Shown here piece by piece: positions 1-64,000 of a stretch of DNA of 64,000 bases. Source of the DNA: Candidatus Thorarchaeota archaeon (GTDB lineage Archaea > Asgardarchaeota > Thorarchaeia > Thorarchaeales > Thorarchaeaceae). The notes under the pieces are model-generated. The model had not been told where the DNA came from, made no database searches, and saw nothing but the letters and a program-made list of their open reading frames with translations. Position 1 is the stretch's first letter, and each line of letters begins with the position of its first letter. A program made the translations under genes and the position numbers. The DNA lies in NCBI GenBank assembly GCA_019057475.1, contig DXJO01000027.1:1-64000 (forward strand), given 5' to 3'.

Positions 1-1157
1 GCTGAATCTGCGACTAGTTTCACGTCCTCTCCACAGGCGTTTTCTGTTTCCGTCCAACTGGCGGCGACCAAATTACATGCAGCGTTCAGATCGCGGTCCA
101 TCTCCAACCCGCACTCATCACAGACGTAGACTCTGTCTGATAGGGTCAGGTCGCTCTTGATATTCCCGCAGACTGAACATCTCTTCGATGACGGGTAGAA
201 TCTTGGGGCTACAACAAGCTCAGAACCGTACCACTCACACTTGTACTCCAGTTGCCTTCTGAACTCGTAGAACCCCACATCAGCAATCACTCGGGACACT
301 CTCCTGTTCCTCAGCATCCCTGAGACACACAGGCCCTCAATCACTATCTGACTGTGGTTCTTGGCCAGATATGTCGTGATCTTGTGCAGTGTGTCTTGTC
401 GGATGTTGAAGACTCTTAGATGGAGTCTAGCAAGTCCAAGTCTTGCCCGCTCCCTGTTCTTGCTCCCTCTCTTCTTTCGTGATAGGCTTTTGGATAGTCG
501 CCTCAGCTTTCTCAGTCTCTTCTCCAGGACACGCGGATTGGAATACATAGTTCCATCGGAGAGTGTGGCCAGAGTCTTGACACCAAGGTCCACACCAACA
601 GGTCCACCACTTGGAGGTTCAGGGCTACCTATCTCCATCTCAACAGTCACTGACACATACCATCTATCAGCTCTTCTGGTCACAGTGGCCGACAGGACCC
701 TTCCTTTGAAGTAACCCTCTCTCTTCTCCTTGAACCTGATTCTTCCTAGTCGGGGTAGTTGAATCATTCGACCAACAAATCGGATGGTGCCAGTGAGCCT
801 GAAACTGTCATGAACACCCCGCTTCTTGAACCTGGGAAATCCCACTCTCTTCCCGCACTTCAGTCCCCGATAGAAGTTCTTGAAGGCGCGTTCAAGGTCT
901 CTCAGGGCCTCCTGTGGGGCACACTTGGATACCTCGTACATCCATGGGAAGGCCATTCTCTTTAATCGGTTCAGTTCCCTGTGTTGTGCAATCGCACTGG
1001 TAAAACGCTTCTTGTCCTGACTCTGACGGTAGAGTGCAATTCTTTGCTGCAGGCCCCAGTTGTAAGCAAAACGCGCACACCCGGCATGTCGAGAGAGCCT
1101 AGTCCTCTGCTGGTTGTTTGGGTCCAGTTCATATTTGAAGGCCCTAGCAATCAGCAT
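1..1157 (-). CDS. tnpB: TnpB (IS200/IS605 OrfB) RNA-guided nuclease, C-terminus cut by window edge
   Basis: The minus strand reads openly for 385 codons from an ATG and runs off the left edge. The RuvC-like nuclease motifs of TnpB are all visible: the first aspartate in GVDLGVK (about residue 190), the glutamate in IVIEGL (about 274) and the aspartate in MDRDLNAA (about 354). A zinc ribbon (C327, C330, C346, C349) sits between the last two. The N-terminus has the usual RNA-binding helical region followed by a basic FPRFKKR stretch. TnpB proteins of IS200/IS605 elements are RNA-guided DNA endonucleases whose guide RNA overlaps the 3' end of the gene; that part lies outside the window. No TnpA transposase is seen on the 5' side, so the element may be a tnpB-only type. 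All catalytic residues are kept, so it is probably functional. Confidence 0.93.
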   Translation of the reverse strand, partial: MLIARAFKYELDPNNQQRTRLSRHAGCARFAYNWGLQQRIALYRQSQDKKRFTSAIAQHRELNRLKRMAFPWMYEVSKCAPQEALRDLERAFKNFYRGLKCGKRVGFPRFKKRGVHDSFRLTGTIRFVGRMIQLPRLGRIRFKEKREGYFKGRVLSATVTRRADRWYVSVTVEMEIGSPEPPSGGPVGVDLGVKTLATLSDGTMYSNPRVLEKRLRKLRRLSKSLSRKKRGSKNRERARLGLARLHLRVFNIRQDTLHKITTYLAKNHSQIVIEGLCVSGMLRNRRVSRVIADVGFYEFRRQLEYKCEWYGSELVVAPRFYPSSKRCSVCGNIKSDLTLSDRVYVCDECGLEMDRDLNAACNLVAASWTETENACGEDVKLVADS

Positions 1158-1301
1158 GGAACATCCACACCACTCAATCCTGAGCAGTATGTTATAACCA
1201 CCTACAAAATGTCCAAGATTGCACAAGTTATTGGCAGCTGTTGCATACCCCTTTTTAGATGGAATCAGGTGACCATATGGAATTTCGTCGTTGGAGATCG
1301 G

Positions 1302-4300
1302 CTAGAGGTCAGCCGGTTCACTCTCAAAGGATTCGTCGTCGCCTTCTAGAGGACCGTTGTTCTCCATTTGAGGGTCGATACTCTCAAGGATGCCGTTTTC
1401 AATTGCATCGATGATCTGCTGGTAGATATTCCCTTCTTGGATCCCGCACATGGACATGCCATCAGCAAGCGAATCCAGTCCGAATCCATCTTCAGGAGGA
1501 TACGTCTCAATGTATGTCTGAAGACACTTCTGGTTTCGTGGGTAGGGAGCATCCTTCTTGACCCTGTATTGGCGAAGCAGGGCACCATCCATAACGTCAT
1601 CGAAGAGAGAGTCAAGCAGCCCGTAAACCGCATCATCTATGACTTCCCGGGGTGGGGCCGCCATGGTTTCGTCAAACATCTCGCCGACGGCTCGAGCATA
1701 CCTAACCATCCGGTCCTCCAGAGTCATTGTGGGTTTCACACCGACTATGAAGGCACATAGTAGATTCCTTGTGGGAACAATGCTGATGATGTCTGATATT
1801 GGAACGACGCCGAATTCCCAGTGCGGTGCCTCCACCTCAAATTCAGTCCTGAAATGAGTAATTGCTGTGATGAAGGCGGACATAAGCGCTTCGTCAAATC
1901 CGCCTTTCAGAATCTTGGAGTATACGGCTAGGCCGCTTGCCTTATGGATAACTATTATCCCGAGGATTCCACGGATGTCCTCGAACCGCCGCTTTACAGC
2001 AAGTATCGCAATGGCTTTCTTCCTCCTGTTGGCCCGATACATGCGTCGGCCAATAACGAGGGAAACAAGAGCAACAATGACAAAGGCAGCCTGCGGCACA
2101 ACGGTCTGGACAAATACCTGCACTTCATAGCCTGGAGGCATGTATTCGTAGACGTTAACCTGATATCCCTGATTCAGTACCTGGTGATTTTCTTTCGATA
2201 CCGAAATCTTGATGCTATACAGTTGATTGCCTGTCCATGGCACCCGGGTCTGGGATATCGTTGCTATGTAGGTGCCTTTTGAATCTGGGTCCTCCGTCAT
2301 CACGCCGATGTGCAGGTCTACCCCGCCTTGTGTGATAGTATAATTGACGAAAGCGTCCGAAACGGGCGTACCGGTGACATCCAGAAGGGCGAGGCTGAAG
2401 GTAAGATCTGAAGTAACCATCCAAGTTGGAGCGGCCATTTCAATCGTCAAGGGGATTCTGTTAACTTGGAACGCGACTGGCTGATTGACCATCTGATAAC
2501 CGTACTTCGCAAAGATCACGTTAAACGAAAACGTCCCAGTTTGATTCGCCTCAATAGTGATGCTGTAGTTACCGTCCCCGATTGGGGTGAATGACACCCA
2601 ATCTGGGTCAATGCCGGAGAAGCTAACGTCTGCATCAATAACCCCAGCTCCGCCTTCAATGCTATAGGCGAAAACATAGCTGGAGATATTGCCGATGTAG
2701 ACCGACGACAGGATGACTGGCACATCAAGGAAAGTCGGGTTTTCAGTAACGAACAAGACAAATTGAACAAATCCTGTTTGATGGTTCGCTTTCTGAGCAG
2801 TAATAGTTAGTTCCCATCGTCCCAGCTCATCAGCCTCGATTCGCAAGATGTAACCGTCACCATAGGGTTCGGCAGTCCAATTCAATGTTTCAATAGACGT
2901 GAACTCGACTTGGATTGAGGCCGAACTGACGTTAAGGCATTCCAATGTATTCTCATAATACATCTCAATCTCATAGACTGTCCCAAACACAACCGAAGCA
3001 GATGAACTACCTGAGGCTGTGTACAGGTCGGTATCGATTAGCGTCACGGATAAAATGACTGGCTGATTGATCATCTGATAACCGTATTTCGCAAAGATCA
3101 CGTCGAAAGAAAACGTTCCAGTTTGATTCGCCTTAAAGGTGATGTTGTAGTTACCATCCCCGATTGGGGTGAATGACACCCAATCTGGGTCAATACCTGA
3201 AAAACTAACGTCTGCGTCAACAACCCCAGCTCCGCCTTCAATGCGATAGGTGAAAACATAGCTGGAGATATCGTCGATGTAGACCGACGGAGGGATGACT
3301 GGGACATCAAGGAGAGTCGGGTTTTCAGTGACGAATAAGACAAATTGAATCACACCTGTTTGATGTAACGCTTTCTGAGCAGTGATAGTTAATTCCCATC
3401 GTCCCAGCTCATCAGCCGCGATTCGCAAGATGTAGCCCTCACCATAGGGTTCGACGGTCCAATTCAATGTTTCAATGGACGTAAACTCGACTTGTAGTAA
3501 TGCCAAACTTATATTCGCGGGAGTTTCATCTATTCGTTCATAAAACACCAGTATCTCGAAAAGCTGTGAAAATTCAATGGATGCCGAGGCAGCTCCACTA
3601 GCAACTCGGGATTGTGTTGGTATGTTTATCACTGTTAGAATGAATGCTGTTGTAGCGTTATTGTGATTTATTGCATGTGCATTGAAAACAATCTGATAAC
3701 TTCCAGGTAAACTTGAAGTCACTTCTATCGAGTACAATCCTCCGCCTAAGGGAGTGACTGTAGAGAAAAACAAGTCGGCAGGTGGATTAAGTGGCGAAAT
3801 CGTTGCATTATCTAGACCACCATAAATTTCGCTGCTGAAGTTTAATGTCACAATAGAATACTGGTCAACAGAAATGACCTCTATAGAAACATCTGCAATC
3901 AAATGTGATTGAATTGTTGTCGCAGTCAATGTGAATGATACGAACTGTGTTCGGTGATCGGTAAGAGAGGCATTAATGAGTAGAGTATATGTTGCGGTTT
4001 CTGTTGGGGTTAGGATGATTGAGAAGTATCCATTACCCTCATAGGTAGCGGTTGTATAATTCAGACCGGTTTCGGGAGTTGTGCTCTCCACGCTTACACT
4101 TGCTGTGTCAAGACCAAAGCCACTACTATTCGTATACTGAACCACTAACCGAAATTGCTCACCATATCTGATTATAGCTGCAGTCCCATTCTCAAGAGTT
4201 AGACTAGTGGAAATCTCACCCACAAAGATGAATAAAGCACCCTGACTTTCTTCGTAATAGTCCTTCGAGGCCGAGATTGTGATTGCATAACTACCTGAGT

Positions 4301-6509
4301 GGACAGCTGAAAATTCGATTGAGTAATCGCCGCCCCCTATATCAATCAGTTCAGCCCATATGATACCATCTGTTGGACCGGTGAAATCAATGCTCACATT
4401 TGCACCAGAGATTCCGGCCTCATAAGCATCCAAATAGCTGAAAGTCGCGAGATGGGTATCACCAAGACCAATCTCTGCAGTTGGATTGTCAATCGTTATG
4501 TCATTATCTGTAAAGCTAATTGTCAAGAAGAATTCGCAAGATACATCATCGAAGAAGGGTCTGCTCACATTGACTACAACAAGATGGTTACCAGGCCCAA
4601 TTAAGGAGGTATCGAATGTGCCTACCCACCAGTTATGTATTGAATCTGGTATAAAATTGACTGTTGTCACGGACCAATTTGCAGTTACGGAGGCGACTGG
4701 ATCCATCAAGAATTCGTTATTCTCTGAGTCTTGGTAATAAACGAAATTCGACACACTCAGACCACCTTCTGCGTGAATAACACTTTCATGGGGAGCCAGA
4801 CTAGCTCCATGATGGATCTCAAAGATCACATTGCCGAATGCCAATTCTGTACCGTTTGTCCAAGACACTTGCACTTGCCAGATGCCAGCTGTCGTATTTA
4901 GTGGGCCAAACTCCAACTGACTACCATTTATAATTCCGTTACTTCCTCCACTTATTGACTCAGAGAACCATTCTGTACCATTTGGCATGAACCATGATAT
5001 GTTAACATTCTGAGGTGCGTTTGGAATTGGAACAGATTCTCCAATTTCAATGAACGGCTTTGTAATGTTTGTGCTTCTAAACACAGTAGCGGGGAACCAA
5101 GTCAGTGTTGGTTCATTCAGCTTTAGAGTCTGAATGCTTCGGACATAGTTTGGAGATTCCAATCTAATTTCCCACCATCCCAACGTATAGAGAATCGCAT
5201 TAGGAATTGTGATAGTGCCCGAGTCAATAATACAAGATGAAGTAACTATTGTGCCAAATGGATTATAGACCGTGATGTTCTCCCAATCCACTGGATGGCT
5301 AATGATTAATGTAAAGTCATCTATATCAGGGAGCACACCAAGAAACGTGTAGAGTGTTAGCATACTACCTCCATTTAGTTGTGATGAGAAATGGACTCCA
5401 CCATCAGATTGGTTAGGCGATTGTGTTGAATTGAGATAGTGACTGCTCAACATTGTGCCAGTGTAATCAAACGAATAGGATAGATCTGAAGTAAATTCAA
5501 TCAGCACATTTTCAGATTTCCAAAGTGATGAGTTGATTATGCTCGCTAGCCCAGTACTTGTGCCGGCGATTACTACTGATTCCCCTCCAATGTTAAAATG
5601 AATATTGGCGTCATCGAATGTTGGACTTATCTCACCAACGAGTTTCATATTATCGATACAGAATCTAATGTACTTCTTAGTATGGGACACATTCCCATCA
5701 AAATACAGTCCAATTTTGAATTCAAATTGACTTCCTATGTCAGTCAAGTCCACCAAGACATTTCCACTATTATACCACGTGGAATCAAGAAGGGTTTCCG
5801 CTGTAGTGTTCCAAATTAACGTATCATCCACTAATGCGTGAAGTGTCACGTTAGAATTGGCTAATGGACCTCTATCGTATAGAAAATCAACATTGAAAAT
5901 GAAGCTCTCTAGATACGGTGTATTGTTGACTGTCTGTGTCCAGTATACATAACTCCCATTAACATGGAAATAGTCATCACCTGAACTATAACCATTGGCT
6001 GCTACACCTAATTCTTGATTTGAATATTCAGCAAGCATCTCCATATTTGAATCAGGACTGCCACTAACTGCATCCCAACCATATGGATAGAACAACACAG
6101 AACCGACTGGGTCTTTGGTTGCTCCCTCTATGCCTTCAGACACACTCCCATTTTCAACATATAATCGATTCAAATCCCAAAGATTTACTGAGGCTTTGCT
6201 ACCTACCCAATCATTTGCCACGTCAATTGTCAAATTTGCCATGACGTTAGTCTTTGAATCAGTTTCAGCATGTAGTGAGGAAGTGGTCTTATTTCCTCTT
6301 TGCTCGATCACAACGGGATTAAGAATCCCCTGAAGTTCATCTTGGCTGGGATAGTAATCTGTATCTACGGGGTCTATTTCGAGGCTTTCATCTAACGGTC
6401 CATCAGCCGACTCTAAGTTTCTCGAAATAGCGGTTTCGTCAAATGAAGTAAGACTTCCGCTAGCGAGAACTAGGAAGACAACTGTAATTACAAATGAACC
6501 TCGTTTCAC
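1302..6509 (-). CDS. Giant secreted/membrane receptor-like protein with Ig-like repeats and a cytoplasmic longin-like tail
   Basis: About 1,735 residues. A GTG start at 6509 is chosen because GAGGT lies seven bases upstream and the protein then opens with a basic, hydrophobic signal peptide (MKRGSFVITVVFLVL). A TTG 21 bases further upstream is possible. The outside part, about 1,460 residues, is rich in N-glycosylation-type sequons and in beta-sandwich repeats of about 90-100 residues ending in patterns such as GSYxI and GxWELTITA. One membrane helix follows (about 1467-1487), then a basic stop-transfer stretch and a cytoplasmic tail of about 250 residues. The tail starts with a roughly 100-residue segment of the form GIIVIHKASGLAVYSK...FDEALMSAFITAI, like the start of the longin-like protein at 44760. 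The end is acidic. The arrangement suggests a surface sensor or adhesin that signals or recruits inside the cell. The family is unnamed. Confidence 0.85.
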   Translation of the reverse strand: MKRGSFVITVVFLVLASGSLTSFDETAISRNLESADGPLDESLEIDPVDTDYYPSQDELQGILNPVVIEQRGNKTTSSLHAETDSKTNVMANLTIDVANDWVGSKASVNLWDLNRLYVENGSVSEGIEGATKDPVGSVLFYPYGWDAVSGSPDSNMEMLAEYSNQELGVAANGYSSGDDYFHVNGSYVYWTQTVNNTPYLESFIFNVDFLYDRGPLANSNVTLHALVDDTLIWNTTAETLLDSTWYNSGNVLVDLTDIGSQFEFKIGLYFDGNVSHTKKYIRFCIDNMKLVGEISPTFDDANIHFNIGGESVVIAGTSTGLASIINSSLWKSENVLIEFTSDLSYSFDYTGTMLSSHYLNSTQSPNQSDGGVHFSSQLNGGSMLTLYTFLGVLPDIDDFTLIISHPVDWENITVYNPFGTIVTSSCIIDSGTITIPNAILYTLGWWEIRLESPNYVRSIQTLKLNEPTLTWFPATVFRSTNITKPFIEIGESVPIPNAPQNVNISWFMPNGTEWFSESISGGSNGIINGSQLEFGPLNTTAGIWQVQVSWTNGTELAFGNVIFEIHHGASLAPHESVIHAEGGLSVSNFVYYQDSENNEFLMDPVASVTANWSVTTVNFIPDSIHNWWVGTFDTSLIGPGNHLVVVNVSRPFFDDVSCEFFLTISFTDNDITIDNPTAEIGLGDTHLATFSYLDAYEAGISGANVSIDFTGPTDGIIWAELIDIGGGDYSIEFSAVHSGSYAITISASKDYYEESQGALFIFVGEISTSLTLENGTAAIIRYGEQFRLVVQYTNSSGFGLDTASVSVESTTPETGLNYTTATYEGNGYFSIILTPTETATYTLLINASLTDHRTQFVSFTLTATTIQSHLIADVSIEVISVDQYSIVTLNFSSEIYGGLDNATISPLNPPADLFFSTVTPLGGGLYSIEVTSSLPGSYQIVFNAHAINHNNATTAFILTVINIPTQSRVASGAASASIEFSQLFEILVFYERIDETPANISLALLQVEFTSIETLNWTVEPYGEGYILRIAADELGRWELTITAQKALHQTGVIQFVLFVTENPTLLDVPVIPPSVYIDDISSYVFTYRIEGGAGVVDADVSFSGIDPDWVSFTPIGDGNYNITFKANQTGTFSFDVIFAKYGYQMINQPVILSVTLIDTDLYTASGSSSASVVFGTVYEIEMYYENTLECLNVSSASIQVEFTSIETLNWTAEPYGDGYILRIEADELGRWELTITAQKANHQTGFVQFVLFVTENPTFLDVPVILSSVYIGNISSYVFAYSIEGGAGVIDADVSFSGIDPDWVSFTPIGDGNYSITIEANQTGTFSFNVIFAKYGYQMVNQPVAFQVNRIPLTIEMAAPTWMVTSDLTFSLALLDVTGTPVSDAFVNYTITQGGVDLHIGVMTEDPDSKGTYIATISQTRVPWTGNQLYSIKISVSKENHQVLNQGYQVNVYEYMPPGYEVQVFVQTVVPQAAFVIVALVSLVIGRRMYRANRRKKAIAILAVKRRFEDIRGILGIIVIHKASGLAVYSKILKGGFDEALMSAFITAITHFRTEFEVEAPHWEFGVVPISDIISIVPTRNLLCAFIVGVKPTMTLEDRMVRYARAVGEMFDETMAAPPREVIDDAVYGLLDSLFDDVMDGALLRQYRVKKDAPYPRNQKCLQTYIETYPPEDGFGLDSLADGMSMCGIQEGNIYQQIIDAIENGILESIDPQMENNGPLEGDDESFESEPADL
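2475..2910 (-). repeat. Tandem intragenic repeat, copy A
   Basis: This stretch matches 3057-3492 at a fixed offset of 582 bases (194 codons), with about nine in ten bases identical by eye. It encodes an Ig-like repeat pair in the surface protein. Many of the differences fall at third codon positions, so the copies were kept under protein-level selection after duplication. Confidence 0.85.
3057..3492 (-). repeat. Tandem intragenic repeat, copy B
   Basis: Second copy of the 582-base-period duplication in the surface protein gene. Homology continues beyond the right end (bases 3493-3640 against 2911-3058) but is much weaker there. The well-conserved core is therefore shorter than the repeat period. 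Confidence 0.85.
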
Positions 6510-6552
6510 ATCTACAACCTCAAAGCCCAAAAGAAAAGAATTGGTTAATTGT

Positions 6553-6562
6553 TATAATTATA
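6553..6562 (-). promoter_or_regulatory. TATA-like box for the surface protein gene
   Basis: On the minus strand this reads TAATTATAAC, within an AT-rich stretch about 45-55 bases before the GTG start. The spacing suits an archaeal promoter with a short leader. Confidence 0.45.
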
Positions 6563-6583
6563 CTTCGTATCACAGCAATGAGT

Positions 6584-6590
6584 AAAAAAA
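6584..6590 (-). terminator. Oligo-T tract after the MptA gene
   Basis: A run of seven T on the minus strand lies about 65 bases past the stop of the GTP cyclohydrolase gene. Oligo-T tracts are the usual archaeal termination signal. No hairpin is obvious. Confidence 0.45.
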
Positions 6591-6656
6591 GTCATGATTA
6601 ACGATTAATGAATTTATATGTGAAGAAACAGCTATTGTGAATATCAATTATTTTCC

Positions 6657-7469
6657 CTATTCACCATTTGTAACAATTCTACCTTGTGCAATCACGTCAT
6701 GCTTGTGGATGCTCTCTAGGGATATCGCTTCTGCAAACATCTCCAGGTCCCTATCCTTGAACGCATCTCTCGCATGCTGGAGCGTGCTACGGCATAAATC
6801 CTCAACGAACTGTGGGTTGTCATGCATCTCCTTGGTTACATGCATCTCATCACTGAGCTTAAGGAGGGAGTATGTCTTGCTCGAGAAGGACTTCTCAATC
6901 ACCTCAATCATCTGCCCAAAGCTGGGTATCTGATTGGTCTCGCCAACAACACGCAATGCTCCAAGGGCTCTCTGCATGTGAGTAATCCCTTTGTTGTTGG
7001 CCATGCAATGAGGACACACAGTGTTGCCAATAACCTTGACCTCCACACTGTGTTTGTACGGATGTCCCGTTTCCTTTGTGGTAGCCACTGATACATCGCA
7101 GACCTCCCATGTTCTCTTCTTCGAAACCGGTGTCTTGCTTGCATAGCCGAACTCAAAGTCAAACCTAATCTCGCTGCGGCTGAAGCCATGCTTCTTAGCC
7201 AAAGCCTCTAGGTAGTGTATGTGAGCCTCTTCGACTGACTTGTAGACGCTGAACTCATCACTGATTACCTCAGTCATGGTTTCGACCAGCCGTGACATGT
7301 GGATGCCCTTGTGCATGGCAGGGAGGTCAATAGTAATTTCAACCTTCGGAATCAGGTGGTGCCTAACACCACTTCTGTCAATGATTACAAACGTCTTCAG
7401 ATTTCGTACTCCAACCTTGTTGAGCTGGATGTTGTACTTCGGTTGTTCGTCTTGTGTATCTACAACCAT
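6657..7469 (-). CDS. mptA: GTP cyclohydrolase of the MptA/FolE2 family
   Basis: 270 residues, the usual size for the MptA/FolE2 (GCYH-IB) family. Recognisable stretches are the N-terminal LNKVGVRNLKT, the ExxFxFGYASKTPVSKKRTWE-like core, and the metal-site segment with a conserved CPHCMA cysteine pair and MQRA. The enzyme opens GTP to a dihydroneopterin product, the first step toward methanopterin-type cofactors and, in some archaea, toward preQ0 for archaeosine. The gene follows a QueD/PTPS homologue by 25 bases in the same direction, and GGTGA precedes the ATG, so the two are probably co-transcribed and catalyse early consecutive steps. Whether the product is the cyclic phosphate (MptA) or the triphosphate (FolE2) cannot be read from the sequence. 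Confidence 0.88.
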   Translation of the reverse strand: MVVDTQDEQPKYNIQLNKVGVRNLKTFVIIDRSGVRHHLIPKVEITIDLPAMHKGIHMSRLVETMTEVISDEFSVYKSVEEAHIHYLEALAKKHGFSRSEIRFDFEFGYASKTPVSKKRTWEVCDVSVATTKETGHPYKHSVEVKVIGNTVCPHCMANNKGITHMQRALGALRVVGETNQIPSFGQMIEVIEKSFSSKTYSLLKLSDEMHVTKEMHDNPQFVEDLCRSTLQHARDAFKDRDLEMFAEAISLESIHKHDVIAQGRIVTNGE

Positions 7470-7494
7470 TGTTCTTCACCACTGTAAGTCCAAG

Positions 7495-7953
7495 TTACAC
7501 ACGATGGTCTTCATAGCAACCAAAGGCCCCCACGTTCTCACCAACACATACTTTCAATCTGTAGCCATCTGGAAATTCTAGATGTTGGTAGATGTATTCT
7601 GCAAGCAGTTCTGCAGTAGTCGCTGTCGCAGGTAAAACTACACAATCCTCCACAGGAAAGACGTACTTCTTGTCGCCAACCGTTACATCAACGGAATCAT
7701 CTGTTTCGTGAACTTGAACCGTGCGGGACTTGCCCGGCAACAGCACCTTATGATCCAGTTGCTCGCACACCTCAAGAGCCTGCCTCTTCACATCACGGAA
7801 ATCGATGACCATTCCATACTTGTTGAGGGAGCCCTCAATGATTATCTCGACAGTGTAATTGTGACCGTGAAGATTCTCGCAGCCATCACTTCCAAGAACG
7901 AAATGCGATGAACTGAAGTGAAGCTTCTGGTCGCTAACACGAATGCTGTGCAC
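7495..7953 (-). CDS. queD: 6-pyruvoyl-tetrahydropterin synthase / QueD family protein
   Basis: 152 residues. The zinc-binding histidines are visible in SSSHF and LHGHNY, with the catalytic-type cysteine four residues before HGH (GCENLHGH). YGMVIDF and the late ATAELLAEY segment with its glutamate are also typical. The GTG start is supported by GGAGGT six bases upstream. QueD makes 6-carboxytetrahydropterin toward preQ0 and archaeosine; archaeal relatives can instead serve pterin synthesis. The adjacent MptA/FolE2 gene fits either role. An insert of about 30 residues between the LDHK helix and the ATAELL strand makes it longer than bacterial QueD. Confidence 0.87.
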   Translation of the reverse strand: MHSIRVSDQKLHFSSSHFVLGSDGCENLHGHNYTVEIIIEGSLNKYGMVIDFRDVKRQALEVCEQLDHKVLLPGKSRTVQVHETDDSVDVTVGDKKYVFPVEDCVVLPATATTAELLAEYIYQHLEFPDGYRLKVCVGENVGAFGCYEDHRV

Positions 7954-8036
7954 GGGAAGACCTCCAGATACTGTCCCGTTACAATCTCGTCCTCATGTAA
8001 AACTGTCGGAAGACCCCTACCATATGCATTGCGAAA

Positions 8037-9812
8037 CTATAAGCCCCTTTGGCGCTCAAAGGTTTCAATCAGTTCGCCCACGGTTGTCGCTTGCTTGGCA
8101 CTCTTATCTTCTCTCCACCTGCCCGTGAACCGCGGGAAACGTATGGCAAGACCTCCGATGTTCATTCTATCCTTTCCAGCCAAATGTGTCGGGCTTACAG
8201 TGAGCTCATCACCAAGAACCTCAATGACCTCAACAGGCTCAAACCAGACATCAGCTTTGACATCTGAAAGGACCTTGGGGTTCCGCCGTTCCAATACATG
8301 GGTTTCCAAGCGGCTCTTGAATTCCTCAAGCATCTCATCTGTGAAACCGGTTCCAATCTTGCAGACAGTGGGAAATGTATCGGTTTCTTCATCATAGGCG
8401 GAAGCGAGTATCGCCCCATAGAGTCCAGTCCGTTTTCCTCGGCCGTGAACTGCCCCTACGATGACTAAGTCAACGGAGTCAGACATTCCTTCCTTGTAGG
8501 ATGCCTTCAACTTAATCCAAAGCCAGCTTCGAGAGCCTGCTTGATAGCCTGATTTCTCGTGAACCGCTTTCGCGATTACTCCTTCATATCCCGAGTTGTG
8601 GGCCTCTATGAATATCGCGTCAAGGCGATCTGGATCTTCAGTGACCTCCCCTGTTGTCAGGGATACTCTATCAACTGATGTGACTATCTTCTCCAAGAGC
8701 TTGCGACGTTTCAACATGGAAATCGAAGACACATCTTCACCGTTAAGAAAAAGGATATCAAAGAAGAATAATGCAACCGGAACTTCTTGGCTCATAGCTT
8801 CGATACTTGTCTTCCTTCTTCTGCGCATGAGTTCTTGGAACGGTCGCATCTTCCCTGTGGACGGGTCAACAGCGACAATTTCGCCCTCAATAACGCAGGT
8901 TTCAGCTTTGATGTTCTTGCGTACAAGTTCAACCACGTCCGGATATTGCGCAGTGATTTTCTCTTGTCTTCGAGAGAAGAGCACAATCTCTTCACCATCC
9001 TTATGAACTTGAACACGCTCACCATCGTATTTGTATTCAACGAGAGCCTTTGCCCCGACCTTCTCAAGTATCTCCGTTGCGTCTGAGAGTTTCTTGGCTG
9101 ACATCATCCGGATTGGCGTTCCGACCCTTGCCTTGATCGTCTTCACAGCCTCAAGTCCATCGGTGGCGAGTACACGTGCCACGCGGCCAAGATCACTGCA
9201 CACATTGAATGCGTGTTCAAGTTCAGGTCTGGCATCCCGATCGTCTGTGAATGCAGTTGAGAGGGCATCAAGAATGCTCATGGCCCCAAGGCCCAAGCGA
9301 AGGCGTCCAGTTACTGTTCGCAGGAGATACTTCGCCTCAATAGGTTTCGCGTCCGTGAGCAGTCCGGATAGTTTCGCAATCTTCGCCCTGTTGCTCCCTT
9401 GCCCTGATATCTTCGAGATCGCATCCAAGGTCTGAAAAACGGAATTGACAGTGAGCTCCTCCGCGAGGAGCGAGGATTGCACGCTCCCTTCAAGAAGAGC
9501 TTCAGCAGCAGACCCTATGTCCCCGGTTTCAGTGAGCTTGCCTTCAACTGTGCTCTCAGAAACCGATGCGGCACTTGCGATAACTTGGATTGCCATCTTC
9601 TCGGCAATCCCAATCTCCGGCTGCTCCATCCAGTCTGGATACAGCTTCCAGACGCTGAGAGCAACAAGTCTACTGACCTCTTCTGGGCCAGCCTCTTTCA
9701 GGAGTTCTGCAAAGATGTCGATTTTCGCAAGAGACCCCGAAGTAGACTCAACAAGCTCGAATGCCTGAGCGACACGTTCGTAGAGCACGTCAAATTGACC
9801 CCTGATAATCAA
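8037..9812 (-). CDS. lig: ATP-dependent DNA ligase (archaeal type)
   Basis: 591 residues, the normal archaeal replicative ligase size. An N-terminal helical DNA-binding domain is followed by the adenylation domain with motif I KYDGERVQ (adenylated lysine), motif III EGEIVAVD, motif IV GYEGVIAK and motif V WIKLK. The C-terminal OB-fold ends in RFPRFTGRWREDKSAKQAT, typical of archaeal ligases. The start is TTG, set by alignment with the family (about ten residues before LYERV). A GTG eight codons in is possible because the TATA box at 9828 lies very close. The gene is divergent from ribosomal protein S17e. Confidence 0.95.
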   Translation of the reverse strand: MIIRGQFDVLYERVAQAFELVESTSGSLAKIDIFAELLKEAGPEEVSRLVALSVWKLYPDWMEQPEIGIAEKMAIQVIASAASVSESTVEGKLTETGDIGSAAEALLEGSVQSSLLAEELTVNSVFQTLDAISKISGQGSNRAKIAKLSGLLTDAKPIEAKYLLRTVTGRLRLGLGAMSILDALSTAFTDDRDARPELEHAFNVCSDLGRVARVLATDGLEAVKTIKARVGTPIRMMSAKKLSDATEILEKVGAKALVEYKYDGERVQVHKDGEEIVLFSRRQEKITAQYPDVVELVRKNIKAETCVIEGEIVAVDPSTGKMRPFQELMRRRRKTSIEAMSQEVPVALFFFDILFLNGEDVSSISMLKRRKLLEKIVTSVDRVSLTTGEVTEDPDRLDAIFIEAHNSGYEGVIAKAVHEKSGYQAGSRSWLWIKLKASYKEGMSDSVDLVIVGAVHGRGKRTGLYGAILASAYDEETDTFPTVCKIGTGFTDEMLEEFKSRLETHVLERRNPKVLSDVKADVWFEPVEVIEVLGDELTVSPTHLAGKDRMNIGGLAIRFPRFTGRWREDKSAKQATTVGELIETFERQRGL

Positions 9813-9827
9813 TCGGACACCGTATGC

Positions 9828-9835
9828 TTTATAAA
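9828..9835. promoter_or_regulatory. Palindromic TATA box between ligase and S17e genes
   Basis: TTTATAAA is self-complementary, so it could position transcription both ways. It lies about 50 bases before the S17e start and only about 16 bases before the ligase TTG. The S17e assignment is therefore the better one, with the ligase message nearly leaderless or starting at an internal codon. Confidence 0.55.
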
Positions 9836-9885
9836 CACAGCCAGAAGAACTGCCGAAATTGACAACTAGATGCGGTGATTGCTAA

Positions 9886-10137
9886 TTGGGTAACATCAGA
9901 CCTAAGTACATCAAGGGTGCAGCGAGGCTTCTTCTCCATTGGTATCCAGACGAGTTCACAGTTGATTTCGAAACCAACAAGAGGCTCGTTCAGCAGTACA
10001 CTGATGCTAAGACAAAGAAGGTTCGGAACCGCATTGCAGGCTACTGTGTCACACTCGTTAAGATTCAGCATGCTCGTGATCGAGCTGAGATCGAAGAAGA
10101 GGGAGAAGTCGTTTTTGACGGCGACACCGAGATGTAG
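9886..10137 (+). CDS. rps17e: 30S ribosomal protein S17e
   Basis: 83 residues. The start MGNIRPKYIKGAARLLL and the core NRIAGYCVTLVKIQ are the signature of archaeal and eukaryotic S17e, which is absent from bacteria. The TTG start is fixed by family alignment and by GGTGAT six bases upstream. The acidic C-terminal tail (about 15 residues) is longer than in many archaea. The gene stands alone, downstream of the TATA box it may share with the ligase. Confidence 0.95.
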   Translation: MGNIRPKYIKGAARLLLHWYPDEFTVDFETNKRLVQQYTDAKTKKVRNRIAGYCVTLVKIQHARDRAEIEEEGEVVFDGDTEM

Positions 10138-10250
10138 ATTCATCTCATGATCTCATTTCTTGCGCATCCGTCCGTTTCTGATACTTGAAAATAGAAGCGA
10201 CAAAAGCCCTGTGAAAGATGTCATAAGGCTGCGATTCCACACAGCAGTCT

Positions 10251-11285
10251 ATGGGCGGATGGCAAAACCTCATCCTTCACGGCGACTGCTTGACTGCAAT
10301 GAAGCATCTTAGCAATGAGCTCGATGAAAAAATCCGACTCATCTATATCGATCCCCCTTTCTTTTCGGGCACAGAGTATACTTTGAAGATGAAGGGCATC
10401 GGCGACGCATCAAGCGCACCAGCATTGCGGGATACGAATACGTACAGCGATCGATGGAACGGGGGGCTTGAAGAGTACCTACGCTTCATGAAGGATCGAC
10501 TTGGAGCGATGATAGAACTGCTCCACGAGAATGGGAGCCTCTGGGTTCATCTTGACTGGCACGTTTCTCATTATGTCAAAACTATCCTCGACGATATCTT
10601 CGGATATTCCAACTTCGTTAATGAGCTGGTGTGGAAGCGTACGAATAGCCCCAAGTCACAGAGCAGAGGCTTCGGTAGCCAACATGACATAATCCTACTC
10701 TACGCAAAGAATGCTTCAGAGTTCAAGACCCATTCAATCTACCGAAAACATGACGAGAAGTCCTTGAAACCTTACAGCTACAGGGATGAGAAAGGTAGAT
10801 TCCGGCTCATCGAAATCGAGGCTCATGGAATCCAGCGGTCCGAAACCAGAAGGCAGTTTGAGTGGGAGGGGAGAACTGCTCCTTACCTGTACAAGAGAGA
10901 AACACTGGACAAGTGGCAAAATGAAGGTATAATCTACAGGAGCAAGAATGGACGGTATTCGAAGAAGCAGTACTTGTCTGACATGCCGGGCGTGATTGTT
11001 TCTGATCTGTGGATGGACATTCCGCCCATCCAAGGTGCTTCAAAGGAATTTACGGGATTCCTGACCCAAAAACCTGTGGCGCTTGTAGAAAGGATGATAG
11101 AGGCAGCAACCGAGCCAGGAGAGATTGTAGCAGACTTCTTTGCAGGTTCAGGAACTACAGCGGTTGCGGCCGAGAGGACACGTAGACGATGGATAATCAG
11201 TGATTCTTCCGAAGTCGCAATTGATCTAGCGGAATCTAGGTTGGCCAAGTTGAAAGCCAAGTACCAGAGGACAACCTTCAACTAG
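10251..11285 (+). CDS. DNA methyltransferase, beta-class (probable N6-adenine)
   Basis: 344 residues. Catalytic motif IV (IDPPFFSG) comes near the N-terminus and the SAM-binding motif I (DFFAGSGTT) near the C-terminus; this order defines the beta class of amino-methyltransferases. DPPF favours adenine N6 over cytosine N4 but does not prove it. The middle (about residues 120-240) is basic and probably holds target recognition. No restriction endonuclease or specificity gene is adjacent, so this looks like a solitary methyltransferase. It resembles the modification subunits of type III systems but is much shorter. Confidence 0.88.
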   Translation: MGGWQNLILHGDCLTAMKHLSNELDEKIRLIYIDPPFFSGTEYTLKMKGIGDASSAPALRDTNTYSDRWNGGLEEYLRFMKDRLGAMIELLHENGSLWVHLDWHVSHYVKTILDDIFGYSNFVNELVWKRTNSPKSQSRGFGSQHDIILLYAKNASEFKTHSIYRKHDEKSLKPYSYRDEKGRFRLIEIEAHGIQRSETRRQFEWEGRTAPYLYKRETLDKWQNEGIIYRSKNGRYSKKQYLSDMPGVIVSDLWMDIPPIQGASKEFTGFLTQKPVALVERMIEAATEPGEIVADFFAGSGTTAVAAERTRRRWIISDSSEVAIDLAESRLAKLKAKYQRTTFN

Positions 11286-11318
11286 TACAGAATTCAAATC
11301 AGGAAAAGGCGACCCTTA

Positions 11319-12587
11319 ATGTCTATTGACGACTATGCAGGCCCTGACAGAAGCAAGTATGTCAAAGGAGAGAAAGTGGAGAAGACCTCCGCTCTGCTGA
11401 TGGTGTTCCTAGCAATAATGAAGGGTAGCATTGCTCTGCTGAGTAGCAGCGTCGCTCTGATGGCTGATGCCATCAACTCCTTAGCGGATATTTTCGCCTC
11501 GATTATGGTGTGGTCAGGATTGCGGCTCGCGGGCAGGGACCCCAATGACCGATTCCCCTACGGTTACTATAGAGGAGAAACCTTAGCCTCCTTCGTAGTT
11601 GCCATCATGATTATCATTGCAGGAGCTGGAATCGCTTGGCAGTCAGCAAGCAGCATCACTGAACCCACCCAAATTATCGGGACGGCTCTACCGATTGGAG
11701 CTGCGTTGACTTCCGCAATCATATACTTCATTCTTTCAAAGTACAAGCTCAAGGTGGGTAATGAAATTGGCAGCCCGAGTCTGATTGCTGACAGCAAGCA
11801 CTCCATGTTAGATGTCTACGCAGGCATTCTCGTGCTTGCAGGCGTGGTATTTTCCATCATCGGTTATCCAATCATCGAAATCTTCGTCGCACTATTGCTT
11901 GCTGCGTATATCATGAAGGAGGGAGTCGTGCTGATGAGAGATTCAGCCTTGAGTCTGATGGACGCATCTCCAATTCCTGAAAGACATGCGGAGATACGGA
12001 GGGTAGCCGAGGGAGTTTATGGAGTTGTGGATGTTCATAACATCAAAGTAAGAGTGTCTGGTTCAGTTTACTTCTGTGAGATGCATGCAACGATGAGCAA
12101 GGAAATGCCATTGGATCATGCGCATGCGCTCACTGATGAGATGGAAGCACTCCTCAAGCAGTTGATTCCTGAACTCGAGAGCGTTATGATCCACATGGAA
12201 CCTGAGAAAAAGAAAATTCTGAGAGTGGCAGTGCCAGTCAGCACTTACGAGGGAATTTCTTCCAGAGTGAGTCAGCATTTCGCGAAAGCGCCCTATTTCT
12301 GTGTCGTCGAAATCGTAGAAAAGACAGTGATAGCAGTCGAGTCTGTAGAAAATCCCGGATCTACGGCAGACAAGAAACGCGGCCTTCTCGCTGTAGAAAG
12401 CTTGATTGCGGGCAAAGGAGCTGATGCCGTGGTTGCGGCTGACATCGGGAGGGGCGCATTCAGTGTGTTTCGATCAGAATTGGTTGCAGTCTATGAACTA
12501 CCGGAAGGCAGGTCTGATGTTGAATCCATCATTAAGTCATTCATTCAGGGGGAACTGAAGCGAATCACAGAGTTCAAACAGCATTAG
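11319..12587 (+). CDS. Cation diffusion facilitator fused to a NifX/NafY-like domain
   Basis: 422 residues. The first 300 are a CDF-family metal/proton antiporter: about six membrane helices, metal-site motifs ADAINSLAD and DSKHSMLD, and the cytoplasmic metal-sensing domain. From about residue 305 (ILRVAVPVS) to 405 there is a domain of the dinitrogenase Fe-Mo cofactor-binding (NifX/NafY) fold, ending in KGADAVVAADIGRGA. CDF proteins export zinc, iron or manganese; the extra domain may bind a metal or metal cluster and gate transport. Related fusions are known in other archaea. No nitrogenase genes are nearby. Confidence 0.88.
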   Translation: MSIDDYAGPDRSKYVKGEKVEKTSALLMVFLAIMKGSIALLSSSVALMADAINSLADIFASIMVWSGLRLAGRDPNDRFPYGYYRGETLASFVVAIMIIIAGAGIAWQSASSITEPTQIIGTALPIGAALTSAIIYFILSKYKLKVGNEIGSPSLIADSKHSMLDVYAGILVLAGVVFSIIGYPIIEIFVALLLAAYIMKEGVVLMRDSALSLMDASPIPERHAEIRRVAEGVYGVVDVHNIKVRVSGSVYFCEMHATMSKEMPLDHAHALTDEMEALLKQLIPELESVMIHMEPEKKKILRVAVPVSTYEGISSRVSQHFAKAPYFCVVEIVEKTVIAVESVENPGSTADKKRGLLAVESLIAGKGADAVVAADIGRGAFSVFRSELVAVYELPEGRSDVESIIKSFIQGELKRITEFKQH

Positions 12588-12643
12588 AATCAAACAGTTT
12601 GTGCATTCGATAGAATGACCAAGTGGTTTCTACACCAAGTATG

Positions 12644-13378
12644 CTAGCTGGCCTTCTTGATCTTCCTTATTGTTCCGCCAGGCGCAACACCCTTGGGACA
12701 CGCCTTCACACAATTCATTATCAGATCACAGAGAGGTGCTCCTTCAGGAGTCGTTGCAGCCTTGAAGTAACGTTCCTTGTCGGCTGTCCGCGAGTCCTCA
12801 TGAAACCTCCACGCCTTAGCGAGAGCTGAAGGTCCAACATACTCTTTCTTCTTCGCATTAACTGGACAGGAACCAAAACATAGAGCACACATAATGCAGT
12901 TGACATAGCGCTCCATCTTCCTCCGATCAGATGGGGACTGTGTTCGTGCCTTTTCTCCTTCCGCAGGTTCAGCCCATAGGTTCAGACTCTCAAGTGCATT
13001 GTAGAACTTGGTCATGTCAACAACGAGATCCTTCAGAATAGGAAGGTTCGGCAATGGCTCAACTAACACCTCTTCATCAGGATTCCAACCAGGAGGCACT
13101 TCAGTTAGGGGTGGGAACGGTTTGAGATTCATATTCAAGTCCTTAAGGCCGGACACTTGGGTTTTGCAGGCTAGTCGAGGTTCCTTGTTGATAAGCATGG
13201 CGCAGCTGCCACAAACCGCACCGCGGCATGAATACCTGAAAGAGATCGAGGGGTCCATCTTGTCTTGGATTTGAAACAAAGCATCTAGGACTGTCATCCC
13301 CTTCTTGACATCTACCTTGTAAAGGTCATAGTGTGAAACTGCTCCACCATCTCTGCTTCTAGCCACTCTGAATAACAT
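12644..13378 (-). CDS. sdhB: Succinate dehydrogenase/fumarate reductase iron-sulfur subunit
   Basis: 244 residues. The three clusters of this subunit can be read in order: [2Fe-2S] at CRGAVCGSC with a later cysteine (RLAC), [4Fe-4S] at CIMCALCFGSCPV, and the [3Fe-4S]-type ligands near CVKACPKGV. The ATG overlaps the stop of the flavoprotein gene (TGATG), so translation is coupled. It passes electrons between the flavin subunit and the membrane or another carrier. No membrane-anchor gene follows; the next gene is convergent. The direction of the reaction in the cell is not settled by sequence. Confidence 0.95.
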   Translation of the reverse strand: MLFRVARSRDGGAVSHYDLYKVDVKKGMTVLDALFQIQDKMDPSISFRYSCRGAVCGSCAMLINKEPRLACKTQVSGLKDLNMNLKPFPPLTEVPPGWNPDEEVLVEPLPNLPILKDLVVDMTKFYNALESLNLWAEPAEGEKARTQSPSDRRKMERYVNCIMCALCFGSCPVNAKKKEYVGPSALAKAWRFHEDSRTADKERYFKAATTPEGAPLCDLIMNCVKACPKGVAPGGTIRKIKKAS

Positions 13379-15060
13379 CAGTAAGTTCTCTCCTTCACTT
13401 CAAACTGGCCAAGATTGACGTCCTTGGTGCTAATTTTCATTTCGCCATCGATGAGTGTCATCAAGGTGTGTTTGAGGAACCTCTCATCATCTCGTTTTGG
13501 ATGATCAATCCTCCAGTGAGCGCCTCGACTCTCTTCTCGCCAGATGGCTCCTGCAGTAATGGCGTATGCTAACTGGAGCATGTTCTCGAGCTCAAGAGTT
13601 CGGACTAGAGCGTAGTTGAAGCGGTCATCACTTCGAGGTATGGAAACTTTCTCGAATCGCTCTTGTATCATTTTGATGACCTTGAGAGCTCCTTCCATCC
13701 TCGTCGGATCTCTGAAGACCCCCACATCATCATCCATGGTGGTTCCCATGAGTTCTCTGAGTTCGGCGCATAACTCTCCGGATTCATTCAGCAGGATTGC
13801 CTGAATCTTCTCTCGCATCGCGAAGGCTGCGTTATCTACGGCCTCTGCATCAGGGTCTTTTGCATTGGCTGCGTATTCACTCGCATTCTTGCCAACTATG
13901 CGCCCATAAACCAAGGTTTCTAGGAGAGAGTTGCCGCCAAGCCTATTGGCTCCATGGACGCTCATGCATGCCGTTTCGCCCACAGCAAACAAGCCGTTCA
14001 GAGATGTTGTTCCGTTCTTGTCACAATCGATTCCACCCATAGAGTAGTGCTGAGTTGGCACCACGGGGATGGGCTCTTCGATTGGGTCCACTCCAGCAAA
14101 GTCTAAGCTAATCTCCCTAATTCCAGGAAGACGCTCTTTGATCTTAGCCGCGCCCAGATGAGTCAGGTCTAGATGGACGTACCCACCTTCAAAGCCTCGA
14201 CCCTCATTGATCTCGGTTTGTATCGCTCGCGCAACTATGTCGCGTGGCGCAAGTTCCATCTTCTTAGGAGCATATTCCTTCATGAACCGCTCCCCCTTAG
14301 AATTGAGAAGATATCCACCCTCGCCTCTTGCACCTTCTGTTATCAAGATGTTAGAGCCCTTCAATCCAGTTGGATGGAACTGAATGAACTCCATGTCTTT
14401 CAATGGCACGCCAGCTCTTAACGCTAAGCCACAACCATCACCAGTGTTGATGAGCGCATTTGTTGAGCGTCCATAGACACGACCAAAGCCGCCTGTAGCG
14501 AGTATCACGGCCTTGGCAGTGATGCCGAGCACCTTGCCTGTAGAAATTTCAAGAGCGGTAACTCCCACAATCCGGTCTTCCGTCCTAACAAGCGAAGTTA
14601 CAAACCACTCGTCATAGAACTTCACGCCTTTTCTCATAGCTTGCTCGAAAGTTGTGTGGAGAAGGTTGTGCCCTGTGCGGTCAGCAGCGTAGCATGTTCG
14701 TGGATACGCCGCTCCACCAAAAGGCCTCTGTGCAATCTTTCCATCCTCGGTTCTTGAGAAAGCTGTACCCCACAGCTCGTTCTCGATGACGACCGACGGG
14801 GCATTCCTGGTAAGAACCTCTACGACATCCTGGTCGGCCAGATAGTCGGACCCCTTGACAGTGTCAAAAGCGTGTGACTCCCACGAGTCCTCGATACTCA
14901 TGGCAGCATTGATTCCACCTTGTGCGGCTACAGAGTGCGACCTGAGAGAGTGCACCTTTGTCACGACTGCAACATCGTGAGTATCAACAATCTCGATTGC
15001 AGCTCTTAAGCCAGAGAGCCCTGCGCCTATAATCAATACATCGTGCTTGAGGTTCACCAA
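13378..15060 (-). CDS. sdhA: Succinate dehydrogenase/fumarate reductase flavoprotein subunit
   Basis: About 560 residues. The dinucleotide-binding motif [15 protein letters not shown], the flavin-attachment region [13 protein letters not shown] (the histidine is the site of covalent FAD in the family), the active-site [11 protein letters not shown] and [15 protein letters not shown] are all present. A TTG start at 15060 is preferred: AGGAG lies seven bases before it, and the longer reading from a TTG at 15105 would put a perfect hairpin inside the coding region. GTG at 15057 is an alternative. It is the fourth gene of the oxoacid-oxidoreductase/fumarase/dehydrogenase operon. Confidence 0.94.
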
Positions 15061-15075
15061 TGCGTCTCTCCTCGC

Positions 15076-15092
15076 CTCGGAGTCACTCCGAG
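15076..15092 (-). other. Hairpin between fumarase and flavoprotein genes
   Basis: CTCGGAG-TCA-CTCCGAG is a perfect 7-bp inverted repeat. It lies just before the Shine-Dalgarno-like AGGAG of the flavoprotein gene. It could adjust translation or mark an RNA-processing site within the operon. Confidence 0.5.
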
Positions 15093-15146
15093 CAATGCAA
15101 TTCAAGTGCAGTCCTAGTATAAGGAGCTTTTTCTGTCGGAACTAGA

Positions 15147-16535
15147 CTACACCATTCTCTTTGGGTCAAGTATCTCGTCCAAATCGCCATCAATCTTGAG
15201 TTTCATGTCAAGCAAGGTTTCTCTAATCGTCTTTCCTGATGAGTGAGCTGCTTTCACCACCTCTGAAGCCTTGTCATATCCTATGATGGGCGTCAGACGT
15301 GTTACAATCATAGGATTCCGTTCTAGTTGAAGTTCGATGTGGCCAGTGTTCGCCTTTAAACCTTCAAGGCAGTATTCCACGAAGGATTTGATGCTATTAG
15401 ATAGGATGCGAATCGAGTGGAGAAGGTTCACAATCATTACAGGCTTTGTGACATTCAAGTCTAGAATACTTCCGAATCCCTCTGCTAAAGCAATCGTGGA
15501 ATCATTACCCATGACCTGCAGGGAAACCTGAATCAAAGCCTCTGCCTGAGTGGGGTTGATCTTTCCGGGCATTATCGATGAGCCTGGTTCGTTCTGCGGC
15601 AGTAGCAGCTCGCCTAAGCCGGCACGTGGGCCGCTACCCATCCAACGGACATCATTAGCCATCTTGATGCATGCTAATGCTAGCTGACGAAGAACCCCGC
15701 TCGTAGCTACAAGCTTGCTGTGTGAAGCAATCCCTTCAGCCTTGACTGGATTGATTTTGATTGGTCGTCCTGCGAGTTCACTGAGATGATTTGTCACTCT
15801 TTTGGCGAATCCTTTGGGTGCGTTGAGCCCTGTTCCAAGGGCAGTGCCACCAACGGGAACCACGGCAAGATCGTCAAGGGCGCGGTGCAATGCTTTTTTG
15901 ACCTCACTGAACTGTCGGCGATAGACTTCAAACTCCGTTGAGAGAGGGATAGGAACTGCATCCTGCAGATGGGTCCGTCCAACCTTCACGATGCCTTCGA
16001 ATTGTTCGATTTTCTGTCCAAGGCCCCGAATCAGCGTTTCAATGGAGGGCAACAAATCGACATTGATTGCATCCAGGGTCGCTAGGTGCATTGCCGTGGG
16101 GATGACGTCATTTGAGGACTGACCTTTGTTGACGTGATCATTCGGATGAACAGGTGAACTCATTCCTTTGGGATGCCCCAAGATTTCATTCGCCCGGTTT
16201 GCGAGAACTTCATTCATATTCATGTTAGTCTGAGTTCCAGAACCAGTCTGAAATACATCAATAGGAAACTGGTCTAGGAATCGTTTCTCATCCAGCATTT
16301 CGTTTACAGCCTGAAGGACGGCATTCCCCAATCCCTCATCCAGGTCAGCACTCTCCATGTTTGACAACACGCACGCCTTCTTCACCATGGCGAGTGATAG
16401 AATGAATCTCTGAGAGAATCGCAGACCGCTTATTTGGAAATTCTCAATTGCGCGCTGTGTGTTGATTCCCCAGTAAGCATCCGTAGGAACGTCAAGTTCT
16501 CCAAGCACATCCTTCTCTGTGCGGGTCTTTTTCAT
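15147..16535 (-). CDS. fumC: Fumarate hydratase, class II
   Basis: 462 residues, full length for FumC. Seen are the substrate-loop signature GSSIMPGKINPTQ, TGSGTQTNMNMNEV, HPNDHVNKGQSSND and VGRTHLQDA. The THLQDA form favours fumarase over aspartase. GGGAGG precedes the ATG. The enzyme interconverts malate and fumarate and sits between the oxoacid oxidoreductase and the succinate dehydrogenase/fumarate reductase genes, 36 and about 86 bases from its neighbours, so the three activities are probably made together. Class II fumarases need no iron-sulfur cluster, unlike the two-subunit class I enzymes common in archaea. Confidence 0.94.
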   Translation of the reverse strand: MKKTRTEKDVLGELDVPTDAYWGINTQRAIENFQISGLRFSQRFILSLAMVKKACVLSNMESADLDEGLGNAVLQAVNEMLDEKRFLDQFPIDVFQTGSGTQTNMNMNEVLANRANEILGHPKGMSSPVHPNDHVNKGQSSNDVIPTAMHLATLDAINVDLLPSIETLIRGLGQKIEQFEGIVKVGRTHLQDAVPIPLSTEFEVYRRQFSEVKKALHRALDDLAVVPVGGTALGTGLNAPKGFAKRVTNHLSELAGRPIKINPVKAEGIASHSKLVATSGVLRQLALACIKMANDVRWMGSGPRAGLGELLLPQNEPGSSIMPGKINPTQAEALIQVSLQVMGNDSTIALAEGFGSILDLNVTKPVMIVNLLHSIRILSNSIKSFVEYCLEGLKANTGHIELQLERNPMIVTRLTPIIGYDKASEVVKAAHSSGKTIRETLLDMKLKIDGDLDEILDPKRMV

Positions 16536-16571
16536 CCAGTGTCCTCCCTGTTGTGTTATCCTGCGGAGCCA

Positions 16572-17438
16572 TTACAATGTCAGGTCATTCACTACCTGTT
16601 GGAGCAACGCTCTATCCGTTTCGTGGTCTCTAAGTCTGCCATCTTTGGGCAATGCCAAGCCGGATGCTAGGTCGGGGAGTTCTGACTTGTAGAACAGACC
16701 GACTGGTATCCTATCTCCAAACTCGAACGATTTCTCCAAGGCCAGCATCTTATTCGTGGGGTCGTGTCCTTCCTCCTGCAGCGAGTACGCCCGTTCATTA
16801 TAGAATTTCCATGTGAGCTTTCGATTCCATGTCTGACAGGGCTGGAGAATATCTACAACTGCAAAACCCCTGTGTTGTACGGCTTTGACCATGAGCGTCA
16901 CAAGGTCCTTCTGATTTCCTGAGAACCCACGTGCCACGTAGGTTGCGCCTCCGGTAATTGCAAGAGCGATTGGATTGATTGGCCACATCGGAGCTCCCGG
17001 AGGAGGAGGGGAAGTATTCGATACATACCCTCGCTGTGCCGCTGGTGAGAACTGACCCTTCGTGAGACCCATTACCCCATTGTTGTGAATGAAGACCGCT
17101 AAGTTAACGTTGCGGCGGGCAGCATGAATGAAATGGGAAAAGCCCTCACCTAGACCATCGCCGTCCCCGGTGTTCACAATGACTTTGAGATCCGGATTAA
17201 CAAGGTGAGCACCAGTCGCAACAGGAATAGCTCTTCCGTGAAGGGTATGGAACATGTTCAGATTGATGTAGTGCGGAGCCTTGCTGGAACACCCAATCCC
17301 GGAAACCAAAAGAATCTCATGGCGGGGAACATCTAGCTCAATCACTGCTTTCTTGAGAGCGGCCAATATTCCAAAGTTGCCGCACCCAGTACACCAAGTT
17401 ATCGCTTGTTTTCCTTCAAGCTCTTCAATCGTAATCAT
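16572..17438 (-). CDS. korB: 2-oxoacid:ferredoxin oxidoreductase, beta subunit
   Basis: 288 residues. Thiamine pyrophosphate and cluster residues are visible: WCTGCGNFG, GIGCSS, and the TPP/magnesium motif GDGDGLG followed by NNGVMGLTKGQ. The short linker and overall length fit the 2-oxoglutarate or broad 2-oxoacid type rather than the pyruvate type at 62384. The start at 17438 is chosen because ATGA there overlaps the alpha subunit stop; a longer reading from 17474 would lie wholly inside the alpha gene. It decarboxylates a 2-oxoacid and reduces ferredoxin, probably feeding the adjacent C4-acid enzymes. Confidence 0.92.
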   Translation of the reverse strand: MITIEELEGKQAITWCTGCGNFGILAALKKAVIELDVPRHEILLVSGIGCSSKAPHYINLNMFHTLHGRAIPVATGAHLVNPDLKVIVNTGDGDGLGEGFSHFIHAARRNVNLAVFIHNNGVMGLTKGQFSPAAQRGYVSNTSPPPPGAPMWPINPIALAITGGATYVARGFSGNQKDLVTLMVKAVQHRGFAVVDILQPCQTWNRKLTWKFYNERAYSLQEEGHDPTNKMLALEKSFEFGDRIPVGLFYKSELPDLASGLALPKDGRLRDHETDRALLQQVVNDLTL

Positions 17439-19153
17439 GCGATACCAGCCTCCTTCAACTGCGTCATAACCCACCGCGCATTCATCTGTCGCCCGTCGTA
17501 CTTGTTGATATGATGATCTACGCCGAAGCCAGTTTCCATCCGGACTAACCTTGCGAACTGCGAAGTTGCGTTCTGCTCCACAGCCACGACCTTCTTTGCT
17601 TTTTTGAAGACTGTCTTCAATGCTGTGGTTCTCAATGGATATACGTCACAGAAGTGTAGTTGATTGATTGACACACCCTCAGCATTGAGAAGGCTGACGG
17701 CTTCATAGACTGAGCCCCATGTTGACCCCCAAGTCAGCAATGTGATGTCGGCTGTTTTCTTACCATAGATTGTGGGCGGGTTTAGTGTCTTGAGTATGTG
17801 AGACACCTTCTTCATCAACTTCTCAACCATTGCTTTGCGTAAGTCAGGATTCTCAGTAATGTGGCCGTTCTCCAAGTGCACGTTGCCGCTATGAATAACT
17901 GTCCTGCCAGCGTCGCCTGGGAAGGCTCTTGGGGATACACCATCCTTGGTGAGTTTGTATCTGAGATACTCTGGGTCCAGCCCTTCAGTAGCAATTAGAC
18001 CGCGATCCACGTTAACGCCCGTGATATCAAAGCGAGGGATATTCATCATCGAATCAGCATAGTACTGGTCTCCAAGTATCATCACAGGAACCTGAAACTT
18101 GTCAGCCAGGTTAAAGGCCCGCGTGGTAACTTCGAAACCTTCCACTGGATCCTTTGGTGCCAGCAAGATGCGTGGAAATTCGCCTTGACTCGCGTGTGCC
18201 ATGAAGAGAAGGTCTGATTGTTCAGTTCTCGTGGGCAGTCCCGTGGCGGGGCCAGGTCGTTGAGCATTGTATATCACAATTGGGGTTTCTGTGATTGCTG
18301 CTAGTCCGAGCGCCTCGGCCATGAGGGAGAACCCGCCGCCTGAGGTTGTCACGAAAGCTCTAGCACCAGCGAACGATGCTCCGAGACCCATCGTTATCGC
18401 TGATAGCTCATCCTCTGCCTGCAGGGTTCCTATGTTTAGCTTGTGAGCCTGTGAAACGATGTCCTGAAAGACCTGTGTGGAGGGGCTCATGGGGTAAGCA
18501 GAAATCCATTTTAAATTGGAGGCCATCGCCCCCAGAGCCAAAGCACGATTCCCATTGATGAAGAGGAGATCTTTGGACGGACCTTTCTTAACAGAACTAA
18601 GGTTCTGACTACAGGTCCCTGAGAATTGTTCAGTGGTTAGGTCGTACAGAGCTTTTGCGACTGCGACATTGCTGGCAATAACCTTCTCACCTTTCCTCTC
18701 AAACTTGGCTGTGAGAGCGTTTTCGACTAGCTTGAATGGGAATTTGAGCACGGCGAGAGCGGCGCCAAGAGCTGCAGCATTTGTCATTCGCGTACTTCCA
18801 CCCACCTCTTTTGCCGTCTTCTCTAGAGGTGCTGAAAGATGACATGATTCCAGCTCATCAAACTCAATCCCTTCATCAAAAATTATCACACCACCCTCAG
18901 TCAAGCGGCTGCGTTGTTCTACAATCGCATCCTTGGTCATTGCTATGATGAGATCGACCTTGTCAGTGGCAGCGTAGACTGGCGAATCACTCACTCGAAT
19001 CTGGTTGAAGTTGTATCCCCCTCTAATTCTTGATTCAAAATCCTTCAAGATGTGAACATAGAATCCTGTCTTGACGAAGACCTGACTTATCAGGTCGCCA
19101 ATGGTGTCTATCCCTTGCCCGGCTTGGCCACCTGTATTTATTGTGAAATCCAT
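17435..19153 (-). CDS. korA: 2-oxoacid:ferredoxin oxidoreductase, fused gamma-alpha subunit
   Basis: 572 residues. The gamma domain comes first (about 1-190, with GGQAGQGIDTIG and SRIRGG), then the alpha domain (about 200-572, with NGNRALALGA, the YPMSPSTQ substrate loop and GTLQAEDELSAITMG). This gamma-alpha fusion with a separate beta gene is the usual layout for archaeal 2-oxoglutarate/2-oxoacid:ferredoxin oxidoreductases. GGAGG lies about ten bases before the ATG. It is the first gene of a five-gene minus-strand operon with beta, fumC, sdhA and sdhB. Substrate preference (2-oxoglutarate against a broad range) is inferred from context. Confidence 0.93.
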   Translation of the reverse strand: MDFTINTGGQAGQGIDTIGDLISQVFVKTGFYVHILKDFESRIRGGYNFNQIRVSDSPVYAATDKVDLIIAMTKDAIVEQRSRLTEGGVIIFDEGIEFDELESCHLSAPLEKTAKEVGGSTRMTNAAALGAALAVLKFPFKLVENALTAKFERKGEKVIASNVAVAKALYDLTTEQFSGTCSQNLSSVKKGPSKDLLFINGNRALALGAMASNLKWISAYPMSPSTQVFQDIVSQAHKLNIGTLQAEDELSAITMGLGASFAGARAFVTTSGGGFSLMAEALGLAAITETPIVIYNAQRPGPATGLPTRTEQSDLLFMAHASQGEFPRILLAPKDPVEGFEVTTRAFNLADKFQVPVMILGDQYYADSMMNIPRFDITGVNVDRGLIATEGLDPEYLRYKLTKDGVSPRAFPGDAGRTVIHSGNVHLENGHITENPDLRKAMVEKLMKKVSHILKTLNPPTIYGKKTADITLLTWGSTWGSVYEAVSLLNAEGVSINQLHFCDVYPLRTTALKTVFKKAKKVVAVEQNATSQFARLVRMETGFGVDHHINKYDGRQMNARWVMTQLKEAGIA

Positions 19154-19271
19154 GAATGGAACGCCTCCAAATGAAATCGAATCAGCTTACGAGTTCGGAT
19201 GTCATTCTTAATTCCTTTGCTTGGTGAACCACACGGATGACGAAGCCCGCAATCCGTAGCTCAAACTCAAT

Positions 19272-19281
19272 CTTTATATCC
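19272..19281. promoter_or_regulatory. TATA box region between the oxoacid operon and the thermosome gene
   Basis: CTTTATATCC on the plus strand and GGATATAAAG on the minus strand both look like archaeal TATA elements. It lies about 100 bases from each start codon, so it may serve either or both genes with leaders of roughly 80-90 bases. Confidence 0.45.
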
Positions 19282-19382
19282 TAAAGCCCGAAGTCCATGT
19301 ACAGTTTTACCATTGGTAAGCTGGGTTAGGTTACACTGAGTTGACGCCTAGTCCGGTGTACGAATTATTAGGGGAACAAAAA

Positions 19383-21038
19383 ATGGCACAATTATCTGGA
19401 ACACCCATCCTGATTCTAAAGGAGGGCACGGAGCGCGAGCGCGGTAGAAGCGCGCAAGCCAACAACATTATGGCAGGTATCGTTATCGCCGACGCAGTTA
19501 AGTCCACACTTGGACCTCGCGGCATGGATAAGATGCTCGTCGACTCTCTAGGAGATGTCACAATCACAAACGATGGTGCATCAATCCTGAAGGAGATTGA
19601 TGTCCAGCACCCAGCTGCAAAGATGCTTGTTGAGGTGGCAAAGACCCAAGACCAGGAGACTGGTGACGGTACGACCACTTCGGTTGTCATCGCTGGCGAG
19701 CTCTTGAAGAGAGCACAGGACCTGCTTGAGAAGAAGATTCACCCAACGATTATTGTCGGGGGGTATCAGAAAGCGGCGGACAAGGCAACAGAGATTCTGG
19801 CGGATCTATCCATCACCATGGAAGGCCCGGACAAGAAGACCTTGAGAAGCATTGCCAACACGTCTATGAACAGCAAGTCTATAGTTGGTTCAAGGGACCA
19901 CTTTTCTGACATCGCTGTCAAGGCAGTCTTGCAGATTACCGAAGACATCAACGGCAAGAAAAGGGCCGACATTGATATGATTGAGATTATCAAGAAGCAA
20001 GGCAAGAGCCTCAACGAAACCGAGCTCGTGAAGGGCATGGTAATCGATAAGGAAATTGTACACGCTGCTATGCCAAGGAAAGTCGAGGCTGCCAAAATCG
20101 CTCTGGTTAATACGGCGATAGAGGTGACCAAGACCGAGTTCGATGCCGAGATTCGGATTGACAGTCCGGACCAGATCAAAGCCTTCCTCGACGAGGAAGA
20201 GCGCATGCTCAAGAGCATGGTTGACAAAGTCATCGACTCCGGTGCAACTGTTCTCATCTGCCAGAAGGGCATCGATGATGTAGCGCAGCACTATTTGGCC
20301 AAGGCTGGAGTCCTAGCCATCCGAAGGGCTAAGAAGAGCACTCTGGAGAAGCTAGCAAAGGCCACAGGGGCCAGCGTAGCAACAAATCTAGATGAGCTCA
20401 CCAAGGACTACCTAGGCAAAGCAGGCATTGTTGAGGAAGTCAGGATTGCTGATGACAAGCTCCTGTACGTCCGAGACTGCAAGGACCCGAAGGCAGTATC
20501 AATCGTCATCAGAGGCGGCACCGAACATGTCGTCGACGAAGCCGACAGGGCACTGCATGATGCGCTCTCCGTTGTAAGGAATGTCGTCGAGGACAACACA
20601 TACGTTGCTGGCGGCGGTTCCGTTGAAGCAGAGATAGCTAAGCGCTTGGAAACTTATGCCACCCAAATTGGTGGTCGTGAGCAGCTAGCCATCGAGGCAT
20701 TTGCAGAGGCTCTCAGAGTTATCCCAAGAACACTTGCTGAAAATGGCGGTCACGACCCAATTGACATCATTGCCGACCTGAACAAAGATCACTCCAAAGC
20801 AACAGGTATTTGGTACGGTGTGGATGTGTTCAAGGGCAAGAGCGTCAACATGTTGAAGGCAGGTGTCATTGAGCCATCTCGCGTGAAGCATCAGGCCATT
20901 CGTGCAGCGTCAGAAACTGCCCAGATGATCCTTAGGATCGACGATGTGATAGCAGCCAAGGCTGGTCCTCCACCAGCACCACCAGGCGGCGGTATGGGCG
21001 GAATGGGTGGCATGGGCGGCATGCCCGGAATGATGTAA
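19383..21038 (+). CDS. ths: Thermosome subunit (group II chaperonin)
   Basis: 551 residues. The whole family pattern is present: [27 protein letters not shown], the ATP-site [15 protein letters not shown], the [15 protein letters not shown]-type apical region, and the flexible C-terminal tail of GGM repeats ending PGMM. The ATG at 19383 is preferred over an in-frame start 42 bases upstream because family members begin [15 protein letters not shown] and AGGGG precedes it. It folds proteins in the cytosol as an eight-membered double ring. Only one subunit gene is in the window. A clear terminator hairpin follows. Confidence 0.97.
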
Positions 21039-21052
21039 CGTATAACAGAGTA

Positions 21053-21090
21053 ATGGAGCCGTAGCGCTCCATCACCTTTCTTTTTCTTGA
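21053..21090 (+). terminator. Hairpin and T-rich terminator after the thermosome gene
   Basis: ATGGAGC and GCTCCAT form a 7-bp stem with a six-base loop (21053-21072), followed by a pyrimidine tract rich in T (CTTTCTTTTTCTT). Confidence 0.65.
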
Positions 21091-21182
21091 GTAAACCACG
21101 GGGATATGACAGCAAGAAAGATTAAGGAAACAATGAAAAACGAGTATAACCCAACTCGACCGCCTTACAGGACGATATCTAG

Positions 21183-22133
21183 ATGACTGATGAGATTGAC
21201 TTGAACTGGGAACTCATAGTGATTGGCGGAGGGCCTGCAGGAATGACCGCGGCCATGTATGGTGCGCGATACGGGCTCAAGACAATGCTACTAGAGTCAA
21301 GAGTCCTAGGAGGAGCGCAGGCCACGAGCCCGGGCATTGAAAACTACCCAGGCTTCAACTTCATTGTTGGCATGGATTTGGCCAATAAAATGAAAGAACA
21401 GCTCAAGAAGTGCGGAGCAGAGTACAAGGAAATCACTGAAGTAAAGAGTATCAAGATACTTGAGGACTCAGGGGACTTCGCTCTGGAAACGAGGCGTGGG
21501 GAGTACATCGCAAAGGCAATAGTCATTGCCACTGGGGGAGGCCACAGAAAGCTGGGTGTGCCAGGAGAGGATGAATTCACAGGAAGAGGTGTTTCCTTCT
21601 GTGCTACCTGTGACGGGCCTCTCTTCAGAGGGAAGACATTGGCTGTCATCGGGGGCGGCAACACCGCTGTAACCGAGGCCCTGTATCTATCTGAACTAGC
21701 AGGGAAGGTTTACGTGATTCATCGAAGAGATGCTCTGAGGGCCGAACAAGCAGTACAGGATATGTTGTTCAGAACTGACGCAGAGATTGTGTGGGACCAT
21801 ATTGTAAAGGAGTTCCACGGTGAGCAGCTGATATCAGACATCCTGATTGAGAATGTCAAGAGTGGCGAAACACGAACCTTGGAGATTGATGGTGTCTTTG
21901 TGGCTCTTGGTTCAGATCCTGAGAGCAAGCTTGTGAAGCCGCTTGAAGTGAAGACGAACAAGCGCGGCGAGATTTTCACAGATGGCGAACAGAAGACAAA
22001 CGTGCAAGGTCTCTTTGCAGCAGGCGATGTCGTGGATGGGATGAAGCAAATCGTTGTGGCAGCTGGTCAAGGCGCAGTTGCTGCAGATTCTGCATACAAG
22101 TACATTCGTAAAGAAAAGACGGGCCCGCGTTAG
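21183..22133 (+). CDS. trxB: Thioredoxin reductase
   Basis: 316 residues. FAD-binding GGGPAGMTAAMYGARYG, the redox-active pair in CATCDG (about residue 140), the NAD(P)H-binding IGGGNTAVTEALYL, and the late FAD contact LFAAGDVVD are in the right order. The HRRDALRA stretch carries arginines of the kind that bind the NADPH phosphate. It keeps thioredoxin-type proteins reduced in the cytosol. No thioredoxin gene is adjacent. Confidence 0.95.
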   Translation: MTDEIDLNWELIVIGGGPAGMTAAMYGARYGLKTMLLESRVLGGAQATSPGIENYPGFNFIVGMDLANKMKEQLKKCGAEYKEITEVKSIKILEDSGDFALETRRGEYIAKAIVIATGGGHRKLGVPGEDEFTGRGVSFCATCDGPLFRGKTLAVIGGGNTAVTEALYLSELAGKVYVIHRRDALRAEQAVQDMLFRTDAEIVWDHIVKEFHGEQLISDILIENVKSGETRTLEIDGVFVALGSDPESKLVKPLEVKTNKRGEIFTDGEQKTNVQGLFAAGDVVDGMKQIVVAAGQGAVAADSAYKYIRKEKTGPR

Positions 22134-22239
22134 TGTACAACCGTTCAACATGGGGAAATGTTAATAACACCCCAGCAGTCCGAGGCACAACGCGCCGAGA
22201 CAGTGTTTTCGGTGTCACCTATTTGACCGTGGTGTCCGC

Positions 22240-23430
22240 ATGAAGAAGGTCCAAGTAGCAGGTTTAGTGCTAGCAGTAGCCATTCTGGCGATGGCATTTA
22301 CAACGATACCAACTGCGGCCAATCCAGCAACCCGTTTTGAATCCCTGAATACTTATCTGACTGATAGGTATGATACAGCCGAAGGGGGCTATAATCTTGA
22401 TGGAGAGGGAACCTCGCGAATAGAGGCAACCTATTCTGCTGCTCTCTTATGGGATGCTATTGGATATCTGGATGCAAGACCCCCGACAGTCGATCTTCTG
22501 AAGATGGCGAACTTCACTCAAAAGGTGCAATGGGATACCGGTGGAGAGAGCAATGAACGCTACGGAGGTTTTGGCTCCTTCATCGCTGGTCTAGTCAGCG
22601 TAGAAACCACCTACAAAGCGATAGCCCTCTGGAAGATTATTACTGCGCAGAGTGGCATTCCGGGCTTGGATGATGTAGAGATTAATGCGACGGCAGCATT
22701 GATGTTCATCAACAGGACTCAGACAACTAGCGGAGGATTCAGTGATGAGGTTGGAGGCAATGCAGACATCGTTTCCACCTACCTCGCGTTGGAGGTCATC
22801 GAAATCCTCGCTAGCGAAACTCCATGGACTCTGGATAGTCTACTTCTCAATAAAACAGCCACAATCATGTGGATTCTGGACTGCAGAGAGGACGATGCCT
22901 ACAAGTTGAGCCCCGAATCAACCACAGCAGGAGTTACACCAAGTGCTGCGGCTCTCCTCTCGCTAAACCTATTGGATGCCCTTCCAGTCGCAACGGTCGT
23001 TCAAGCCACAAAGACATGGATAATGAATCGTCAGGATCTTAACCCCGATGTAATCGAGCTAACTGGGGGTTTTGAGGAAGGGGTTCTGACCAACGATACG
23101 AATCTTCTGAGCACGCACTATGCCCTAAAAGCCATGGACCTACTCAACGCCATCGAGGAAGTCAATGAAACAGTGACGCAGTTTGTTCTGAATTGCCAGT
23201 CATTTGATGGCGCTTGGGCCAATGCTCCGGGCTTCGAAGTCGGATATATCCAGTTCATTGCCAATGCCATGCAATGCTTAACTCTCCTTGAGGAGAATCA
23301 CCTGACCGTCTTGTTAGTGGAGCATCCTGGCACGCCGTCAGTCCCCCTAGTAGATTGGCGACTCCTATTCGTTGTCCTGTTCATCATTGCAGCGATGATT
23401 GTTGGCTTTGTAGCTCTCCGACTTGACTAG
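22240..23430 (+). CDS. Secreted, membrane-anchored alpha/alpha-toroid (prenyltransferase/squalene-cyclase-like repeat) protein
   Basis: 396 residues. An N-terminal signal peptide (MKKVQVAGLVLAVAILAMAF) and a C-terminal membrane helix (LLFVVLFIIAAMIVGFVAL) place the body outside the cell. The body holds about six repeats of roughly 50-60 residues in which a GGF/GGY/GAW glycine-aromatic turn is followed by a helix of the form TYxALxxL. This is the pattern of terpenoid-cyclase/prenyltransferase-type toroids, which also occur in non-catalytic extracellular proteins. No catalytic DxDD or zinc triad was seen, so binding rather than cyclase activity is likely. Several sequons could carry glycans. 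Confidence 0.7.
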   Translation: MKKVQVAGLVLAVAILAMAFTTIPTAANPATRFESLNTYLTDRYDTAEGGYNLDGEGTSRIEATYSAALLWDAIGYLDARPPTVDLLKMANFTQKVQWDTGGESNERYGGFGSFIAGLVSVETTYKAIALWKIITAQSGIPGLDDVEINATAALMFINRTQTTSGGFSDEVGGNADIVSTYLALEVIEILASETPWTLDSLLLNKTATIMWILDCREDDAYKLSPESTTAGVTPSAAALLSLNLLDALPVATVVQATKTWIMNRQDLNPDVIELTGGFEEGVLTNDTNLLSTHYALKAMDLLNAIEEVNETVTQFVLNCQSFDGAWANAPGFEVGYIQFIANAMQCLTLLEENHLTVLLVEHPGTPSVPLVDWRLLFVVLFIIAAMIVGFVALRLD

Positions 23431-23584
23431 GTCGGGACTACAGTTTACAACTCACATGCCATGGGTTCAGAGTGTCAAGTTGACGGAATAGTTGCTGGTG
23501 CTGAAAGATTGCATAGGTTTATCTCACATCTGACTGACTCTGTGTTTGTTCCTGCACTTCCAGGGGATATTGGAGGTGGAATGC

Positions 23585-25162
23585 ATGCAGAACCCCGAAT
23601 TTGATGAAGAGAGCATCCCCAGATACATGAGAGGTTTCGAGTGGTTCTCTCATATGACAAGAACTACAATGTCTGAGAAACCGTGGAAACGATTAGGTTT
23701 GATTTCATTCTACGACGCCCCCTATGCAGAAAGCGAACGTCTGTATCTATCTCCGAAACAAGTCATGGTATCCATGGCAGCTCAAGCGAAGACGAAAGAT
23801 CATGCGCTTGTCTTTGTCGTTGACTCACTGGAGAAGGGTGAAATGGGCTTGAGCACCAAAGCCGGCTTCGATCAGTTCATCGAAATATTCGATGGACTCT
23901 TCCCAGATTCCAAGAAATTCTACTTCGGTTCTAAGGACTCAGAGAGGACTTGGCTGCATGAATACCCTTCACTGAAAATACCTATTGAATGGCTGGTGGG
24001 TCGACCGAACGTGTTTGCAGAGGTTCTGTCAGATGCATCACCAATTGGGGAAATTATCCGGCCGGGCGATGCTTCCTTTGAAGACCTTACTGGGATGATA
24101 GAGGTTCTTGCGGAGAAGCTTGGGCCCCCGTCACTGACTGAGGAAGTCATTGGTAAGATTCGAAGTGCCGAGGCAAGTGAATATGCGGGAGAAGCAGCTG
24201 GCTTGCTGGCATCATTCGTTAATCCAGCAATAGCTGTCACTCGCGGAGTGAAATACTTGGGCAAATTCATGGACTTGGTGAAAGATAGAAGAAGGCAGGA
24301 AGTGAAGGATGTCTACAGAGAATGGACTGAGAGAGTCACCAGTGGCTACTCTGAAGAGAATTTGACTAAGTTCTTCGAACGCGCACCAGAAAGCATGTCT
24401 GAATTTCTCAACGGAGTAACCAACCTCAAGTCCGTGCTTCTCATTACAGAAACGCGTGGAACACTATATGACCTATTCCTACCACTCGTGCTGCAGCACT
24501 TGGTTGAGCAGATTGGTTACATCCCTCCACATCGTCGCCCTAGACGGGAGTCCGAGTTGAAGAAGGCTGACTTGGAAGAGGAGTGGGACGACTCAGCGAT
24601 GTCCTATGAGGACCTAGAGCGAATCGAAGATATTGAGCTTCCACCGGTCACAGATCAGCTCATTCAAACCGTAATCGACAGGCAAGGTGAGATAGTCAGA
24701 GCCGAAATCAAAATCTCCGAGGATGAATTCGAAGGAAAACCTGAAACAATACTGTTTCTTGATGCGGCTACTCATCTCACAAAGTTTCGTCGTTCAAGTA
24801 GATTCGCTCTTAACATTCCGGAGAAATTTCCGAATATGACAGTTGCAGCATCTTTCTTCACTGATCGTGAGAACGTCAGCAATGCTCTGGCAGAAGGCAT
24901 CCTCGATTACATGAGTGAAAGAGCTTTGGTCTTCGATTTACAACCTGGACTCTTTGACCTCGTGACGGCAAACATGCCAGTTTCGAAGAAGGCGTGGCTT
25001 CAGATGCAACTGCAGGAAATGGAGAAGCTGAAGTCAGAGGGAGGAGTCGCATTCCTTGAGTATTACAGACCTTCAAAGGAGCAATGGGTGCTTCGTAGCG
25101 TGGAGAAACCGGACACAGGAGTCCTCAGACAGATACTAAGCTGGTTCCGAAGAGGAAACTAG
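23585..25162 (+). CDS. Conserved-looking protein of unknown function
   Basis: 525 residues, not recognised. The ATG at 23585 is preferred because GGAGGTG ends six bases before it; an upstream in-frame TTG lacks such a site. The N-terminal 170 residues look like an alpha/beta domain (LGLISFYDAP, HALVFVVDSLEKG, KKFYFGSK). The middle is helical and includes a small hydrophobic patch (EAAGLLASFVNPAIAVTRGVKYLGKF). A charged linker (about 330-370) follows, then a C-terminal mixed domain (FLDAATHLTKFRRS...TVAASFFTD) and a basic end. No signal peptide is seen, so it is probably cytosolic or peripheral. The patch could be a membrane-associating helix. Confidence 0.8.
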   Translation: MQNPEFDEESIPRYMRGFEWFSHMTRTTMSEKPWKRLGLISFYDAPYAESERLYLSPKQVMVSMAAQAKTKDHALVFVVDSLEKGEMGLSTKAGFDQFIEIFDGLFPDSKKFYFGSKDSERTWLHEYPSLKIPIEWLVGRPNVFAEVLSDASPIGEIIRPGDASFEDLTGMIEVLAEKLGPPSLTEEVIGKIRSAEASEYAGEAAGLLASFVNPAIAVTRGVKYLGKFMDLVKDRRRQEVKDVYREWTERVTSGYSEENLTKFFERAPESMSEFLNGVTNLKSVLLITETRGTLYDLFLPLVLQHLVEQIGYIPPHRRPRRESELKKADLEEEWDDSAMSYEDLERIEDIELPPVTDQLIQTVIDRQGEIVRAEIKISEDEFEGKPETILFLDAATHLTKFRRSSRFALNIPEKFPNMTVAASFFTDRENVSNALAEGILDYMSERALVFDLQPGLFDLVTANMPVSKKAWLQMQLQEMEKLKSEGGVAFLEYYRPSKEQWVLRSVEKPDTGVLRQILSWFRRGN

Positions 25163-25242
25163 AGCGTTTATCCGTTCTCCCGCAAGAATTATAATCTTGA
25201 GCCATCTTCCTGCCATTATCCCTCAGCCCGGAGGAACGAACA

Positions 25243-25662
25243 TTGAGTAACGGTAATATGACACAAGCACGCGTTCTTGAGATAAAAGAAGGGAATGCCA
25301 TCACCCTGCCAGTCGAATTCGTTGGAAAAATCGGTCACTCCTACGGCCTCGTGATTCTTGTAATGAAAGACAAGAATGTGAAGCTCTATCCGGTAGACAG
25401 TGACAGAGTTCTATATCTTAGATTGGAGATTGAGAAGCTAAGCAAGAGCTTCCTTGAAGAACTTACGATGATCTTTGAGAAAGCTGGACTTGAGGACATA
25501 CTCTTCACTAGCGGGATTTGTCAAGCGGCAAACCGTTGTTTTTACGAGTGTTACTTCACTCCCAAACAGCTTTCAATGTCGGTTCAAGAACTTAACAAAC
25601 ATCTCAATGGCATAACCGGCGTACAGATGGTTGTCCTCGAGGATGTTCAGAAAGGCGATTGA
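25243..25662 (+). CDS. Small protein with AbrB-like N-terminus and possible ACT-like C-terminus
   Basis: 139 residues. The TTG start has GGAGG eight bases upstream; an ATG five codons in is an alternative. The first 50 residues follow the swapped-hairpin pattern (ARVLEIKEGNAITLPVEF) of AbrB/SpoVT DNA-binding proteins. The rest, beginning FLEELTMIFEKAGL and ending GVQMVVLEDV, has the strand/helix rhythm of an ACT-type sensor and includes three cysteines (ICQAANRCFYEC) that might bind metal or respond to redox. It is probably a transcriptional regulator. It lies just before the asparagine-synthase-like gene, whose leader it could act on. Confidence 0.6.
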   Translation: MSNGNMTQARVLEIKEGNAITLPVEFVGKIGHSYGLVILVMKDKNVKLYPVDSDRVLYLRLEIEKLSKSFLEELTMIFEKAGLEDILFTSGICQAANRCFYECYFTPKQLSMSVQELNKHLNGITGVQMVVLEDVQKGD

Positions 25663-25790
25663 GCTATCATCGTGCTACTCCGATAGACTCTGCATCAGGT
25701 TCCAAGTTCAACGTTCCTCCAGCTCATACTTGCGGACTATTCGAACTGTGTGATATGTGAAGGGAATAACTCAAGAGAGCTGTGATTAGG

Positions 25791-27302
25791 ATGGCAGGCA
25801 TTGTGAGCGTAGTAGGGGGCATTTCATCGGAAAATAGCCTGCGCATTCTTAACCTGATGGCCAAATCTGCTAGCCACAGAGGCAGAGAAGAACGTTTCAT
25901 AGTCACAAGTACGGAAGCAGGCATTAGGGTTGTGTCTTCTGCAGCTGAGATTCCTCAGAATCCCCATATGATACTATCACTTTTCACGCACGGGAAAATC
26001 GAAGACCTGATTGACCTGCAGACAGATTCGCTAACCATGATTGATACTGCCACTCCAAAGACGGGTATTCGAGATTTGCTTGAGAGTAGGATCTCTGACA
26101 AGGATTCTCTACCGTGCATATTCAATTCAATCGCAGTGGTCATAGACTCGAGAGGGCTGAGGGTACTCAGATCCATCGATGGAACCAGACCATTTCATTA
26201 TGGCAGAGTGGATGGCTCCGTTTTACTCGCCACTGACAAGAGGAGTCTTTGGGCAGGGGGTATTGGCAATGTGCATTCCTTACATCCTGGTTGTGAATTG
26301 AGGGTATCATGGACAGGAACCATCACGCTTGAGGAGAGTCTGTCAATGGATGAAATCGTCGTTGTCAGAGGAGTCCCTCAGGAGCAGTTGATTCAGTCAT
26401 TGAAGCAAACCTTACTCGGCTCATTTTCCAGGCTCGAAGATTGCGCGAAGTGTGCTGTGCTCTTCTCAGGTGGCGTTGACAGCTCTCTCGCTGGATTGCT
26501 GGCAAGCAAGCGATGCACGAACACTGTGCTGATTAGTACACATGCAAAAGGTTCGCGTGACGCATCTGTCGTTCGGCACGCCGCAGACTTGCTGGCTCTT
26601 GATGTTATCGAGGTGCCAATGAGCGACAAGATGGTGTGGAATCTATTGCCTGAAGTTATCTATGCTACTGAGTGCACGCGCAGGATGGACATAGAGATTG
26701 CATTCCCGTTCTTCATTGCAGCAAGGGAAGCTGGGCGACAGGGAATACCACTTGTAATTTCAGGGCAGGGGCCTGATGAATTGTTTGCTGGGTATGCGAA
26801 GCATGTTAGACTCTACGAGAATAGAGGTGAAGAAGCTCTCGAAGTCCAACTCAGGAAAGAGGTTTCAATCACTCATGAAACCAACATCGAACGTGATGAA
26901 CGAGCAATCTCATTTTACGGTGCTGATGCATGGTTCCCGTATTTTGACCATGAGTTCGTGAAACTTGCACTTAGCATCCCGGCCAACTGTAAGATTGCAG
27001 TGGGTAAAACCCCTGAACGCAAGATTATCTTCCGTGAGCTAGCCACTGAATTGGGTCTACCTACGGAGTTGGCTCACGCCCCGAAGAAAGCCACTCAGTA
27101 TAGCTCTGGGGCAGCAAGGATGTTGAAAACTGCCATTAGTAAACATGTACCTGAATGTCGAGATCTGACCAAAAGGCAGTCAGATCTGAGAGTGCAAGAT
27201 GTCTTGAACTACATCGCGAAGCAACTCGATATGCCGATTCGAAACGATGTTACACACAGTTACAATTTTGACGTGAAATCGAGTTCCTTGATTACCGGAT
27301 AG
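25791..27302 (+). CDS. Asparagine-synthase-like protein lacking the glutaminase cysteine
   Basis: About 503 residues. The N-terminal domain has the class II glutamine amidotransferase fold (MAGIVSVVGG, SHRGREE), but residue 2 is alanine where AsnB has its catalytic cysteine (MCGI). The synthetase domain keeps the pyrophosphatase loop FSGGVDSSL and ISGQGPDELFAGY and the late YFDHEFVKLAL. It should therefore activate a carboxylate with ATP but not take ammonia from glutamine. It may use free ammonia or another nucleophile, as the beta-lactam synthetase branch does. The ATG at 25791 is preferred over a GTG nine bases upstream because the GTGAT there works better as a ribosome-binding site. Confidence 0.85.
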   Translation: MAGIVSVVGGISSENSLRILNLMAKSASHRGREERFIVTSTEAGIRVVSSAAEIPQNPHMILSLFTHGKIEDLIDLQTDSLTMIDTATPKTGIRDLLESRISDKDSLPCIFNSIAVVIDSRGLRVLRSIDGTRPFHYGRVDGSVLLATDKRSLWAGGIGNVHSLHPGCELRVSWTGTITLEESLSMDEIVVVRGVPQEQLIQSLKQTLLGSFSRLEDCAKCAVLFSGGVDSSLAGLLASKRCTNTVLISTHAKGSRDASVVRHAADLLALDVIEVPMSDKMVWNLLPEVIYATECTRRMDIEIAFPFFIAAREAGRQGIPLVISGQGPDELFAGYAKHVRLYENRGEEALEVQLRKEVSITHETNIERDERAISFYGADAWFPYFDHEFVKLALSIPANCKIAVGKTPERKIIFRELATELGLPTELAHAPKKATQYSSGAARMLKTAISKHVPECRDLTKRQSDLRVQDVLNYIAKQLDMPIRNDVTHSYNFDVKSSSLITG

Positions 27303-27314
27303 TTTTCATAGCAC

Positions 27315-27330
27315 GCAAGGCTTCGCTTGC
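27315..27330 (+). terminator. Hairpin after the asparagine-synthase-like gene
   Basis: GCAAG and CTTGC form a 5-bp stem with a six-base loop (GCTTCG) 13 bases past the stop. No T tract follows, so its role as a terminator is only plausible. Confidence 0.35.
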
Positions 27331-27342
27331 TGAGTCGCTAGG

Positions 27343-27350
27343 GATATATA
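27343..27350 (+). promoter_or_regulatory. TATA box of the HMG-CoA synthase operon
   Basis: GATATATA, about 25 bases before position 27372. This predicts a leader of about 150 bases before the HMG-CoA synthase ATG at 27521, unusually long for an archaeal message. Confidence 0.6.
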
Positions 27351-27371
27351 GACCATGCAAGCTCACAAGCT

Positions 27372-27520
27372 AGTCGGCAACAAAACTGGGCTGGCCTTCG
27401 GCGTAAGCCGTCGAGAGCAAGAAACCAGACAACAACCTTGATAAGAGGTTTCAAGCCGACCCATCGAAGGGTGCCGTTCTGTGATTCGACATTCACCGAA
27501 TCAAGCAAGGAGAGAGACGA
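27372..27520 (+). ncRNA. Candidate structured 5' leader (riboswitch-like) of HMG-CoA synthase
   Basis: Pairings visible by eye are a closing stem GTCGGC (27373-27378) with GCCGAC (27455-27460), enclosing CGGC-GTAA-GCCG (27399-27410, a GNRA-type tetraloop) and GAAACC (27421-27426) with GGTTTC (27447-27452). This makes a three-way-junction shape. CTTGA/TCAAG (27437-27455) and ACCC/GGGT (27459-27472) compete with these stems. A last hairpin GATTCG/CGAATC (27483-27502) sits just before the GGAG ribosome-binding region. Competing stems ahead of a biosynthetic gene are what a metabolite-sensing leader would show. No known riboswitch class was recognised. Confidence 0.4.
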
Positions 27521-28564
27521 ATGGTAGGCATTATCGGCTATGGTGTATACATCCCTAGATACAGAATTAAGACAGAGAAGATCGCGGCTGTCTGGGGCGA
27601 AGACGGAGAAAAACTGGCCAAGGGCCTTGGCGTCTTCGAGAAGTCAGTTCCAGGACCTGACGAAGATGTTGCAACCATAAGCGTCGAGGCAGCAAGAAAT
27701 GCTGTCAAGCGTGCACAGATAGACCCAACAAACATCGGCGCAATCTACGTCGGTTCCGAGTCACATCCTTATGCAGTCAAGCCAACAGGAACTATGGTAT
27801 CTGAGGCGATAGGATGTTCCCCACACATAACCTGTGCAGACTTCGAGTTCGCATGCAAGGCTGGAACAGCAGCAATACAAGTATGTATGGGGCTTGTCAA
27901 GTCTAAGATGATAAAAATCGGTCTGGCCATTGGCTCGGACACAGCCCAAGGGCGCCCAGGTGATGCCCTGGAGTATTCTGCCGCCGCAGGAGGCGTTGCG
28001 ATACTCGTTGGCAACAAGAATGTAGTCGCTACCATTGAGCATACTAGTTCGTTCACGACAGACACTCCGGATTTTTGGCGCAGAGAAGGACAAGCATTTC
28101 CAAGTCATGGTGCACGATTCACAGGAGAACCAGCGTATTTCCGTCATGTCGGAGAAGGGGCGCGGGCACTCTTCAAGACAACGAACACAACTGTGGACGA
28201 TTACGATTACTTCGTCTTTCATTCCCCCAACGGGAAGTTCCCAGTAGCCATGGGCAGGCAGCTTGGTGTGCCCAAAGAGAAGCTTGAGGACAGCCTAGTG
28301 GTACGTCAAATTGGAAACACATACTCCGGCTCTGCGATGATGGGTTTGGCCAATGTGCTTGACATAGCAGACCCAGGTTCAAAGATATTCATGGTCGCCT
28401 ATGGTTCAGGGGCAGGGAGTGACTCATTTGCTATACGCGTAGAAGATGAGATTGTCAAACGTCGCGGAGAAGTACCCACAGTTCAGGACTACATTGAAAG
28501 GAAGACATACATCAATTACGCGACTTATGCTAAGTACAGGAGGAAGTTCAAGGCTCTCGGATGA
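27521..28564 (+). CDS. mvaS: Hydroxymethylglutaryl-CoA synthase (archaeal type)
   Basis: 347 residues. It starts [16 protein letters not shown] and carries the catalytic cysteine in [12 protein letters not shown], the histidine in [10 protein letters not shown], and the [12 protein letters not shown] active-site loop, all as in archaeal HMG-CoA synthases. It condenses acetoacetyl-CoA with acetyl-CoA for the mevalonate pathway that makes archaeal isoprenoid lipids. Thiolase and DUF35 genes follow with only 10 and 5 bases between, the known archaeal arrangement in which the three proteins form one complex that channels acetoacetyl-CoA. A long structured leader precedes it. Confidence 0.96.
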
Positions 28565-28574
28565 GGTGGAAATA

Positions 28575-29735
28575 ATGGGCAAGAAAGTTGCTATTATTGG
28601 AGTAGGGATGAGCAAGTTCGGAGAGCTTTGGGACAAGAGCTTGGCCGAGATATCACTTGAAGCGGGAATGTACGCCATATTTGATGCTCAAGTGAGAGGA
28701 AAAGATATTGACGGCCTGATTATCGGTAACATGAGTGCTGGACGGTTTACCGGACAGGAGCACTTGGGTGCACAGGCAGCGGACTGGGGAGGCCTTGGCA
28801 ACCTTCCCGCATACAGTGTTGAAGCCGCATGTGCCAGCGGCGGAGCGGCAGTGCGTCAAGCGTACATGGCGATTCTGTCTGGCGAACATGACATTATGCT
28901 TGTGCTGGGAACTGAGAAGATGAGTGATGTCAATCAGTCTATGGCCATGGAAACAATCAGTGTGGCGTCTGACTGGGAATGGGAAGGCATGTTTGGAGCA
29001 ACTTTTCCGGCGCTATATGCATTTATGGCAAGACGGCATATGATGGAGTATGGTACCACTGAAGAACAGATGAGTATGGTGACCGTCAAGAACCACAAGA
29101 ATGCAGTACACAATCCTTGGGCTCAATTCCAGAGACCGGTTCCACTTGAGGTAGTCATGAATTCGGGACTGCTGGCGGATCCCATTCGTGTTCTCCATTC
29201 GTCACCGATTAGCGATGGTGCGGCAGGATTGGTCATGTGTTCCGTAGAAAGAGCGAAGGAGTTTACTGACACACCGGTGTACATAGAGTCATCTAGGCAA
29301 GCCGGCGATACTCTCGCACTGCATGATCGAGCTGATATCTGCACCATGGGCGCAGTTGTCAGTTCATCAAGAAGCGCCCTGAAGGAAACGGGACTAGCAA
29401 TCAAAGACATTGATGTTTTCGAACTCCACGACAGCTTCACAATCAGCGAGATAATAATAACTGAGGACATAGGGATTGTGAAAAAAGGAGAGGGAGGCAA
29501 AGCCATAGAGGAAGGCCTGACAGAAATCGACGGCAAGTTCCCGGTCAATGCATCAGGAGGCCTGAAAGCAAGAGGTCACCCCATCGGGGCTACCGGCGTT
29601 GCTCAGATAGTCGAACTGGCACTACAGCTTAGGGGTGATGCAGAAAAGCGGCAAGTGGATGGCGTTGAGAAGGCGATGTCTGTCAATATTGGAGGAACAG
29701 GTGCTACATCGATTGTGCACATACTAGGGAGGTAA
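28575..29735 (+). CDS. Acetyl-CoA C-acetyltransferase (archaeal thiolase)
   Basis: 386 residues from the ATG at 28575, which has GAGGTGGA just upstream, overlapping the stop of HMG-CoA synthase. The active-site cysteine is in SVEAACASGGAAV, and the two histidine motifs are ELHDSFT and GGLKARGHPIGATG. It makes acetoacetyl-CoA from two acetyl-CoA for the synthase encoded immediately before it. An in-frame reading that begins inside the synthase gene is an overlap without a ribosome-binding site. Confidence 0.95.
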   Translation: MGKKVAIIGVGMSKFGELWDKSLAEISLEAGMYAIFDAQVRGKDIDGLIIGNMSAGRFTGQEHLGAQAADWGGLGNLPAYSVEAACASGGAAVRQAYMAILSGEHDIMLVLGTEKMSDVNQSMAMETISVASDWEWEGMFGATFPALYAFMARRHMMEYGTTEEQMSMVTVKNHKNAVHNPWAQFQRPVPLEVVMNSGLLADPIRVLHSSPISDGAAGLVMCSVERAKEFTDTPVYIESSRQAGDTLALHDRADICTMGAVVSSSRSALKETGLAIKDIDVFELHDSFTISEIIITEDIGIVKKGEGGKAIEEGLTEIDGKFPVNASGGLKARGHPIGATGVAQIVELALQLRGDAEKRQVDGVEKAMSVNIGGTGATSIVHILGR

Positions 29736-29740
29736 TCAAG

Positions 29741-30163
29741 ATGGCAGAGAAGGGCGTAGCACAATTATGGCGCAAGATAAAAGCAATCTACACGATTCAG
29801 GGAGACCATTGCACAACCTGTGACACCTACTACTTCCCCCCGCGTGTGGTGTGTCCCCAGTGCCGCAGAAAGGGACAACTTGAGAAATATACATTCAAGG
29901 GGCTTGGCAAAATACACACTTTCGCGATTGTAAGACAAGCACCTGACACGTTCAAGAGACAGATCCCATATATCGTTGCGCAGGTGGAATTGGATGAGGG
30001 AGCTAGGCTCACAGCTCAGATTGTGAATTGCGACATCGAAGACGTTCACATCGACATGCGGGTCCGATCTTGCTTCAGAAAAATCACCGAATACGGAGAA
30101 AGCGGGATAATCATCTACGGTTACAAGTTTGAGCCAACGATGAAAGTTACTGGCCACGAGTGA
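29741..30163 (+). CDS. DUF35 (zinc-ribbon plus OB-fold) acyl-CoA-binding scaffold protein
   Basis: 140 residues. A rubredoxin-like zinc ribbon (CTTCDTYYFPPRVVCPQC) is followed by an OB fold (GKIHTFAIVR...PYIVAQVELDEG). In archaea this protein bridges thiolase and HMG-CoA synthase and lets the acyl-CoA pass between their active sites. The gene is five bases past the thiolase and completes the three-gene unit. Confidence 0.93.
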   Translation: MAEKGVAQLWRKIKAIYTIQGDHCTTCDTYYFPPRVVCPQCRRKGQLEKYTFKGLGKIHTFAIVRQAPDTFKRQIPYIVAQVELDEGARLTAQIVNCDIEDVHIDMRVRSCFRKITEYGESGIIIYGYKFEPTMKVTGHE

Positions 30164-30173
30164 GCGGCTGCAT

Positions 30174-30863
30174 CTATAGCTGTAGTTGAGTAATGGAACC
30201 GACTGCTGGAAGGGCGACATTTCGCACAACGGTCGTTCCAATGGAGGCCTTATGTGTCGTTGAGTTATGCACATGACCGTGAATCACAAGGTCAGGTTGC
30301 AAATTTGAGATGAGTGTGTAGAACTTCCTGCTTCCCAGCCAGGCAAAGGATCGATCGTCTTCACCTACGCATGTTTCAGTGCAGGGACTATAGTGCATAA
30401 GCAAAATTGTGTGGTCAACGCTTGGTAAGGTCTTCCTGAGAAGCGCTTCCGCGCGTTCGGCTCTCCGCTCAAAAACTCGCTTCACATTGGGCATGTTTCT
30501 TCTCTGCCAATCCGTGGGTTTATCGAGAGACCCTTGCGTGCCCACGATGCCCAAAATAGTTCCATCAACTTCGAGCGTCATTGACTTCTCATCAAGGAAA
30601 GTGATCCTGTCACGTAGCCGTGAAATCAAGTCTCTTCGAATCTCGGAGTATTCTTCGTTTCCAAAACACGATATAATCGGAAAGCCACATCCAATTTTGT
30701 TCTCTATCACATCGAGAATCCGAGGAAACTCCTTGGCGGCTCCTCTGTCTATCATGTCCCCGGCCATTAGGAATAGGTCAGGTGCAGATTGCCTATCTAG
30801 GCTCGTCATGAAGTCATCAAGAAACCGCGGACTATGAACATCTGCAACTGCAAGTATCCTCAT
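30174..30863 (-). CDS. Calcineurin-like metallophosphoesterase
   Basis: 229 residues. The metal ligands are in order: DVHS (D-x-H) near the start, AGDMIDRG, CFGNEE, MHYSP and GHVHN. This is the two-metal phosphoesterase family. The substrate is unknown; family members cleave phosphodiesters or phosphomonoesters including nucleotides. The gene is convergent with the DUF35 gene, with 10 bases between the stops. No signal peptide, so it acts in the cytosol. Confidence 0.88.
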   Translation of the reverse strand: MRILAVADVHSPRFLDDFMTSLDRQSAPDLFLMAGDMIDRGAAKEFPRILDVIENKIGCGFPIISCFGNEEYSEIRRDLISRLRDRITFLDEKSMTLEVDGTILGIVGTQGSLDKPTDWQRRNMPNVKRVFERRAERAEALLRKTLPSVDHTILLMHYSPCTETCVGEDDRSFAWLGSRKFYTLISNLQPDLVIHGHVHNSTTHKASIGTTVVRNVALPAVGSITQLQL

Positions 30864-30940
30864 GGTATATGCCCTGCACTTATTTGATTACGCAAAGATA
30901 GGATGCACACATATTAAAGTTCAAGCAAAGGTGTCGAAAC

Positions 30941-31939
30941 GTGAGTCGCATGGCCGGTACTTGGGCTCTCAACTTGTTCGATAGGCTTCATGTGGGACAC
31001 CATGTGCTAATCGACAGGCTGTCAGATATGCCAGAACCAGTGGCCGCAGTGACATGTGGGGAACTCGTCGAGAAAGGACTGGAACTGGATAAGCTGATTC
31101 AACCCGAGAGGCTCCGTGTAGAGAATCTTCGCGCCTATCTGAGGTCGATTCAGCTAGAGGACACAATACATGTTGAAGTCATCTCGACGTATGAGGATTT
31201 GATTTCGATAGAGGGGCCAACCACGTTTATGCTATTTGAGGGTCCTTGCTGCGTGGAGATAGAAGCTAAGGGTCTCGACATGCGTAGGGAACAGCTTGCC
31301 GTTCAGGATATAATGGAGCCTCTAAAGCCGGTCCGCGCCCAGGATGGGGATAAGATGTCCTCCGCAAGGATAAGGCTCGGAGAAATAGATCGTCAGGGCC
31401 GTCCGCTAAGGAGGACCTCAGAACCTCCCAGACGCCTTCCTGACCAGCATCGCGCAGGATTGCAGGCACCAAAAGGGAAAGTGTACAATACGAAGGAGGG
31501 CATTCCTGAACAGAGGGTTATTGCTCGGATTCACGAAGAGGAGCCTGAATTGGTGATTGCGGTAGGTGACGTGACCAGTGCATCTCTCATCGCGGAAGGT
31601 CACTCACCAGACGTCTGTGTCGTGGATGGTATAACGAAGCGCGGCGTATTTGAGGGCAGCATCTCGGCTGAGATCGAGTATCGCATCTACAATCCTGCAG
31701 CCACGATTTTTCCCGAAGCTTGGTCAGTGATGAATACCGCAATTCATGATGGTGCCAAGTCGTTGATTTTCGTAGAAGGGGAAGAGGATTTGATGGGTTT
31801 CCCAGCAGTCATCTTGGCTCCCGAGGGTTCAGTCATGCTATACGGTCAACCGGATGTTGGAGTTGTGTGGGTACCCGTGAACAAACAGAATATTGCGTTA
31901 GCGCGAGAGTACCTGAACGCGATGCCATTGATCACCTAG
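30941..31939 (+). CDS. coaD-dpck fusion: Fused phosphopantetheine adenylyltransferase and GTP-dependent dephospho-CoA kinase
   Basis: 332 residues. The N-terminal half is a nucleotidyltransferase with the HxGH motif (LFDRLHVGHHVL) and the KMSSARIRLGEID closing segment of archaeal CoaD. From about residue 178 (KVYNTKEGI) the DUF359 family begins (VGDVTSASLIAEGHSPDVCVVDGITKR), identified in archaea as the GTP-dependent dephospho-CoA kinase. One chain would thus carry the last two steps of CoA synthesis. Eukaryotes fuse the same two steps, but with an unrelated kinase. The start is GTG (AGGTG upstream); ATG three codons later is possible. The stop overlaps the convergent NAD(P)HX repair gene by four bases. 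Confidence 0.9.
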   Translation: MSRMAGTWALNLFDRLHVGHHVLIDRLSDMPEPVAAVTCGELVEKGLELDKLIQPERLRVENLRAYLRSIQLEDTIHVEVISTYEDLISIEGPTTFMLFEGPCCVEIEAKGLDMRREQLAVQDIMEPLKPVRAQDGDKMSSARIRLGEIDRQGRPLRRTSEPPRRLPDQHRAGLQAPKGKVYNTKEGIPEQRVIARIHEEEPELVIAVGDVTSASLIAEGHSPDVCVVDGITKRGVFEGSISAEIEYRIYNPAATIFPEAWSVMNTAIHDGAKSLIFVEGEEDLMGFPAVILAPEGSVMLYGQPDVGVVWVPVNKQNIALAREYLNAMPLIT

Positions 31940-33456
31940 TCGTATTCATCCATGGCACAAGGGATGTTAGCTATGCAGTCTGTTGCAGTGATATGATTTC
32001 CAAGCTCGCTATACGCCCTCTCGCCGGCCGAACCAGAGATGTAAGCCGCCGCTGAAGCTGCATGAAAGGCAGAATGCCCATGAGCCAATAGAGCTGCCAC
32101 AATGCCAGTTAATACATCCCCCGTACCGCCTACGGTCATGGCCGGAACACCGGTACGATTCAATTTGTATCGACCATCGGGATGGACCACTACGTCAACC
32201 GGACCCTTGAGCAGAATCACAGCGTTGAATTCTAATGCAGCTTTGATGGAATGTTGAATTCGGTTCTCCAGACTGGTGGAATCGCCTAGATTCTCATCCA
32301 AGAGAATCTCCAACTCGCCCCAATGAGGTGTTAAGATGTTTCTCGCCGGGTCAAATTTCACGCCCGATGAGGATAAACTCTTGATTCCGTCAGCGTCAAT
32401 CACCATGGGTTTCCCTATGGCTGCCAGCTCCGCCACGATGGAGATTACGGCGGCCCCGGTTTCCTTGTCAAGGCCAAGACCCGGGCCCAGCGCGAGGACA
32501 TCTGCATCTTCTGCTGCATCAAGCACAGCTGTGGCCGACTCGCGCATGAGAATCCTTGTACCCATGCTGTTAACCATCAGATTGGGACTATAGGAACGGA
32601 TTGCCGTGACCACCGATTCAGGAGCCAAGACGCTTACAAGATCCGCACCAGTTCGCAATGCTGCAAGTCCCGCCAAGGCAGGAGCCCCTGAATAGATGTC
32701 GCTTCCACCTACGACCAGTATTCTACCAAAATCACCCTTGTGAGCGTCTGCAGCGCGAGGTCGATTGAACAGCCACACGTCACCTGGACCACAGATGCAT
32801 TCCGCTTCAGGAGGGATTCCAATCGGCACGATGTAGAGTTTGCCCACGTAATCTTTGGCTTTGAGAAGACCTGGCTTCGGTGCGTGCAAGGTAATGGTGT
32901 AGTTGGCTTTGACAGCATCACCATGAATTTCGCCGGTATCAGCATCAATGCCTGTTGGAACATCAATGGCGTACTTGATTGCGCTCGATTTATTGAATGC
33001 CTTCACTGCAGCAAGGATTGGCTCTCTCAGTTTGCTCTTGACTCCAAAACCAAGGATTGCATCAATAGCGATGTCCGACTCCTGGAGGGAGTTCCAATGC
33101 TTTATCGCGGATTCTGCCTTGAGGACGATCCTCTCAATATCGTGCAGATTCTTCAGGATTTCCCAGTTGAACAGAGTATCAGTGCTCGAAATCGTCTGTT
33201 CTGCACTAATGTAAGCAACCGCAACATGTGCCCCAGCCTCTTGGAGATGTCGAGCCGCTACCATGCCATCGCCTCCATTTCCCCCCGGGCCGCAAAGAAT
33301 AGCAATGTGCTTCCTCTTCACCTTCTCTTTCTGGATGATTGTTCGAGCCACTTCTCGCCCGGCGCCCTGCATCAACATGCCAAGGCTCACGCCCAGATAC
33401 TGCGTGTTCAGCTCAAGAATATGCATCTCAGTTGTGTCGATTGGTGTATCCTGCAT
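31936..33456 (-). CDS. nnr: Bifunctional NAD(P)H-hydrate repair enzyme (epimerase and dehydratase)
   Basis: 506 residues. The YjeF-type epimerase comes first (about 1-215, CGPGGNGGDGMVAARHL and IDVPTGIDADTG). The ADP/ATP-dependent dehydratase follows (about 225-506, VVGGSDIYSGAPALAGLAALRTGADLV-type start, LTPHWGELE, and GGTGDVLTGIVAALLA near the nucleotide site). It restores NADH and NADPH that have become hydrated. This fusion is common in archaea and bacteria. The gene is convergent with the CoA synthesis fusion and divergent from a methyltransferase. Confidence 0.94.
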   Translation of the reverse strand: MQDTPIDTTEMHILELNTQYLGVSLGMLMQGAGREVARTIIQKEKVKRKHIAILCGPGGNGGDGMVAARHLQEAGAHVAVAYISAEQTISSTDTLFNWEILKNLHDIERIVLKAESAIKHWNSLQESDIAIDAILGFGVKSKLREPILAAVKAFNKSSAIKYAIDVPTGIDADTGEIHGDAVKANYTITLHAPKPGLLKAKDYVGKLYIVPIGIPPEAECICGPGDVWLFNRPRAADAHKGDFGRILVVGGSDIYSGAPALAGLAALRTGADLVSVLAPESVVTAIRSYSPNLMVNSMGTRILMRESATAVLDAAEDADVLALGPGLGLDKETGAAVISIVAELAAIGKPMVIDADGIKSLSSSGVKFDPARNILTPHWGELEILLDENLGDSTSLENRIQHSIKAALEFNAVILLKGPVDVVVHPDGRYKLNRTGVPAMTVGGTGDVLTGIVAALLAHGHSAFHAASAAAYISGSAGERAYSELGNHITATDCIANIPCAMDEYD

Positions 33457-33559
33457 AAGGAATCACGACGCTGCGACTGAAGGGAATCCTGCTATTTCAA
33501 TCATACCCGCTTCAAGGCAAGAGGGATAACATTCATGACATAGCATCATTATTGGCACT

Positions 33560-34240
33560 ATGATTCTATTGAGTAAGTACTACTCAGATTCCCTTTCAGC
33601 AGAAAGGCTCCGGAGATGCTACGAGATTGCTCCTCCAAGAGTTGCTCAATACTTGAGAGCAGAGATAGAACATGTTCTAGCGAAAATCAAGCCTTCAGAT
33701 GCCGTGCTGGAACTAGGCTGTGGCTATGGTCGAGTCCTTGGAGGATTGCTAGGAAAGACCCGAAAGGTTGCAGGGATTGATACATCGAAGGCGAGCCTTG
33801 ATCAGGCGAAGAAGGATCTCCGGGGTCATTCCAATCTGGACCTTGCACAGATGAACGCTGTCAATCTTGGGTTTATTGACGGGTGTTTCGATGTTGTGAT
33901 CTGCATCCAGAATGGGATATCTGCGTTTAAGATCAATCAGGAGGATCTCCTCATCGAAAGTCTACGTGTCACTCGAGACGGAGGAACGTGCCTGTTCTCC
34001 AGCTATTCCGACAGCTTCTGGGACCACCGACTCGAGTGGTTTCACCTTCAAGCCTCAGAGGGCTTAATCGGAGAGATAGACTTGGCAAGAACAGGAAATG
34101 GGTGCATTGTCTGCAATGACGGTTTTCAAGCCACGACCCTCCGTCGTGAGGACTTCTCCGAATTGGTGTCAAGAATTGGCGTCACTGCCACAATAGCTGA
34201 AGTTGATGAATCCAGCATCTTCTGTGAGATACGTGTTTAG
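33560..34240 (+). CDS. SAM-dependent methyltransferase, class I, substrate unknown
   Basis: 226 residues. The SAM-binding core has VLELGCGYGRVLGGLL (motif I), GIDTSKASLDQA (post-I acidic residue) and a DVVICIQNGISAF strand. The type resembles methyltransferases of small molecules, but nothing points to the substrate. It stands 103 bases from the divergent NAD(P)HX gene and ends 75 bases before the NuoE-like gene in the same direction. Confidence 0.85.
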   Translation: MILLSKYYSDSLSAERLRRCYEIAPPRVAQYLRAEIEHVLAKIKPSDAVLELGCGYGRVLGGLLGKTRKVAGIDTSKASLDQAKKDLRGHSNLDLAQMNAVNLGFIDGCFDVVICIQNGISAFKINQEDLLIESLRVTRDGGTCLFSSYSDSFWDHRLEWFHLQASEGLIGEIDLARTGNGCIVCNDGFQATTLRREDFSELVSRIGVTATIAEVDESSIFCEIRV

Positions 34241-34314
34241 GCCGGCTGCTAGCCTTCTTGCGGGAGTTGTCATTCCAAACGACTTTTAACTTCCCTTCCG
34301 CCGAGGCCAAAAAC

Positions 34315-34788
34315 ATGCAGGACCTTTCTCGTGCGGACTTAGCTGAACAGGTCATTCCCTCTCTTCAGGAAATCCAAGAACGCCTTGGGTATATACCGCG
34401 CGAGGCTATCATTTGGTTGGCTGACAAACTTCACCTCAGCGAGCAAGAAATCTACGGCGTAGCAAGTTTCTACAATAACTTCAGATTCACCCTACCTGGC
34501 AAGCACCACCTAAGAATCTGTCTTGGTACGGCTTGTCACGTTCAGGGTGGCGACCGCCTGCTAGCTGCCACGAGCGAAAAGCTGGGTATCAAACCCGGAG
34601 ACACAACTCCTGATAAGAGGTACAGTCTGGAGAGAGTTGCGTGTGTTGGCTGTTGTGCGCTTGCACCTGCTGTAGTTCTTGACGATGTAGTACACGGTCG
34701 TACGACACAGCGATCGTTGAAGCGACTACTGGACAGCGTTGACCGAGAGGACAGAAAGGCAAAGAAGTCAGAGGGGGGTTCACAATGA
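34315..34788 (+). CDS. NuoE-like [2Fe-2S] thioredoxin-fold subunit
   Basis: 157 residues from the ATG at 34315; an in-frame TTG 57 bases upstream would add an atypical N-terminus. A helical domain (SLQEIQERLGYIPREAIIWLA, EIYGVASFYNNF) precedes the cluster domain, whose four cysteines lie in CLGTACH and CVGCCA. It is the small electron-carrying subunit of NADH-linked flavin modules (complex I, bifurcating hydrogenases and transhydrogenases). It is the first of five genes joined by stop/start overlaps. No complex I membrane genes are present. Confidence 0.93.
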   Translation: MQDLSRADLAEQVIPSLQEIQERLGYIPREAIIWLADKLHLSEQEIYGVASFYNNFRFTLPGKHHLRICLGTACHVQGGDRLLAATSEKLGIKPGDTTPDKRYSLERVACVGCCALAPAVVLDDVVHGRTTQRSLKRLLDSVDREDRKAKKSEGGSQ

Positions 34789-36626
34789 GTCCCGGCAATG
34801 AGTCTGAGCAGAGTATCCTTGAGATACGAGTATGCCGAGGAACTGGTTGTGAGTCCGCAAGGGCGCATCAACTCCTAGAAGCCCTGAATAAGGAAGTTGC
34901 CGACAAGGGCTTAGAGAACAAGGTGCGTATCAAGACAATCGGATGCCATGGTTTCTGCGAACAGGGCCCAGTTGTTACAGTGGAACCTGAGGGATTGTTC
35001 TACTGTCAAGTTAACGAGAAGGACATCAAGGAGATTGTGGAATCACACATTATTGGCGGAAAGCCAGTGGAAAAGCTCTTCTATACAGAACCCGCAACTG
35101 GAAAGATAATTTCCAAGTACGAGGATATTCCGTTCTACAAAGGACAGAAGAAAGTAGTGCTACGCAACTGCGGCGAGATAGACCCAAGTAGCATTGACGA
35201 ATATATCGAGAAGGGCGGCTACGACGGTCTCAAGAAAGCACTTCTTGAGATGAAACCAGAGCAGGTCATTGATCAGATACTCAAATCAGGTCTACGGGGG
35301 CGAGGTGGTGCAGGCTTCCCAACAGGGTTGAAATGGAAATTTGGGCGTGGGAGTAAGAGCGATAAGAAGTACGTTGTCTGCAACGCAGACGAGGGTGATC
35401 CGGGCGCTTTCATGGATGGAGCGATACTTGTTGCCGACCCTCACGCGGTGCTAGAAGGACTGATTGTTGCAGCGTACAGCATTGGAGCTGACGAAGGATT
35501 CGTGTACGTCCGTCACGAATACCCGCAAGCTGTGGATAGCATCAAGAAGGCGATCATCGACTCGCGGAAAAGAGGATTCCTAGGTAAGGACATACTCGAC
35601 AGCGGCTTTAGCTTCGATTTATCTGTCAAAGAAGGTGCAGGCGCATTTGTGTGCGGTGAAGAAACTGCGCTAATGACCTCAATCGAGGGAAACCGCGGAA
35701 CGCCGCGTCCAAGACCACCATTCCCAACTGACTCAGGACTCTGGGGCAAACCCACCTGTATCAACAATGTGAAGACACTTGCAACGATCCCTGTCATCTT
35801 GCGAAGGGGGGCTGAATGGTTCTCATCAATTGGTACTGAGAAGAGCAAAGGCACAGCCATATTCTCGCTAACTGGCAAAGTGAAGAACACGGGGCTTGTT
35901 GAGGTGCCGATGGGCACAACTTTGCGTCATATCATATTCAACGTAGGAGGTGGAATCCAAGGAGATGCCAAGTTCAAAGCTGTGCAGACAGGAGGGCCCT
36001 CTGGTGGATGTCTTCCCGCCGACAAGCTAGACCTCCCGGTTGATTATGACTCCCTGACACAAGCAGGAACGATCATGGGTTCCGGCGGGATGATCGTAAT
36101 GGACGAAACCACTTGCATGGTAGATGTGGCCCGGTACTTCCTTTCGTTCACACAAGCAGAGTCCTGCGGCAAATGCACTCCATGTAGAATGGGTACGCTA
36201 GAGATGCTTAGGATACTTGACAAGATCAGGTCGGGAAACGGAGAAGAGGGCGACATAGAGAAGCTTCAGGAGATAGCAATTACGGTAAAGGAGGGCTCCC
36301 TCTGCGGACTCGGCCAGACTGCACCCAATCCAGTACTCACCACGGTCCGATACTTCCGCGATGAGTATGAAGCGCATATCCGTGACAAGATTTGTCCGGC
36401 GGAAGTCTGCAAGGCGCTCATAAAGTATGTAATAGTGTCTGAGAAGTGCATAGGTTGCGGAGCGTGTCTACGAATCTGCCCTGCGAATGCAATCACTGGA
36501 AAGAAGAATGAGGTGCATATCATCTCAGATGAACTATGCATCAAATGTGGAGCTTGTTTCGAGGTGTGTCCACCCAAGGCGAGCGCTATTGACAAGATAC
36601 CCGCATACCATGGAGGTGGGCACTAA
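34785..36626 (+). CDS. NuoF-like flavoprotein with extra N- and C-terminal iron-sulfur domains
   Basis: 613 residues. An N-terminal [2Fe-2S] domain (CRGTGC...CHGFC) is followed by the FMN/NADH core (GLRGRGGAGFPTGLKW, CNADEGDPGAF, CGEETALMTSIEG), the SLBB and [4Fe-4S] region (CGKCTPC and a later cysteine), and a C-terminal two-cluster ferredoxin (CIGCGACLRIC, CIKCGACFEVC). This layout, longer than complex I NuoF, is that of the flavin subunit in electron-bifurcating enzymes such as HydB and the Bfu/Stn family. It should bind NAD(H). Its ATG overlaps the NuoE stop (ATGA). Confidence 0.94.
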   Translation: MSPGNESEQSILEIRVCRGTGCESARAHQLLEALNKEVADKGLENKVRIKTIGCHGFCEQGPVVTVEPEGLFYCQVNEKDIKEIVESHIIGGKPVEKLFYTEPATGKIISKYEDIPFYKGQKKVVLRNCGEIDPSSIDEYIEKGGYDGLKKALLEMKPEQVIDQILKSGLRGRGGAGFPTGLKWKFGRGSKSDKKYVVCNADEGDPGAFMDGAILVADPHAVLEGLIVAAYSIGADEGFVYVRHEYPQAVDSIKKAIIDSRKRGFLGKDILDSGFSFDLSVKEGAGAFVCGEETALMTSIEGNRGTPRPRPPFPTDSGLWGKPTCINNVKTLATIPVILRRGAEWFSSIGTEKSKGTAIFSLTGKVKNTGLVEVPMGTTLRHIIFNVGGGIQGDAKFKAVQTGGPSGGCLPADKLDLPVDYDSLTQAGTIMGSGGMIVMDETTCMVDVARYFLSFTQAESCGKCTPCRMGTLEMLRILDKIRSGNGEEGDIEKLQEIAITVKEGSLCGLGQTAPNPVLTTVRYFRDEYEAHIRDKICPAEVCKALIKYVIVSEKCIGCGACLRICPANAITGKKNEVHIISDELCIKCGACFEVCPPKASAIDKIPAYHGGGH

Positions 36627-38923
36627 TGCCGAGTCTGACAATAGACGGAAAGCAGATTCAGTTCAAGGAAGATGGCCGTACCATATTGGATATTGCTCGT
36701 GAAGAAGGAATCTATATCCCCACGTTATGCGACCATCCGGACCTTCCTCCCCATGGCGGGTGCCGAATGTGCCTTGTTGAGGTTGAGGGGATGAAGGGCT
36801 TTGTCACAGCATGCACAACTCCTGCGAAAGATAACATGATAGTAGACACAACCAATGATGATTTAATGAAGCTGAAGCGCAATATCCTTCAGCTGTTGCT
36901 CATAGAGCACCCATCCGCATGCGTCGTTTGTGCCGAGTGGAATACTTGCAATGAGTATCGCAGTCAGCCCTTCAAATCAGGCTTGATCACAGGGTGTAGT
37001 ACTTGCCCAAGCAAGGCTTCCTGTGAGCTACGAGATGTAGTCGAATATGTAGGACTTGATGATTTAGGTTTCGTGCCAAGGTATAAGGAAATGCCTGTTG
37101 AGAAAGATGATCCATTCTTTGACAGAGACTACAACATCTGCATTCTGTGCGCAAGGTGTGTCAGAGTCTGTGATGAGATAAGAGGCACAGGAGCTATCAG
37201 CTTTGCCAAGCGTGGTCATGAAACAAGAGTGGATACCGCCTTCGGCAACTCGCACTTGGACAGTGGTTGCTGGTTCTGCGGAGCATGCATCGACGTTTGC
37301 CCAACGGGTGCACTATCACCTCGAATGATGAAATGGCATGGAACACCTGATGAAACAGTAGTAACAACCTGCATGCTTTGTGGCACTGGATGTCAAATAG
37401 AGTTCGATGTGAAGTGGGACAGGATAATGGCATCTCATCCAGGTTCTGAGAACTCCGAGCCAAACCGGGGTCATGCATGCGTTCTGGGCAGGTTCTGTAT
37501 TCCATCCTTGATGAATGCCCCCGACAGACTCAAGATTCCCACTGTTAGAAGGGATGGAGTCAGCATCCCCGTTTCATGGGATGAAGCATATGAGCGCATA
37601 GCGGAAATTCTCAATGAAACCACTCCAGGAAGAATTGGTTTTGTAGGAGCCCCTCACCTCACTACAGAGGCCGCGTATCTTCTTCAAAAGCTAGCTCGCA
37701 GTGCAATAGGAACCTCGAACGTTGATTTCAGAGGCTCAGGTTTTGCCTCGCTTGTTGTCAGAACACTTGCGGATACTGACAGCTTCGCAAAGGTTGGGTC
37801 ACTCCGAGACCTTGAGAAGGCAGATTGGATTATTGCAGTGGGAGGCGACTTTGTAAAGACTCACCAAGTTGTCGCCAAGTCGTGTTATCAAGCAGTTGCA
37901 AGAGGTGCACCGCTGATACTCATTGGAGAGGCCGGCGTGAACCTGAAGAGATGGGCAACAGAACACATCCCACTCAAGGCCAAGGCTTTCTCAACAATAC
38001 TCTCACAACTAGCTGTAGGTGAGGAGAAGCTTAAGGGAGTCAAGAAGCAGCACGCTGAGCATATCAAATCAGTCGTTTCAAAAGGTGAGGGAGCCATAAT
38101 CTTCGGCTCTGATATTCTTCTAGCGAACAATCCGGGAGAAGCCATGACAGCCCTCTTGAGGTTGGCTGGTGACAAGGGTCGAATCTATCCCGCATTCGAT
38201 CAAGGCAATGAAGTGGGAGCGATGATAGCTGGGCTGCAGCCGGATCTGCTTCCAGGACTCACATCAGTGGGCGCATCAAGTGTTAGGAGCAAATTCGAAG
38301 CCCTCTGGGGGAAGGAAATCAAGGCTGGTCTAAGTCTGGAACAGATGCGTATGGCGGCATCCAAAGGTGAACTTGATGTCCTCTATGTGATTGATGGTTC
38401 ACTGCTCGCAAAAGGTTTCAAGAAAGTTAAGCACGTGATCTACCAGTCTCCATTCCCCTCAGAATGGGTCAATCGTGCATCCGTGATTCTTCCTGCAGCA
38501 GGCTTTGTGGAGGACTCTGGAACAGTTGTCAACATGGAGATGAAACAGCTTAAGCTGAAACAGGTTACTCAGCCTATTGGAAAGTCGAAACAGGATTGGC
38601 TAATACTAACTGAGCTTGGCAGGAGGCTTGGATCGGAGGGCTTCAAATACAAGAGCCCGAAGAAGGTTGCGAAGGAGCTAAGGGAGTTTACTAAGGAATT
38701 AGATTCTGGGGCCATAGTCGAAATTGAGTCGATCCGGAAAGCAGCTGATTGGAACCCCGTGTACAGGGGCGCAATCCTTGCCGAGAGAATACGGGACCTG
38801 AAGACATTCATTGACGCCCTACCAGAGAGAGAACGTCCATTGTCTACCGAATCGATGGATGATTTCGTTAAGAGGTTATCAGAACAAGAAGGCGCAAACA
38901 CTCAGGTGAAGGAGGCGGCCTAA
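36626..38923 (+). CDS. NuoG-like iron-sulfur protein with a degenerate molybdopterin-type domain
   Basis: 765 residues. Cluster motifs in order: [2Fe-2S] (CDHPDLPPHGGCRMC), the His-ligated cluster (HPSACVVCAEWNTC), an added CSTCPSKASC pair-and-one, two [4Fe-4S] (CILCARCVRVC, CWFCGACIDVC) and the CMLCGTGC/GHAC cluster that opens the molybdopterin domain. Where formate dehydrogenases have Cys or Sec after GTNN-VDH, this protein has GTSNVDFRGSG with neither, and the C-terminal dinucleotide-binding domain of full enzymes is not apparent. It therefore probably carries electrons only, as NuoG does. The ATG overlaps the preceding stop (TAATG). Confidence 0.9.
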   Translation: MPSLTIDGKQIQFKEDGRTILDIAREEGIYIPTLCDHPDLPPHGGCRMCLVEVEGMKGFVTACTTPAKDNMIVDTTNDDLMKLKRNILQLLLIEHPSACVVCAEWNTCNEYRSQPFKSGLITGCSTCPSKASCELRDVVEYVGLDDLGFVPRYKEMPVEKDDPFFDRDYNICILCARCVRVCDEIRGTGAISFAKRGHETRVDTAFGNSHLDSGCWFCGACIDVCPTGALSPRMMKWHGTPDETVVTTCMLCGTGCQIEFDVKWDRIMASHPGSENSEPNRGHACVLGRFCIPSLMNAPDRLKIPTVRRDGVSIPVSWDEAYERIAEILNETTPGRIGFVGAPHLTTEAAYLLQKLARSAIGTSNVDFRGSGFASLVVRTLADTDSFAKVGSLRDLEKADWIIAVGGDFVKTHQVVAKSCYQAVARGAPLILIGEAGVNLKRWATEHIPLKAKAFSTILSQLAVGEEKLKGVKKQHAEHIKSVVSKGEGAIIFGSDILLANNPGEAMTALLRLAGDKGRIYPAFDQGNEVGAMIAGLQPDLLPGLTSVGASSVRSKFEALWGKEIKAGLSLEQMRMAASKGELDVLYVIDGSLLAKGFKKVKHVIYQSPFPSEWVNRASVILPAAGFVEDSGTVVNMEMKQLKLKQVTQPIGKSKQDWLILTELGRRLGSEGFKYKSPKKVAKELREFTKELDSGAIVEIESIRKAADWNPVYRGAILAERIRDLKTFIDALPERERPLSTESMDDFVKRLSEQEGANTQVKEAA

Positions 38924-39804
38924 TGAAGGGCACAATAGTGATCAACGAACATGTAGTTCCGAATGTAAGACGCCTTGTACTTGAAGCGCCAGTTATCGCT
39001 CGTCGTGCAAAGCCTGGGCAATTTGTGATTCTGATTCCAGATGCAGAGGGTGAGAGAATTCCCTTCACACTCTCCGATTGGGACGCTTCAGAAGGAACAA
39101 TCACGATATTCTACTTGGAAGCTGGCGTTTCGACCATGAAACTCACTCGCTTGAAGCCAGGTGAAGCCGTCTATACACTCGTGGGGCCTCTAGGCAAACC
39201 CACAGAGATTGAGAAGTTTGGAACTGTTCTACTCGGGGGTGGATGCTACGGCCTTGGAGGAATCTACCCACTGGCTAGGGCTTTCAAGGAAAAGGGGAAT
39301 AAAGTCATTGCTCTTCTGGAAGCTCGCACATCCTACCTTATCTACAACGAGGACAAGATTGGAGAGGTGGCAGACGAAGTCATCATCGCCACTGCGGATG
39401 GCTCTCGTGGCGTGCGAGGCCATGTCTGGGAGTCCATAAAGATCTTGGAGGAGAGGGGCGAGAAGATCGACCATGCACACTTCGTTGGGTGCACGTACAT
39501 GATGATGACCTCCTCAAGAGCGACAGAGCAGGCAGGGATCCCCACAATTGTCAGCCTCAATTCGCTCATGGTCGATGGCACTGGAATGTGTGGATGTTGC
39601 AGAGTCCTCGTAGGAGGCGAAACCAAGTTTTCCTGCGTTGACGGGCCTGACTTCGATGGACATCTAGTCGACTGGGACAATGTATTCGCCAGAGCGGGTG
39701 CTTACGTTGGTGAAGAGAACTTGGCGTATCAGTTCCACCAAAGCAGAGATGACGGAGCAATCAAAGACGATGGATGCAAGAACTGCGGCAAGGAGGCGGT
39801 TTGA
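38923..39804 (+). CDS. nfnA: NfnA/SudB-like FAD and [2Fe-2S] subunit (small subunit of ferredoxin:NADP oxidoreductase)
   Basis: 293 residues. A ferredoxin-reductase-type FAD domain (RRAKPGQFVIL, RIPFTLSDWD) and an NAD-binding domain (GGGCYGLGGIYPLARA) are followed by a [2Fe-2S] site (GTGMCGCCRV and a cysteine in KFSC). This is the PyrK/SudB/NfnA layout. With the next gene it should form the NADH-dependent reduced ferredoxin:NADP oxidoreductase, which bifurcates electrons from NADPH. The C-terminus adds a CKNCG pair. The ATG overlaps the NuoG-like stop (TAATG). Confidence 0.92.
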   Translation: MKGTIVINEHVVPNVRRLVLEAPVIARRAKPGQFVILIPDAEGERIPFTLSDWDASEGTITIFYLEAGVSTMKLTRLKPGEAVYTLVGPLGKPTEIEKFGTVLLGGGCYGLGGIYPLARAFKEKGNKVIALLEARTSYLIYNEDKIGEVADEVIIATADGSRGVRGHVWESIKILEERGEKIDHAHFVGCTYMMMTSSRATEQAGIPTIVSLNSLMVDGTGMCGCCRVLVGGETKFSCVDGPDFDGHLVDWDNVFARAGAYVGEENLAYQFHQSRDDGAIKDDGCKNCGKEAV

Positions 39805-41240
39805 TGGGCGGCAAGACTCTAACAGCAAAAGAGAGGATGGCAATCCCCAGAGCGAAGATGCCAGAGCAGAACCCTGCTGCACGTGCAGCCAATTTCGAAG
39901 AAGTTCCATTCGGATTGACACCTGAGCAGGCCATGCTGGAAGCTCAGAGATGCATAAGTTGCAGGAATATGCCATGCGTTGCCGGGTGTCCCGTCGGCGT
40001 TCACATTCCTGAGTTCATCGAACTTGTAGCTGAAGGTAAATTTGCAGAAGCAGCCAGAGAAATCAAGGAAACCAATGTTCTTCCTGCAGTCTGCGGTCGT
40101 GTCTGTCCACAAGAGATTCAGTGTGAGGAGGCTTGCACATTGTGGAAGCGCTTCGGAGGAGTTTCTATTGGTGCTCTCGAACGATTTGTTGCAGATTATG
40201 AGAGAAACAATAACCTGGTCAAGATTCCAAAGAAAGATTCATCCACTGGCAAGAGGGTTGCAGTCATTGGATCAGGACCATCAGGACTTACCGTTGCAGG
40301 AGACCTCATTCTCAAGGGGCACGAGGTTACAGTCTATGAAGCACTGCATGAACCTGGTGGCGTCCTCATATACGGCATTCCGGAATTCAGGCTTCCGAAA
40401 GAGATAGTGAAGGCTGAAGTTGGCTACATGGAGAGCCTAGGTGTCAAGTTCGTGATGAACGTTGTTGTAGGATTGACTATGACCATTGAGGAATTGTTTG
40501 ATGAACTTGGGTACGATGCCGTTTACATCGGCGTTGGCGCGGGCCTTCCAAGATTCATGCGAATCGATGGCGAAGACATGAATGGTGTCTTCTCAGCCAA
40601 CGAGTATCTCACTAGATCGAACCTAATGAAGGGGTATTTATTCCCTGAGTACGATTCACCACTTCCGCCAGGCAGGCGTGTCTGCGTCGTTGGTGGAGGA
40701 AATGTAGCAATGGACTCTGCACGAACAGCGAAGCGCCTAGGTGCCGACGTCACCATAGTTTATCGTCGTGCTAGAGAACAACTACCTGCAAGAAGTGAGG
40801 AGGTTCACCACGCTGAAGAAGAGGGTATTGAATTCAAGCTGCTCTCAAACCCGGTCAAGCTCTTCGGAGAGAATGGCAGAGTTACTGGTATGGAGTGCAT
40901 TCGGATGGAACTTGGAGAACCCGACGACAGTGGTCGCAGGCGGCCAATACCGATAGAGGGTGCTTTCTTCAAGATAGAGTGTGACCAAGTGATAATGGCC
41001 ATTGGTTCGGGAGCCAATCCAGTCTTAACGAAGACCATAAAAGACCTAGAACTCAACCGATGGGGATACATCGAGGTAGACAAGAACAACCGCACCAATG
41101 TGCCCATGGTCTGGGCAGGCGGCGATATAGTAACAGGAGCAGCAACAGTAATCTTGGCTATGGGTGCTGGTCGAATCGCGGCCAACTCAATGCATGCGGA
41201 ACTCATGGGATTGCCGCAACCTGGGACTGAGGAGTCGTAG
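39804..41240 (+). CDS. nfnB: NfnB/GltD-like FAD and [4Fe-4S] subunit
   Basis: 478 residues from the ATG at 39804, which overlaps the NfnA stop (TGATG). The N-terminal two-cluster domain (CISCRNMPCVAGCPVGVHIPEF, CGRVCPQEIQCEEAC) precedes an FAD site (VIGSGPSGLTVAGDL) and an NADPH site (VVGGGNVAMDSARTAKRLGA, with YRRAREQLPAR). Glutamate synthase small subunits share this fold, but pairing with NfnA and the lack of a GltB gene make Nfn the better call. It closes the five-gene redox operon. A palindrome follows about 65 bases later. Confidence 0.93.
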   Translation: MGGKTLTAKERMAIPRAKMPEQNPAARAANFEEVPFGLTPEQAMLEAQRCISCRNMPCVAGCPVGVHIPEFIELVAEGKFAEAAREIKETNVLPAVCGRVCPQEIQCEEACTLWKRFGGVSIGALERFVADYERNNNLVKIPKKDSSTGKRVAVIGSGPSGLTVAGDLILKGHEVTVYEALHEPGGVLIYGIPEFRLPKEIVKAEVGYMESLGVKFVMNVVVGLTMTIEELFDELGYDAVYIGVGAGLPRFMRIDGEDMNGVFSANEYLTRSNLMKGYLFPEYDSPLPPGRRVCVVGGGNVAMDSARTAKRLGADVTIVYRRAREQLPARSEEVHHAEEEGIEFKLLSNPVKLFGENGRVTGMECIRMELGEPDDSGRRRPIPIEGAFFKIECDQVIMAIGSGANPVLTKTIKDLELNRWGYIEVDKNNRTNVPMVWAGGDIVTGAATVILAMGAGRIAANSMHAELMGLPQPGTEES

Positions 41241-41306
41241 GGAATTGAAACCTGCACCGTAGTTGCGGCCAGTGGTACGTCTTGTGGGTACCGGATCCGA
41301 AACTGA

Positions 41307-41327
41307 GTGACACAATCGTCGTGTCAC
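41307..41327. promoter_or_regulatory. 7-bp inverted repeat upstream of the zinc-ribbon/winged-helix gene
   Basis: GTGACAC, seven bases, GTGTCAC. It lies just before the TATA-like TAGTTTTATC at 41334-41343 and about 50 bases before the regulator's ATG. It may be an operator, or a hairpin ending the redox operon. Confidence 0.5.
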
Positions 41328-41375
41328 GTCGCTAGTTTTATCAACGCATGGGAGTTCCCCCACTCGGTCGTAAAT

Positions 41376-41735
41376 ATGTCACATCGACGCGGTCTAAGGT
41401 TTGCAAAGACAACCTGCCCAATATGCGGAAGCAAGGAAGTCGCCAGGGATGATTCCAAGGGTGATCTTCTCTGCACCAACTGCGGCCATATAATGATTCG
41501 AAAGGAAACCAGAGCGGTCGGCAAATACGAAGTTGCCCAGCACTTGAAGAGAAATGGAAAGATGACATTCCCGATGTTGAGGGAGGTTACCGGTGCCTCT
41601 GATGACAAGCTCTTCGGTGTAATTGAGAACATGGAAAACATGGGCTTGATCCAGGACATAGGTGGCAAGTACACGCTGACCAAACGCGGTCAACGCTGGT
41701 ACAGGCAGAGACTCGGGCAGGAATGGGGCTACTAG
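41376..41735 (+). CDS. Zinc-ribbon plus winged-helix putative transcription regulator
   Basis: 119 residues from the ATG at 41376, about 35-40 bases after a TATA-like box, so nearly leaderless; longer in-frame readings cross the promoter. A TFIIB-type zinc ribbon (CPICGSKEVARDDSKGDLLCTNCG) is followed by a winged helix (VAQHLKRNGKMTFPMLREVTGAS...GLIQDIGGKYTLTKRGQRWYRQ). Such small proteins are common in archaea and usually bind DNA. Targets are unknown; the palindrome just upstream suggests self-regulation. Confidence 0.8.
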   Translation: MSHRRGLRFAKTTCPICGSKEVARDDSKGDLLCTNCGHIMIRKETRAVGKYEVAQHLKRNGKMTFPMLREVTGASDDKLFGVIENMENMGLIQDIGGKYTLTKRGQRWYRQRLGQEWGY

Positions 41736-42218
41736 TGTCCTTCGGGATACCGCCTCGCGCTGTTAGTTGATACGCCGTTAACGAGATTGATGTCGTAAGT
41801 TACGTTTCTTTGCGTGCACCTATCTCAACCGTTCATTGTAGGTTGTACAAAGTTGGACACCGAAGTCTAGTACGTCCAGGAAACGGCACTGGACTACTCC
41901 GTGAGGACCCTTCACAGGTGTGTCATATTCCTCAGAGACCAATGTCGTATTGGTCTATATAAAGCCCACAATAAAATTGTCCAGATACGTCTAACTTTGC
42001 AGCAGCTATTTGCAACCCTTAATATACTATGAAAATTGTTTAACTAAGGGTCCGGATGCAGAAGGGTTACATACTCTCCCCCCTCCTAACCACGCGAATA
42101 CCTACTTTCTATTTTCCTTCTGCGTTCGAAACCCCTACCTATTCTACGGCCCTAACTAGTTATCGCAGAGAGCTGACAACATTGTCATGCCTCACAGTTG
42201 TCAAGCACTTGCCGGGTT
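41736..42218. other. Intergenic region without a convincing gene
   Basis: This AT-richer stretch holds a promoter-like site (41936-41964) and an inverted repeat ACCCTTA/TAAGGGT (42015-42051). The only plus-strand reading of note (42056-42238, 60 codons) has a composition rich in T, P, S and Y and no recognisable pattern, and is not called as a gene. An untranslated RNA is possible. Confidence 0.6.
41936..41964 (+). promoter_or_regulatory. Inverted repeat overlapping a strong TATA box
   Basis: AGACCAAT, five bases, ATTGGTCT (41936-41956) is a perfect 8-bp palindrome. Its right arm runs into TCTATATAAAG (41954-41964), a strong archaeal TATA box. Transcription would begin near 41985 going right. 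The overlap suggests a repressor-controlled promoter, yet no clear gene follows. Confidence 0.5.
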
Positions 42219-42437
42219 TTATCCGACGAGCGTACTGAAACAAGATCCAAAACAAGAGATGTGCTCAATCCTTGGTCGAGAGTAAACAGCCCAAGACCCA
42301 TCTCCAACAAGCCTTACAAGCACGTGGTTATCTCGCCGCATTAGCCTAACGAGGTTTAAAGCGGCCCTGACTCCCTTCGGATTCTCGACCAGCTTGTAGA
42401 CATGACCATTGATAATTTGCCACTTATCGGCTATCAT
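42219..42437 (-). CDS. Small hypothetical protein
   Basis: 72 residues, 56 bases downstream of the WD40 gene in the same direction. The body (DKWQIINGHVYKLVENPKG, RAALNLVRLMRRDNHVLVRLVGDGSWAVYS) has the composition and alternation of a real small domain with a basic helix. The last 15 residues are less convincing. No family is recognised. It could be translated from the WD40 message. If not real, this is non-coding DNA. Confidence 0.4.
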   Translation of the reverse strand: MIADKWQIINGHVYKLVENPKGVRAALNLVRLMRRDNHVLVRLVGDGSWAVYSRPRIEHISCFGSCFSTLVG

Positions 42438-42493
42438 ATACTCTGGTGTCTGCTTTGCTTAATAACCCCGTCTGATAGGATTGCAACGAGAAT

Positions 42494-43645
42494 TCACTTG
42501 CGGATTACGATGTTTGCGCCATCAATCCGAACATGCGGAAACTCGTCTGACAGCTCAAGTAGCCAGTCCTCCAGTTCCTCAACACTACTGAAGCGGAGCA
42601 ACGTGGCTAGGCGATTCATGGGTAGGGTTTCATACCTTCCGATTATCTTTCGGAGCTGCATCATCCTGAAGGCTGCAAGCTCTGCTTTTTCTTCCTCAGT
42701 ACGGGGCGCGATCTTGTCAATCCACGGACTGCCCAGCGGAAAGTCCCACACGTAGATCTCACCCTCAAGAGTACCCGCAACAAGTTGACGACCGTCGCTA
42801 CTCATCGCTAGGGAGTGCACGTTCTCCGTGTGGTCAAGTGTCCTCAACAGAACACCTCCGTGCATTTGCCATACTCTGATTGTGCCGTCATTGGCGCCTG
42901 TCACAAGGTATCGTCCATCGTGGGACACCCATAGTAGCAGGATTGCGGAGGTGTGACCTGACAAGGTGTTCAGTAGCGTTCCAGAATCTACATCCCAGAT
43001 ATGAACATCTCCATCCTGACCACCTGAAATCATGAAACGTGATTCAGGTGTGAATACGAGTCGAGTTACATTCCCTTTGTGCCCATGAAGTGTATGGAGT
43101 AGAGATCCCGTATCGAGGTCTCGTAGCCATAGAATGCCTGTGGGATTCCTCCCGAGTGCCCTCTTTGAGCCAGACACAAGATAGGCCCCATCTGGACTAA
43201 CAGCAATTGAATAAACTCCTGCGCCTTGTTCCCGGATGCGGGCTATAACTGAATGACCAATATCCCACACACGATCCTTGCCGTCGTCCCCACCCGTGAT
43301 AACGTAGCAGTCATCTGGGGTGATGGCGATTGCAATGGTATGCAGTGAGTTTGGTGTGAGTGTATTCAGTGCAGTGCCAGCTTCGACGTCCCAGACCCTC
43401 ACTGCGGAATCCCTATCTGACACCGAGAAAACGCGGCGTCCATCAGAAGTCGCAACCAGTCCGTAGACAGGGCCCTCGTGACCAATGAACGTATGCACAA
43501 GCTTGCCTGTCTGAATGTCCCAGAGCCGGACTGTAGCGTCTTGACCACCTGAAACCACATGACGCCCGTCCTGGGTCAAAACCACCGACCAGACTGTGAA
43601 CTCATGCCCCTCGAGCAAGACTGTAAGTTCGAGATTCCCTTCCAC
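42494..43645 (-). CDS. WD40 beta-propeller with a C-terminal winged-helix-like domain
   Basis: 383 residues from a GTG with GGAGTGACC upstream. Seven or so WD repeats run from about 8 to 310, with clear GH...W(D) units such as SGGQDATVRLWDIQTG and SGGQDGDVHIWDVDSG. The last 60 residues (MMQLRKIIGRYETLPMNRLATLLRFSSVEELEDWLLEL...VRIDGANIVI) look like the winged helix that ends PCI domains of eukaryotic scaffold proteins. No signal peptide, so intracellular. A propeller plus such a helix suits a scaffold in a multi-protein complex. A relic of the last blade of a related gene lies at 47527. Confidence 0.85.
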   Translation of the reverse strand: MEGNLELTVLLEGHEFTVWSVVLTQDGRHVVSGGQDATVRLWDIQTGKLVHTFIGHEGPVYGLVATSDGRRVFSVSDRDSAVRVWDVEAGTALNTLTPNSLHTIAIAITPDDCYVITGGDDGKDRVWDIGHSVIARIREQGAGVYSIAVSPDGAYLVSGSKRALGRNPTGILWLRDLDTGSLLHTLHGHKGNVTRLVFTPESRFMISGGQDGDVHIWDVDSGTLLNTLSGHTSAILLLWVSHDGRYLVTGANDGTIRVWQMHGGVLLRTLDHTENVHSLAMSSDGRQLVAGTLEGEIYVWDFPLGSPWIDKIAPRTEEEKAELAAFRMMQLRKIIGRYETLPMNRLATLLRFSSVEELEDWLLELSDEFPHVRIDGANIVIRK

Positions 43646-43820
43646 CAGTGGTCACTCCTGTATTCTACCGGGTAGCAGCACGCCTTAAAGGCCTATAAGT
43701 ACGAGTATGAGAAAGAAAAGCTTGCCGATTCTCTTGGTAATACTTTGGCAGGCACTGAAGATGGTAATCTCCAGATATCTCTAGAATCTTCGCCGAAGGC
43801 AACGCCAAGTGGAGAAATAG

Positions 43821-43927
43821 TGGTGGACCGGGTGGGATTTGAACCCACGACCTTCTGGAGTTTTGATCTCCTGAGAGATCCAGAAGGATTGCAAACCAGA
43901 CGATCTGCCGGGCTAATCTACCGGCCC
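43821..43927 (-). tRNA. tRNA-Ala (UGC) with a 30-base intron and encoded CCA
   Basis: The acceptor stem GGGCCGG/CCGGTCC includes the G3-U70 pair that identifies alanine tRNA. The T arm is GTGGG-TTCAAAT-CCCAC and the anticodon stem TCTGG/CCAGA. The anticodon TGC lies in a loop interrupted by an intron at 43860-43889, between tRNA positions 37 and 38, the usual archaeal site. The bulge-helix-bulge can be drawn: central helix TTTG/CAAA flanked by three-base bulges CAA and ACT. CCA is encoded (43821-43823). A TATA-like TTAAAA lies about 32 bases upstream at the ZPR1 stop. Confidence 0.95.
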
Positions 43928-43959
43928 ACAGTTGCAGGTCTTTCCGTGCCAAGGGCGTT

Positions 43960-44571
43960 TTAACCCTTATGCTCTTGATACTCCTCGCGCACAACATCCA
44001 GCCAGAAGGGTGCGCCCTTGAGCGTGGAGGCTTCTTCAGTTGTAAGCTCCTTATACTCCACCAGACTCATGTCTTCCGGAATAATGCCACTGACTCCAGC
44101 AGGATCTTCCATAATTAATGTGAAATCAAAGTTCCCTGCAATGGCTCTATCCATCATATCGAGAACTTCTTGTCCTTTCTCCTTCTGCTCCTTGCTATCA
44201 GCGAAGCTGATTGCTGTTATGACAACATTTCGAGTACGTTGAAGCAGACCTTCGACGTTGGTGATGAATGACTCTGCGGTGGGACCGGGCTCGACATTAA
44301 TGCCAAACTCCGGTAGTCGAATAGTACCTGATCCGGATCTCACGACTCGCGCGTAGAGGAGCGCGGAATCGTTTACTTTGAGGGTCCATCTGCTGGGTGC
44401 TCTCTGCTCAGCTGAAAAAACGTCACTATGGTGGAAGTTGCATTTGGGGCACTCCATGATGAACATGGCTAGTTCGTTGAAGAAGGGTATGCTGTAGAGT
44501 ATCGACCTCATCTTCAGGTCGCCTTCACCACATGAGGGGCATCTGAGTGTGATGCCTTCTGTTTTGGACAT
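43960..44571 (-). CDS. zpr1: ZPR1 zinc-finger domain protein
   Basis: 203 residues. A four-cysteine zinc finger (CPSCGEGDL...CPKCNFHHSDV) is followed by the ZPR1-specific beta domain (RWTLKVNDSALLYARVVRSGSGTIRLPEFG, EPGPTAESFITNVEG). Eukaryotic ZPR1 has two such modules and works as a chaperone for the elongation factor eEF1A; archaeal forms have one. It is divergent from the longin-like gene and ends just before tRNA-Ala. Confidence 0.92.
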   Translation of the reverse strand: MSKTEGITLRCPSCGEGDLKMRSILYSIPFFNELAMFIMECPKCNFHHSDVFSAEQRAPSRWTLKVNDSALLYARVVRSGSGTIRLPEFGINVEPGPTAESFITNVEGLLQRTRNVVITAISFADSKEQKEKGQEVLDMMDRAIAGNFDFTLIMEDPAGVSGIIPEDMSLVEYKELTTEEASTLKGAPFWLDVVREEYQEHKG

Positions 44572-44759
44572 AGAACCGCTTGTGAGTTTGTGTGCTTATA
44601 GTCCTATGCTCGCAGCTAGTAAAGAAACGGTTCACGGATAACTTGCCAGCGTGGCAAAGATACCACATAGCTATTTCTGCTATTGAAAAGAGAAGAGGAG
44701 GAGCTGGAGGTTCGCGAGAGATCAGTATCACTGCAAAACGAGTAAGAGGAACAACATCC

Positions 44760-45953
44760 ATGGAAATCAACAGCCTCTACATCATCAAACGCGATACAGG
44801 GATTTGCATGTATCACAAGGATTTCCAGGAAGAGGTCTTCGACCCTCAACTTCTATCCTCATTTGTCGTCGCCATGACTACCTTCTTTGACGAAGTCACT
44901 CGGTCTTCCAAACCTCAAGCAAGAGCGTTCGAAGGAGCAGATTACACTCTTATCGTTGAATTTGGAGAATGGACAGTTGGAGCGGTGTCTGCTGACAAAG
45001 AGTCACAGCGCCTAAGGGAGAAGCTCAAGAGTGTCATAGCCAAATTTGAGAACCAGTTTAGCCTTTTGCGATGGGTAGACCTAGATCTGGCAGTCTACAC
45101 CAGATTCGAGCGACATGTCATTGAAGAGTTCATCCGCGAACAGATAGAGTCTGACAGCCAAATCATAGTGAAACCACACTGGGAGTTCTACACAAAGAAC
45201 CCAGACGTGGTGTCATTTCTTAGATTGGTGCCACAAATATGCACCGTTAAGGACGCCGCAGATTTCTTGGAGATGCCGGTGGAAATTGCACTGAATCTTA
45301 CAGCTGAGGCACTATGGGAGAAGGCAATCATAGTCAGGGCATCCATAAAGGAGGATGACATCTACGATGCAACCGCACTGACTGGTCCAAGGGGGTTAGC
45401 CAAAGAGGTCCCCCCGGAAGTAACCAGAGTCCTCTCTCAACTAGATGGTGAAACACCGCTTACAATTGCCGCTGAGAGAGTCAAGACTGCCGACCTCAAA
45501 CGATTTCTAAGTGACATAGCAGTACTAGCAGAGAAGCACGAGGTTGAGCTTGTTTCTCCAGCTCAAGCCATTGTGGTTTTGTTCTCGTCAGCGCTTCAAG
45601 AATTGTTGGACAGATGTGCAAGAATTCTGGGTCGAAGAGTTACTCATCAAATGTTCTTTGATTCAAGAGATATTCAAGCACAGATCTATCCGTGGCTTGC
45701 CTTTGTGGACTTTGATGAAAGTCTAGATGTGGAAATCAAGAGCTCTCTCATGTCAGCTGCCGGCAAGCGAAGAATCACTCCTGAAATACTCAATGACGGG
45801 TTCAGGACATTCCTTCACTCAATTGTGAGAAACATCCGTTCCTATTTGGGCGCTAAGCCTGCTAATACTATCCTAGATAGAACTCGGGAAGAGATGGGGA
45901 AGCAGTTCCCTCGGCGCTATTTGGACATAGAATGGGAATTGTTACGTGTTTAA
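44760..45953 (+). CDS. Longin-like domain protein with winged-helix-like middle
   Basis: 397 residues from the ATG at 44760; a longer in-frame reading begins 168 bases upstream inside the divergent promoter region. The first 125 residues have the strand-helix pattern of longin/roadblock-type folds (INSLYIIKRDTGICMYHKDF, LLSSFVVAMTTFFDEV, RWVDLDLAVYTRFERHVIEEFI) and resemble the cytoplasmic tail of the surface protein at 1302. Two winged-helix-like parts follow (about 150-270), then a helical C-terminal region ending RRYLDIEWELLRV. Such small-GTPase-associated folds are expanded in Asgard archaea. Its partner is unknown. Confidence 0.78.
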   Translation: MEINSLYIIKRDTGICMYHKDFQEEVFDPQLLSSFVVAMTTFFDEVTRSSKPQARAFEGADYTLIVEFGEWTVGAVSADKESQRLREKLKSVIAKFENQFSLLRWVDLDLAVYTRFERHVIEEFIREQIESDSQIIVKPHWEFYTKNPDVVSFLRLVPQICTVKDAADFLEMPVEIALNLTAEALWEKAIIVRASIKEDDIYDATALTGPRGLAKEVPPEVTRVLSQLDGETPLTIAAERVKTADLKRFLSDIAVLAEKHEVELVSPAQAIVVLFSSALQELLDRCARILGRRVTHQMFFDSRDIQAQIYPWLAFVDFDESLDVEIKSSLMSAAGKRRITPEILNDGFRTFLHSIVRNIRSYLGAKPANTILDRTREEMGKQFPRRYLDIEWELLRV

Positions 45954-46022
45954 CGAAACATTTCACCAACACCAACAAGATTTACAAGCTAAAGAGAGAT
46001 TGAATCATTCTACACGAAGAGC

Positions 46023-46820
46023 GTGGAGAGGACCACTCGAGTGACCATATCGAAAACGCGCCGGGCATTGCCATTCCTCCTTGGCGGCATTCTAATTGCA
46101 ATGATTTGGGTAGTTTTATGGTTCTTAGGCCTTGACGATAGCTTGCTTCTGATGGCCATTTTCCTCCCGCCGTCTGCCGCATTAATATCCGGGATTATCG
46201 GTGTTGCGTACTTCGGACAAGAGGGCTTCATGCGGGAAGATAGGTTCCATATGATGAACCTGATGTTGGCTCTTGCATTGGTTGTATTCGCGATAGCCGA
46301 AATTGCAACCGGTGTGATTGGCAGTAGCGAAACTGGCTACTTGGCCATCATTCTAATGCAGCTTCCTGGACTGCTACTTGTAGCTCTTGGCGTAGCGAGT
46401 TACCTAAGAGCCACCACCGAGGTCTTGAACTACAGGAATTATAAAACGATAGCAGCAATAATTTGTATTCCATTTGGTTTCTTTGCTGTTGCTGGTGCAA
46501 TCATGGCAATAGCTGTTCCCGGAGCTTTGACAGTTGAATCCCTCGTCAACATTGTAGTGGCAGCGGGAATTGGATCCATCGTACTGGCTCTTGGAATGTT
46601 ATTGTGGGTCTTTCGACAAGGAGAATTTGCAGCACCTCTTGGATTCGCATTCATCGCAATGCTGCTCTATCTTGCCAGAAGCATTCTTTGGTGCTGGTTC
46701 GGTTTCACTCCTCTCGAATCGCTGTTCCAAGTCCTTGTCGTGGAGTCGTACATACTGTTGGGGGCATCTATCTCCGTGGCAAGAGGACTGCAAGACGGTA
46801 AGGCTGAAATTGTAACTTAG
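46023..46820 (+). CDS. Multi-pass membrane protein of unknown function
   Basis: 265 residues from a GTG. Eight hydrophobic helices can be counted, the first from ALPFLLGGILIAMIWVV and the last from FQVLVVESYILLGASI. Loops are short and no catalytic motif or cofactor site is seen. The N-terminus is basic, probably inside. It stands between the longin-like gene and a methyltransferase, all in one direction, but spacing does not prove an operon. Confidence 0.75.
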   Translation: MERTTRVTISKTRRALPFLLGGILIAMIWVVLWFLGLDDSLLLMAIFLPPSAALISGIIGVAYFGQEGFMREDRFHMMNLMLALALVVFAIAEIATGVIGSSETGYLAIILMQLPGLLLVALGVASYLRATTEVLNYRNYKTIAAIICIPFGFFAVAGAIMAIAVPGALTVESLVNIVVAAGIGSIVLALGMLLWVFRQGEFAAPLGFAFIAMLLYLARSILWCWFGFTPLESLFQVLVVESYILLGASISVARGLQDGKAEIVT

Positions 46821-46873
46821 CGGTTTCGCTTTCATTGACTAATAATGGATTAAATAGGTGCTTCAGAAAAGGG

Positions 46874-47503
46874 ATGAATGACATGGAAGAAGAGCTGCTA
46901 TTCAGAGTTGTATTCGTTGTAACCTATGGTTTCTTCTTTGTTGTTAGAGGCTATTTCAGATTCTACAAAGCTAGGAAAGAATCAACGCAAATTGTAGCTA
47001 GAAATGAACCTACAGAATACGGAAAATTAGCTAAGACAGGTATAGCAGTATGCGTTCTTGGCTATTTGATCTCTGCAATTGTGTATATTCTAATCCCCGA
47101 GTATATTGTATGGGCTCAGTTTCCCGTCCCAGCCTTGGTTAGATGGGCAGGTTGTGTAGTCGCAATAATGACTATTCCATTGCTTGCTTGGATTCATATA
47201 ACGTTGGGAAAGCACTACTCTGCAGACCTTGTCATGAAGGATAATCACATGATAGTAACAAGTGGCCCCTATAGCAGAGTACGGCATCCAATGTATACTG
47301 TACTAATTACATTTTCAATAGGAGTAGCAATAATATCTGCAAATCTGCTGCTCATAGCCTTCTCAGTACTATTAGTAATGCTATTCCCATTTCTCGCTCG
47401 TCAAGAGGAACAGATGCTTCTAGATGGATTCGGTGAGGAATACAGTCAATACATGGAAAGAACTGGTCGATTCATCCCCCGATTATGTCACAAAGAAAAG
47501 TGA
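46874..47503 (+). CDS. Isoprenylcysteine carboxyl methyltransferase (ICMT) family membrane protein
   Basis: About 209 residues from the ATG at 46874; an ATG three codons later or an upstream TTG at 46835 are alternatives. Four or five membrane helices are followed by the family's C-terminal signature: GPYSRVRHPMYTV, then RQEEQMLLDGFGEEYSQYMERTGRFIP. This family methylates prenylated cysteines in eukaryotes and lipids or other small molecules in prokaryotes. Substrate here is not predictable. SAM and lipid would be reached from the cytoplasmic face. Confidence 0.85.
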   Translation: MNDMEEELLFRVVFVVTYGFFFVVRGYFRFYKARKESTQIVARNEPTEYGKLAKTGIAVCVLGYLISAIVYILIPEYIVWAQFPVPALVRWAGCVVAIMTIPLLAWIHITLGKHYSADLVMKDNHMIVTSGPYSRVRHPMYTVLITFSIGVAIISANLLLIAFSVLLVMLFPFLARQEEQMLLDGFGEEYSQYMERTGRFIPRLCHKEK

Positions 47504-47526
47504 ATTGGAACCTGCCTTTCTTTTCG

Positions 47527-47676
47527 CTAGAACCTAGATCGAAGCCTGTGTAAGAGTGGAACATTTACGTCAGGTACTTCACCGCCTGCAATCTGGGGGC
47601 TACCAACCTCGAAATCAAAAACCCTTATTATTCCGTCCATGGTGCCGGCAATTGCTTGTCGGCCATTTGGATTCAT
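47527..47676 (-). pseudogene. Relic of a WD40 protein: last propeller blade only
   Basis: A 49-codon reading from ATG to TAG encodes NPNGRQAIAGTMDGIIRVFDF followed by EVGSPQIAGG. This matches the last blade of the WD40 protein at 42494 (SSDGRQLVAGTLEGEIYVWDF, then PLGSP). Nothing upstream completes a propeller: the preceding 2 kb is an intact ABC transporter gene. It looks like the end of a lost WD40 gene. An in-frame ATG three codons earlier overlaps the transporter stop, so some translation is conceivable. Confidence 0.65.
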
Positions 47677-47677
47677 C

Positions 47678-49735
47678 TTAGTCATGATGTTGTCGCTGCA
47701 TCCGCTTCCTGAGCTTTTCCCTCATCTCAGGAGAGATATCAGGGCTATCAGACATCATCTTCCTAAGGGTTTCAGGAGGAATCCGTTCGATCATCTTCTT
47801 CATAAGCTCGGGAGTTGGATCACCAGTCTTGAGCATATGCTTGAACATCTGCATTTCCTTTGAATCTGCTTCCTTGGTTGTGCGAGAAACCTCTTCACGA
47901 GCTACTTCTGCTACTTCTTCCGTCAGTTCCTCAACGCCCTGGTGTGCATAGTATGTGTCGTACAAAGCTTTGAAGACACCTCCGCGAGCAAGCAACTCCT
48001 CGTGCGAACCCTCCTCTATGAGTTCTCCGTGATCAAAGACAAGAATGCGAGATGCATCTGCAATAGTCGTGAGCCGGTGCGCAATGACTACTGTTGTGCG
48101 GTCTGCGAAAAGCAACGCCTGTGCATCTTGAACCAACGCCTCGGAATAGGCATCAAGCCGAGATGTGGCTTCGTCAAGAATCAATATGCGTGGATTGGCC
48201 AACATCGTTCGAGCTATTGTAATCATCTGTCTCTGACCAGCACTGAGGTTCTTCCCATTCTCCAGAACAAGTGTGTCGTAGCCGTTGGCCAAGACCTCAA
48301 TGAATTCGTTCGCACCAATGATCCTGCAAAGGTCATGGATTTCTTCGTCGGTTGCTTCAGGTCGACCATATCTGATGTTCTCCATAATGGAACCATCAAA
48401 GAGGTACGGTTCTTGTGGTATCAACGATACTGCATTGTGGAGAGATTCCAGAGTCACCTTGCGAAGGTCGTGGCTCCCAATGAGAATCCGTCCCTCTTGA
48501 GGATCGTAAAACCTGTTGATCAATGCAGCTAGAGTTGTCTTTCCGGCTCCGGTGTGCCCTACTACGGCTACCATCTCACCCGGATTAATCGTGAAATCAA
48601 CGGCCTTGAGCACGGGGGTATCAGGCACGTAAGAGAAAGTGATATTCTCAAAGGTGATACCGTCGCTTTCATCCGCAAGAACTTCGGCATTTGACAAATC
48701 AGCTATGGCACGCTTAGCATCGATGACATCCGAGATTCGGTCCATTGCGGCGAGTGAGGCTTGGATTTGGGTGCCACCCATAACTAGGCCAAGGAGCGGC
48801 CACATGAAGCGTCCAATGAGAATAATACCTAGAAAGACCTCACCAATTGTCAACGCTGGAAGGGTGCCGACAGCGAGACTTCCGCCCACAAAGAGGACAG
48901 CTGCCACTGCGAATTGGCCAATGGATCTGACAAGAGGCTGCATTAGGCTCATCAGTGCCATAAATTTCATACCATGATGGTAGGCCTTCTGATTAAGCTC
49001 AGACATATCCGCTGCTAGTTCGTCCTCACGATTGAAGGATTTCGCGATGTGAACTCCACTAAGATCCTCAGCTATTTGACCTGAAACCTTGCCATAAGCT
49101 CTCTGCGAGGCGAGCATAATCCTCTGGCCGACAGTCCCAAAAAGAATCATGATGAATGCAACACCAGGCACAACGACCAACGATGTCAAGGCCAGCTGCG
49201 CGGATGCAGACCATAGAAGATAGAGTGAAGATACGAGCATCAATATTTGACTTGCGAAATCAATCATCACTTGGACACCAGTTGTCAACGAAACTGTATC
49301 GGTAGTTACTCTAGATGTCACATTCCCACTCTGCTCTGACTTATGATACGATAAGTCCGCGTTGACAAGATGGCTATAAACATCTGATTGAACTCTCTGT
49401 ACAAAGCCAGCCTGTGCGCCGGCAAGAATCCAAGTGTTGATGCTTCTCAGGGTCCAAGAGGTAATCTTGAGTACAATATATAGAACAACCAAGAGGAGTA
49501 ACGCATCGAATGTCCCTCCAGCGCTGAACACAACATCAATCCCCATTGTGAGGACAAGGGGTTCGAATACTGCTACCAATGTTCCAATAATGGCAAATAC
49601 AGCTCCCACGGCCATAACACGCTTGAATGGTCCAAGATAGCCAAACATGCGCCCTAGAAGGAGTCGAACAGGGCGACTACGCTTCTCACGTTTGCCTGAT
49701 AGGCGCCTAGGCCCACCCCTTGGATGCATTCCCAT
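47678..49735 (-). CDS. ABC exporter half-transporter, catalytically complete subunit
   Basis: 685 residues. Six membrane helices are followed by a nucleotide-binding domain with Walker A GHTGAGKTT, signature LSAGQRQ, Walker B ILILDEATSRLD (catalytic glutamate present) and the switch histidine in IAHRLTT. A charged C-terminal tail of about 95 residues follows the ATPase, ending in repeated helix-breaking PPE/SPEM units. It pairs with the subunit encoded immediately upstream, whose own ATP site is degenerate, as in heterodimeric multidrug exporters. The ATG overlaps the partner's stop (TAATG). Confidence 0.93.
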   Translation of the reverse strand: MGMHPRGGPRRLSGKREKRSRPVRLLLGRMFGYLGPFKRVMAVGAVFAIIGTLVAVFEPLVLTMGIDVVFSAGGTFDALLLLVVLYIVLKITSWTLRSINTWILAGAQAGFVQRVQSDVYSHLVNADLSYHKSEQSGNVTSRVTTDTVSLTTGVQVMIDFASQILMLVSSLYLLWSASAQLALTSLVVVPGVAFIMILFGTVGQRIMLASQRAYGKVSGQIAEDLSGVHIAKSFNREDELAADMSELNQKAYHHGMKFMALMSLMQPLVRSIGQFAVAAVLFVGGSLAVGTLPALTIGEVFLGIILIGRFMWPLLGLVMGGTQIQASLAAMDRISDVIDAKRAIADLSNAEVLADESDGITFENITFSYVPDTPVLKAVDFTINPGEMVAVVGHTGAGKTTLAALINRFYDPQEGRILIGSHDLRKVTLESLHNAVSLIPQEPYLFDGSIMENIRYGRPEATDEEIHDLCRIIGANEFIEVLANGYDTLVLENGKNLSAGQRQMITIARTMLANPRILILDEATSRLDAYSEALVQDAQALLFADRTTVVIAHRLTTIADASRILVFDHGELIEEGSHEELLARGGVFKALYDTYYAHQGVEELTEEVAEVAREEVSRTTKEADSKEMQMFKHMLKTGDPTPELMKKMIERIPPETLRKMMSDSPDISPEMREKLRKRMQRQHHD

Positions 49736-51594
49736 TACGGAACACCCCCTTGTACCGGCAAGCCCTTGAGAAGGTTCCTAGCACCCGGCAAGCGCTCAAA
49801 GATATGCCTATAGTGCTCGCAAGTTTCGAGTAAATCATCGTGACACCCAGCAGCCACAAGACGACCCTTGTCAACGATGATTACCATATCTGATTCCATT
49901 AGCGTACGAAGCCGTTGTGTTACAGTAATGCTAGTTCTTCCTACCATGACCTCATCCAATGCTTTCCTCATCAAGAACTCAGTCTGAGCGTCGACTGCAC
50001 TCACCGAGTCATCGAGCAACAGAATCTTTGGATCTTGGATTATCGCACGAGCTATTGCCAGACGTTGCCGCTGGCCACCACTTAGCGTCATGCCGCGCTC
50101 TTCCACCATAGAATCATATCCTTCAGGAAGCTCGATTATGAACTCATCAGCTTGAGCCCTCGTGGCTGCCTCAACGACCTCATCTTTGGTTGCATTTTTC
50201 CGCCCGAATGAAATGTTGTTTCGAACGCTCATCCTAAACAGAAAGATGTCTTGCTCAACGGAGCCAACCATATCCCGAACTGTGGTGGTTCTCACATCTC
50301 GAAGGCTCACTCCGCCCACGCAAACCTCGCCTTCAGTGGGATCGTACAATCTCAGCAATAGTTTTAGGATTGTGCTCTTGCCCCCACCGGGCCCACCAAC
50401 AAGAGCAACTCTGGACCCACCAGGAATTCGTATGCTGAAGTCCCTGAGCGCATAATGTTCATTGTGACTATTGTTTGAATTATACTTGAAACTAACATTG
50501 TCGAACACGATCTCCCCTGCCCAATCGACGTCCAGGGCTTCTTCCTCTGGTTCAACCATCGGATCTTCCCAGTTCAAGATGTCGACAATTCTCTGTGAAT
50601 TTACGTGGCCGCCTCGAAGCATCAGCAGCATGCGCGGGAAATGAAAATTGAGAAACTCTAGGGATACTAGAAGTGTGAGCACCTGCATAAAATTGCCAAT
50701 AGTCAAAACACCTGATAGGACTGCAAACCCACCGTAGAAGAATGCGACGGCAGTCACACCAACAAGTATCAGAGCGGGTATGTAAAAGGCCGCTAGACGT
50801 CCCTCTTGGGCTTGGAGTTTCTCATATTCCTTGCTTGCGTGCTGGAATTTCTCCTCTTCTCGGGTTTCTGCGCCAAATGCTCTCACAACCTCTATCCCTT
50901 GAAACACACCTTGTGAGATTGAGGTGAGTCGTTCCATGTCCTCAGATCGTTTTCTGCGCACAGGCTCAACCGCATTAGCATATTTGTAAGCATAAACAAG
51001 ATAGAGTGGCATTCCAATCAATATGATTATCGTGAACATGGGAATGGCGATTCCAGAAACGGTCACAAGACCAAGTAATCCCGGGGTCAAATCGATATTG
51101 GAAAGGAAGATAGCCGTGATTACCAAGGAAGTTAGTCCGCCAATGATGTTGCGCATAGCCGGATTCAGGGACATGCGGACCCACGTGATATCTTGCATTG
51201 CTACTGAGAGTAGTCGCTTGCTATCAACCTCATCATGGAAAGTCATGCTGAACTCCTGAAGAGATTCAAAGAAATCCTGTCTTGCATCTCGTTCCCATCT
51301 GAGAGTAACGATAGCCCATACATAGCCCACGCCGAAGTAGAGGACCATATAGACTGTAGTAAGTCCTACAATGAGCCATACATAGAAGGTAAACTGTGCG
51401 GTGTACCCTGCAACTGTAAGTTCATCAATCGCAAGCCCAATAATCATAGCCGGCAGAACTAGAAGTAATGTCGATATCACCGTGAAGAGAGTTGCCACAG
51501 CTATAGACCCGGGATGCTTGAGTAGACCCCCCATCATGTAACGCGTAGCACTCTTGTGTTTAGTTGTCGATTTGCTGGTCATTGGTTTAGTCAC
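49735..51594 (-). CDS. ABC exporter half-transporter with a degenerate ATP site
   Basis: 619 residues. The transmembrane domain is followed by Walker A GGPGGGKST, signature LSGGQRQ, and a Walker B reading LLLDDSVSAVD: aspartate replaces the catalytic glutamate. The switch histidine is replaced by glutamine (VTQRLRT). In heterodimeric exporters of the LmrCD/TM287-288 type one composite site has just these changes and binds ATP without turning it over. The start overlaps the end of the PadR gene by eight bases, so regulator and exporter are one operon. Confidence 0.93.
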   Translation of the reverse strand: MTKPMTSKSTTKHKSATRYMMGGLLKHPGSIAVATLFTVISTLLLVLPAMIIGLAIDELTVAGYTAQFTFYVWLIVGLTTVYMVLYFGVGYVWAIVTLRWERDARQDFFESLQEFSMTFHDEVDSKRLLSVAMQDITWVRMSLNPAMRNIIGGLTSLVITAIFLSNIDLTPGLLGLVTVSGIAIPMFTIIILIGMPLYLVYAYKYANAVEPVRRKRSEDMERLTSISQGVFQGIEVVRAFGAETREEEKFQHASKEYEKLQAQEGRLAAFYIPALILVGVTAVAFFYGGFAVLSGVLTIGNFMQVLTLLVSLEFLNFHFPRMLLMLRGGHVNSQRIVDILNWEDPMVEPEEEALDVDWAGEIVFDNVSFKYNSNNSHNEHYALRDFSIRIPGGSRVALVGGPGGGKSTILKLLLRLYDPTEGEVCVGGVSLRDVRTTTVRDMVGSVEQDIFLFRMSVRNNISFGRKNATKDEVVEAATRAQADEFIIELPEGYDSMVEERGMTLSGGQRQRLAIARAIIQDPKILLLDDSVSAVDAQTEFLMRKALDEVMVGRTSITVTQRLRTLMESDMVIIVDKGRLVAAGCHDDLLETCEHYRHIFERLPGARNLLKGLPVQGGVP

Positions 51595-52135
51595 TCTTCT
51601 CCAACATCTTCGTTATCTTCGTTAGTTTGTCACGGACCTCTTCGATCTCAGCCAGGAGTGGCTTTTTCTCCTTCTTTGAAAGAAAGGCCTTTATTTCCAG
51701 CAATGAATCCGCACCAAACGTCATATTATGGACTAGGTGCCGCGCCCGATTGGTAGGACTCATGAACGAGAACCATAACATCGAAATCATTCGCATCTTC
51801 AGCTCAGGGGGCATGCGCTTCATGAGCATCTTAACATGCTTTCTGCCAGCCTTAGTCAGACGGTAAGGGGTTCTTCGTCCATGACCCTCAACCTTCTCGA
51901 CTAGACCGCACGCTTCCAGCTCCGCTAGATTGGGATACACAGATCCCGGGCCGGGACTCCAAGCACCTCTTGTTCGGCGTTCGAACTCTTGCTTGATCTC
52001 CGATCCTGTCATCTCATTAGTCTTGAGCAACAGCAGCATGAAATGCCGCAGCATTCCTCTAGGAATTGACTGAGGAGGACGGAATTCTGCAGGGTCGACG
52101 CACCCAGAGTGCTTGTTCGTTCTTGTCACCTTCAA
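51587..52135 (-). CDS. PadR-family transcriptional repressor
   Basis: 182 residues. The winged helix reads MLRHFMLLLLKTNEMTGSEIKQEF, PGSVYPNLAELEACGLVEKVEG, RTPYRLTKAGRK, the PadR pattern; a helical dimerisation part follows. PadR repressors commonly control the multidrug exporter next to them and are released by the drug. The start is a TTG; an ATG at about codon 28 with GAGGA nearby is a serious alternative, giving about 155 residues. Three operator-like palindromes lie directly upstream. Confidence 0.9.
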   Translation of the reverse strand: MKVTRTNKHSGCVDPAEFRPPQSIPRGMLRHFMLLLLKTNEMTGSEIKQEFERRTRGAWSPGPGSVYPNLAELEACGLVEKVEGHGRRTPYRLTKAGRKHVKMLMKRMPPELKMRMISMLWFSFMSPTNRARHLVHNMTFGADSLLEIKAFLSKKEKKPLLAEIEEVRDKLTKITKMLEKSD

Positions 52136-52141
52136 TGGTTA

Positions 52142-52194
52142 ATATCGTATGCAATATCGTAGACGATATACCGAGTTATTATCGTATGCGATAT
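52142..52194. promoter_or_regulatory. Three operator-like palindromes upstream of padR
   Basis: Sites of form ATATCG-N4-CGATAT occur at 52142-52157 (one mismatch), 52154-52169 (perfect) and 52179-52194 (one mismatch). The first two share four bases. On the minus strand a TATA-like TTTATAT follows on the far side (about 52191-52197), so the sites cover the likely start of padR-exporter transcription. They also lie between padR and the divergent DUF2070 gene. Confidence 0.7.
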
Positions 52195-52268
52195 AAATGT
52201 AATGGTTTCAACGCTGCAAGGAAGCGACCACCTGATTTGGGAATGTTGATAAGAAAGGCAGTAGGGGA

Positions 52269-54140
52269 ATGGCCGGCGCGGTGGTGAACTGCGAATTGGG
52301 TGAGCAAGCTAAAGTCAAGGAAACGGTTCGACTCTACACAAAGGTCTGGAAGCTGCCGACCTACAGAGGGGTTGTCGGTAGGCTCGTGGTGTATGCGTTG
52401 TTTTTCTCAATTCTGCTCGCGACCATGAGGACTGCATTCTTTCTAGATCCAAACTCAATGCAAATCCTCCTTGGATATCTGCTCCTCATTGGTCTGCCCG
52501 CTTTGTTGGGCACTAAACTGCTCTATGCTATGGTTGGAGGACCTGAATCGCCACTTGATAACCGAAGAACCATAGGCATAGCTCAATACGGCGTGTTACT
52601 ATGGCTCATCATTGCGTTCTTTGGAGGTGTTGCAGATTTCGTTCTTGCGGCAGATTTCTATGAAGGACGCATGTGGTTATTGGGACTGGGCATGTCATAC
52701 ATGCTATTCGCATTCTTGCTAACAGCGATGAGTGACCACCATCCTCTGCGTAACTTTGTCGGGGCACTGATGCCGCTAATTGTTTGGATGATTACAGTCA
52801 TATCTATTGCACCTATAGTCACGGGACTTCCAACGTACCCGTCCGCTTGGCCAATATTCATAGTAGGCATCTTCGTTCTTTGCTCTGCCGTGGTTCACTA
52901 CATATACAGGTCGGTGAGCAAGCCCTTCGAAAGGGACCTTGGAATTAACGGCCCAGCACTCCTCAGGGCATTTGGCCACGACCTCCTCATGGACAACCCA
53001 ACTCCCTTCGAGAAAATCATGGACGAAATTTCATTTGAACAAGACATGCCCCTCGAAGTGATTGTCTTCAGAAACGCTGGCAATCTTCTTGCAGTGGGTG
53101 TTGTACTCTATGTGCATCCAGGACCTTTCAGAAACATCGGCAGTAGCGGTCTGCCATCCGCAGTAATCAAGCACGTAAGAGAAACTCACGGGGTGCAGGG
53201 ATTTGTTCTCCATGGAAGTTGCACTCATCATCAGAATCTAACAACGAAGGAAGACTATGGCAGAATAATGGAAGAGATTGATAGACTCATTGAGACAACC
53301 GAGGTTCACGACACCATTTCCGGACCTCACTGGACAGATGAAGGCAGATTCAAGGTTTGGACGCTCTTCGCGGGAAACGACCTTCTGACAATCACGACAA
53401 GTGCTCCAGATTTCACGGATGACATTGCTCTTGGCGTAGGTATGGACACAGCGAAGATGGTTCGCAAGAGGCTCCCGAAAATCGGAGGCGTTGCGATTGT
53501 TGACGCACACAACTGTATTGATGATAACGCCGTTTCAGTAATGCTTGGGTCAAAAGAAGCTGGAGAGTATGTCGCCGCAGTGTCTAGTGCGGCGTTCACA
53601 ACTATCAACAACCCCAGCTCGAAAGTATCGGTCGGGATTCATCAACTAGTGCCTCCAGATGTATCAAAAGAGGAAGGTATGGGACCTGGGGGGATAACTG
53701 CTCTTGTGATGAAATTCGATGATCGAGAGATGGCCCTGTTGTCAATCGATGGAAATAACATGGAACCCGGCATGCGAGAGGAGATTATCAGCATGATCAA
53801 GGGTTTGGGCATTGACGATGTCGAAGCGGTCACAACGGATACACACGTGGTCAACGCAATTGCGATGTCCAATAGAGGGTATTCTCCCGTTGGCGCCCAG
53901 AAACGTGAAGAGGTTCTCAGCGGCATAGCTGTTGCCATAACGAAAGCTATGGAGAATATGCTCCCTGTCAGTGTTGGTCTTGGTTTTGGAGAGGTCAAGG
54001 CGCTTCGGACGTACGGCGAGAAGGGATTCGATACATTGACACAAAACATAGTAGAGGCATACAATATCGCCAAGAGAACCGGGATAAGTGTAGCACTAGC
54101 AGGGTTCTTGGGATCGCTCCTGCTTGCATTCCTGCTGTGA
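52269..54140 (+). CDS. DUF2070 family membrane protein
   Basis: 623 residues. Six to seven N-terminal membrane helices (to about residue 215) precede a soluble domain with the family's conserved histidine-rich motifs: YVHPGPFRNIGSSGLPS, HGSCTHHQNLTTKEDYGR, VDAHN and a late GLGFGEVKALRTYGEKG; a hydrophobic helix ends the protein. DUF2070 is an archaeal family of unknown function. The clustered H, D and N residues look like a metal or phosphate site, suggesting a hydrolase. It is divergent from the PadR-exporter operon. Confidence 0.9.
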   Translation: MAGAVVNCELGEQAKVKETVRLYTKVWKLPTYRGVVGRLVVYALFFSILLATMRTAFFLDPNSMQILLGYLLLIGLPALLGTKLLYAMVGGPESPLDNRRTIGIAQYGVLLWLIIAFFGGVADFVLAADFYEGRMWLLGLGMSYMLFAFLLTAMSDHHPLRNFVGALMPLIVWMITVISIAPIVTGLPTYPSAWPIFIVGIFVLCSAVVHYIYRSVSKPFERDLGINGPALLRAFGHDLLMDNPTPFEKIMDEISFEQDMPLEVIVFRNAGNLLAVGVVLYVHPGPFRNIGSSGLPSAVIKHVRETHGVQGFVLHGSCTHHQNLTTKEDYGRIMEEIDRLIETTEVHDTISGPHWTDEGRFKVWTLFAGNDLLTITTSAPDFTDDIALGVGMDTAKMVRKRLPKIGGVAIVDAHNCIDDNAVSVMLGSKEAGEYVAAVSSAAFTTINNPSSKVSVGIHQLVPPDVSKEEGMGPGGITALVMKFDDREMALLSIDGNNMEPGMREEIISMIKGLGIDDVEAVTTDTHVVNAIAMSNRGYSPVGAQKREEVLSGIAVAITKAMENMLPVSVGLGFGEVKALRTYGEKGFDTLTQNIVEAYNIAKRTGISVALAGFLGSLLLAFLL

Positions 54141-54210
54141 ATGATGACATTCCAGAAAGGACATATGAGAGCTCGTTCATAGTAATAGTTCCCACAGGTA
54201 GGTTACAGCG

Positions 54211-54786
54211 ATGGCAAAGAAACGCATCTTGATCTGCATAACTGGAGCCAGCGGAACTATTTACGGAGTCCGACTGATTAGAGCCTTGAAGAGTTTGGGA
54301 CATGAGGTATGCTTGATTGTGAGTAAGTGGGGGGCCGAAACTCTCAAACATGAGATGGAATTGACTCCCAAGGAATTGGCAAAAGAAGTAGACTACGTCT
54401 TTGATAACGATGACCTCTCTGCGGGACCGGCAAGTGGAAGCTATCATCTTGATGCAATGGCGATAGTGCCCTGTTCTATGAAGACACTTGCAGGTGTTGC
54501 GCAGGGATACGCAGAAACCCTTGTCGTCAGAGCAGCAGACTGCAGCCTCAAGGAGAAAAGGCCGCTCGTTTTGTTGCCCCGAGAAACCCCCCTTAATCTG
54601 ATCCACATCAGAAATATGGCTCAGGTTGTGGAGGCTGGAGCCACAGTGATACCTGCAAGTCCAGCGTTTTGGCACAAGCCAAAGACGATTGAAGATCTTG
54701 TGGATTCTCTGATAGATCGGATTCTCACGCACCTTCACGCAAAGGAGATGACCGAGATTGAATGGTCTTCGGGTTCCTCACGCTAG
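54211..54786 (+). CDS. ubiX: Flavin prenyltransferase UbiX
   Basis: 191 residues, the usual size. ITGASGTIYGVRL binds the flavin phosphate; IVPCSMKTLAGVAQGY and LVLLPRETPLNLIHIRNM are the other family signatures. It attaches a dimethylallyl group to FMN to make the prenylated cofactor of UbiD-type decarboxylases. No ubiD gene is in the window. The dimethylallyl donor could come from the mevalonate pathway, whose first enzymes are encoded at 27.5-30.2 kb. Confidence 0.94.
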   Translation: MAKKRILICITGASGTIYGVRLIRALKSLGHEVCLIVSKWGAETLKHEMELTPKELAKEVDYVFDNDDLSAGPASGSYHLDAMAIVPCSMKTLAGVAQGYAETLVVRAADCSLKEKRPLVLLPRETPLNLIHIRNMAQVVEAGATVIPASPAFWHKPKTIEDLVDSLIDRILTHLHAKEMTEIEWSSGSSR

Positions 54787-54808
54787 CCTTAGAGCGTGTT
54801 AATTGAAA

Positions 54809-56665
54809 TTAGTCCCAGTGAAGAGGACTTGCACAATGGGGACAGACTGTGGTTTCGCCGGGCAGACCTCGCTTTGCCAGTGCCCCACGGCAGTGAGAGC
54901 ATTCAATCCTTCTGGGCTGCACCGGCTCGGCCACGGCCTTGCTCCTCAACAGTAGGTCTCTCAGGTTCTCACGCATATCATCCAGTAGACTTGAGAACTT
55001 GGCTTCATCTTCTGAGGCAACAGAGATTCTAGTCTGTTGGTTGTCTTTTGATACTGACCCGATGATGATTACCTCTGCTCCCTCGACAGTGGCCTTGCCG
55101 TAGTATAGGGCTTCTTTCAGCACCTCAAGAAAACCGCGCTCGCCCACAAACCAGACGTCGTGTTGCTCAATTACCTTCTTGACTATGCCAAAGACCTTTT
55201 CGGCATCAGCTTCTGCGTCCAAGGTTACACTGAACTCGCGCTTCGCCTGAAGCTTTTCATCTATGAGACGATCAAGATGGGCCATGTCAGCAGTCGCCAA
55301 GTACGCATCACGAACTGCAGCCTCATTGGCTGTTGGAATCCGCATCTCAGTGTCGCCATGTTCACTGCACGTCAATACTGCCAAAGACTCACCTTCTCGT
55401 TCGTGGGGTTTAATCTCAACGAGGCTGAGCTTATCGTGGCACTTTGGACACTCGTAAAGGCGCCCGTATAGTTTCACCAATAATTCATGGTTCATGCATT
55501 GCACATAGACGCGAGCACTTTCATGCCCGTTCTGGCACTTCACTTGGAGTTCGAATAGTCCATTCTCAATCTTGATGTTGCGGATTGTGAAAGGAGCACT
55601 GCATTTGCCGCATCGGAAGCTCTCCTCTAGAAACTTTTTTCTATCGATGGCTGGCTCTCGTTCCTCGATTTGCTTGTAAACGCCAACCTTGAGCCACTTT
55701 CGCATTGTTCCATGGATGGGACAGACAAGCTCTAGCGTGACATTTTCTCCCTTGACGCTTTTCTCCAGAATGTGTGCCAGAAGGTCGCATTTGTCGCATT
55801 TGAGCACTGCATTGACTATTGCATCTATGGACTGGGTTGTTCGCTCGATTGGTTGCACGATTTCACAAGAGTGACCCTTTGAGCATCTGCACTTCATCTT
55901 GTACCCCTTCTTGTCTGTGTCAATGTTGCGTATAGACAGGGGGCGTCCGCAATCTCTGCATGTGAGAGCATCCTTCACGATGGCATCCTTCTCAGCCTCA
56001 CCAGAAACCTCTCTTAGAAACTCAGCATTCTCAGCAGGTATCTTCTTCTTGCCCTTTCCGTGAACGGGACAGGACATTTCCACATGTGTGTACTTGCCTT
56101 TGACTTCCGCTTTTTCCAATGAACAGCGGAGGCCGCATTCATCGCACAGAAGCACTCTCTGCATGACACCTTTGAGGATGCTTACATCGGAGTTACGAGG
56201 AAGGTATCTCATCTCCTTGTGCCCATTGGGACATTTCGACTTGATTTCGAGAACACCCTTCTTGTCTTCAATTTCATGAACCATGAACTCCTCACTACAT
56301 CGGGGACAAGTGAAGGCGGCTTCGACAGACTTCCCGGTCTTCTCAATGTCAATGAGGGCTGACACCGCTGAATGATGCCCGATTGGGATGGGCCGTTCCT
56401 GAGGTCCGTGTTCTGGACATACAAAGATGAACTTGACCTGGCGCTTTCCCAAGTCAGTACTGAGAAGTCCCATTGTACTGCCGCAGTCCAGACAGATGCA
56501 TAGGCCCTGGTACAAATCCTCCAGCATGCCTTTGGCTTGTTGAAGAGGGATTTTCCTATCTTCTCTGTGACCATTGAGACATTGCACGCGCATCCGTAGA
56601 TTCGATCCACGGATATCGGCGTATTTGACATGAAAGGGTTCATTGCATTTCTTGCACGTGAACAT
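54809..56665 (-). CDS. Eight-zinc-ribbon array protein with a C-terminal alpha/beta domain (paralogue 2)
   Basis: 618 residues, family not recognised. Eight ribbons of about 65 residues alternate strictly: odd ones are CxxC...CxNGH (or KGH), even ones CxxC...CxxHG, for instance FTCKKC...CLNGH then CLDCG...CPEHG. From about 475 to 580 comes a non-zinc alpha/beta segment (EKVFGIVKKVIEQHDVWFVGERGFLEVLKE, EGAEVIIIGSV), and a ninth ribbon (CSHC...CPHC) ends the protein. The paralogue 95 bases upstream has the same ribbon order. No membrane segment. Many metal sites with basic spacing suggest binding of nucleic acid or protein. Confidence 0.85.
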   Translation of the reverse strand: MFTCKKCNEPFHVKYADIRGSNLRMRVQCLNGHREDRKIPLQQAKGMLEDLYQGLCICLDCGSTMGLLSTDLGKRQVKFIFVCPEHGPQERPIPIGHHSAVSALIDIEKTGKSVEAAFTCPRCSEEFMVHEIEDKKGVLEIKSKCPNGHKEMRYLPRNSDVSILKGVMQRVLLCDECGLRCSLEKAEVKGKYTHVEMSCPVHGKGKKKIPAENAEFLREVSGEAEKDAIVKDALTCRDCGRPLSIRNIDTDKKGYKMKCRCSKGHSCEIVQPIERTTQSIDAIVNAVLKCDKCDLLAHILEKSVKGENVTLELVCPIHGTMRKWLKVGVYKQIEEREPAIDRKKFLEESFRCGKCSAPFTIRNIKIENGLFELQVKCQNGHESARVYVQCMNHELLVKLYGRLYECPKCHDKLSLVEIKPHEREGESLAVLTCSEHGDTEMRIPTANEAAVRDAYLATADMAHLDRLIDEKLQAKREFSVTLDAEADAEKVFGIVKKVIEQHDVWFVGERGFLEVLKEALYYGKATVEGAEVIIIGSVSKDNQQTRISVASEDEAKFSSLLDDMRENLRDLLLRSKAVAEPVQPRRIECSHCRGALAKRGLPGETTVCPHCASPLHWD

Positions 56666-56759
56666 AGGATTCCCTCCGCTACAAACGTGCCGCGGCCAAC
56701 TGGGGACTAGCGCTCAGGTCCCTAAAATGCGTTTCCCCAAGAGGAAAACGAACAACCAA

Positions 56760-59036
56760 CTACTGAAGATACAGCGCTATAGTCAATGAATGGGAGCAGT
56801 ACCTGCATCTAATCGGTTTGCGTGTGCCAAGTTCCTCTACCTGCTCTGTTTCCAGTGGAGCGCCACATCGCAAGCAAATCCAGGAGTCCATCGTATCGGC
56901 AAGCTCATCGATTGTTGTTGGCAGCATGGCGATATCCTCACCTAACGCTTCGACCTTCACAACCGAATGCCGACCATTCTCAGGACCAGTAATGAGGAAG
57001 ATAACTGCGACCTTCTTGCCTGTGTACTTCCCCTTCGCAAACCCGCGAATAGTACCTATGAACTGGCCTCCAACAATTGTTTCTTCACTGTCGATGATAT
57101 GAAAGTTCTTGGCCGGGAGTATCTTCTCTGCTTTGGTGAACAGGACTCGGGGGTTCCAATCGAGAGTTTGTTCCTGCTGGGTGATTGTCAAGCTCTTCAG
57201 GATAAGGTCGAATTCCTCTGATGTTTTCTTTGATGGCTTCAACAGGTCACATACAGATCGAATAAGGTACGGTTCGACCTGTACGGTATGAAGCTGGTCG
57301 CGGAAATCGATGAATGACACCGTAGATACAACTTTGCCTTGAACACAGTCCTTGGTGGGGTAGAACGTGAATTGAGGGCTCCTGAAGCCACCCACTTCAA
57401 TACGCGATATCGTTTTCACTGCCTCTCCAGCAAGTTCCATGCTGTCCTTTGGATAAGCGACTATGTTCACCGTTACATTCGTAATGACATAGCCACTATT
57501 GTTCTTCACCTTAACCTTGTAATCGAATTTACCACCCACGATATTGCACCCACGCAGCACTTGCACATCTGCTTGCTGAGCCTCAACCATCTCAACTAGA
57601 GGTTCAAGAATATGCGGCTCTTCATACTCCTCAGCCTCAACAGGCGGCTTGAGCTTGTCCGCCTGTATCTCATCGTAGGCGATTTTCATGGCTTCTGCAT
57701 GATCATGGGGTATCTCTAGGACGTACTTGCCATGCACAGGACATAGCTGCACTACTCGCGACTCTCGCCCTCGTGGTTCAGCGTACACCAGATCCAGAGA
57801 ATCATAACACTCAGGACACTGGTAGAAATGTTTGTAGAGGTTCACCAGTGTTTCCTGCGGCAGACCTGGAACAAAGAATCGCTTTGCTCTATGTCCATTC
57901 CTACATTCAACATCGAACTCGATTAAACCCCTCTTGTCTTCAACGTCCCTGAGAAAGAGCGGCATGTTGCATTTCTCACAGCTAAGACTTCGGACAATTG
58001 AGGGCAGCCTATCAATCATTGGCTCGCGTTCCTTGATGTGATCAAACACATCTGAAGGAACATCTCTTTGCATCACACCATGAATTGGACAGACTACCCT
58101 GAACTCTACTTTCTTCTTACGTCGTTTCACATCATGCCCGTGAGTAAGAAGGCCACACTCGTTGCATGACATCAGGGCTGCAGCAACCCGATCCTTCACG
58201 GGATCACTCCAAGTCAGCGGGATGTTTCTAGTTGTTGTATGACCATCACTTGGACAAATGCATCTGAACTTGTATCCAGACTCGTCACCTTCAATGGCTC
58301 GTATCGAGAGAGGGAATTGGCAATTACTGGAAACAAGCATCGCTCTAACAACGGCGTCCTCAGGTATCTCGCTCGCAGCTTGTTTCATGAGCTTAACTAG
58401 GTCGGCAGGAATTTCCTTCCTATCAGACCCGTGGAGCGGGCATGATATGTGAATTTTGACAGTTTCTCGATTCATCTCAATTCTAGTAATGGTGCTTGGG
58501 AGACCACACCTATCGCAATGAACAACTCGTTGTAGCAGTTGTTTGAGTAATCCTTCTTCAGCATTATCAGGAACGTATCTTGTTGTCTTGTGTCCATTTG
58601 AACACCGCACGAGCATCTCAAGGAAACCCCTTCGGTTCTTAATGCCACTCACTGCATAGACCTGACCACACGAGAGACACTTGAAGGAGTCCAGAATGGA
58701 GCCAGGACTATCCACATCCGCACCTAGAATCTCGACTGTTGACTGAAACTGAGCTGGAAACTCGCGTTCCACTGGGCCATGAATGGGACAGAGAAAAGTG
58801 CTCTCAATCTGAGAATGATGAGGGATGGTGGATAGCTGTGTCATTGAAGACCCGCAGTCGGTGCACAAGAACAATTTCTTGAAAAGGTCTGGAGCCATTT
58901 CTTGAGCTTGGTGCTCGGCCAATCGTCTGACACTTTTATGACCATTCACACACTGAACATCCATCTTCAGGATTTTGTCCTTAATCTCGGCAGCTTGAAT
59001 GTACAGCTGTTGGCTACATTTTCTGCAAGTGAACAT
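56760..59036 (-). CDS. Eight-zinc-ribbon array protein with appendage-like C-terminal domains (paralogue 1)
   Basis: 758 residues. The eight ribbons alternate NGH- and HG-types exactly as in paralogue 2; ribbon 5 has lost a ligand (MLVSSNC where CxxC is expected). An Ig-like beta-sandwich (about 492-600: FDYKVKVKNNSGYVITNVTVNI, FTFYPTKDCVQGKVVSTVSF) is followed by an alpha/beta part (about 605-715) and a last zinc ribbon (CLRCG...CRYC). Sandwich plus platform in that order is the layout of the appendage of gamma-COP and AP-2 subunits. This is only a by-eye resemblance. The gene is central in a three-gene minus-strand cluster. Confidence 0.85.
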   Translation of the reverse strand: MFTCRKCSQQLYIQAAEIKDKILKMDVQCVNGHKSVRRLAEHQAQEMAPDLFKKLFLCTDCGSSMTQLSTIPHHSQIESTFLCPIHGPVEREFPAQFQSTVEILGADVDSPGSILDSFKCLSCGQVYAVSGIKNRRGFLEMLVRCSNGHKTTRYVPDNAEEGLLKQLLQRVVHCDRCGLPSTITRIEMNRETVKIHISCPLHGSDRKEIPADLVKLMKQAASEIPEDAVVRAMLVSSNCQFPLSIRAIEGDESGYKFRCICPSDGHTTTRNIPLTWSDPVKDRVAAALMSCNECGLLTHGHDVKRRKKKVEFRVVCPIHGVMQRDVPSDVFDHIKEREPMIDRLPSIVRSLSCEKCNMPLFLRDVEDKRGLIEFDVECRNGHRAKRFFVPGLPQETLVNLYKHFYQCPECYDSLDLVYAEPRGRESRVVQLCPVHGKYVLEIPHDHAEAMKIAYDEIQADKLKPPVEAEEYEEPHILEPLVEMVEAQQADVQVLRGCNIVGGKFDYKVKVKNNSGYVITNVTVNIVAYPKDSMELAGEAVKTISRIEVGGFRSPQFTFYPTKDCVQGKVVSTVSFIDFRDQLHTVQVEPYLIRSVCDLLKPSKKTSEEFDLILKSLTITQQEQTLDWNPRVLFTKAEKILPAKNFHIIDSEETIVGGQFIGTIRGFAKGKYTGKKVAVIFLITGPENGRHSVVKVEALGEDIAMLPTTIDELADTMDSWICLRCGAPLETEQVEELGTRKPIRCRYCSHSLTIALYLQ

Positions 59037-59131
59037 GTCAACTCACCATGGCAAAGCTCAGCAGGAATGAGTGTAACAGGATTGCTCTTAAGACAATTGA
59101 TGATATGCCTTCAGCGGAAAAGGCGTTTGGA

Positions 59132-60421
59132 CTATGTAACGCTTCCCGGGACATCAACACTCTCAAGGAGCTTATCTCCAGCCTTCTTGACCTTGGAACG
59201 GTACCCCCGCGTTGTGTAGACTCTCACAGGTCGGAGGTCACGATTAAAACTGCGAGCAATTAGACTGACCTCATCAACTGGCCAGAACTCATAGCCCTTG
59301 GACCCACGTTCAAAGAACACCAACTCATCAAGGGGGTATTTCCCCGGGTAGTAAGTCACTGAGGGCCTGTCAGGATAGTCAACATAGACATTTTTTGGAT
59401 CGATATCCGCCGCCTCAGCAATCTCACTCTCTGCTTGAAAGAGGCCATCGGGAGTGGATATCTTCTTCATGAAAGCGACATCGGATATCGCTCTTTCGCT
59501 AGCCAACTTGATGAGATACCGCTTTCGGAAGTCCTTGTAGAGCCTGCTTGCAGTCTGCATCTCATCTGTGTCGTCTTCAGTCACTGAGAGTAGTACATCA
59601 AGGAATGAGAGGTCATCATAGAGCAGGAATTGTTCAATGTCATCGTCAGGAGAAAGGAAGAGCTGGGACCCAGCCTCGTCGAGTATACGCAGAAGCATCA
59701 ATTCTGCGGCGCGCACTGTTCGATGGTAATAGACGGCATCGTACATATTGACGCCTGCCGAGAGGTACGCCTCGAAGGTATGCATGGAACTCCTGTTCAA
59801 TGCAATCTTGTTCTTTGCTATCCGTGTTGCGGCGAATAATCTCCGGTACTCTAGCTGAGCGTACTCAACGCCGGCGAAGTATGCGTCACGCTCAAGATTG
59901 TCGATTAATACGGGATTGATGGGACACTTCATGAGATCAAGCCGGAAGCTCTTCAGCGGAACTCCACGCTCTAGCATGTTCTTTATCTCACTGACGGAAG
60001 TCACACTGCCCTTGATGATATCCTTGACCGGTGATTTCGTAGCAATCAAACTGGCAAGCTTCTGTTTATTGGTTCCCCGAACTGTCAAGTACTCTGTCAT
60101 GACATTATTCCAAGGTCCTGTTGACAGAGTGAGAAGCATTGCGATCAGTCTTGCTCTCTGGACTTCATCCAAGTCGCCGTCCAAGGAGTCAAAGAAAACT
60201 TTGGTGACATGCATAACTCCGAGCAGACGACCCATCACTGACGTGTCTGCACCCGGGAAGACCAAGTGAATGCCTGCGGGCCCGCGGATATTGCGCAACC
60301 TCTGACTGAGCCGGAGGTCCAGTATGGATTTCTCAACACTCGAGAGCTCTATGTACCCATGAAGCGGATCTTTGATTTCGAGCACTGATGGATAATCACT
60401 AATCGGCATGAAAGTCCCCAT
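59132..60421 (-). CDS. HD-superfamily phosphohydrolase-like protein without its metal ligands (pseudoenzyme)
   Basis: 429 residues. The start (VLEIKDPLHGYIEL, QRLRNIRGPAGIHLVFPGA, LLGVMH) is that of SAMHD1/dNTPase-like HD proteins. But HTRFEHSLG has become DTSVMGRLLG, and the metal-binding LLHDIGHGPFSH has become LLTLSTGPWNNV, so the two histidines and the aspartate are gone. Later family features (NLERDAYFAGVEY) remain. It should fold as an HD protein but cannot bind the usual metals. It probably binds nucleotide or a partner. It is first in the cluster with the two zinc-ribbon genes. Confidence 0.85.
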   Translation of the reverse strand: MGTFMPISDYPSVLEIKDPLHGYIELSSVEKSILDLRLSQRLRNIRGPAGIHLVFPGADTSVMGRLLGVMHVTKVFFDSLDGDLDEVQRARLIAMLLTLSTGPWNNVMTEYLTVRGTNKQKLASLIATKSPVKDIIKGSVTSVSEIKNMLERGVPLKSFRLDLMKCPINPVLIDNLERDAYFAGVEYAQLEYRRLFAATRIAKNKIALNRSSMHTFEAYLSAGVNMYDAVYYHRTVRAAELMLLRILDEAGSQLFLSPDDDIEQFLLYDDLSFLDVLLSVTEDDTDEMQTASRLYKDFRKRYLIKLASERAISDVAFMKKISTPDGLFQAESEIAEAADIDPKNVYVDYPDRPSVTYYPGKYPLDELVFFERGSKGYEFWPVDEVSLIARSFNRDLRPVRVYTTRGYRSKVKKAGDKLLESVDVPGSVT

Positions 60422-60550
60422 CTAGCGCAGTTCTAGCGCATCAAACTGTGCTCCTATGGGAGATACGAAGGCGTGTATTACTGTTTAGGTCTAGGTTTTT
60501 CGATGGCTCAGATGCTAACCTTCATGAGGGTTTGTGCAAGTGGCAAGACC

Positions 60551-62377
60551 ATGAAACCTCTGCTGCTGACATCTCTGATGCTCGTGCTTCTGATGGCCAT
60601 TCCACTTCAGTCGCCGATGATGCCTATCAACGATGCAGGCAGTGCGAATAAGCTGGTACCATCAAATGACCAAATCTATGTGGTTGATGTTGCAGAGGAT
60701 ATCTACAACGCAGTATCCGAGCAGTCGTACCTTGACTTCATTATAGAGCTGACAGAGAATGGCTCTCGGTGGGTGAATGAGGGGCCGCCAATCGTCTACA
60801 GCGATGCGAATATCCGCGCAAGAGACTGGATCTCACAACAACTGGTTCAACTCTCAGGCGGCAGAATAACCGTTGAACTCATGGGAGAACACAACTCGGT
60901 CGTTGGACGCTTACCAGGCTGGATACAGAGTGATGCACCCTGCCTGATGATAGGAGGTCATTACGACAGCGTTTTCGGGGCTCCAGGGGCTAATGATGAT
61001 GGTACAGGTGTGGCTGCCACACTTGAGCTGGCACGCGTCTTGTCTGAATACGAATTTCCTTTTGACATTTACTTCTGCACATGGAACTCAGAAGAAAACG
61101 GACTGATAGGGAGCGGCGAGGTTGCTCAAATCTTCGCGAACGACGGGCTCGACATTTTGATGTACTACAACGTGGATATGCTCCTGGTGGAGAATCCAAC
61201 GGTGCCCGTGGATGAGCGAGTGCTGATGGTTTACAATTCTGAAGCGAGCACTACATACCATAATGGCAGATACTGGGCGGAGCTTGCGAGGATGATGAGC
61301 AACAATCTTGGACTCAACCTCATCAAGCCACTCTCGTCTTCCCACTTTCCGTTCTGGATGCAGTCTGACCATTACTCATTCATCCGGGAGGGTTATGACC
61401 GAGCCATGTTCGCATTCGAATCAGGTTGGGCATTAGATGATGCTTACCATCAGCCCACAGATACATGGGACAACCCCATGTACAATTACACACTGGCAAG
61501 GGACACTGTCGGCGCCATTGGGGCAAGCATGGCATTGACCATGGCGAACGCGTACGGTCAGCCAACCGATATCCAATACAATTGCACACTTGAACTAGGT
61601 GACACAAGAAGCTACTATTTTGTGCTCAGCATTGAAACTGATGTTGGGGTTGAATGGTTTGGTGATGGTAGCGATATCGCCGCTTCGTTATATGCACCTA
61701 ACGGATCTCTGATGGAAACCGGCGTGACGGATGTGATTAATGATATTGATGATGATGAGCTCTTCGTTGCTCACGCCACTCAGAATGGGCTCTACACATT
61801 GGTGATGGAGAACACAGGTAACCAGAGCGCCTTCTGCGAATTCAATGTCGGCTACATTACTGACATAAATGGCGATGGAGTGGTCGATACCGTAGGATAC
61901 TGGTTTGATCAGATTCAATGGGAGCTGGATAATGATGGTGACGGACTCAGCAATGCGCAGGAGATGCTCATCGGAACTGACAGGTGGAACGCAGACTCAG
62001 ACGGAGACGGCATGAGAGACGGGTGGGAGTACCATAACGGTCTCGACCCTCTTGTGGATGATGCATCTGAAGATCTCGACCACGACGGCCTTATCAACCT
62101 CTTTGAGTACGGGAATGGTACATCGCCCAGCAGCAGCGACTCTGACTCAGATCTCATGCCCGATGGCTGGGAAACGGACCATGATCTCAACCCATTGGTG
62201 GATGATGCAAACTTAGACCCAGATGGCGACTTTCGAACGAACCTGCAGGAATATCAGATGGGCAGCGACCCGCATGTATCCGACCTTGATTTAGTCACAC
62301 CTGTAGCACTATTGGGAACAACAACTGTACTGGTAGTGCTAGGTGGAGTTCTGGTGAAGAAGAGGCGCTCCTCGTAG
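60551..62377 (+). CDS. Secreted, membrane-anchored M28-family aminopeptidase with calcium-binding repeats
   Basis: 608 residues from the ATG at 60551, which opens a good signal peptide (MKPLLLTSLMLVLLMAIPL); a longer in-frame reading is unlikely. The two-zinc M28 site is visible: GGHYDSV, ANDDGTGVAATLEL, WNSEENGLIGS, NVDM and AYHQPTDT. From about 460 come five or six DxDxDG calcium motifs (DINGDGVVD, DNDGDGLSN, DSDGDGMRD) of the thrombospondin-type-3 kind, then a C-terminal membrane helix and basic end. It should digest peptides outside the cell while tethered to the membrane. Confidence 0.92.
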   Translation: MKPLLLTSLMLVLLMAIPLQSPMMPINDAGSANKLVPSNDQIYVVDVAEDIYNAVSEQSYLDFIIELTENGSRWVNEGPPIVYSDANIRARDWISQQLVQLSGGRITVELMGEHNSVVGRLPGWIQSDAPCLMIGGHYDSVFGAPGANDDGTGVAATLELARVLSEYEFPFDIYFCTWNSEENGLIGSGEVAQIFANDGLDILMYYNVDMLLVENPTVPVDERVLMVYNSEASTTYHNGRYWAELARMMSNNLGLNLIKPLSSSHFPFWMQSDHYSFIREGYDRAMFAFESGWALDDAYHQPTDTWDNPMYNYTLARDTVGAIGASMALTMANAYGQPTDIQYNCTLELGDTRSYYFVLSIETDVGVEWFGDGSDIAASLYAPNGSLMETGVTDVINDIDDDELFVAHATQNGLYTLVMENTGNQSAFCEFNVGYITDINGDGVVDTVGYWFDQIQWELDNDGDGLSNAQEMLIGTDRWNADSDGDGMRDGWEYHNGLDPLVDDASEDLDHDGLINLFEYGNGTSPSSSDSDSDLMPDGWETDHDLNPLVDDANLDPDGDFRTNLQEYQMGSDPHVSDLDLVTPVALLGTTTVLVVLGGVLVKKRRSS

Positions 62378-62383
62378 TTGGCA

Positions 62384-63289
62384 CTAAGCAAGCGTCTTCA
62401 TCAATAGATCCCAGCGATATTGAATGTAATCTTGCAGCTCTTGAATTTTCGCATCCTGGCGCTCAGGCCTGAACAGATGTGAAAACCGACCCTGCATCTT
62501 TAGGAACTCCTCAATCGGCTTTCTCTTCTCTGGGTCTTGGAAGCGTTTGCTCTGGCGACCCAAAGTGAACTCAGTTCCAATACGTTCCCACTGAATCCAG
62601 TAGCCTGTTTCCACAGCGAGCTTGCCGAGCTCCACGCCTTTCTCAACCGGGTAATTCCAAGCTTGTGGACAAGGCAGGAATATGTGAATGAACTTCGGAC
62701 CGCGAATCTCTTTGGCCTTCAGGAACTTGTCGTAGAGATCACGGGGATAAGCAGTGTTAGCGGTTGCTTGGTAGACAGGCTCATGCATTGCGACAATGAA
62801 GTCCAGCAGTTTCTCTGGCTCCTTCTTCCCGAGCCACGTGGTCGTGGTCTTCGCATGAAGAGGTGTGCCACCTGAGCGCTGTGTACCGGTGTTGCTATAC
62901 ACTTGATTGTTGTAACAAACGTATAGGAAGTCTGTTCTACGCTCAAATGCGCCGCTAAGGGCCTGTATTCCGATATCGAATGTGCCGCCATCGCCAGCCC
63001 AGACCATAACTATAGTGTCGTCCTTGCCTTTCGCCGCAAGAGCCGCTCGCACTCCCGAAGCCGTTGCTGCTGCTGCAGGAAAGGCAGTATTGAGAACGGG
63101 TATCGCGAGCCCACTTTTAGGCCAAAGACCTTGCACAACACTTGTGCAACAAGCAGGTACAACCTGAATGACGTTCCCTTCGAGCGCCTTGTGCGCATGG
63201 CGTAGTGCTACCATATCCTGACAGCCTGCGCATGCCGCGTTTCCCTTCAGAACGTATTCCTTGAGAGGCATATCTTTCGTTGCTACCAT
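62384..63289 (-). CDS. porB: Pyruvate-type 2-oxoacid:ferredoxin oxidoreductase, beta subunit
   Basis: 301 residues from ATG at 63289, with GGTGAT just upstream; a GTG at 63298 overlapping the alpha stop is also possible. CAGCQDM carries cluster cysteines, WAGDGGTFDIGIQALSGA is the TPP/magnesium motif, and YNNQVYSNTGTQRSGGTP follows. The longer C-terminus and these motifs match the pyruvate/2-oxoisovalerate type, unlike the shorter beta subunit at 16572. It converts pyruvate (probably) and CoA to acetyl-CoA with reduction of ferredoxin. Confidence 0.92.
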   Translation of the reverse strand: MVATKDMPLKEYVLKGNAACAGCQDMVALRHAHKALEGNVIQVVPACCTSVVQGLWPKSGLAIPVLNTAFPAAAATASGVRAALAAKGKDDTIVMVWAGDGGTFDIGIQALSGAFERRTDFLYVCYNNQVYSNTGTQRSGGTPLHAKTTTTWLGKKEPEKLLDFIVAMHEPVYQATANTAYPRDLYDKFLKAKEIRGPKFIHIFLPCPQAWNYPVEKGVELGKLAVETGYWIQWERIGTEFTLGRQSKRFQDPEKRKPIEEFLKMQGRFSHLFRPERQDAKIQELQDYIQYRWDLLMKTLA

Positions 63290-63294
63290 TTTAA

Positions 63295-64000
63295 TCACCT
63301 CAGGTCATGCCAGGTTTCTTCAGGACCCGTTTCTCCGAGCTCCACAGCTTTTACTGTATCAAGAATTACTTCTTTGATGTCAGACACTGTCATGTCGCGA
63401 CCGCCAAGCCCACCGATGTAGCTCTTGATGATTGGCCGATGTTTGGTGTTGTACATCGTAGCCCGAATGTCGTTTGCCACAGGACCACCATAACCGTATG
63501 AAACAGAACGGTCAAGGGAGGCGAATCCCTTCACACGGCTGCCAAGCTCTCTGATTCTGTCAACCGGGAATGGGCGAATCATTCTCATTCGAGCGTTACC
63601 CACTTTGTAACCCTCCTCACGAAGTTCGTCAATCGCATCCTTGGCTTCTGCTGCGACTGAACCCTGAGAAGTAAACACAACCTCTGCATCATCACACTTG
63701 TAGCAGTCAATGGGACCACCGAAGTACTTCCCAAAGAGTTTCTTGTATTCGCGTTCGACCTCTTCATACACCTTCAATGCATTGTGAGTCCCTTCATGCA
63801 TGGCGTACCTGAATTCCATGTAGTGCTCTGGAAACACGATGTTGCCATGTGAAACAGGGTTCTTTGGGTCCATTACCCAATGCGGTGCCTTGTAAGGAGG
63901 CAGGAACTTGTCAACTTCCTCCGGCTCGAGATAATCGTAAGTGGACAGAGTGTGACTGAGTACAAAGCCATCTGCATTGACCATGACAGGCATCAAGACC
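63295..64000 (-). CDS. porA: Pyruvate-type 2-oxoacid:ferredoxin oxidoreductase, alpha subunit, N-terminus cut by window edge
   Basis: The C-terminal 234 residues are present and the frame runs off the right edge without a start. PVMVNADGFVLSHT, MIRPFPVDRI and LDRSVSYGYGGPVANDI are typical of PorA domains II and III. The stop lies just before the beta start. The gamma and delta subunits expected for this enzyme would lie beyond the edge. A second, different oxoacid oxidoreductase at 16.6-19.2 kb shows the cell uses at least two. Confidence 0.93.
   Translation of the reverse strand, partial: VLMPVMVNADGFVLSHTLSTYDYLEPEEVDKFLPPYKAPHWVMDPKNPVSHGNIVFPEHYMEFRYAMHEGTHNALKVYEEVEREYKKLFGKYFGGPIDCYKCDDAEVVFTSQGSVAAEAKDAIDELREEGYKVGNARMRMIRPFPVDRIRELGSRVKGFASLDRSVSYGYGGPVANDIRATMYNTKHRPIIKSYIGGLGGRDMTVSDIKEVILDTVKAVELGETGPEETWHDLR

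Follow-up and report, generated by a model that had tools for sequence, protein, structure and literature searches.

In eukaryotic vesicle coats, appendages serve as the hubs that recruit partners. The platform subdomain of eukaryotic appendages carries an FxxxW ligand-binding motif, which in yeast gamma-COP reads FxxxF (PMC2262067). Archaeal appendages are already in print as well (PMC10936438, PMC10307638). Makarova et al. 2024 reported adaptin appendages of IG plus TBP fold in the ESCRT loci of Methanobacteriales (Meth_adaptin), one of these proteins having a Zn-ribbon and another being membrane-linked to a GOLD domain, and noted that Asgard multidomain ESCRT proteins also carry adaptin appendages; the distal appendage subdomain is described there as a TBP/helix-grip fold (PMC10936438). 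The protein reported here is therefore not the first archaeal case. It is encoded in a window of 64,000 nucleotides (positions 1 to 64,000 of contig DXJO01000027.1, assembly GCA_019057475.1) from a Candidatus Thorarchaeota archaeon, and combines a predicted appendage with an array of putative zinc ribbons.

Gene and protein layout

The open reading frame of 758 codons at 56760..59036 on the minus strand is a real gene; about 20 full-length relatives occur in other Thorarchaeota assemblies, nearly all of them 757-762 aa long and with both the layout and the gene neighbours kept. The protein consists of a zinc-ribbon array, an acidic linker, the appendage and a C-terminal zinc ribbon. The array (residues 1-465; 57642..59036, minus strand) was delimited by its cysteine motifs and comprises seven ribbons with CxxC starts at residues 4, 58, 120, 174, 291, 353 and 407, which alternate between C-x2-C...C-x3-H (CxNGH) and C-x2-C...C-x2-H (CPxHG), and a degenerate ribbon near residue 236. 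We count seven or eight zinc ribbons, for which zinc binding is predicted. The array is likely to be rod-shaped, as modelled on the neighbouring 618-aa paralogue, and it is limited to the protein's own family with one weak exception.

The array is followed by a hinge-like acidic linker (residues 466-490; 57567..57641, minus strand) with a net charge of -9. At the other end of the appendage, sequence motifs mark a four-cysteine zinc ribbon (residues 720-758; 56763..56879, minus strand) with CxxC at 721 and 744, its four-cysteine span being 721-747 in the structural model of residues 485-758. Such a ribbon follows the appendage in most, not all, family members and weakly resembles RPAB4-type ribbons (Pfam; 24/55 members, best E 2.2e-4). 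A match to Evr1_Alr (E 2.3e-5, two stretches, under its cut-off) overlies zinc-ribbon cysteines and was rejected as a cysteine-pattern match. Scans of the protein with Pfam, NCBIfam and PADLOC gave no family for the appendage domain.

Fold of the appendage domain

Residues 485-758 were modelled with AlphaFold2 (model residue i is protein residue 484+i) from an alignment of the window domain and 54 relatives, 55 in all, taken from genome-contig loci; the model has a mean pLDDT of 91.1 and a pTM of 0.73. It predicts an Ig beta-sandwich of ten strands (residues 491-601; 57234..57566, minus strand; DSSP on the model, Foldseek) followed by a platform (residues 606-716; 56889..57221, minus strand; model, Foldseek and PDB profile match) of the order helix-strand-helix-four strands-helix, with the helix at 606-613, strand at 617-625, helix at 629-642, four strands at 646-699 and helix at 704-716. 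An earlier note on this DNA had placed a sandwich at about residues 492-600 and a platform at 605-715 (positions 56892-57563, i.e. residues 492-715), a division which the model bears out.

When the model was searched with Foldseek against 350,542 PDB chains, ranks 1-14 were occupied by coat appendages only (E 3.2e-10 to 1.2e-7). The top match was beta-COP (9qpq_H, E 3.2e-10, TM 0.63 by query and 0.70 by target); alpha-adaptin (1w80) matched at E 9.4e-10, beta2-adaptin (1e42) at E 9.4e-9, and gamma-COP (1pzd and 1r4x) at E 4.7e-8 and 1.2e-7 with TM values of 0.42 and 0.38. The best non-appendage match, to the Ig domains of the TRAP complex, reached E 6.8e-6 and covered about half of the query. 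Since the 14 best of all these chains are coat appendages, chance is excluded as the cause of the fold match. The structural alignment to an appendage comprises 239 columns against a target of 243 residues, the order of sandwich and platform and their packing being alike, and identity to eukaryotic appendages in the Foldseek alignments is just 10-13%. The model supports the assignment of residues 491-716 to the coat-protein appendage fold as an Asgard member, with the two-subdomain order of beta-COP, gamma-COP and AP-2, and we regard the appendage fold of these residues as a firm prediction. The earlier note had compared the domain with gamma-COP and AP-2, and would have given up the idea for a fold with no platform or with best matches to unrelated Ig domains only; the model contains a platform and appendages come first among the matches, so the likeness in fold stands, while the nearest structure is beta-COP, followed by the alpha and beta2 subunits of AP-2, with gamma-COP more distant.

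At the sequence level, a search of all PDB sequences with a profile built from 16 relatives, which needs no structural model, ranked the beta-COP platform first and in the correct register, at an E of 0.067 that is not significant. With hhalign the archaeal profile matched the beta-COP platform at E 2.8e-3 (reversed control 0.28), and at E 2.2e-4 (reversed 0.19) when relatives combining HEAT repeats and an appendage were merged into the profile; the beta-COP value is supportive only, because the segment had been chosen beforehand as the top match. Nothing significant was obtained with the archaeal profile against single sequences of alpha-AP2, beta2-AP2 and gamma-COP, so that homology to these rests on structure. 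Periplasmic binding proteins returned by a single-sequence PDB search (E 0.03 and above) were set aside as noise.

Conserved residues

The platform has FxxxL (F609-D-L-I-L613; 57198..57212, minus strand), by sequence alignment to beta-COP, where eukaryotes have FxxxW. Phenylalanine is found in 53 and leucine in 51 of the 55 relatives; the FxxxW motif is absent from the platform, and none of the 55 has a tryptophan at its position. Judged from this alignment, the hydrophobic site is conserved in the archaeal family and the tryptophan is not, and the replacement suggests that the ligands probably differ from the eukaryotic ones. Two cysteines are invariant in the aligned relatives (55/55 each), Cys564 of the sandwich in the motif TKDCV (57345..57347, minus strand) and Cys596 at the sandwich-platform junction in the motif IRSVCDLL (57249..57251, minus strand). 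Both lie near the junction and may form a metal or disulfide pair.

Paralogue and gene neighbourhood

Downstream lies a gene for a paralogue of 618 aa (54809..56665, minus strand; model, hhalign) with the same ribbon array, a platform-like domain (residues 475-577) and a C-terminal zinc ribbon, and without the Ig sandwich. In the model (pLDDT mostly 85-93, pTM 0.64) its array consists of eight beta-ribbon units separated by helices, and residues 475-577 show the order strand-helix-four strands-helix, as in a platform. By hhalign this domain matches the appendage-ribbon profile with 95.6% probability, and compared platform to platform it gives E 1.2e-4, or E 1.8e-7 against the platform of the HEAT-appendage proteins, with reversed controls at 0.08-0.1. 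The whole paralogue model has beta2-adaptin as its first Foldseek match (E 1.1e-4); with an rmsd of 16 over 298 columns the superposition is poor and the match gives weak support.

The upstream gene (59132..60421, minus strand) encodes an HD-associated region (PF19276, E 1.1e-18; Pfam) and is retained in those orthologous loci that extend that far. By eye the HD metal motif of its product appears degenerate, and the protein may be catalytically inactive. Synteny is kept across the Thorarchaeota loci, with the HD-associated gene upstream and the 618-aa paralogue downstream, the latter being absent or elsewhere in some. Beyond the paralogue come the opposite-strand genes, a PadR-like regulator and two ABC transporters. 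A DUF2070-like gene is also among the kept neighbours, several of which were named by eye. No ESCRT (Vps4/ESCRT-III), GTPase or coat gene was recognised beside the gene, the conserved loci included.

Appendage relatives in Asgard archaea

The appendage is widespread in Asgard archaea (121 of 228 genomes, 33 of 62 genera) and occurs in three settings: zinc-ribbon proteins, single-span proteins with large ectodomains, and HEAT-repeat/appendage proteins of about 400 aa. Many Thorarchaeota genomes encode an appendage after a single membrane span. The topology was assessed on twelve membrane relatives with at least 250 residues (250 to 1244) ahead of the span, which lies 19-54 residues ahead of the appendage; the 15 residues before the span contain 0 K/R and those after it 4-6, a pattern from which the appendage is predicted to be cytosolic in these proteins. 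The ectodomains, where scanned, comprise an SBBP propeller, a family-5 solute-binding domain and a beta-helix. Six loci (L047, L049, L051, L053, L063, L065) encode single-span receptors with predicted cytosolic appendage tails, of up to 1518 codons and most with a terminal zinc ribbon. Shorter relatives of about 370 aa have one N-terminal span, and proteins of five further loci (L054, L057, L058, L059, L060) contain two tandem appendage-ribbon units. The organism's own genome has two full appendages only, that of the window protein and one on a HEAT-repeat protein; no appendage on a membrane receptor and no canonical adaptin trunk (PF01602, Adaptin_N) were found in it.

The HEAT-appendage proteins, of about 400-420 aa, have a short HEAT region followed by the appendage and occur in at least 20 Thorarchaeaceae genomes. 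The gene of the own genome is at L122:7493-8698 (plus strand; G000:C24 ~21492-22697), further ones are in loci L123-L138, and in another Asgard family, f13, full-length relatives were found in 4/4 searched genomes (e.g. L139:4035-5492, plus strand, whose product has a C-terminal zinc ribbon). HEAT_2 was matched by 13 of 16 of these proteins (best 3e-10), and an f13 member has a weak match to Adaptin_N (0.0017). PF14806, the beta-COP platform, was matched by 5/16; the best match (L134, E 7.5e-5) covers profile positions 14-124 of 128 and falls short of Pfam's curated cut-off. Alignment of the HEAT-appendage relatives with the window domain by hhalign spans the whole domain length (231 columns, E 1.2e-41). 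Taken together, this alignment and the PF14806 matches support the beta-COP likeness of the window domain indirectly, and more strongly than its direct sequence comparisons do. At 16-17 of 17 Thorarchaeaceae loci the HEAT-appendage gene has a Ras-family GTPase gene on either side and a WD40 propeller gene as a neighbour; a roadblock protein is encoded close by in 14/17, and two KaiC-like ATPases in most. This linkage is moderate evidence only, because the region likewise keeps unrelated genes (9-12/17 loci) and no GTPase or WD40 neighbours were seen at the f13 gene (L139).

Proposed function

We consider it quite probable that the protein is an appendage-fold docking hub on a soluble zinc-ribbon scaffold, which is the best explanation of the data. 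The appendage would be carried by a soluble and probably cytosolic ribbon array, attached to the end of the array through the acidic hinge. It would act as eukaryotic appendages do, with partner domains or short peptide motifs bound by its platform (around F609/L613) and by its sandwich. The role of the array would be to keep the appendage at a distance from other proteins and to connect it with them, the platform-only paralogue encoded next to it probably being one. The most likely function of the protein is recruitment in the cytosol, with the appendage as the module and the multi-ribbon array as its scaffold; we infer the cytosolic location, the ligand binding and the pairing with the paralogue, and any role of the protein in sorting or vesicles is hypothetical. 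The presence of the appendage also on the tails of many Thorarchaeota membrane proteins and on a HEAT-repeat protein suggests that the family serves more generally to recruit partners at the inner face of the membrane.

The combination of zinc ribbons with a TBP-like (helix-grip) domain is reminiscent of TFIIB/TBP-type proteins, and this one could instead be a nucleic-acid binding or transcription factor with an incidental appendage fold; zinc ribbons are frequent in transcription factors, the C-terminal one is weakly RPAB4-like, and the distal appendage subdomain has a TBP/helix-grip fold according to PMC10936438. We find this quite unlikely given that the net charge of the array, 465 residues long, is about +2 and that of the two subdomains the platform has an acidic pI of 5.1, that TBP is missing from the best 50 structural matches, which are headed by whole appendages including the sandwich, and that relatives are located on membrane-protein tails. 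A convergent origin, in which Ig and helix-grip domains, both common, came together separately from the eukaryotic coats, would be compatible with the low sequence identity, yet it appears very improbable to us in view of the order and packing shared over 239 aligned columns, of the PF14806 match by sequence of the HEAT-appendage relatives, and of the HEAT repeats in these relatives, beta-COP and adaptins having trunks of this type.

Another alternative is that the protein belongs to an ESCRT-linked sorting system of the kind described by Makarova et al. 2024, its ribbons binding ubiquitin or ubiquitinated cargo. PMC10936438 ties archaeal appendage proteins, with a Zn-ribbon or a membrane-spanning linker, to ESCRT loci, and a longin-like C-terminus seems to succeed the appendage in one relative (L086; by eye, with no Pfam match). 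However, the neighbourhoods of the window gene and of the HEAT-appendage genes contained no recognisable ESCRT gene, and ubiquitin binding by the ribbons is a guess, which leaves this reading rather unlikely.

A more far-reaching proposal, which we put forward tentatively and hold to be rather unlikely, is that Thorarchaeota possess a minimal pre-eukaryotic adaptor/coat kit which selects membrane cargo as COPI/AP do, composed of appendage-tailed receptors, ribbon scaffolds and the HEAT-appendage protein with its GTPases, WD40 protein and often roadblock. If true, the joining of a HEAT trunk to an appendage, as in the large subunits of COP and adaptins, would be older than eukaryotes. The relatives most relevant to traffic are the HEAT-appendage and receptor-tail proteins, which lie outside the window, and the widespread Asgard appendage family provides expressible proteins for testing pre-eukaryotic cargo recruitment by appendages.

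Comparison with known systems

The appendage domain itself is already known in archaea, and its combinations with zinc ribbons, a HEAT trunk and receptors appear provisionally to be undescribed. Multi-ribbon arrays, HEAT-appendage fusions and ectodomain receptors with appendage tails are absent from the text of PMC10936438, and a search of the main texts of open-access papers found none on the HEAT-appendage fusion or the zinc-ribbon array; the novelty of these architectures is therefore provisional. The window protein shares with Meth_adaptin and the Asgard appendage proteins the archaeal IG plus TBP-fold appendage, whereas those proteins are encoded near Vps4/ESCRT-III genes and no such gene was recognised next to the window gene.

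The large subunits of adaptins and COP assemble with medium and small longin subunits and an Arf GTPase into a tetramer or coatomer. They have an N-terminal HEAT trunk, which is absent in the window protein and present only in its off-window relatives. The gamma-COP appendage (1pzd, 1r4x) is alike in fold, but structurally more distant than that of beta-COP. With AP-2 alpha and beta2 (1w80, 1e42) the protein has the two-subdomain fold in common; AP-2 appendages follow a flexible hinge, and the acidic linker suggests one here too, while there is no significant sequence match to these subunits and the protein has no known clathrin or AP partners. Beta-COP differs in its long HEAT trunk, in place of which the window protein has zinc ribbons, in being part of a coat of seven subunits (COPI), and in its FxxxW, which reads FxxxL here. 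It is nevertheless to beta-COP (9qpq_H, 5a1u_G; PF14806) that the domain bears the closest likeness, in the order of sandwich and platform, in the best Foldseek match and in the platform register given by the sequence profile.
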